Source: a virus. Taken from it: DNA of 25,688 nt. Below, one piece after another: positions 1 through 25,688 of this stretch. Positions within the stretch are counted from its first letter, which is position 1, and each line of letters begins with the position of its first letter. The stretch spans positions 1-25,688 of IMG/VR virus record IMGVR_UViG_3300030380_000161; one strand, written 5' to 3'. The position numbers were made by a program, and so were the translations under genes. A model generated the notes under the pieces. That model saw only the letters and a program-made list of their open reading frames with translations, did no database searches and was not told where the DNA came from.

Positions 1-6
1 AGCCAT
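1..6 (-). CDS. Start of the next gene, cut by the window edge
   Basis: The stop of the 422-residue gene forms TAATGGCT. This is the overlap used at ten other junctions in the window, and AGGAAA lies upstream. Only the first two codons (Met-Ala) are inside the window, so nothing can be said about the product. Confidence 0.45.
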
Positions 7-1274
7 TATGCTTTCCTCATCGCTTGCTCGCCTGCCTTCTGTAAGGCATACATCATGCGAGCGCCCTCACGGCGTTGATCTTCTTTACTTCCATTAGCAC
101 CATTTAATCTACCAACACCCCTAACAGCTTTAGCGTTTACGACAAACTCACCATCGCTAAGCATTGCAGGAATGTCATCACTTGTCTCTGTGCCTGGGCC
201 AGATATCGGGCCATTCATACGAGGGAAATCGACATCTCCGCCATCAGCCAATGGTTGAGGCGTTAATGATTTGCTTAAAGCTGTAAGCTCAGCACCAAGG
301 TCTGACTTGTTTTGTTGTTCCAAAAGAGCGATTAACTGCTCTTTAGTCATGTTGGCATATCGACTTTGTTTTTTTGAAGATGCCTTTTGGTCTAAAGGGT
401 TTCCAGCAGGCGAAGGCGTCATTGGGTTTACGCCAACCCCAGCACCGCCAACTCCACCACCGCTCAAGCTCATTAAGTTTCCTGCAGAGGTGCCACCTAA
501 AGTCTGCCCTGGAGCAGCAAGCGTGCCACCACCGCTCATTTGCACGGGTATACTGGCAATACCACCATCAGCCATGGTCATCATGACGTTGTCGCCAATA
601 GAGTCTTGAATATTCCGAAGATCGCTAAGACTTAGTATGCCGCTAGGAGCACTGCGAGAAACAAGCAAGTCTTCATTTGAGAAAGCTCTTTCACGATTGT
701 CTGCTGCAACCTCCAGCATCTTATCGTCGCCAAAAATGTCATCGTAATCTTCTATCTGAAACGGGCCGCGACGAATAGCTTGTTCTAATTCAAAATCTTT
801 GAACGCATCAGCCATTTCATCTCGCCGCTCAAAGTTCATCTCGTTAGCTCGTTCAATAACTTCAGCAAGAAGCAATGCATTCTCTGCTTCAATATCAGCA
901 GGATCATCTGCTCTGCCCACATCTATTGCAGGTTCAGACTTATACTGATTGGAAACGCCACCGCTTGCTGGGGGCGTTGTGGCCACAGGAGGGGCTACGT
1001 TTGCTTGTGGATAGAACGCTGTGGTTGTGCCTGGAAGGTTGGCATATGTCATCCCAGGTAGGCGTTGATACGCCATAGACTGTGCGTATGGGCTTGCTCC
1101 GCCACCTAAAAATGAAGTGCTGCCTTTAAGTTGAGGCATGGCGCTTTGAAGAGGGCTTGATGCAAAACGTTGAAAGCCACCAGATGTGTCGAAATCTTTA
1201 ATTGTTTTAGACGTTTGCTCACGCAACTCTTTTTGCGCTGCTGCAATCTCTTTTTCAGATCTACTCATTCCCAT
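6..1274 (-). CDS. Probable virion protein with SDDIPAMLSDGEFV motif
   Basis: The 422-residue product has a helical N-terminus (SRSEKEIAAAQKELREQTSK), Gly/Ser/Ala-rich low-complexity stretches, and two MADGG/LADGG boxes at about 233 and 342. The C-terminal motif runs GPGT (359-362) and DDIPAMLSDGEFVV (366-379), followed by NAKAVRGVGRLNG and the final helix ARMMYALQKAGEQA. I associate GPGTxTSDxIPAMLSDGEFV with large marine-phage virion or ejection-associated proteins, where it is a recurrent C-terminal module of unknown role. ATG 1274 has AGGTGAG eight bases upstream. Its stop overlaps another ATG at the window edge. Confidence 0.72.
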   Translation of the reverse strand: MGMSRSEKEIAAAQKELREQTSKTIKDFDTSGGFQRFASSPLQSAMPQLKGSTSFLGGGASPYAQSMAYQRLPGMTYANLPGTTTAFYPQANVAPPVATTPPASGGVSNQYKSEPAIDVGRADDPADIEAENALLLAEVIERANEMNFERRDEMADAFKDFELEQAIRRGPFQIEDYDDIFGDDKMLEVAADNRERAFSNEDLLVSRSAPSGILSLSDLRNIQDSIGDNVMMTMADGGIASIPVQMSGGGTLAAPGQTLGGTSAGNLMSLSGGGVGGAGVGVNPMTPSPAGNPLDQKASSKKQSRYANMTKEQLIALLEQQNKSDLGAELTALSKSLTPQPLADGGDVDFPRMNGPISGPGTETSDDIPAMLSDGEFVVNAKAVRGVGRLNGANGSKEDQRREGARMMYALQKAGEQAMRKA

Positions 1275-1291
1275 ATCAGTTACTCACCTGC

Positions 1292-1618
1292 TTAACACTT
1301 CCATCGCCGTCTGGCTTGTCTTAGCCTAGAGTTAGGATCTTTTGCTGCTTTTGGAAACTTCTTCATTTGCCCTGCAGATCGTGCGCAAAAAGACTTTCTA
1401 CGCGCTGCTCGCTTCCCTGTAGGCTTATCCTCCGTCACAGCAGTCTGGAGTTTACTACCAGGATTGGCTTTACGATACGCTTTTACACCAGCTTCTGTCA
1501 TGCCAGCGCCTTGTTTTGTAGGGCGAAAGTTCTTTTTATTGCGCTTCGGCATGTTATCGGGGCGTCTTTTCTTAACAGCGCCTCCGTTTGAAAACTCTTC
1601 TGCGTATCGTCTAAACAT
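1292..1618 (-). CDS. Small basic Cys-containing protein (RRKSFCAR...WKC type), cassette B
   Basis: The 108-residue product is very basic. The N-terminal half reads MFRRYAEEFSNGGAVKKRRP and is probably disordered. The second half reads GMTEAGVKAYRKANPGSKLQ, then RRKSFCARSAG and KDPNSRLRQARRRWKC. This GxTExGxxAYxxxNPGSxL ... RRKSFCAR ... W-x-C arrangement is one I recall as a domain of unknown function in marine phages (possibly DUF6321; unverified). The tail resembles that of the cassette A protein at 15777-16061. The start is in a TGATG overlap. Confidence 0.75.
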   Translation of the reverse strand: MFRRYAEEFSNGGAVKKRRPDNMPKRNKKNFRPTKQGAGMTEAGVKAYRKANPGSKLQTAVTEDKPTGKRAARRKSFCARSAGQMKKFPKAAKDPNSRLRQARRRWKC

Positions 1619-1962
1619 CAGGAGTACCTAGTTCTCTTGCGTCGATCAGACATAACAGCGCCACAACCCCGATGGTTACGACGAACTTCGCCGCCACCTG
1701 CTTTCTTTACAATGGTCTTTACGTTTGTTGGCTTTCCGCCCACACCTTGTGCCTTAGCGCGCTTTCGTTTGACGGCACTACGACGCTCGCCTTCAGTCAT
1801 TTGATTGGCTTTAGATCGCGGCACACACTTTGGATACTTGCGCTTTGAGCCTTCAACTTTCTTGCGACCACACGCTTGAAACTTGCCATCTTTCTTGGGC
1901 GCGCCAATATCAACCCAATCGCCTTTTGAGTCTGTTTTTGAAAACCATTTGGTTAGGCTCAT
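1618..1962 (-). CDS. Small basic protein with RGCGAVMSDRRK tail, cassette B
   Basis: The 114-residue product parallels the one at 15230-15556 along its length: SLTKWFSKTD opening, W-V-D-I, a CG, P-K-C-V-P, then KA and an ER-rich Lys/Arg middle (GERRSAVKRKRAKAQG), a Gly/Val linker and the tail RGCGAVMSDRRKRTRYS. The tails agree at 14 of 17 positions, while codons differ, so the duplication or acquisition is old. The conserved Cys could bind metal. It overlaps the preceding gene as ATGA and the next as TGATG. Confidence 0.78.
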   Translation of the reverse strand: MSLTKWFSKTDSKGDWVDIGAPKKDGKFQACGRKKVEGSKRKYPKCVPRSKANQMTEGERRSAVKRKRAKAQGVGGKPTNVKTIVKKAGGGEVRRNHRGCGAVMSDRRKRTRYS

Positions 1963-2222
1963 GCGATCTTAGTGGGCTTGCGCTTGTTAGGCAGCATGCC
2001 ACTGAATCCTCTAGGGTCTATTACACGAGCGCGTTTAGCGGCAAATCCGCCAGCGTTCATGTTTCTTGGCTTCGGGCCTTTGAAGTCTTTACGCTTCAAG
2101 CCAGAGGGGTCTTTAATTTTGCCCGCACAGATTTTGCTGGCATAAGCATTTGCATACGCAGACGGGTATACCTTGAACTTACGCTTGGCTGCTGCCTTGC
2201 CTCTTGCACATAGTTTTGTCAT
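1959..2222 (-). CDS. Small basic YPSAYAN-motif protein, cassette B
   Basis: The 87-residue product carries CARGKAAAKR, then YPSAYAN, then ASKIC in its first 32 residues, matching the cassette A protein at 15556-15777 in the same order and spacing. The C-terminal part is longer and basic (GLKRKDFKGPKPRNMNAGGF, AAKRARVIDPRGFSGMLPNK). Two Cys bracket the conserved core. ATGA overlaps with both neighbours indicate one coupled unit. Function is unknown. Confidence 0.78.
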   Translation of the reverse strand: MTKLCARGKAAAKRKFKVYPSAYANAYASKICAGKIKDPSGLKRKDFKGPKPRNMNAGGFAAKRARVIDPRGFSGMLPNKRKPTKIA

Positions 2223-2551
2223 GAACCTACACTCACTACGATTGCTCCTTCATTAACAACTTGAACAGAACCAACTTGACCTTGTGCTTCTAATGAAAGA
2301 TTCGCGCTGGTTAAAGTAATCCAGTTATCGCCATCATACACTTGCAAAGCATTTATAGTCGTGTTCCAGATTAGATCACCAGCGTTGAATTTTAAAGTAT
2401 CTCTTTTGTTTTCAGTGAATTGCGCTGTTGCGTCTGGATCAAAGGCATCCAAGCTTATTTCTAAAAGCCGAACCGCCTTGTTAAAAGTAACGCCATTTAC
2501 ATTAGCGTTGGCATTAACAAACGGTAATCTGCCTTGTAGTAACTTGCTCAT
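2219..2551 (-). CDS. Conserved protein following the gp10-like gene
   Basis: The 110-residue product reads SKLLQGRLPFVNANANVNGV early on, then FTENKRDTLKFNAGDLIWNT and INALQVYDGDNWITLT, and ends VNEGAIVVSVGS. It appears beta-rich with a YDGxxW motif of the sort seen in short fibre and tail-spike attachment modules. The start overlaps the gp10-like stop as ATGA, so a tail-tip partner is plausible. I have no firm family assignment. Confidence 0.65.
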   Translation of the reverse strand: MSKLLQGRLPFVNANANVNGVTFNKAVRLLEISLDAFDPDATAQFTENKRDTLKFNAGDLIWNTTINALQVYDGDNWITLTSANLSLEAQGQVGSVQVVNEGAIVVSVGS

Positions 2552-4428
2552 CGCCGCCCATTAGGCTGTATATCTAAACGGGTGCCACCAATTCTAAACC
2601 CAACACCCGTGCGAACACCTGTTGTGCCGTCATCATCAGACTCAAATCGCACAACCGCTTGGCGCGCTCTAGCTCGAGTATCTACTTTGGTGGTGGTGCT
2701 GGTGATCGTGGACGTTTGATCCGTGGTCAATGTGTTACCTGGGAAGTTTCTTGCCTTTAACACAAAGTTTATTGTTTGGTTTTCACCGTCACCTGTAAAC
2801 TTCACATCTGGTATACACCTACGCACAAACTGAAAGTCCTCACCTTCTCCAATATCAAAGTCTGCGCTCTCAATAAACACGTTGTCCATTGGAGAGCCAT
2901 CGTCATCAAACCCAGTTTCGTGCTTGTAGATCAAATTGCTGTTGCTGTCTGATCCGTATGCTGCAGCCCTAGGGAACGACTCTATGCCCTCATCAAGCCA
3001 AGCTGTGCGAGATAGCTGGCCAATAGACCAAGTTTGTTCTAGATAGTTGTAGGCCACATAACGATTAACTACGTCTGAATCTGATGAACAATAGAACCAA
3101 CCAACCTCATCAAACTGTTTGTTAACAAACCCAAAGACTTGGAATGCTTGGCCTTCATTTAAGTCATCAAACACATAAGAATGCACGCTACAAGACAGTG
3201 GCTGAACCGCTCCCTGGTACGAGTAAAAACCCTTCTTGTCCATCCAAAATACGCCAGATGGTGTATTCACCACAGCGTTAGGCCCAATCAAGCTCACACC
3301 TTCATTGATCAAGTTCAAGCCAAACGTTAATGGAGGCCCAATAAACTGCAGGCTATACAGCGCAACGTCAGTCCATATAAGCGTTTCCTGTCTTGCTCTA
3401 AGGCCACCAATAATTTGTGAGCCAGCTGAACAGCGCAGTGAACCTGCTGTGTTTGTGGATAATGGTTCCCACTCAGCAGCATTCTCTTGATCGGAGAAAG
3501 CAACCAGCAGTGGGTCAACAGACCCGGACCTAGCGCCACTCACAATTGGGTCTGCACCTAGAACGATCGCGTGTCTATCAACATCAGATACCAGCACTTG
3601 CAGCCCCACAGTTGGGGCAAGATTAGCGCCAGTTAAGGATGTTAAAGGAAGTGCTCTAGAAGAGAAGCTTGTGTAGTCCCAGTAGAAAATGCCACCACCT
3701 CGCACACAAGACAACAAGTCTTCACCAAATGAATCCAGCGACCACAATCTTAACTGATTAGATGCACTGATTGCGCTTGTAGAACCCCAGCCACCAGCAC
3801 CCCAGGCACCAGCGCCAAACCCCGAACCAGCAACAAACACATCTAAGCCGACATTGATTTGATAAGACCCATCAACACCCGAACCGCCATTGCCTGTATC
3901 AGAAGCGTTGGCTGTAACAGCAGCGCCACTCGTGTCTTTTGCTGTAATCGTGTAACTGTTTGTGTCAACGATAGTGGCTATTTCGTATTCTTGATTTAAT
4001 ACTTCAGCTGTTATGTTGCCGCCCAAGGATACAGCGCCAGATATGGTGACAAAGTCTCCCTTAGCCGCGCCATGGCTTGAATCTGTAACCGTAAGCGTAG
4101 AAGAGCCATTTACAGCAGCAAACGTAATGCTGTTTGTAGATGTTTTTCTTATGGGGGTGATATCGTCGTAGCCAGCGCCCTCCTGTATGTACAGCTTGGT
4201 GCGAGTTCCTAGAGCAAGTAGCTTCGTACCATCAAGCGCAACCCAACCCAGAAGCTTTCTGCCTGTGCCGTTGTACGTTTCAGTAATGTACTTTTCCCAA
4301 CCTCCTATTTTTTCAGGGAATCCTTTTCGGAAGCGCACCAAGTTGCCGTCAAACCACCCGCCTTCTGCTGTGTAGTCAGTGCCTTCTTTGTTGATGCCAG
4401 GGTTAAAGATAAACTTTTGCAAAGCCAT
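2548..4428 (-). CDS. P22 gp10-like tail hub / DNA stabilisation protein with inserted beta domain
   Basis: The 626-residue product begins ALQKFIFNPGINKEGTDYT and WFDGNLVRFRKGFPEKIGGW, the opening I associate with the P22 gp10 packaged-DNA stabilisation group that closes the portal channel and carries the tail needle or fibres. Segments such as TLIWTDVALYSLQFIGPP and GVFWMDKKGFYSYQG look like blades of a propeller-type fold. A Thr/Ser/Val-rich stretch at about 95-195 looks like an inserted small beta domain, and GFGAGAWGAGGWG (203-215) follows it. The C-terminus has strands with Thr repeats (STITSTTTKV). TAATG at the start and ATGA at the stop link it to its neighbours. Confidence 0.75.
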   Translation of the reverse strand: MALQKFIFNPGINKEGTDYTAEGGWFDGNLVRFRKGFPEKIGGWEKYITETYNGTGRKLLGWVALDGTKLLALGTRTKLYIQEGAGYDDITPIRKTSTNSITFAAVNGSSTLTVTDSSHGAAKGDFVTISGAVSLGGNITAEVLNQEYEIATIVDTNSYTITAKDTSGAAVTANASDTGNGGSGVDGSYQINVGLDVFVAGSGFGAGAWGAGGWGSTSAISASNQLRLWSLDSFGEDLLSCVRGGGIFYWDYTSFSSRALPLTSLTGANLAPTVGLQVLVSDVDRHAIVLGADPIVSGARSGSVDPLLVAFSDQENAAEWEPLSTNTAGSLRCSAGSQIIGGLRARQETLIWTDVALYSLQFIGPPLTFGLNLINEGVSLIGPNAVVNTPSGVFWMDKKGFYSYQGAVQPLSCSVHSYVFDDLNEGQAFQVFGFVNKQFDEVGWFYCSSDSDVVNRYVAYNYLEQTWSIGQLSRTAWLDEGIESFPRAAAYGSDSNSNLIYKHETGFDDDGSPMDNVFIESADFDIGEGEDFQFVRRCIPDVKFTGDGENQTINFVLKARNFPGNTLTTDQTSTITSTTTKVDTRARARQAVVRFESDDDGTTGVRTGVGFRIGGTRLDIQPNGRR

Positions 4429-4850
4429 TACTGATACTCCCCTGTGCGGATCATCTCAGTCACCTCGACGGCACGGTTGCCAACCTGTTGACTCCAACGC
4501 GAGTCCATGAACTCATCTGCTGCAATATCAAACTGTTCACGAGACATCGCCTCTAAAGCGTTAACAAATCCTCGCAATCGTGTAAGGCCAAGGTTGAAAC
4601 AGATGTCAATCATTGCATCTTGTCGCGCTTCGTTGAGCGCAGGGAACCAGAAGTATGCGTCCGTAAGCTCTTGCTTAACACGAGTTATGTCATTTATCAG
4701 CAAGAAGTCTATTTCGTCTTCGGTCAGCCCAAGACCGGATTCGCTGATATTGCGCCCAACACCCAAAGTTTCATAACCAGCGGAGCATAGGTACACATGA
4801 CTACGCACACCCTCGTGACGCTTCAACATTTCAATTAGTTCATTAGCCAT
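4428..4850 (-). CDS. Endolysin, T4-type lysozyme (GH24) with Cys at the Asp20 position
   Basis: The 140-residue protein aligns with T4 lysozyme: LKRHEGVRSHVYLCSAGYET (9-28) followed by LGVGRN. The catalytic Glu is E13 (T4 E11), and T28 matches T4 T26. The T4 Asp20 position is Cys22 and the T4 His31 position is Arg33. The C-terminus (SRWSQQVGNRAVEVTEMIRT) matches the helix that closes the active-site cleft. Family knowledge: T4 lysozyme with Asp20 changed to Cys keeps activity, and E-C-T variants of phage GH24 are known, so the protein is probably functional. There is no signal peptide, so release depends on the holin. It starts in a TAATG overlap. Confidence 0.9.
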   Translation of the reverse strand: MANELIEMLKRHEGVRSHVYLCSAGYETLGVGRNISESGLGLTEDEIDFLLINDITRVKQELTDAYFWFPALNEARQDAMIDICFNLGLTRLRGFVNALEAMSREQFDIAADEFMDSRWSQQVGNRAVEVTEMIRTGEYQ

Positions 4851-5233
4851 TACTTCTCCCTGCTCACGCCTTGGGTCTTCTCGTAGCTTCTCATAGCACC
4901 CAGACCTAACATTCCGGTCATTGTGGTCATCAGCAACGATGGGTCTATCTCAGGGACTTCTACCCAAATACCTGCGATGGGTGCAATTAACACATGATAC
5001 AGAAGACCCAGACTACAGCACCAACCGATGCTAGGACGCCACCCGGCAACGAATAACGACTTATGTGCAGCCTCTACCTTGTTGACTTCTAGCTGCCCCT
5101 TGGCAAGTTCCGTGGCATGGCGCTCTGCAAGAGTGCTCAACTCAAAGGCGATACGATTCTTTTCGTCTTTGTCCTCAATTACTTTGTCTAGTAGCTGAGT
5201 AGCTGGGCCTATGATTGATCCGAGTATGCTCAT
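4850..5233 (-). CDS. Holin, GTA 3TM holin family
   Basis: ATG 5233 is preferred (TAATG overlap, GGTGG upstream); GTG 5242 would add three residues. The 127-residue product has a hydrophobic amphipathic N-terminus (MSILGSIIGPATQLL) and a charged helix (20-56). GWRP at 64-67 opens a membrane helix to about 90, and a second one at about 99-115 is followed by MRSYEK (114-119). FVAGWRP ... GMLGLGAMRSYEK is the signature I know from the gene-transfer-agent type 3TM holins. Holins permeabilise the inner membrane so that the lysozyme can reach peptidoglycan. It directly precedes the lysozyme gene. Confidence 0.88.
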   Translation of the reverse strand: MSILGSIIGPATQLLDKVIEDKDEKNRIAFELSTLAERHATELAKGQLEVNKVEAAHKSLFVAGWRPSIGWCCSLGLLYHVLIAPIAGIWVEVPEIDPSLLMTTMTGMLGLGAMRSYEKTQGVSREK

Positions 5234-5364
5234 TACGCCCACCCGCTATATCGGGCAAAACACTTGCCGCAAAGAAGTTTTACTTTCAAATGTACAAAAT
5301 CCATCACCGCTCCCGGCTTTTTGCAGCCAGCACAGCGCAATGTAACCCGTCTTTCATCGCTCAC
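5233..5364 (-). CDS. 43-residue zinc-ribbon protein (Com-like)
   Basis: A GTG at 5364 overlaps the previous stop (GTGA), and the TAA at 5233-5235 overlaps the holin ATG (TAATG), so the gene fills the gap exactly. The product reads VSDERRVTLRCAGCKKPGAV, then MDFVHLKVKLLCGKCFARYS and GWA. Two CxxC pairs (C11/C14 and C32/C35), 17 residues apart, are the pattern of a small zinc ribbon. Spacing and size resemble Mu Com, a zinc-finger translational activator, although that likeness is from memory. AAGGG stands three bases before GTG. Possible roles are RNA or DNA binding to tune expression of the lysis genes. Confidence 0.75.
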   Translation of the reverse strand: MSDERRVTLRCAGCKKPGAVMDFVHLKVKLLCGKCFARYSGWA

Positions 5365-5684
5365 CGACCCTTCGCCATATACGCTGTCGCGCCAAAGTAT
5401 AGCCCTACAATGCTTGCCTGACTAAGAAACAGCATGTCGCTTAGAGAAGCCATAGTGGACAGACGGGACTCAGGGATAAATGGCATAAGTGGTAAAACAG
5501 CGTAAACGACCATACTAGAAAGACTAACCCAAGCCATTCGGCGTTGACTATCTGCTTTCTCTTCACGCAGTTCGATCTCAACGAGTTCTTGATTTCGCGC
5601 CAATTCTTCATCGCTCACGACCCCATCTCCATCTAGGTCGTACTGAGCATACCGTGATTTAGGCTCTAATTTCTTAGGACTCAT
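5361..5684 (-). CDS. EF-hand membrane protein, holin-like
   Basis: The 107-residue product carries a canonical 12-residue EF-hand loop at 16-27 (DLDGDGVVSDEE; D at 1, 3 and 5, G at 6, hydrophobic at 8, E at 12), then a charged helix (28-48). Two membrane helices follow at about 50-70 and 84-103. A single EF-hand fused to two membrane segments next to a holin gene suggests a calcium-sensing or calcium-stabilised membrane protein of the lysis region. The loop is read directly; calcium binding and holin activity are inference. It starts in a TAATG overlap and its stop overlaps the GTG of the next small gene (GTGA). Confidence 0.78.
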   Translation of the reverse strand: MSPKKLEPKSRYAQYDLDGDGVVSDEELARNQELVEIELREEKADSQRRMAWVSLSSMVVYAVLPLMPFIPESRLSTMASLSDMLFLSQASIVGLYFGATAYMAKGR

Positions 5685-5935
5685 TAGTCATCATCCTGTT
5701 TGGCTGGGTCACGAAACAGTATCTTGGTACCTGCTTCTGAGGTAGGTATCTCTCGTACACGGCAGTAGGTCTTGAAGTAGCTGTTATTACTTAGTAGCTC
5801 ATTTATCTTGCCTACAGACTGTGCGTTAAGCGCCTTGGAGTATTCTAAGCACGAGGTCAGTTCTCTAAAGTACAACTCCTCGCCCGTGGGTTGCCCACGC
5901 TCAAGAACAATCAATACAAAAATCATCATGGTCAT
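5684..5935 (-). CDS. Small exported or membrane-anchored protein with two Cys
   Basis: The 83-residue product has a short hydrophobic N-terminus (MTMMIFVLIVL), a weak signal or anchor. The rest is hydrophilic, with Cys29 and Cys58 that could form a disulphide if exported. The pattern ELTSCLEYSKALNAQ ... YFKTYCRVRE resembles small periplasmic-type proteins in marine phages that I recall without function. ATGA overlap at its start and TAATG at its stop tie it to the neighbours. A spanin-like or lysis-control role is possible but unsupported by a known motif. Confidence 0.65.
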   Translation of the reverse strand: MTMMIFVLIVLERGQPTGEELYFRELTSCLEYSKALNAQSVGKINELLSNNSYFKTYCRVREIPTSEAGTKILFRDPAKQDDD

Positions 5936-6159
5936 GCGCGTATGTCCAATGAAAACTGATCTTCAACCTTTACAATAGTAGAAAGAACCTCACCATTTTT
6001 ATAGTAGTAATAGGTCTCGCTATACTCGGTTGTGGCTTCTACTTTGTCGGTTCGAGTGCGGCTGATCTGATCTAAACGCAGCAGCCTATGTATCTTGTCT
6101 CTGACCACCACCTCTGACGGTGCGTTGACGCTGTTCGGAAATACTGGTGGGACGTCCAT
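5932..6159 (-). CDS. Hypothetical protein
   Basis: The 75-residue product starts at ATG 6159, with GGAGG five bases upstream and a TGATG overlap; the GTG at 6162 is less likely. It is soluble and mixed, with a basic central helix (VVVRDKIHRLLRLDQISRTR) followed by a Tyr-rich strand region (SETYYYYKNGEVLSTIVKVE). No domain is recognised. Its stop overlaps the next start as ATGA. Location inside the membrane and lysis run is the only functional hint. Confidence 0.6.
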   Translation of the reverse strand: MDVPPVFPNSVNAPSEVVVRDKIHRLLRLDQISRTRTDKVEATTEYSETYYYYKNGEVLSTIVKVEDQFSLDIRA

Positions 6160-6383
6160 CACAGCCTCCGCTTTTTCTGTACAGCCTGAGCACGCACAGC
6201 TTTTGGCTTAACTAAGTCCCAAGTGAGCAGTTCTACATCAAGTTGATGCGCTGTGCCTAGAACACGCGGCATCGTGTTCTGTATGTAGATCTGTGCGCCA
6301 TACCCGCACTGGCGGTGGTTGTATCGTAACCATGCCAATGCAAGGCAGTGACGGTATGCAGGGGGATCGACTAGCTCTAACAT
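6159..6383 (-). CDS. Hypothetical protein (MLELVDPPAYRHC)
   Basis: ATG 6383 is chosen because GGGAG stands six bases upstream. A TTG at 6410 would add nine residues but has no such signal. The frame is open further upstream, mostly as a shadow of the previous gene. The 74-residue product begins MLELVDPPAYRHCLALAWLR and contains CGYGAQIYIQNT and a basic C-terminal tail (KAVRAQAVQKKRRL). There is no membrane segment. No family is recognised. It overlaps the next gene as TGATG, indicating one coupled unit. Confidence 0.55.
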   Translation of the reverse strand: MLELVDPPAYRHCLALAWLRYNHRQCGYGAQIYIQNTMPRVLGTAHQLDVELLTWDLVKPKAVRAQAVQKKRRL

Positions 6384-6433
6384 TCGCCACTCCCGTAAAT
6401 CGCAAAACAAATTCGGGTTGGCGGGGTTGTATT

Positions 6434-6739
6434 CTAGTTCTGATTCTTCAGCATTATCTCTATTAGCTGCTGGAGCTTCGCGTCGGACGCTTTCGCCGTC
6501 TCGCTCTGTTCCGCCAATGAATCTACGATAGCCTCGATCTTTGTCGCATTGACTGCTGCGAGTTTTCCCGTGGCTTGGGCCTCTTGTACGGTCTTCTCAA
6601 CAACAGCTTCAATACGAGCCACTTCGTCCTGTGTAGCCTGTGCTTGCGCCTGACTAGCGCCCCATACAACGGCACCCGAAAGTACAGCTAGAAATGCTGG
6701 CAAGGCCCATGTTGGGACTCGGATTCCTTCATCTGACAT
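6434..6739 (-). CDS. N-terminally anchored coiled-coil membrane protein
   Basis: The 101-residue product has a membrane segment at about 10-28 (TWALPAFLAVLSGAVVWGA), then an Ala/Gln/Glu-rich helix to the end (36-98) with heptad character (DEVARIEAVVEKTVQEAQ). There are no Cys or lipobox, so it is not an obvious o-spanin; an inner-membrane spanin-like or holin-accessory protein is possible. GGAGG precedes ATG 6739 by five bases (TTGAT), and the stop of the frameshifted helix upstream lies inside that spacer. About 50 bases follow before the next likely start. Confidence 0.72.
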   Translation of the reverse strand: MSDEGIRVPTWALPAFLAVLSGAVVWGASQAQAQATQDEVARIEAVVEKTVQEAQATGKLAAVNATKIEAIVDSLAEQSETAKASDAKLQQLIEIMLKNQN

Positions 6740-6740
6740 A

Positions 6741-6967
6741 TCAACCTCCTAAAAACTGTGGCACCAAGATGCTCACTACAATCACAGCCGATTGGATACA
6801 GTGTCCATCTTCGCTTCAAGCTCATCAAACCGCCTAGACCCACTGGCAAGACGTTCCTCAATACGCAGGTAACGCTGCTCACATACTTGCTCGTGAGTAG
6901 AGATCTGGTTCAATGCCTTATCACCTTTATCCAAGCCCCATTCCTCTGCCATCGCTAGATAGCACAT
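6741..6967 (-). CDS. Coiled-coil plus C-terminal TM protein, apparently frameshifted
   Basis: The conventional frame gives 61 residues from ATG 6967 to TGA 6782. It contains CEQRYLRIEERLASGSRRFD and ELEAKMDTVSNRL, a pattern like XhlA-type membrane-associated phage proteins, but lacks their usual C-terminal membrane helix. In the -1 frame, 6794-6741 encodes QSAVIVVSILVPQFLGG and then TGA, exactly the missing hydrophobic helix, ending two bases before the next ATG. The two parts probably belong to one protein of about 75 residues. Either a base was lost in the genome or sequence, or ribosomes shift frame near codons 52-61. No strong ribosome-binding site precedes ATG 6967; ATG 6952 is an alternative. 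Confidence 0.55.
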
Positions 6968-6969
6968 CG

Positions 6970-7131
6970 CTAATCTTTAGCTTTACCAACATTAAGTGCC
7001 AGAGCTTCAATCACAGGGTAGATGTACTTCGCCATAAAAGCATCGTCTTTCGGCGTCGGTGTAGCAGCACAAATCGCACTTGCGACGACTGACAAGGTGG
7101 TCAGAGTAGTTACGATTTCAAGCAAACTCAT
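6970..7131 (-). CDS. Single-TM small membrane protein, 53 residues
   Basis: The gene opens with a TAATG overlap at 7131 and ends with TAG at 6970. The product starts MSLLEIVTTLTTLSVVASAI, one membrane helix at about 3-22. It continues CAATPTPKDDAFMAKYIYPV and ends IEALALNVGKAKD. The ATPTPKDD followed by a LALNxGKAK tail is a pattern I recall from small membrane proteins in phage lysis regions. It could be a holin-like or holin-accessory protein. The start overlap, clean coding sequence and membrane helix make it a confident gene; the role is inferred. Confidence 0.8.
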   Translation of the reverse strand: MSLLEIVTTLTTLSVVASAICAATPTPKDDAFMAKYIYPVIEALALNVGKAKD

Positions 7132-7376
7132 TAGTGTTCCTTGAAGCCTTCGGGCAGACCTTGTGTAGTCTCAGGCTCTTCAACAGGCTGTACACCTTCG
7201 ACAATGCTCTGAGTATAGGCTTGCAGCAATACGTTGCGCTCTGCGATCTGCTGTTGCAGTGCAGCGATTTCACGACGGATCTCTGCGACTCTAGCAATGT
7301 GAGCCTGAGTCTCGACCTTCAGATCACCAAAGTTGTACTCTTCGTCGTTTATGACAATTTTTTGTTCTTCGCTCAT
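7131..7376 (-). CDS. Small coiled-coil protein (DUF6447-like)
   Basis: ATG 7376 is chosen because it overlaps the previous stop (TAATG); the GTG at 7382 would add two residues. The 81-residue product has a short beta opening (KIVINDEEYNFGDL) and then a helix predicted to form a coiled coil (AHIARVAEIRREIAALQQQI, AERNVLLQAYTQSI), and ends in an acidic tail. The pattern of I-x-[IV]-[ND]-[DG]-x-E-Y followed by a helix with AxYxxxL-like spacing is what I recall for DUF6447-type phage proteins. Function is unknown. It may partner the fibre or the membrane proteins that follow. Confidence 0.7.
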   Translation of the reverse strand: MSEEQKIVINDEEYNFGDLKVETQAHIARVAEIRREIAALQQQIAERNVLLQAYTQSIVEGVQPVEEPETTQGLPEGFKEH

Positions 7377-7720
7377 TACCACGGCACTCCAGTTGCTTGT
7401 GTTGCTGCACGGTCAATCTGCGTTTGAACGCGAGCAGTGCGATTAGCTTCGATACTTGCTTTGTATTCTTCAGCAGTTTCACCTTCCGCTTTATTGGCTT
7501 CCCAGATCCACCCTAAAACGTCACTTTCTTTGAGATCCGCATAGGCAATAAAATCGCTAGAAGACGCATCGTAAGTAAAAATGTTTTTACCGCCCTCAAT
7601 TGCAGTTTCACCCCCGCCAGCATCGCTTGCCGCAGTGCAAGCCCAATAAACTTTAATAACGCCACCATCAGCGTCCACACGGGTCATCTTTGTTACTGAC
7701 CAAGTTGTGTTTATAGCCAT
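7376..7720 (-). CDS. Small fibre-adjacent conserved protein (GWIWEANKAE type)
   Basis: The 114-residue product opens with an alternating hydrophobic strand (TTWSVTKMTRVDADGGVIKVYW) and continues with FIAYADLKESDVLGWIWEANK. It ends in a helix and PW at the C-terminus. The layout of VxWxVxxM, then YADLxExxVxGWV and a final PPW resembles a very common small phage protein near tail-fibre genes that lacks a proven role. AAGGAG lies nine bases before ATG 7720. The stop forms TAATG with the next gene. A fibre assembly or chaperone role is guessed from position only. Confidence 0.7.
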   Translation of the reverse strand: MAINTTWSVTKMTRVDADGGVIKVYWACTAASDAGGGETAIEGGKNIFTYDASSSDFIAYADLKESDVLGWIWEANKAEGETAEEYKASIEANRTARVQTQIDRAATQATGVPW

Positions 7721-7732
7721 TTGCTATTCTCC

Positions 7733-10700
7733 TTAACCAATTTTCACCGCGACAAACGGTCTGCCATCCTCTTCCGTAGCCCAAATTTTACCAACACAAA
7801 GCTGATACTCTTCAAATGTAGGTGAAGATTTTGCTACCGCTTTTATCCCGCTTCCATCAGCCTCTGGGTAAACATAATCGCCTACATTAAAAGAACCTGT
7901 GATGTTTACTGGAACCTGACCACTAAACGCTATTCTGTCTTGTGATGCTCTGAGAGCATTGTATTCATCACTTAACGGATTTATGTACTCAGAACTATCA
8001 GGATCACTTTGTTCTGGAGTCATCCAGTTGTCACCGCCAACATAGCTAGGATCAGTAGATTTGATTACAAAACTAATCGCATCTGCGAATACATCCGTCA
8101 ATTTGCCGTTTACATCAACACCGACAACATCACCTTTGGCAATAGCGCCGCAACCGTCTGCTTTCGTCATATACTCAGCGTAGTCGGCTCCAGACGCATT
8201 GATTGTTCCAGCGGCACTAATCGACCTCAAGTTGCCACTATCTCTTGACAAAAGCATCAAGCCCCCAGCGTTTGAGCTGCCTGACAACCCGTTGACAGAG
8301 TTTGTGTCAGCGAGCGTAACTGAAGTCCCCGGCATACCTGTGCCGGAAGCTGCTAAACGCTTTGTTATGACACCCACACTGCTTATCCGCATACGCTCGT
8401 TTAGAGAGCCGCCAGTAGCTGTCTGAAAAACTAAATCCGCCGCGTTTTCATTAGTGCCTTCTGCTTCCCCCTCAATTTTTGCTACGACATCACCGCCAGT
8501 GCCGCTGATCTGCATACAAAATTCTATTTTTGCGAACTCGCCGCCATCTGCTACGTTGCCAAACCCAAACAAACTGAGTGAGGCTGGTGCTGTAGCGTTA
8601 GCGTCATTGATAACGCGAAGCTGACCCAAACTGCTGCCGTAGGTGGGATCACCAACAGTTGTGTTTCCAGATTCATCAATTTTGAAAAGAATGTTACTAG
8701 AGCTAATGTTTGTAGCATTCACCCCAACTTGAAAAGATTCACCAGTGCTGTTGCGACACGATGCGGGTACGTTGATAACTCCATTGTGCGTTCCGTTATC
8801 GTCTAGCTCTAAAAGACCCTCTGTGGCAATCAATGATGTTCCACTTACGCTCCCTTCAACATCTAAAAGGAATGTGCCTGTGCCTTGATTAAAGAGCTTG
8901 AATGTTTTGTCGCTAGAAGTATTTGTTTGTAATTGATATGTGCCTGTGTCTGGGAAAATAACTTCATAGGCCGCTACGCCCGTGTCAGTTAAGGTAAACA
9001 CCGAGTCACTTGTTGAGCTTGTGGAAAACGACGCAGTAGTGCCTGAAAGCGCACCGCCAAGTGTAGCACCAGCATTAAATGTAGCCGCACCCGCTGCTGA
9101 CATATCAAGGGTGAGGGCTGTGATTACTGAACCGCCATCTACACCCTTGAATAAAAGGTCACCATCACTGATTCCTGTTAAAAACTGTACGTTGTTGCTG
9201 CCAGCGTTACTCAAACTCAACAGAGTAGTGCCGTCATCTTTGAAGTTGAAATCACCCCCATCAGCATCAAAAACAATGTCGCCAGAAACATCTAAGGTCA
9301 GATCGCCATCGCTAACAGATATTAGTCCATGTGCTGCGCCACCAGTTCCAGTGTCGGTGACTTGCAACTTCATTGAGTCGCCAGAAGCGGTGTTTAAGGT
9401 TAGTCCAAAACCTCCAGCGGTTGATGTCTTAGCGACAATGCCCTCGTTAAAGGTTGCTCGACCCGCTTGAGACATATCAAAGAATAAGGCTGTGATATCA
9501 CTACCACCATCATTTCCTATAAATGATAAATCTGCATCTTGTGTTGACGCGGTGATGCTTGCATTTCCACCTGCCAAAACTAAGTCTGGAGTGGCATCTA
9601 AATTGAATGTAAATCTAGTAGTGCCACCATCTTTCATTGTTATTGTTGAACCATCAGCATCAAGAATGATGTCGCCGCCAGTATCGACTGTAAAATTACC
9701 TCCAGCAGCAGTTAGAGTGGTATTATGATTTACATTACTCGCATCTCTCGACATTAAGAGAACGCTTGCTGTTGCGTTTGCTGCTACTTGAGATTGGACT
9801 GTTATCCCTGTATCTGAACCTCCATCAAACAAATGAAGCATAGAGTTAGGAGATGATATTCCTATTCCTATGCGATCTGTAGAAGCATCGATTTCAAAAA
9901 GACTGGTTTTATTTTCTCCTTCAAAACGAGTGTTGTTATCTCCACCACTTTCATTAACTACGATCCCAGCATTGAATATAGCTTTACCGGCGGCTGACAT
10001 ATCAAGGGTAAGGGCTGTGATATTTGATCCGCCATCGTTCCCTTGAAAGATCATGTCTCCATCTGATGTGCTGGAGCGCAGAATCACAGAGTTTGCGGAA
10101 TCATCTAAATCAAGGATGAACTGCTGAGTGCCAGCGTCTTTGAATCTAAAATCCCCACCATCTGCATCAAAGATTATGTCGCCAGCTACATCAATGGTCA
10201 GATCACCAGAGGACAGATCAATCTCTGTGCCGTCAATCGTGATGTTGTCAATTGAAACACCAGCGTTTGCGGTCACCGCTCCGCTAACATCCATCGTGCC
10301 ATTGATGTCAATAGCAGTCGCAGTCAAATCAATCTCATCCGTCGCACCCAGTGACAAGACCGTAGCAGACGAGCCTTGGATAAACTGGCTCGCGTCATTG
10401 AACATCAGCTTGTTTGTGCCGTTAAGCGTCAGGCCAGATCCATCTGTGTGGGTCAGAGTTGTGTCGCCATCTGCGCCGAAGGTGATAACTGCACTGTCAG
10501 AAGTGAACGTCAGGTCATCATCAATAAACAGGTCAGGGATAGACAGGTCTTGGAACGCATCCACCATAGCGCCGCCTGATCCAGCACCATCTGAGTAGAT
10601 AGCCTTGGTCTGGCCATTAGGGACTGTGACAGTCGCGCCAGAGCCTTGCTTGATGATGATGTTCTGTGAGCCGCTTGTTGCATTTTCTATGAGCCACAGC

Positions 10701-10966
10701 TTACTAACAGTGTTCGGGCCAATAGTTATGGTACAAGCAGAGTCGAGTGTGCCAGTGTATTTAAGGAAAAGACTCCTACCGGGATCAGTAGAACCGTCAG
10801 CAATAGTAGTAGTATGAGTATCAGCGTTCGTCGTGATTGCTTCTGTGCCAAAACTAAATGCCTCTGCAATTAACTCGAGGTTAGTATTTGTGCTCGCGCC
10901 CCAAGTTCCGCTTTCGTCCCCGGTGGCGATCTCTTTGAGCCGTAAATCGTTTACATAAGTTGCCAT
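7733..10966 (-). CDS. Long tail fibre with Peptidase_G2-like C-terminal domain
   Basis: The 1077-residue protein is Asp/Gly/Thr/Ser-rich and beta-structured. Residues 1-145 form an N-terminal part (TYVNDLRLKEIATGDESGTW) that I associate with virion attachment. The shaft carries three modules of about 80 residues at 255-335, 425-510 and 554-634. Each contains GDI[IV][FL]DADG near its start and GNDGGSxITALxxDMS near its end. The C-terminus from about 926 (GADYAEYM ... GDVVGVDVNGKL) matches the Peptidase_G2/intramolecular-chaperone group, in which a fibre's C-terminal domain guides trimer folding and may cleave itself off. Host receptor binding is likely between 640 and 925. Whether cleavage occurs is not visible. 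Confidence 0.85.
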   Translation of the reverse strand: MATYVNDLRLKEIATGDESGTWGASTNTNLELIAEAFSFGTEAITTNADTHTTTIADGSTDPGRSLFLKYTGTLDSACTITIGPNTVSKLWLIENATSGSQNIIIKQGSGATVTVPNGQTKAIYSDGAGSGGAMVDAFQDLSIPDLFIDDDLTFTSDSAVITFGADGDTTLTHTDGSGLTLNGTNKLMFNDASQFIQGSSATVLSLGATDEIDLTATAIDINGTMDVSGAVTANAGVSIDNITIDGTEIDLSSGDLTIDVAGDIIFDADGGDFRFKDAGTQQFILDLDDSANSVILRSSTSDGDMIFQGNDGGSNITALTLDMSAAGKAIFNAGIVVNESGGDNNTRFEGENKTSLFEIDASTDRIGIGISSPNSMLHLFDGGSDTGITVQSQVAANATASVLLMSRDASNVNHNTTLTAAGGNFTVDTGGDIILDADGSTITMKDGGTTRFTFNLDATPDLVLAGGNASITASTQDADLSFIGNDGGSDITALFFDMSQAGRATFNEGIVAKTSTAGGFGLTLNTASGDSMKLQVTDTGTGGAAHGLISVSDGDLTLDVSGDIVFDADGGDFNFKDDGTTLLSLSNAGSNNVQFLTGISDGDLLFKGVDGGSVITALTLDMSAAGAATFNAGATLGGALSGTTASFSTSSTSDSVFTLTDTGVAAYEVIFPDTGTYQLQTNTSSDKTFKLFNQGTGTFLLDVEGSVSGTSLIATEGLLELDDNGTHNGVINVPASCRNSTGESFQVGVNATNISSSNILFKIDESGNTTVGDPTYGSSLGQLRVINDANATAPASLSLFGFGNVADGGEFAKIEFCMQISGTGGDVVAKIEGEAEGTNENAADLVFQTATGGSLNERMRISSVGVITKRLAASGTGMPGTSVTLADTNSVNGLSGSSNAGGLMLLSRDSGNLRSISAAGTINASGADYAEYMTKADGCGAIAKGDVVGVDVNGKLTDVFADAISFVIKSTDPSYVGGDNWMTPEQSDPDSSEYINPLSDEYNALRASQDRIAFSGQVPVNITGSFNVGDYVYPEADGSGIKAVAKSSPTFEEYQLCVGKIWATEEDGRPFVAVKIG
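9065..10204 (-). repeat. Three dispersed ~80-residue fibre-shaft modules
   Basis: Modules encoded at 9962-10204, 9437-9694 and 9065-9307 share the order GDI-DADG, KD-GT, then GNDGGS or GVDGGS followed by ITALxxDMSxAGxATFN. Copies differ at many positions, so the duplication is old, and about 45-90 residues of unrelated sequence lie between them. Confidence 0.75.
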
Positions 10967-10967
10967 A

Positions 10968-11735
10968 TTAAGCTACCTCTTCCCATTCGGGGGTTTGACT
11001 GTCTGAAACTGCAGACCACCCCGGCGTCTGACTGTCCGTAATACTACTCCAATTTGGGGTTTGGTCATCATCTACAGGACCCCAAACTAAAACCTGTTCT
11101 GTAAAGCCCGTAGCTTGGACCCCACTTGGCGTGGCAATCGTTGAACCAATCGCCGTAACCGTACCCACTGCGCCCGTGCCGCTGACCCCACTCGGAGACG
11201 CGACGATGCCCACTGCAATTGTAACCGTTCCGACAGATCCGGTAGCAGAAACACCAGTAACGGCGGCAGCCGCATTGCCGGATACAGTAACCGTTCCGAC
11301 AGAACCTGTGCCACTGACTCCAGTGACCGAGAAAGTGACGCCCGTGCCCTCGACAATAGTGACGGAGCCGACCGCTCCCGTCGAAGAAACGCCTGTGACA
11401 GAGACGTTTGCGTCTCCGGTGACTGAAACCGAACCAACACTACCTGTGCCTGCGACACCAGTGACAGAAACGTTCGCATCTGCTGATACCGTGACCGAAC
11501 CGACCGAACCGGTGCCAGCCACGCCTGTAACAGAAACGTTCGCATCTGCTGATACCGTGACTGACCCAACGGCCCCTGTGCCTGCGACGCCGGTGACTGT
11601 GACATTAGCATCTCCAGTAACTGTGACGGTGCCTACAGCGCCCGTAGCAGAAACGCCCGTCACCTCTACGGGTATGGGCTCGCTCCACGCGCCTTGGCCC
11701 CAAGTGCCTCTGCCCCAACCCGTTACATTTGCCAT
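10968..11735 (-). CDS. Tandem VTGV-repeat structural protein
   Basis: The 255-residue product has an N-terminal Trp/Gly motif (GWGRGTWGQGAW, 6-17). It then has eight units of 22 residues (one of 24) from 25 to 202, each VTGVxxTGxVGxVTV plus a variable tail, the last starting PSGV. A short ninth start and three Gln-Thr-Pro-Trp units ([DTS]DxQTPxW, 222-251) follow. Regular Val/Thr/Gly periodicity suggests stacked beta strands, as in a fibre shaft or filament. It lies directly before the large fibre gene and ends one base before it, so a fibre-associated role is likely. A similar GAWGAGGWG motif occurs in the gp10-like protein. Confidence 0.75.
   Translation of the reverse strand: MANVTGWGRGTWGQGAWSEPIPVEVTGVSATGAVGTVTVTGDANVTVTGVAGTGAVGSVTVSADANVSVTGVAGTGSVGSVTVSADANVSVTGVAGTGSVGSVSVTGDANVSVTGVSSTGAVGSVTIVEGTGVTFSVTGVSGTGSVGTVTVSGNAAAAVTGVSATGSVGTVTIAVGIVASPSGVSGTGAVGTVTAIGSTIATPSGVQATGFTEQVLVWGPVDDDQTPNWSSITDSQTPGWSAVSDSQTPEWEEVA
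11130..11663 (-). repeat. 66-nt coding tandem repeats (8 units)
   Basis: Eight consecutive 66-base units (one of 72) encode the VTGV repeats. Units around 11459-11590 are nearly identical at the DNA level, while the outer units have diverged. High identity of the inner copies indicates recent duplication or homogenisation by recombination. The opposite strand also stays open here because of the repeat periodicity. Confidence 0.85.
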
Positions 11736-12167
11736 TTAGGCAATACGAATGATCGCGTTCGACGCATCCGCAGTTGGAAACTGTACGGTAAAATCGCCAG
11801 AACTCGACGTCTTATCGCCACCAAAGTCCAAAGCACACACAGCGGGGTCGCCGCTCGCGCTATCGTTGAAAATTAAGCAGCCCCGCGCGGTGATAGAACT
11901 ACTGCTGAAAGTCAGGTCACTAAAATCTGTAAGTGCTGTAGTGCCAGAAGTGCTCGGATCGACTCGTGTCAGAGACGCACCTTTTGCTGTGTACCCTGTT
12001 CCAGATACCTCGTTTGAGGTGGTGTAAGCCGTTGTGCTTGCGCCCAAACTTGCAGAACTGGTGTACAGTGCAAGATTAAAAGTGCTGCCGCCTGAGTTTT
12101 TAAAATTGTGGACAGCTTCCAAAAGTTCTTTTTTGAAGCTAGTACACATAGCCGTCGTGATAGCCAT
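11736..12167 (-). CDS. Conserved virion-region protein (AITTAMCTSFKKELL type)
   Basis: The 143-residue product begins AITTAMCTSFKKELLEAVHN, then FKNSGGSTFNLALYTSSASL, and continues with Thr/Ser-rich strands to ASNAIIRIA. This opening is one I recognise as very common in marine phages close to fibre genes. No function is established. The Ser/Thr/Gly beta-rich body and location just before the repeat protein and the fibre suggest a tail or fibre-attachment protein. AGGAG precedes the TAATG start. The stop (TAA) runs into the next ATG. Confidence 0.72.
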   Translation of the reverse strand: MAITTAMCTSFKKELLEAVHNFKNSGGSTFNLALYTSSASLGASTTAYTTSNEVSGTGYTAKGASLTRVDPSTSGTTALTDFSDLTFSSSSITARGCLIFNDSASGDPAVCALDFGGDKTSSSGDFTVQFPTADASNAIIRIA

Positions 12168-12454
12168 TACAGTCTCCTGAGTATTTCTGCCATATCCTGA
12201 TGGCCTTGTTGCTCCAATAAAGCAATCAAGGTCGTGCGGTCACTTTTAATTGCTTCTTTCATATAAAACGAAATCACGCTCGAAACAGCTTCTTTGAAAG
12301 CCTCTGCTTGTTGCGCGATTAAAGGATGGCTTTTGCCACCCACACTAACTATACGTTTGGTCGCCTCTTCTGACCAGTAGTCAACAGAGTGTCCCCGGTT
12401 CTGTGTCGTCGCCACCGTGACTTGGCCAATCGAGGATTCTACCGTTTCAAACAC
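12167..12454 (-). CDS. Small conserved hypothetical protein, GTG start
   Basis: The 95-residue product starts at GTG 12454 with GGTAGG upstream, two bases after the adaptor stop. The N-terminal half is mixed (VTVATTQNRGHSVDYWSEEA). The C-terminal half is two helices (AEAFKEAVSSVISFYMKEAI and TLIALLEQQGHQDMAEILRRL). I recall similar short proteins in the same position in marine phages; function is unknown. The helical hairpin could be a chaperone-like or assembly factor for a neighbouring virion protein. Its stop forms TAATG with the next gene, which also has AGGAG. Confidence 0.68.
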   Translation of the reverse strand: MFETVESSIGQVTVATTQNRGHSVDYWSEEATKRIVSVGGKSHPLIAQQAEAFKEAVSSVISFYMKEAIKSDRTTLIALLEQQGHQDMAEILRRL

Positions 12455-12456
12455 TT

Positions 12457-13095
12457 TTACCTACCTTTTGAAATGTCATAACGGTATTCGTCACGAGCGC
12501 CATAACCCTCGCCCAAATCTTTCAGTGCCGCCACCGCTTGGGCAAATCTTTGGTCGTATCTGGCAGCCTCTTCCGGCGTTTTCAGAAACGTAGCAGCCTC
12601 AACCAAAGCCCCGTATAACAGCGCATCCGGGGCGTTTTCAGACAGCCACGTGGTGCCGGACCCGGCCCCCGCAGTAAGCGAGGCAGGCCGAAACTTGTAA
12701 TGAAGTTCAAAAGTAAAGTTCGTGCTTGGCGTTGGAGCGAGTATGAAGGTGTTGTCATCGAACAACGCGTAATACTTTGGTGTGCCCGTCGTGGCTGGGT
12801 TAGGCGTATAACTACGAATAAAAGTAACATGCTTGAACAGTAGGTATTCGTATTCACTACTACTTATGACAGCCAAGCTGTACGGCGCTAAAAAGTCCGT
12901 AGGTGTAGCCAAATAAGTGTTATCTGCAGCGGCGGTGCCTGTTACGTTTTTGCGAAATACCGGTAGCTCTATGTTTTTTAAGATCCGCTCTTCCGCTTCT
13001 TTAATAAATACAGACAGATTGTTGACGAACGTGGTTTCGCTCGTTTCTTGGTAATCTTGTATCGCTGTCTTCAAGCTATCAAAAGTAAAACTCAT
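12457..13095 (-). CDS. Head-tail adaptor protein (SU10-adaptor-like)
   Basis: The 212-residue product starts with a helix-rich region (FDSLKTAIQDYQE, FIKEAEERILKNIELPVFRK), followed by a beta region (YLATPTDFLAPYSLAVISS, PKYYALFDDNTFILAPTPS, FTFELHYKFRPASL), and ends in a helical segment (PDALLYGALVEAATFLKTPEE, ARYDQRFAQAVAAL). This helix-beta-helix order is what I recognise in the phage adaptor family that forms the ring below the portal in podoviruses such as SU10. It acts in head-tail joining. Start and previous stop overlap as ATGA. Confidence 0.75.
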   Translation of the reverse strand: MSFTFDSLKTAIQDYQETSETTFVNNLSVFIKEAEERILKNIELPVFRKNVTGTAAADNTYLATPTDFLAPYSLAVISSSEYEYLLFKHVTFIRSYTPNPATTGTPKYYALFDDNTFILAPTPSTNFTFELHYKFRPASLTAGAGSGTTWLSENAPDALLYGALVEAATFLKTPEEAARYDQRFAQAVAALKDLGEGYGARDEYRYDISKGR

Positions 13096-13397
13096 GTGAT
13101 CACCACCGTGACTGTGCCAACCTGTGTGGATGCTTTAACCGGCGTAAAAGTCTTTTCAAGAACGTTTGGCACCCCCACAGACACTACCATAGGCTCAACC
13201 CTGTCAGGGCGAGCGTTCCGCAAGGCTTGAGGGTCATCTACCGGAGGTTTTGGGAACAACTGGGGTTGTTTGGGTTCGTACTCGTCAGGCCCGACCAAAG
13301 ACCCGTTCCACTCCCGTTTCATGCGGTTAAGCTTGTAACGCACGCCAGAACGGTCTGAGATCCCGTAAGCGTATTTACCTCGAGCAAAACCTGACAT
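13092..13397 (-). CDS. Conserved hypothetical protein (MSGFARGKYA type)
   Basis: The 101-residue product begins MSGFARGKYAYGISDRSG and contains MKREWNGSLVGPDEYEPKQP, the parts I recognise as shared by many marine phages with this gene order. The C-terminal third is Val/Thr-rich (VEPMVVSVGVPN, GTVTVVIT) and probably beta-structured. AGGAC stands six bases before ATG 13397. The stop overlaps the next start as ATGA. Location between two connector/adaptor genes suggests a minor neck or head-completion protein. Confidence 0.7.
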   Translation of the reverse strand: MSGFARGKYAYGISDRSGVRYKLNRMKREWNGSLVGPDEYEPKQPQLFPKPPVDDPQALRNARPDRVEPMVVSVGVPNVLEKTFTPVKASTQVGTVTVVIT

Positions 13398-13399
13398 AA

Positions 13400-14284
13400 C
13401 TAAGTCCTGTAATACTCGTAGCCGGGGCTAATTCGTAATGACGCACGATCTCGGTCTTCGTCCATCGCGCGTTGCATTTCTTCTTCGTACACCTGCTTCA
13501 AAACCGCCATCATGCCCGGATTGCGTTTCATCGAAATGTAGTACGCCAACCCGGCAGTAAGGCACGGATAAAACCGAAAAGGCACGTCTACCGTGTTGGT
13601 ATTCGTATCCGCGTCATCAATACGGGTCAAGCGATCAAACTTGATAATATCCGTGTTCTTATCCGGCGTGGGCCACACCCGTAAAATCGGGGTTATTTGC
13701 CTATCCAAGAAGAACTGGTTTGGACGTCCTGTTTGGTCTTTGTCGGGAATGTTCAAGTAACTCGAACGACTGATACGCTCGATCTGAAAGTCCGTCCCAT
13801 CTCTTGTAACAACGGAAGAAAGTATGTCGATGGTGCTACGCACATCCGATAAATCGACTGCTGCACTCACCGTAGTAGTGGCCCCGCTAGTACCCCCGGT
13901 AATAGTCTCTGCCGCTTGGAACGTGCCCGAAGGAATGGTCAAAGCTAAAGTGGTGGCCGAGGGTTTACTCGTGATCGTGGCTGTTGCCGCACTGGTGCCG
14001 CCCGTAATAGTCTCGCCAACGGTCAAACTAGTAGATGCACCGACCGTCATCGTGATCGTACCGCCGGGGTAGTCACGAACGCCGGATGCCAAAGTAATCG
14101 ACGTTTGCTCAATGGTCCACTGATTCAAGCCTCGATTGGCCCAATCTGCAAATAACAAATTCAACGAACGACGCGCGGTTTTGAGATCGTAACCTGTTCT
14201 TACTTCAAGGCCACAACGCTCAAACGCCTCTTCGACGTACTCAGCGACATCTAATTCGAAATCTTTGCTATTGCTCGTTGTCAT
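13400..14284 (-). CDS. Head-tail connector protein (P22 gp4-like) with inserted GGTSGATATV repeats
   Basis: ATG 14284 is preferred over TTG 14299; neither has a clear ribosome-binding site, and both overlap the previous gene. From ATG the product is 294 residues. The N-terminal helices (VEEAFERCGLEVRTGYDLKT, TARRSLNLLFADWANRGLN) and the C-terminal Met/Glu/Asp-rich helix fit the gp4-like tail-accessory/connector proteins that sit under the portal. Between them, at about residues 74-142, is a Thr/Gly-rich insert with two copies of [GA]ETITGGTS[AG]AT[AT]T[IV]. The rest (FYPCLTAGLAYYISMKRNPGM) matches the conserved core that I associate with this group. Confidence 0.72.
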   Translation of the reverse strand: MTTSNSKDFELDVAEYVEEAFERCGLEVRTGYDLKTARRSLNLLFADWANRGLNQWTIEQTSITLASGVRDYPGGTITMTVGASTSLTVGETITGGTSAATATITSKPSATTLALTIPSGTFQAAETITGGTSGATTTVSAAVDLSDVRSTIDILSSVVTRDGTDFQIERISRSSYLNIPDKDQTGRPNQFFLDRQITPILRVWPTPDKNTDIIKFDRLTRIDDADTNTNTVDVPFRFYPCLTAGLAYYISMKRNPGMMAVLKQVYEEEMQRAMDEDRDRASLRISPGYEYYRT

Positions 14285-14948
14285 TGTACAAGTTGTCAAA
14301 AATTTGGTTTACGTCAAGCGTGTAATCTAAATCGCTTTTCGAATAATGTATATGCGCAGAAGGCTTGAAATCGGGAGCCCCTTCTCCCGTTTCGAACCAT
14401 GCCGGGTGGGTGACCCGTACCCGGTTATTAGGCAAAGCAACGATGTTGCCCGTCCAAGAACCGGCGTCTAACAACTGCAAAACATGACTTTGCTTGTGCT
14501 GCGCAGGATCGTCCGCGATCTCGCTTTCAGTGTAGTCCACCGTAAACAAATACTTCGCGGGATACATTTCTCCGTCGATTTTAGCCAACCAAGGGCACGG
14601 CGTTGCTCTATCAAGCACATACACAGAGTGATTGTGCGAGCTACAATCCCAAGGTTGGGCCGCCCAAACCGGCATAGGTTCTGGCCACTCCTCCAACGGG
14701 ACGTCCCCTACCAAAGCTGTGATCGGCATGCGAGCCCACATCGCGCCCCCATGAACGGTGTCTTCTTCTTCGCCCTCTGCTTCGATCCCTGTAAAGATCA
14801 ACTGAAAGCTCAAGCACCTGCACGGCATGGTTGTCACAGCAATTGCCATAGCGTGCAAAAACTCGCCGTGATACTCCTCGTGATTCTTCGTGTATTCACG
14901 ACGCACCCAGCACTTAAAGTGCGGGATGTTGGATTGTAGGTATGGCAT
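14268..14948 (-). CDS. Conserved hypothetical protein of the connector region
   Basis: The 226-residue product starts MPYLQSNIPHFKCWVRREYT and appears to be a globular soluble protein rich in Trp, His and Cys. Visible segments include GGAMWARMPITALVGD (about 87-102), WAAQPWDCSSHNHSVYVLDR and CPWLAKIDGEMYPAKYLFTVDYTESEIADD, which is split here for length. No enzyme motif is certain; the clustered His and Cys could bind metal. I recall the family as widespread in marine phages without function. The ATG comes one base after the previous stop. The stop lies inside the next gene by 17 bases. Confidence 0.72.
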   Translation of the reverse strand: MPYLQSNIPHFKCWVRREYTKNHEEYHGEFLHAMAIAVTTMPCRCLSFQLIFTGIEAEGEEEDTVHGGAMWARMPITALVGDVPLEEWPEPMPVWAAQPWDCSSHNHSVYVLDRATPCPWLAKIDGEMYPAKYLFTVDYTESEIADDPAQHKQSHVLQLLDAGSWTGNIVALPNNRVRVTHPAWFETGEGAPDFKPSAHIHYSKSDLDYTLDVNQIFDNLYNDNEQ

Positions 14949-14949
14949 A

Positions 14950-15222
14950 TCAGATTTTGCCGCCTACCTTGTTACCTTTCTTTTTGACTTTGCCGCCATT
15001 TCGGTAACCTTTTGTAGCCATCTTGCCGCCGTTCTTCATGCCTTTTGGCTTCACGCCGCCGCCGTTCTTCATGCCGCCGGGCATCATTTCTTTCTTGCCG
15101 CCCATAGCGCCGCCTTTGGACTTCATCTTAGCCCCTTGCGCGCTGCCTTTGCTTTTCATTGCTTTCTTTTTCGGCGCAGCTTTCTTCTTGAAACCGCCCA
15201 TACCTAGATTTACTCGAGACAT
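14950..15222 (-). CDS. Lys/Gly/Met-rich low-complexity small protein, cassette A
   Basis: The 90-residue product has about 25 lysines and a single acidic residue. Repeats of the type GMKNGG, GYRNGG and KGG fill the C-terminal half, and AAPKKKAMKSKG the N-terminal half. It is almost certainly disordered and strongly cationic, like DNA-condensing or RNA-binding tails. It sits at the end of cassette A, with GTGAGG upstream of ATG 15222. Biased composition makes homology inference unsafe. The intact frame and tight spacing on both sides support a real gene. Confidence 0.7.
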   Translation of the reverse strand: MSRVNLGMGGFKKKAAPKKKAMKSKGSAQGAKMKSKGGAMGGKKEMMPGGMKNGGGVKPKGMKNGGKMATKGYRNGGKVKKKGNKVGGKI

Positions 15223-15229
15223 ATTAACC

Positions 15230-15556
15230 TCACAAATACTTCGTTTTCTTCCTGCGGTCGCTCATAACAGCGCCACAGCCCCTTGCAATCTCCGCTCTCA
15301 CAGCCCCACCTGCTTTCATCTTCGTGACTTTAGCTTTGGGTGTGTTTGCAACAACGGTTTTACCTTTCGACCCCTCTCGTTTTTTCTTACGCGCAGTAGC
15401 CGCACGCTCTGATTTACTCAAGGATCGGGCTTTCTTTTCTGGCAAACAACGATCTGGGTTCTTTTTGTTTTCAGAACTACCACACTCGCCGACGATTTCA
15501 CCTTCGGTATTGATGCGAACCCATTTCTGATCAAGCCATTTTTTAAGCTCGCCCAT
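15230..15556 (-). CDS. Small basic protein with RGCGAVMSDRRK tail, cassette A
   Basis: The 108-residue product begins MGELKKWLDQKWVRI and has two Cys in the first half (ECGSSENKKNPDRC), a Lys/Arg-rich middle (ERAATARKKKREGSKGK), an AGGAVRAEIA segment, and the tail RGCGAVMSDRRKKTKYL. Its full layout is repeated in the protein at 1618-1962, whose tail matches at 14 of 17 positions. I recall this type of C-terminal tail on assorted small marine-phage proteins, which suggests a targeting or interaction tag, but this is not established. ATG overlaps the previous stop (TAATG). Confidence 0.78.
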   Translation of the reverse strand: MGELKKWLDQKWVRINTEGEIVGECGSSENKKNPDRCLPEKKARSLSKSERAATARKKKREGSKGKTVVANTPKAKVTKMKAGGAVRAEIARGCGAVMSDRRKKTKYL

Positions 15557-15777
15557 TATCGGCCCTTTCTCTTCCCACCTTTTGCCTTTTTGGCATAGTT
15601 CGGGTCTTTACAATACTTACTAGCCGCTAAGTTTGCGTAAGCAGAGGGGTAGGTATCAAAGGTACGCTTGGCCCAAGCTTTGCCTTCGGGACAAATTTTG
15701 CTGCCTTTACTCTTCTTTGATGCCCCACCGCCTTTGGCATAGTACGTCAAACCTCTAGGCATAGCGCCTCGTGTCAT
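15556..15777 (-). CDS. Small basic YPSAYAN-motif protein, cassette A
   Basis: The start is taken as ATG 15777, which forms a TAATG overlap with the preceding stop. The alternative ATG 15783 adds two residues. The product is 73 residues, Lys/Gly-rich at both ends. Its core holds CPEGKAWAKR, then YPSAYAN, then ASKYC. The gene at 1959-2222 has the same arrangement (CARGKAAAKR, YPSAYAN, ASKIC), so the two are paralogues. Two conserved Cys flank the core and could bind metal or pair. No function is known to me. The stop overlaps the next start as TAATG. Confidence 0.78.
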   Translation of the reverse strand: MTRGAMPRGLTYYAKGGGASKKSKGSKICPEGKAWAKRTFDTYPSAYANLAASKYCKDPNYAKKAKGGKRKGR

Positions 15778-16061
15778 TACCATGCGTCACAACTCCAGTA
15801 TCGAGCCGTAAATTTATCCTTTGCCGTGTCACAATTGTGGCGGGCACGGAAGTTCTTACGGCGTCCGGGTTGGTTCTTCTTGATCGTCATGTCAGGGTCG
15901 CCGAATCGGACCATCTTTACTTGATCACCTTTTTTAGCCAAAACGACGGATTTTTTTGACTTACCTTGCGAACGCTTTGGCTGGTTGTATCCAGAAAACG
16001 TTTCGCCCCGGTATTGTATTCTCCCGGACGGTAGTCTTTTAACGTCCTTCGTCGTCGCCAT
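15777..16061 (-). CDS. Small basic Cys-containing protein (RRKxF...WxC type), cassette A
   Basis: The 94-residue product is strongly basic. It opens with RLPSGRIQYRGETFSGYNQPKR-like sequence (split here at residue 9-30) and carries KKSVVLAKKGDQVKMVRFGD in the middle. It ends in RRKNFRARHNC followed by TAKDKFTARYWSC and DAW. The Cys, Arg and Trp residues of the tail are the part I remember as conserved in marine phages. The gene at 1292-1618 has a related-looking tail (RRKSFCAR ... ARRRWKC). The start overlaps the previous stop as TAATG. Function is unknown; binding of nucleic acid or a virion partner is plausible from charge alone. Confidence 0.75.
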   Translation of the reverse strand: MATTKDVKRLPSGRIQYRGETFSGYNQPKRSQGKSKKSVVLAKKGDQVKMVRFGDPDMTIKKNQPGRRKNFRARHNCDTAKDKFTARYWSCDAW

Positions 16062-16465
16062 TAGTCGAAGCCTTTTCTCATATACAAGATCACGGTGTAC
16101 GTGTCGGCTGAACTGGCACCCACGGTAGTAAACTTAATGTCCCCAGTTTTGCCAGACCCGGCGTTATTGGTGAGGCCACCGAAGCTACTGTAGTCGTGAT
16201 CTCCGCTTTGGTTCTCACCAAGTTCGATGATAAAAGCGTCTGAGGTTGCATCAAATAACAACTGCACTTTCATGCCTATGCATTGCCACCAAATACGGTC
16301 GATAGTGACACTCGTGCAAGTGTCACCATCCGCGCTAGTTTGCAAAGCTGACACGTCCACTTTTGTGACCGCAGATTCACCTGTACCGTCTGAAATGTTG
16401 GTTAATTTCAAAACAGCAAATTTAGGACCATCGACCAAAGTTTGCGATGTTACTGCATCAGCCAT
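16061..16465 (-). CDS. Conserved beta-rich hypothetical structural protein
   Basis: The 134-residue protein has strands of Thr/Val/Ile-rich sequence, a central IDRIWWQCIGMKVQLLFD segment (about 55-72), and a C-terminus DTYTVILYMRKGFD, which suggests a jelly-roll or similar beta-sandwich. There is no signal peptide. AGGAG is eight bases before ATG 16465. Its stop overlaps the next start as TAATG. The position among virion genes suggests a minor head or vertex protein. This is inference; I have no experimentally characterised relative in mind. Confidence 0.68.
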   Translation of the reverse strand: MADAVTSQTLVDGPKFAVLKLTNISDGTGESAVTKVDVSALQTSADGDTCTSVTIDRIWWQCIGMKVQLLFDATSDAFIIELGENQSGDHDYSSFGGLTNNAGSGKTGDIKFTTVGASSADTYTVILYMRKGFD

Positions 16466-16477
16466 AACGAACTCCTA

Positions 16478-16984
16478 CTATTGATCGGCGAACGCCGGTG
16501 CAGTCGCGCCCGTAACAGTGCCGAAGATCTGATAATTGGTGGTGTTCAAACCAATAATTGTTACATCAAAGCCCGCAGGTACATTTAACTGGATGCTGCT
16601 ATTGGAGTTGCCATCAGAAAAAACCGCACTTACTTCGTTGTCGGTATCAAGGAAAGTAACGCCACCAATGTAAAAATTGGTGTTTCCGGGCGTAACGATT
16701 AGCGCATCAGTTGCGTCAGCGGCACCGCCTGCGTAAACAAACCTAAACACAGACCCAGCAATAGGCGCTGGCAAGGTGTAGGTGTTGTCTTGGCCGCCAT
16801 CTGGAACCAGCAGTATTCGTCCGCTGTGGGTAGCGTTAGTTAGGGTTACGTCGCCATCAGCTAGGCTAACGGGGCCGTCACCAATAGTTGCAACTTCAGT
16901 AATTGCGCCAGTGGTTGAGTTTTTGCTTACAGTCTTAAAGGTAGTTTCCGAACGCACCGCACCCGAAAAAGTGGTATTAGCCAT
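16478..16984 (-). CDS. Beta-rich probable virion protein
   Basis: From ATG 16984 the product is 168 residues (MANTTFSGAVRSE...). An upstream in-frame ATG at 16990 abuts the AGGAG with no spacing, whereas 16984 has six bases of spacing, so the latter is preferred. The sequence is Thr/Gly/Asn/Val-rich with short alternating strands (GRILLVPDGGQDNTYTLP, GYVFRF-like segment, GFDVTIIGLNTTNYQIFG). I recall similar proteins after the coat gene in marine phages and consider head decoration or fibre proteins likely, but cannot name a family. It is the first gene after the capsid terminator. Confidence 0.68.
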   Translation of the reverse strand: MANTTFSGAVRSETTFKTVSKNSTTGAITEVATIGDGPVSLADGDVTLTNATHSGRILLVPDGGQDNTYTLPAPIAGSVFRFVYAGGAADATDALIVTPGNTNFYIGGVTFLDTDNEVSAVFSDGNSNSSIQLNVPAGFDVTIIGLNTTNYQIFGTVTGATAPAFADQ

Positions 16985-17009
16985 TGTCATCTCCTGTCGT
17001 GGCTGGTGT

Positions 17010-17028
17010 CAGGCACGGGATGCGCCTG
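17010..17028 (-). promoter_or_regulatory. Possible leader hairpin before the 168-residue protein gene
   Basis: In the gap between the terminator and the next gene, the minus-strand RNA can form CAGGCGC-AUCCC-GUGCCUG, a 7-bp stem with one G-U pair, about 14 bases upstream of the ribosome-binding site (AGGAG at 16991-16995). It lacks a U tract, so it is not a terminator. It could be an RNA-processing or stability element for transcripts reading past the terminator, or chance. No convincing -35/-10 promoter was found in this gap. Confidence 0.25.
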
Positions 17029-17061
17029 TCAGGATAGGAGAAAGATAACTAAGAAACGGGC

Positions 17062-17089
17062 AAAAAGAAAGGGCGACATTGTCGCCCTT
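17062..17089 (-). terminator. Intrinsic terminator after the major capsid gene
   Basis: On the minus strand the transcript forms AAGGGCGAC-AAT-GTCGCCCTT, a 9-bp perfect stem with a 3-base loop, followed directly by a U-rich run (TTTCTTTTTG, sharing its first bases with the stem end). It begins about 20 bases after the capsid stop. Stem, loop and U tract fit a rho-independent terminator. Confidence 0.9.
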
Positions 17090-17109
17090 CCAAAGCAGGA
17101 AAGATCTGC

Positions 17110-18015
17110 TTATGCGCCGGGTGTTCCGAACACAGCACGCCAATCGCTGACGCCGAAAGAATATCTTTCGCGCGCCTTGAAACGCATGTTGCCTGTGTCG
17201 AAGTCGCCTTCCATCGCTGTCTTGATGGGGGTTCTTTGGAACAACTTGAAGCCGTTGGGAGCGTCTGTCTTAATGAAAAACGCGTCTGTATCCGTCAAGA
17301 AGTGGTTTACAACCGCCCCTTCTGGAAGCATACCCATAGACTTGTTGGCATTGATATCGTTATCTGCCGTTCCCGGTCGCAGATTTGAGTTCAGAACTCG
17401 TTCTGCGATGAATTGCAGTTCTTTCGGTATGATCAATTTCATACCACGAACAGCAATCTTCAGACCTCTTTCGTCGGTCAGACCAGCAATATCGATCAAC
17501 ATCTGCTCCAGCGAAGTCTCATTGAGATCTGCTGCAGTAGCGAGAAGGTTAGTCTGGTTACCAGAGATAGAGGGGTGAGCCGCCGAACACAGCGCCGCAC
17601 CGTCACCGATAGGTGATGCAGTGCTGAATGCTTGGTTCAAAACGGTAGCAGCACGGATCTGCTTGGTTTGAGACATTGAACGAGCCAGCGCACGCGTATA
17701 ACGCGCAGCCAGACGGTCGTACAAATTATCTTCTACCGCTTCCTCGGTGATCGAAAAAGCGAGCGCGATTGTCTCGTGCGTATAACGTGCAGTATATGTT
17801 TCCTGCGCGTCGTCGAACGAGATTGCGCTGCCTTCTGATTTAACAGGGGCAGTACCAAAACCAGAAAGCATGACTTCTTCTTCAAACGCGCGGTCTGAAG
17901 ATTCTTCGTCGAAGATTTCTGCGTGCTCTTGATCGTAACGATCATATTCCAGCCCGAACAAAGCATTAAGGCCGGGTTCAAGCTCTTTCGCTAATTGTGC
18001 GCGAGTAATAGGCAT
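17110..18015 (-). CDS. Major capsid protein (HK97-fold, gpT-like)
   Basis: The 301-residue length fits an unprocessed HK97-fold coat protein. Features I recognise from the Mu gpT-like/major head subunit group are the helical N-terminal region with an acidic stretch (27-47), YTHETIALAFSITEEAVEDN (78-97) probably in the E-loop to spine region, the AAHPS segment at 145-149, KLIIPKEL (193-200), NLRPGTADNDINANKSMGM (211-229) and the C-terminal TDAFFIKTDAPNGFKLFQR (243-261). AGGAG lies seven bases before ATG 18015. The gene is followed at once by the only strong terminator seen in the window, as expected for the most highly expressed structural gene. Confidence 0.88.
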   Translation of the reverse strand: MPITRAQLAKELEPGLNALFGLEYDRYDQEHAEIFDEESSDRAFEEEVMLSGFGTAPVKSEGSAISFDDAQETYTARYTHETIALAFSITEEAVEDNLYDRLAARYTRALARSMSQTKQIRAATVLNQAFSTASPIGDGAALCSAAHPSISGNQTNLLATAADLNETSLEQMLIDIAGLTDERGLKIAVRGMKLIIPKELQFIAERVLNSNLRPGTADNDINANKSMGMLPEGAVVNHFLTDTDAFFIKTDAPNGFKLFQRTPIKTAMEGDFDTGNMRFKARERYSFGVSDWRAVFGTPGA

Positions 18016-18030
18016 TGAAGTTCTCCTACC

Positions 18031-18681
18031 TTAGATGCCAGTTGTGGTGGCAGTGGTTTGTGAATCGAATCGAGCGTTAGTCGAATTGTAGTGTGCATTT
18101 ATGCGTACAATCAAACCAATACCTGCTGCAGTGAAGTCACTATTAGCATCGTCATCGACGAGGCCCATGATCTTCAACGGCAGAGTAGCAGTTGTAGCGA
18201 TAGATGAAACACTCAAAGCCGAGTTAGAACGACCCGTGTTAGTAGAGCCCGTACGAGCAGACGTACCAAGGCTTGCGTTTGCAAACACACCGGCCAGTGC
18301 AGTAGCACGATCGGTAAGTGAAGCGTCGCTTGCGACTTGGAAAGTTTGCATCGGATTATCTGCAACTAAAGCTTTGACAGGGAAATTAGTGTCAACACTT
18401 ACGTTGTTTGATCCGGGCCAATAGTTGCTAAATACAGTCTTCTTCGAAGTCGAGTCGACATATTCTACACCTACCAAAACACCCAGAGCAGCGGTTGTGC
18501 CGCCTGCAGTGTCTCCAGCTTGATCGATCACGCCCGCAGCAAGCGGGATCACGATGCTGTACTGGAAAATGGCATTGGTGTTGTCAGAAGCAATTTCGTA
18601 CTTCGTAACACCAGTAGAATTGACGGCACTACCTACGAGTCCGATTGGACGTAGACCGTACGCGGTTTCCTGATTTGCCAT
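18031..18681 (-). CDS. Probable head decoration or capsid-associated protein
   Basis: The 216-residue product begins MANQETAYGLRPIGLVG and is rich in Thr, Ser, Ala, Val and Asn with alternating hydrophobic residues, suggesting beta structure. There is no signal peptide, membrane segment or catalytic motif. It lies immediately before the major capsid gene with its own strong AGGAG seven bases before ATG 18681, consistent with a product made in large amounts. In many phages the decoration protein gene neighbours the coat gene, which is the basis for the call. It could equally be a second coat-like or head-completion protein. Confidence 0.65.
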   Translation of the reverse strand: MANQETAYGLRPIGLVGSAVNSTGVTKYEIASDNTNAIFQYSIVIPLAAGVIDQAGDTAGGTTAALGVLVGVEYVDSTSKKTVFSNYWPGSNNVSVDTNFPVKALVADNPMQTFQVASDASLTDRATALAGVFANASLGTSARTGSTNTGRSNSALSVSSIATTATLPLKIMGLVDDDANSDFTAAGIGLIVRINAHYNSTNARFDSQTTATTTGI

Positions 18682-18699
18682 AAAAAGTCTCCTAATACC

Positions 18700-19188
18700 T
18701 TACTGATTACGAGGACCACCAAAAGTAACACGCGATTGGCGTTCAGGTTTGCCAATGCGCATAGTTGAATGTGCATTCTCTCGTAGGACATCAGTTTCAA
18801 CGGCTTCGACTTGATCCGCATGCTTCCTGTTGAAGTAATCGGTTCGTTCCGACACCGTTTCTAACGGAATCCTAGCTAGAAGCAATCCGCCAACTCCAAA
18901 CACTCCTTCATACTTACCCGATTCAATAGCAGGTGCCTCAAAGTCCGGGTACTCATCGCGTCGGACTAACTCGTAGCCCTCTCGAAGACGTGCGCTGATG
19001 TTACTTGTGTCATCAAAGCCACGAGTTTCGGCACGTATCCAGCGATGTTTAAACCCTGCAGGCGCGGGTGGAGCATCTAAATTTGACTTAGGGGACCACG
19101 GCTTGCGTTGTGCAGTCGCAGCCCTCGATGATTTTGCGCGGGAAGTTTTCTTGATCGCTTCAATTTCTTTTTCGTTTGAATCTACCAT
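18700..19188 (-). CDS. Conserved hypothetical protein between scaffold and capsid genes
   Basis: The product is 162 residues. The N-terminal 40 residues are Lys/Ser/Ala-rich and probably disordered. The core reads GFKHRWIRAETRGFDDTSNI, then LREGYELVRRDEYPDF, then GLLLARIPLETVSERTDYF, and the C-terminus is basic (MRIGKPERQSRVTFGG). I recall similar proteins at this position in marine phages but with no assigned function. ATG at 19188 is preceded by GGAG at five bases, and two bases separate it from the scaffold stop. A minor head or assembly protein is a reasonable guess from position only. Confidence 0.75.
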   Translation of the reverse strand: MVDSNEKEIEAIKKTSRAKSSRAATAQRKPWSPKSNLDAPPAPAGFKHRWIRAETRGFDDTSNISARLREGYELVRRDEYPDFEAPAIESGKYEGVFGVGGLLLARIPLETVSERTDYFNRKHADQVEAVETDVLRENAHSTMRIGKPERQSRVTFGGPRNQ

Positions 19189-19190
19189 GT

Positions 19191-20102
19191 CTACTCCTTC
19201 ACGTACTTCGCATATTCTTCAAGCGGCACTCCCAATCGTTTGGCAATAGTTACTTGGCTAGGGGAGAGTCTAACCTTTTTGCCGCGCCCGCCTTTCGACG
19301 GACGAGATACCCCGGCTACAGTTTGTGTAGTCCGGCGTGTTTGCGAAACTTCTTCTTCACCGTCCGAAAACTTGTGAGGAAACGCCTTTCGCATCTCGGA
19401 ATCTAACGCATCATAGTATTCGTCGCTAGTGCCGTCCATGCCTTTCTCTTGGATCAACTCTTTGTGAATACCGAATGCGGCGAAAGTCATCGCAGAATCT
19501 TGGCCAAACCAAGAATTGTTTTCTGCCCAATCTTCCGCTCTGGGATCTGGTCTTTGCGTTTGAGGCGCAGGCTGGTAAACAGGCTGCTGCACCTCTTGTT
19601 GGAACTGTGCGGCCTGTACCTCTCGTTGAGCACGCGCTTGGGCGTGTCGATCTGCAGCCACCGCCAGTTGGGAAATCTTTTCTTGCGCGGCAAGTTGGCG
19701 ATCAGTGTCCCCGGTTTCGATAGCGGTTTTAAGTTCGTCTTTAGCCCGCTGTTGCTCCGACGAAACACGATTACCGTACTCGTCGATGTAGTTTTTATCG
19801 AGGTTATGCAGTCGCTGCTTTACGCTCTGGTTCTCTTGCTGGATTGCTTGGGCGTATTTAACCGCCTCTTCGCGCTCTCTTTCAGCCTCTCGGGCACGTT
19901 TTGTAAGCTGATTGATGCGTTTTTGCACCGATTTGCCATACTGCTCGTGCTCGTCTACCGATTCGGTTTCAGATTCAACCGCCTCTGGCGCTTCTGCAGC
20001 TTGTTTTGAATCGTCGTCTAATACAATCTCTTGCGCTTCTTCGTCGAACTCCAGATTAATCTGTCCGTCATCCGGCTCGTGCGCAGGGCTTGACTCTGCC
20101 AT
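19191..20102 (-). CDS. Probable capsid scaffolding protein
   Basis: This 303-residue hydrophilic protein has an acidic N-terminus (10-55, many D and E), a strong coiled coil at about 57-165 (KRINQLTKRAREAEREREEA), a Gln/Pro linker at 168-190, and a basic C-terminal region (about 265-285, SRPSKGGRGKKVR) followed by a short helix. Acidic head, long helix and basic coat-binding tail is the classic architecture of phage scaffolding proteins that guide procapsid assembly. The gene sits between portal and major capsid genes, where scaffolds usually are. ATG at 20102 has AGGAG seven bases upstream. Identity is inferred from architecture and position; no protease domain is visible. Confidence 0.78.
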   Translation of the reverse strand: MAESSPAHEPDDGQINLEFDEEAQEIVLDDDSKQAAEAPEAVESETESVDEHEQYGKSVQKRINQLTKRAREAEREREEAVKYAQAIQQENQSVKQRLHNLDKNYIDEYGNRVSSEQQRAKDELKTAIETGDTDRQLAAQEKISQLAVAADRHAQARAQREVQAAQFQQEVQQPVYQPAPQTQRPDPRAEDWAENNSWFGQDSAMTFAAFGIHKELIQEKGMDGTSDEYYDALDSEMRKAFPHKFSDGEEEVSQTRRTTQTVAGVSRPSKGGRGKKVRLSPSQVTIAKRLGVPLEEYAKYVKE

Positions 20103-20112
20103 TTTTTAACTC

Positions 20113-20559
20113 CTAACCGTGATAAATGTCTTTCGGGTCTAAAATCGTGCCCAACACCTCGTCATCGTTCAGCATGCGAACTTCGCTGCCAAAAGCAGCT
20201 TTTTTATCGCCGTTGAGACGGAAACGAGATCCAGCGTATCGGGCAAAAATCACCCAATCGCCTTCTTTGCACCATTCCCCTGTCGGGTAACGCTCTTTGT
20301 CTTTGTACGCGAGCGGCCCAGCTTTCAACACGTAACCGACCTGAGTCTGTATTACGTCTTCTTCTAGGGTTTTTGGAGCAAGCAAAATACCGCCATCACT
20401 CTTTTCGGGTGGGCGGAAAGGCATGATTAAAATACGCCAACCTGTTGGTTGTGGTAGGCGTTCGATAAGTTCTTTATCCATTAGGGACGGGTCTAAAACC
20501 CGTTTTTCTTCTGCGACGTAGCACTCAGACACATCTAGTGCTTCATTCGAATCAGGCAT
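20113..20559 (-). CDS. GroES-like co-chaperonin (T4 gp31 analogue)
   Basis: This 148-residue protein aligns with the Cpn10/GroES fold after an extra N-terminal extension of about 35 residues. The beta-barrel opening (GWRILIMPF, 40-48) is followed by a mobile-loop candidate at about 52-71 containing GGILL (56-60), matching the GGIVL contact with GroEL. KEGDWVIFARYAG (98-110) matches the GroES GDIVIF strand, and NDDEVLGTI (131-139) matches the last strand. Family knowledge: T4 gp31 and similar phage co-chaperonins replace GroES on host GroEL to fold capsid protein. Its place between portal and scaffold genes suggests this role here. The ATG at 20559 has AGGA upstream and overlaps the previous gene by eight bases. 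Confidence 0.85.
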   Translation of the reverse strand: MPDSNEALDVSECYVAEEKRVLDPSLMDKELIERLPQPTGWRILIMPFRPPEKSDGGILLAPKTLEEDVIQTQVGYVLKAGPLAYKDKERYPTGEWCKEGDWVIFARYAGSRFRLNGDKKAAFGSEVRMLNDDEVLGTILDPKDIYHG

Positions 20560-20749
20560 TTCTTTGTTCCTGTTTTTCTAGCATTTCAGAAAGTTCCACC
20601 AAAACGTAATCACACGCTCTGATTTCACCCATGCACTCTCTGTAATGTTCCATATCTTTAATCCCGCCTTCACACATGAGTTCTTGAATTTGGGCTTTGC
20701 GACCTTTTAATGTTTGTTGCACAAATTGCACAACATCTAGATCGTTCAA
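20552..20749 (-). CDS. Small conserved phage protein, TTG start
   Basis: This 65-residue, mostly helical protein has the motif VQFVQQTLKGRKAQIQELM followed by a Cys-containing helical second half. The start is TTG at 20749, preceded by AAGGA seven bases upstream; no in-frame ATG is near the N-terminus. The C-terminus overlaps the co-chaperonin start by eight bases. I associate similar short proteins with the portal-to-scaffold interval of marine phages, but have no function for them. About 50 bases separate it from the preceding gene, with two weak hairpins and no U tract. Confidence 0.65.
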   Translation of the reverse strand: MNDLDVVQFVQQTLKGRKAQIQELMCEGGIKDMEHYRECMGEIRACDYVLVELSEMLEKQEQRNA

Positions 20750-20798
20750 GGGCTTTCCTTGTCGTTTACTCTCCGAGTAAGTCCGATACTATCGCTTT

Positions 20799-21002
20799 TT
20801 ATGCGATTGTAAAGCGTCCACCACGAAGGGCAGCGCCCATCCCACGCTTTTTACCGCGTGTAATTTTGGCTGTCATAGTGTTAGGGGTAGCCTCTTCGGT
20901 AGCCACAGCGTATGGAATACTGCCTTGGCCTTCGATTTCTGCCTTCGCAACAGGCGTTGGCGGCTCTTTTGGCTTTACGCCATTGACTTTGACTGTTCTC
21001 AT
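20799..21002 (-). CDS. Small basic hypothetical protein
   Basis: This 67-residue protein starts at an ATG overlapping the portal stop (ATGA), which indicates coupled translation. It has a Pro/Glu-containing N-terminal half and a basic Gly-rich tail (TRGKKRGMGAALRGGRF). No family is recognised. The overlap with the portal gene and lack of any other gene on this segment support it as real. The GMGAALRGG tail is similar in flavour to tails of small structural proteins in marine phages, but function is unknown. Confidence 0.65.
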   Translation of the reverse strand: MRTVKVNGVKPKEPPTPVAKAEIEGQGSIPYAVATEEATPNTMTAKITRGKKRGMGAALRGGRFTIA

Positions 21003-23437
21003 GCGTCACCTCTCTGTTTCAATAGTTCCCGTTCGATACCCGCTTGGATGCGAGCTTGCGTTTGGGCCTCTTGGCTTGCCAGCCTTTGCTGGAAGTTTGC
21101 TTCACGTTGCGCAAGTTTCTCACGCTCCAGTTGCAGCTTGGCCTGCTCCTCCGCAACATCGTTCTGTTCTTGCTGGGCCTTGAGTTGCAGTTCTTGCTCT
21201 TTCAAAGCAATCAATGGATCAGGTCCCGCCTGCTCCTGCGGTTGTCCCGCCTGCTGAATCTGTTGACCTAATTGAACGACCTGCTGCATGCCCTGTGCCA
21301 CAAACTGCGCCACCATCGATTGATATGGCGCATTGTTCGACGGATCTGCTAGAGCAACGTTTGGATTCTGCTGTGCAAAAGCAGCTTCGGCCTGTTCTTC
21401 CGCCATCAACTGGATGTGGTTCAATATGTGCTTCTGTATCGCAAGCACTACCTGCGGCAACGTAGCAGCCACACCGCCCGTTACAAACAAAAGGTGGGCC
21501 TGTATGTGGGCCATATGGTCTTGGCCCTTAAACGCCTCTAGAGACACGTTCTCGAGCGCGTCCATATTCTCCTGCGCAGGGTCTTTCGGACGCATTTCGT
21601 CCGAAACTTCAGCATTCAAAATTTGGTCTACGTTTTTGACACCCATAGCGTCATAAACCCGACGATATACCTGCGGCATGTTGTGGATCTGCGGCGCTTG
21701 CATAGCCATTTGTAGCTCTGTTTGAGCTAAAGCGATTCGCTGGCTTTGCGAAAAGATGTTTGGGTCAGAAACGGGTAATACGTCTACACGTTCATCGAAA
21801 TCTCTTGCTTTGACCGCCTGATCTGCCCCCGCAACGGCGTACGGGTACACATTAGGTAGGCTTTCGTTCATTACACGCGCCAAAATCCTAAATTCCACCT
21901 TCATAGCGTAGTGAAGGCGTTTATGGATCGCGCTCATCACGCGGGCACCTTGCTCAATCATAGCAATCGTCGTGCCAACTGCGGCAGATTGGTTGCCATC
22001 GCCTATCTTCATATCGGTAATCGTGGCAAAACGTTGAGCGGCTTGAACTACAAAGCCCAAAAGCTGAAATAACGTGCCGTCAGGGCCTTTGAAAGGCAAA
22101 GGCATCAAAGAATCGCGTATTTGACCACCCGGAGCGTCTACATCTCTGAATTCACCCGGTTGTAAAGGATCTTCGTCGTCTCTGATCCTCAAACCACGGG
22201 CTTTGAAGCCCGCAGGCAGGTTAGAAAGCGTTCCTGCGTCGATTAATTGACGTAAAGCTGCTGTCGCAGTACGAGAAAGGCCACCAATCGTGTGAATCAG
22301 CCCCATTCCGTAAAAACCGAAGCCGGGCAAAAACTTATAATGGACAAAATACTGAATTTTTGACGTCAAAGGGTCGTCTTCGCGGTAATTTCGTCGGATT
22401 GCCAACACTTTTCCGTTGTCTTCACTGATCGTAACGACATACGGCACCTTGATTCCGGTCATTTCGCCGTTTTCGTCCGTATCTTCGTACCCCTCGAGGT
22501 CTAAATCGACGTGGCATTCCAACAAAGTGCAATCATAGTCGACCCCAGAGGCCCGAGTGCCGTCAATATAGTCTATTTCGTCGCTGACACTGGTCGAATC
22601 TGGCTGCGAAGGCAGTACTTTGATGTCTCGATAGAAGCCACTGACCTGTTGTTTACGCAAATCGTTCAAAGACATGCGAACGACGTGCGTAATGTTCGGA
22701 CATGTCTCCAGATCGTTGCTCTCATACGGCACCACAAGGTGTTCTGCCGGTATAAATTTACAAACTGGCCGCCCTAAAGCGTCATCGAAGTACACTTTTT
22801 TGAACGTAGAGCCCGCCAAGGGCAAATAGAACAGCATTTGGTCGAACTCTGGCGTGTATTCCTCCATCACATTGGTGATGTAGTAGTTCATAAAGTCTTG
22901 AACACGCTTGGCTTGATCCATCTTGTCCGTGGTCTGTGAGCCAAGGACCGTGGTTCGTACTGGGCCGTCCGCAGGCAAAAGCTCATTGAACGCTTGCGCT
23001 TGGAACTGAACCGCCGCTTCTGCCAAAAGGGGATGCGTTACGCCAGTAGCGCCCCGGAAAGGCTCCGTACGCTCTTCGTAATTAAAGCCCAAAAGCTCAA
23101 GGCCCTTGGAATAAGCGTCTTCCCAATCTTGTCGTGACGCACGGTTCGCGCTGTACTGCTCCATAAGCTCGTTAGAAACTTGAGCAAGCACCGAATCAGG
23201 CAAAAACTCCGCAAGATTGTCGTAAAAATCATCTTCTCGTTCACGGTTGCGGAACGGATCAAAGTCCAAAGTCGCACCGCCATCGTCTTCTTGAACGATT
23301 TCGATGCCTTCAATCTCTACGTTTGTAAGTAGATCGCCCGGTAGGGCTTCTACCTCGACGGCCTGCAAGTCTTCGATGTCAAGATCCAGCCCTTGACGAT
23401 CCATCAACGAAACAGGTGGGGTATCACCATTTGCCAT
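20999..23437 (-). CDS. Portal protein, P22-like podovirus type
   Basis: This 812-residue protein resembles the large P22-type portal proteins of marine podovirus-like phages. The portal ring sits at one capsid vertex, where DNA enters and leaves and where the tail joins. The N-terminal 60 residues are acidic. The segment at about 95-160 (NRASRQDWEDAYSKGL, then EPFRGATGVTHPLLAEA and ELLPADGP) is the part I recognise as the portal signature. The centre contains the expected stem/clip-like region. The C-terminal 125 residues are Gln/Glu-rich, with a coiled coil at about 740-805 that probably corresponds to the barrel helix. ATG at 23437 follows the previous stop by two bases. The stop overlaps the next start as ATGA. 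Confidence 0.88.
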   Translation of the reverse strand: MANGDTPPVSLMDRQGLDLDIEDLQAVEVEALPGDLLTNVEIEGIEIVQEDDGGATLDFDPFRNREREDDFYDNLAEFLPDSVLAQVSNELMEQYSANRASRQDWEDAYSKGLELLGFNYEERTEPFRGATGVTHPLLAEAAVQFQAQAFNELLPADGPVRTTVLGSQTTDKMDQAKRVQDFMNYYITNVMEEYTPEFDQMLFYLPLAGSTFKKVYFDDALGRPVCKFIPAEHLVVPYESNDLETCPNITHVVRMSLNDLRKQQVSGFYRDIKVLPSQPDSTSVSDEIDYIDGTRASGVDYDCTLLECHVDLDLEGYEDTDENGEMTGIKVPYVVTISEDNGKVLAIRRNYREDDPLTSKIQYFVHYKFLPGFGFYGMGLIHTIGGLSRTATAALRQLIDAGTLSNLPAGFKARGLRIRDDEDPLQPGEFRDVDAPGGQIRDSLMPLPFKGPDGTLFQLLGFVVQAAQRFATITDMKIGDGNQSAAVGTTIAMIEQGARVMSAIHKRLHYAMKVEFRILARVMNESLPNVYPYAVAGADQAVKARDFDERVDVLPVSDPNIFSQSQRIALAQTELQMAMQAPQIHNMPQVYRRVYDAMGVKNVDQILNAEVSDEMRPKDPAQENMDALENVSLEAFKGQDHMAHIQAHLLFVTGGVAATLPQVVLAIQKHILNHIQLMAEEQAEAAFAQQNPNVALADPSNNAPYQSMVAQFVAQGMQQVVQLGQQIQQAGQPQEQAGPDPLIALKEQELQLKAQQEQNDVAEEQAKLQLEREKLAQREANFQQRLASQEAQTQARIQAGIERELLKQRGDA

Positions 23438-23439
23438 AT

Positions 23440-25688
23440 TTAAGCTCCAAAGCTTCCAATGCCTCGATTCAAGCCTACCTCACCGCCGTATCGCATACCA
23501 CCTGTGATATCGATGACCTCTGGTGGCACCTGTCGTTTTTTACCGGGGCCGCCACCGCCGACTAAGTTACATATTGGATTTCCGTTCTCGAAAGAAAGCA
23601 CGTATCCATTGGGACATTGGTACATCTCGTTGGATTCTAAACCAAATGTTCCGGGGGCCGTGCCCTGTACGCCGGTATTCACAATACCAGAATCAGGACC
23701 CGGTGCCGCTGATCCGGCAGTAAATGCATCTGTGTTTACGCCGCTTGTGACGTCGCGCGTTCTGAACAACGACGGCATTGATTGTTGAGCCACCGGCTTG
23801 TAGATAGGCATTGTGTAACCCGTTGCACGCTCTTCTTCCGTGCCTTCAAAAGGCATGTAGGTGCGTTTGATTTCCATGCCCTGACTGCTGGGGTATCCGC
23901 TGGTGTACGAAGATATTTGATCCCCCACGTCGAGATCGACTTTCCCGAGTAACGATTGTATGCCTGCAAAGTTCTGGGCGCTCTCTTGCGCTCGTTGTTG
24001 TGCTTGTTGCTTGGCAGCAAGTTGTTGTTCGTACGCAGCGGCAGCAGCAGGCGTAGGATGTAGAGTGCCGTCGCTTGCTTCTGTGATCACCGCAGGCGTC
24101 TGGTTTTGCTGCATCGGATCTTGTTGTGCCGGTGCAGTGGTCGCCGGGTCTGCTGTCGTGGTCGTGGTCGTGACGGGGTCAACAACCTGACCATACATGC
24201 TGCGGTCAATCGCGGTTCCGGTTTGAGACGGTGTTGTAAACAAGTCTCCTGTGGCAGCCTGTGCTGTTTCAGCAGCCTGTAAAAGTTCACCTTGCGTCGG
24301 TGCGTCGTAGATCGGATCGGGGTCAGGAGTAGCCGCAAGTTGCGCTTCCATCGCTAGACGATCTGCTTCCTGTTGGGCTGCAAGTTGTTCTGCGCGTTGT
24401 AACTGGGCTGCCGCTTCTTGATCGGCTGCCATTTGTGCAGCCTGTTGAGCAGCTAGTTGCTCTGCGGCTAACTGGGCAGCAGCGATACGCTCTGCTTCTG
24501 CGGCAGCAAGAGCCTCTTGTTCTGCGGCAAGAGCCGCTGCTTCTTCAGCGGCTTGTCTTTGCGCCAAAGCTTCGAGAGCGGCTTGCTCATCTGCAAGAGC
24601 TTGTGCGGCGAACGCGTCGGCGGCAGCTTGCTCTGCTGCGATCCGTTGAGCTTCTTCTTCTGCCAAGCGGATACGCTCGGCCTCTTCCGCTGCTTGTTGA
24701 GCAGCTAACGTTTCTGCAGCAAGCCTTTGTGCTTCTTCTGCGGCAGCCTGTTCTTGAGCAATACGAGCAGCTTCTTGCTGGGCAAGTAGCTCTGCTGCTG
24801 CTTGTTCGTTTGCTATTCGAATAGCTTCTTGCTCGGCTGCAACACGGTCTGCTTCTTCTTGTGCAATTCGTAAACGCTCTGCCTCTTCAGCAGCGGCAAG
24901 ATCTCTAGCCGCCTGCTCTGCTGCAAGCACTTCCGCTGCGGTAGGACCCGCTTGGACGGGGTCTGTTTCAGCAGGCGGTAAATAAACAGGCCCTGTCGGT
25001 TGTGTAGACACCGGGGTGGTGTTTACCGGAGTTGTCTGGACGGGCGTCGTTTGAACTGGGGTCGTTTGAACTGGGGTGCTGTCTACCGGCGTCGTCTGGA
25101 CGGGTGTCGTGTCTACTGGGGCGGTGTCCACTGGAGCAGTGTCAACCGGCGTCGTATCCACCGTTGTAACGCCCCCACCCAACATACCCGGCTCGTCCGG
25201 TGTTTGTCCGGGGGCCGTGACAAGTTGGCTAGTGTCAAACGGTGTTGTTGCAGGACCGGTGGGCGATATCAAAACATCGCTGCCTTCCTGTAGATACATA
25301 CCCGGCGTAAACGTTTGATCAGGAGACGTGCCATAAATGGTTTGCTCTGGCAGACCCTCTGGGTTTTGGAATGCCGCCGCCTGTTCCAGTGCCCTTTGTT
25401 GGGCTATTAAATCTTGTGTCGTAGGCATCGCTGGCGCTGCAGCAGGGGTTGCTTGTGCTGCCTGCTGTGCTGCGAGAGCCTCCGCAGCTTGAGCAGGAAG
25501 TGCGTAAGCGGGTAGCGCAGATGGGTCAACCTGCACATTTGAAAAATCAAGCTCTGGCACAAAACGGCCCATGCCACCCCCACGGAACATGCCAACAGGT
25601 TCTTGTGTTTCACGTGAAACACGAGCTAAGGGCCCCTGTGTGTAACCACGCAATAGGCCCGAGAGCCCTGATGAAATAACCGGCTTTC
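23440..25688 (-). CDS. TolA-like Ala/Gln/Glu-rich coiled-coil protein, 5' partial
   Basis: The frame is open to the window edge. The first recognisable start is a TTG at 25653, but codons upstream continue in frame (reading KPVISSGLSGLL), so the true start lies outside the window. From TTG the protein is 737 residues. It has an Ala/Gln-rich N-terminal part, then about eleven 5-residue repeats of the V-[DQNS]-T-[TA]-P type, then roughly 200 residues of Ala/Glu/Gln/Arg heptad-like repeats (AAEEAERI, QAAEEAQRLA) typical of a long helical stalk as in TolA. A less repetitive C-terminal part ends in a Gly-rich tail with RYGGEVGLNRG. The portal gene starts 3 bases after its stop. Position beside the portal suggests a virion or packaging-associated structural protein, but no enzymatic domain is visible. 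The parS-like site lies in its N-terminal codons. Confidence 0.8.
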   Translation of the reverse strand, partial: KPVISSGLSGLLRGYTQGPLARVSRETQEPVGMFRGGGMGRFVPELDFSNVQVDPSALPAYALPAQAAEALAAQQAAQATPAAAPAMPTTQDLIAQQRALEQAAAFQNPEGLPEQTIYGTSPDQTFTPGMYLQEGSDVLISPTGPATTPFDTSQLVTAPGQTPDEPGMLGGGVTTVDTTPVDTAPVDTAPVDTTPVQTTPVDSTPVQTTPVQTTPVQTTPVNTTPVSTQPTGPVYLPPAETDPVQAGPTAAEVLAAEQAARDLAAAEEAERLRIAQEEADRVAAEQEAIRIANEQAAAELLAQQEAARIAQEQAAAEEAQRLAAETLAAQQAAEEAERIRLAEEEAQRIAAEQAAADAFAAQALADEQAALEALAQRQAAEEAAALAAEQEALAAAEAERIAAAQLAAEQLAAQQAAQMAADQEAAAQLQRAEQLAAQQEADRLAMEAQLAATPDPDPIYDAPTQGELLQAAETAQAATGDLFTTPSQTGTAIDRSMYGQVVDPVTTTTTTADPATTAPAQQDPMQQNQTPAVITEASDGTLHPTPAAAAAYEQQLAAKQQAQQRAQESAQNFAGIQSLLGKVDLDVGDQISSYTSGYPSSQGMEIKRTYMPFEGTEEERATGYTMPIYKPVAQQSMPSLFRTRDVTSGVNTDAFTAGSAAPGPDSGIVNTGVQGTAPGTFGLESNEMYQCPNGYVLSFENGNPICNLVGGGGPGKKRQVPPEVIDITGGMRYGGEVGLNRGIGSFGA
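24998..25165 (-). repeat. 15-nt coding tandem repeat (VxTTP)
   Basis: About eleven imperfect copies of a 15-base unit encode VDTTP, VDTAP, VQTTP, VDSTP, VNTTP and VSTQP in tandem. The run forms a Thr/Pro-rich linker between the N-terminal region and the coiled-coil stalk of the first gene. Pro/Thr linkers of this kind are usually extended and flexible. Boundaries are accurate to a few codons. Confidence 0.8.
25605..25622. promoter_or_regulatory. parS-like: parS-like ParB-binding palindrome
   Basis: GTGTTTCACGTGAAACAC is a perfect 18-bp palindrome. Its inner 16 bases, 25606-25621, equal TGTTTCACGTGAAACA, the consensus centromere site parS bound by chromosomal ParB proteins across bacteria. 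It lies inside the coiled-coil protein gene and encodes V-S-R-E-T there. The sequence match is seen directly; that ParB binds here is inference. No parA or parB gene is in the window and no second copy was noticed. Confidence 0.7.

Follow-up and report, generated by a model that had tools for sequence, protein, structure and literature searches.

A chromosomal-type parS core conserved as DNA within a phage gene, a likely loading site for host ParB

Introduction

Once loaded at parS and closed with CTP, ParB spreads in the form of a sliding clamp, which activates ParA (PMC12704722), and SMC recruitment also takes place at parS (PMC10197239). The chromosomal parS consensus has been stated as TGTTNCACGTGAAACA (PMC7022226), and the parS2/parS3 form of P. 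aeruginosa is TGTTCCACGTGGAACA (PMC4368675). Test plasmids of the chromosomal par operon have shown that Par proteins can position and stabilise a foreign replicon with a single parS (PMC7022226). In phages, partition sites had been known from those that persist as plasmids and bring their own ParAB. P1 parABS is a plasmid-prophage partition system. Systems of this kind have also been described for extrachromosomal mycobacterial prophages (PMC7157519). In an engineered setting, lambda-parS with CFP-ParB, ParB supplied by the cell loads on the injected genome and forms a focus while lytic growth continues (PMC13190303).

Here we describe a conserved host-type parS in phages in which no par genes were found, one of them cultured and obligately lytic. 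No prior report of such sites was found in the literature searched, which left most subscription papers and all bioRxiv preprints uncovered, and parS and ParB are unmentioned in two papers checked on the HTVC023P-type phage group. The search began post hoc, from a single site in the window, by which we mean the entire IMG/VR record IMGVR_UViG_3300030380_000161 (25,688 bp) of a marine bacterial virus, a genome fragment whose end truncates the site-bearing gene.

Results

A parS site in a gene upstream of the portal

The window contains a 16-bp parS, TGTTTCACGTGAAACA, at 25606-25621, an exact match to the consensus (as in PMC7383237), enclosed by an 18-bp perfect palindrome at 25605-25622 with flanks g...c. 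The unit conserved as DNA is the 14-bp core GTTTCACGTGAAAC at 25607-25620, and the outermost palindrome pair (25605/25622) is not conserved in the wider family; none of these features is assigned a strand. At up to three mismatches TGTTTCACGTGAAACA is the sole match in the window, with 0.16 expected from shuffles. The site is in frame on the minus strand, where gct cgT GTT TCA CGT GAA ACA caa is translated as A-R-V-S-R-E-T-Q. A preliminary description had claimed the exact consensus, the palindrome, the in-frame V-S-R-E-T and, for equal base use, a chance expectation of 0.000006 for one 16-mer (25,688 / 4^16), and all of these held; its designation of the gene as structural did not hold as a fact, being a guess, since a structural role is not shown.

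The coding frame with the site (23440-25686, minus strand) is cut at its 5' end by the contig end and lies upstream of the portal protein gene (20999-23437, minus strand; phrog_1216). In the relative L191 the gene is full-length, encodes about 1,951 aa between the terminase and the portal, and has the site near residue 1,185. An ART-PolyVal domain is found in the L199 homologue of the protein, and we therefore label the product as a large protein of apparently polyvalent type, whose gene belongs to the head module. Along the protein (window 23440-25653, minus strand), a tract of TTPVDTTPVQ-type repeats is followed by a long coiled-coil-like stretch rich in Ala, Glu and Gln. The gene is a mosaic immediately upstream of the site (window 25623-25686 and the relatives L123, L124 and L141): relatives have a GLSGLLRGYTQGPLAR block in common but differ in which of several alternative modules they have upstream, suggestive of a recombination joint at this place. 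Elsewhere, at 10968-11735, a protein of VTGVSGTGSVGTVTVS-type repeats adjoins a 1,077-aa tail-fibre-like protein.

Portal, GroES and scaffold genes homologous to those of the HTVC023P-type phages occur in the window in the same order, which places it in this group; the GroES-type co-chaperonin that marks the group is at 20113-20559 (minus strand). The portal is 56-58% identical to those of the cultured members over 75-78% of its length, so the window phage is related to these members but in a separate clade. A scan of GTDB genomes with the portal or primase family found no relative, so the host of the window phage is unidentified.

The core is conserved at the nucleotide level

First searches of relatives gave 34 loci with the site-bearing gene and 79 with the portal, and the site or a close variant was present in those loci that covered the region. 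An earlier filter that required the site was biased and was replaced by an anchor independent of it, consisting of the peptide patterns V[ILM]S[RSP]GLS[GNS]L[IL] and [NGS]Y[ST][QST]GPLA[RK], neither of which touches the site. GTTYCACGTGRAAC was present in 39/39 distinct homologous sequences collected with this anchor. The core is encoded by GTT (39/39), TCA or CCA, CGT (39/39) and GAA or GGA, followed by a Thr codon, ACA, ACG or ACC, whose third base is beyond the core, and all 16 codons that precede the core vary synonymously. Synonymous change was taken as codon minus amino-acid parsimony; on the tree from the upstream flank the four core codons show no such change, the 16 flank codons average 5.4 each, and the Thr codon has 7 at its third position, immediately outside the core. 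A Poisson estimate for zero changes in four codons is about 5e-10. The portal gene served as an internal control: on the portal tree (27 distinct loci) it has a mean of 3.6 synonymous changes per codon and not one of its 297 four-codon windows is free of synonymous change, and the core is again at zero on this tree.

Amino-acid replacements do occur at core codons 2 and 4, three times (S/P) and ten times (E/G), respectively, and in every case the base concerned is position 5 or 12 of the 16-mer. The combinations of these two positions in the 39 homologues are T..A (17), C..G (13) and C..A (9), with no T..G. Both positions are changed in L130-L132, where the site reads TGTTCCACGTGGAACA and encodes V-P-R-G-T, so that the palindrome is kept and the protein altered; L130 and others thereby have the exact P. 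aeruginosa form. The S/P and E/G replacements are confined to two core positions that are also variable among known parS sites. L199, which does not fit the anchor and is outside the 39, has one change within the core. When half-site palindromes were permuted over 36 family loci, the mean was 0.04 matches and the maximum 8, against 36 observed, one per locus. A larger composite site was considered and rejected, since conservation ends at the 14-bp core. The change counts rest on small trees and ignore recombination, which may lower the number of independent lineages. The data show that the 14-bp core is conserved at the nucleotide level, independently of the protein.

The core in other places and without partition partners

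The core is also found elsewhere in related phages. In the complete, cultured Pelagibacter phage HTVC027P, whose portal is 56% identical, it is intergenic, at 16,413-16,426; this phage is described as obligately lytic, and its latent period is about 18 h (PMC12753301). In L008 it is not in the gene upstream of the portal but within the scaffold gene (4612-5532; NVSRET ahead of a PQPQ tract), which is of the same kind as that of the window (phrog_28737). One core in three different places of the phage group (the gene upstream of the portal, the scaffold gene and an intergenic spot) argues for a genome-level function in cis and not for regulation of one gene. Each record of the window family has one core. 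The core is absent from HTVC023P, 023Pt_psg01, DSL-LC04, CRP-901/902 and Caulobacter phage RW, and from other cultured relatives of the proteins examined (Hodr, CKB-S2, Rollin, RHph_TM27A, Pkon1, POR1, 45A6 and others). Among more distant relatives, L200 (7991), L212 (8712) and L213 (13661) have parS-like palindromes with 1-2 mismatches just past the major capsid gene, possibly decayed or alternative sites.

No match to ParB_N, HTH_ParB or AAA_31 was obtained in 34 related records, of which some are complete genomes, including a 42-kb relative and the complete HTVC027P, and no match to Phage_integrase (tyrosine integrase) in 29 window-family records; control genomes matched in each of the ParB, ParA and integrase searches. 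The phage-encoded ParABS systems, for which a phage would have its own ParB and its own ParA, are thus not represented on either count in these 34 records, with the window genome being incomplete. The largest record of the same clade is 42 kb and may be incomplete, whereas cultured relatives are mostly 51-65 kb, and a distant ParB-like gene is therefore not fully excluded; divergent ParB can also escape HMM searches.

A second phage family and wider occurrence

A phage primase-helicase family (L360-L439), unrelated to that of the window, was analysed in the same way with site-independent patterns. The core is at one codon place in 42/80 loci, encoded as [PA]VSRETW, and across the 29 distinct carriers it has no synonymous change, being the sole zero window among 394 four-codon windows. 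The tree has about nine gains or losses of the core, and non-carriers have free codon use at its place. Single sites are present in the large carriers (62 and 65 kb), and neither ParB_N nor integrase was matched in the primase-family records, these carriers included.

The exact 16-mer occurs in no fewer than 120 IMG/VR stretches, compared with 1 for its letters read in reverse, and the C..G form is likewise present in at least 120; both counts are lower bounds, the reversed control is the only one at the scale of the collection, and some parS-bearing contigs may include host DNA. In-frame sites are found in unrelated phage genes, namely terminase, head-tail adaptor, head assembly/scaffold, primase and tail fibre. 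ParB_N was matched in 4/50 other parS-bearing viral records tested and in none of the remaining 46/50. Clusters of five exact parS sites occur in two viral contigs, L044 (10535-11462, at and beside a terminase-like frame) and L017 (2657-3444), and ParB_N was not found in either of these short contigs. L043 (6704-6779) has two parS sites in in-frame 20-residue repeats (NVSRETSFNFSSIGTNTTNQ).

Discussion

Several explanations of the site can be weighed against these data. The site could be a coding coincidence, in which V-S-R-E-T is maintained for the sake of the protein and the DNA sequence is a by-product; the constant frame of the site in the gene and the conserved peptide GPLAR..V[SP]R[EG]T are in its favour. 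The synonymous test refutes it and leaves it all but excluded, since four codons have no synonymous change, yet all 16 preceding codons vary, and the amino acids change where the third bases do not; the same pattern is seen in the unrelated primase, and in related phages the core is in other genes or between genes. The preliminary description had proposed this synonymous test in homologues, and the site passed it, with the DNA kept even where the protein changes. The palindrome could instead serve another dimeric regulator of host or phage, an RNA hairpin or recombination, as its perfect symmetry and its position beside the mosaic boundary with alternative upstream modules would allow. We consider this very unlikely, as all 14 bases including the centre are kept, the permitted variants are only those of known parS, and the site recurs in unrelated phages in different gene contexts; as for a hairpin, folding is no better than that of shuffles (z 0.09, -0.93 and -0.59) and C/A mismatches at positions 5/12 are frequent (9/39).

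The site could also serve a ParB-like protein encoded by the phage beyond the fragment. The window is indeed a fragment, and a minority of other parS-bearing viral records do match ParB_N (4/50), but the 42-kb relative and the complete, core-carrying HTVC027P have no match to any of the three domains and the 62-65 kb primase-family records with the core none to ParB_N, and this explanation is also very unlikely. Thus, of the options in the preliminary description, a phage-encoded ParB is disfavoured, coding coincidence is rejected and recruitment of host ParB remains the best reading, with binding inferred; the search for parA/parB and for more parS copies that it suggested gave no par genes in the 34 related records and one site per record in the window family. 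A ParB decoy, in which phage copies made by replication tie up ParB and upset segregation of the host chromosome, is possible and is part of the preferred explanation more than a rival to it, as it involves the same binding for another purpose. Each phage copy would be one more high-affinity loading site, if the inferred binding holds, and some other viral contigs have several close sites (L017 and L044), but multiplied sites would be expected of a decoy and there is exactly one per record in the window family.

The most probable explanation is that the window site is a functional parS of the chromosomal type, kept by selection on the DNA and loading host ParB, although binding is inferred and there are no binding data. 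It rests on conservation of the core independent of the protein, a single copy per genome, the lack of partner parA/parB in the available records, and recurrence in unrelated phages and different genomic places. Host ParB would load at the phage site in the infected cell as a CTP-gated sliding clamp and spread over the phage DNA, and host ParA and/or SMC would then treat the phage genome as an additional origin region. Since cell-supplied ParB loads on injected lambda-parS, only a small further inference leads to host ParB loading on the phage genomes described here.

The benefit to the phage is less certain. Our first choice, which we hold at slightly below even odds, is that the phage DNA is positioned, condensed and inherited jointly over the course of a long infection in a host that grows slowly; the single site and the long infection of the cultured member speak for it. 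Diversion of ParB from the host origin as phage copies accumulate is possible and ranks second, and a coat of ParB, which might influence phage transcription or shield the DNA, is also possible and ranks third; positioning and titration cannot be told apart from sequence. A bolder reading, towards which we incline by a small margin when it is taken as one claim, is that many unrelated virulent phages independently evolved a single host-type parS, often within the codons of the gene at hand, and that the host ParB-CTP clamp with ParA/SMC would act on phage DNA, as a general and previously unrecognised form of host exploitation.

The chromosome segregation machinery may then be a common and simple target of phages, for which 14 bases are enough. 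The parS reading explains an odd synonymous constraint inside phage genes, and a phage parS may give a hint of the host through ParB specificity. One silent mutant would allow a direct test of the question of where in the cell phage DNA is kept, and in what manner.

As regards membership of the chromosomal parS sites, the window site has the 16-bp consensus, with accepted variants in its family, and is conserved as DNA and not as a coding by-product, but it is not near a bacterial replication origin, being located in a phage head-module gene. The site very probably works like parS without being a chromosomal one, with ParB binding, CTP-dependent loading and spreading all inferred. It resembles chromosomal parS (ParABS) in being the exact 16-bp consensus and in permitting only known forms as variants (PMC4368675; PMC7022226), and differs in being on a phage genome, inside a coding gene and single, away from any bacterial replication origin and without parA/parB. 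The plasmid-prophage partition systems are alike in that phage DNA bears a centromere site for a ParB, but those phages encode partition proteins of their own with private sites and persist as plasmids, whereas in the window family the site is that of the host consensus, with neither par genes nor integrase found in its records. The par-operon test plasmids differ in being laboratory constructs that carry the par operon with the site, and are not viruses. Lambda-parS imaging used an artificial site and an artificial ParB, whereas the site of the window phage is natural.
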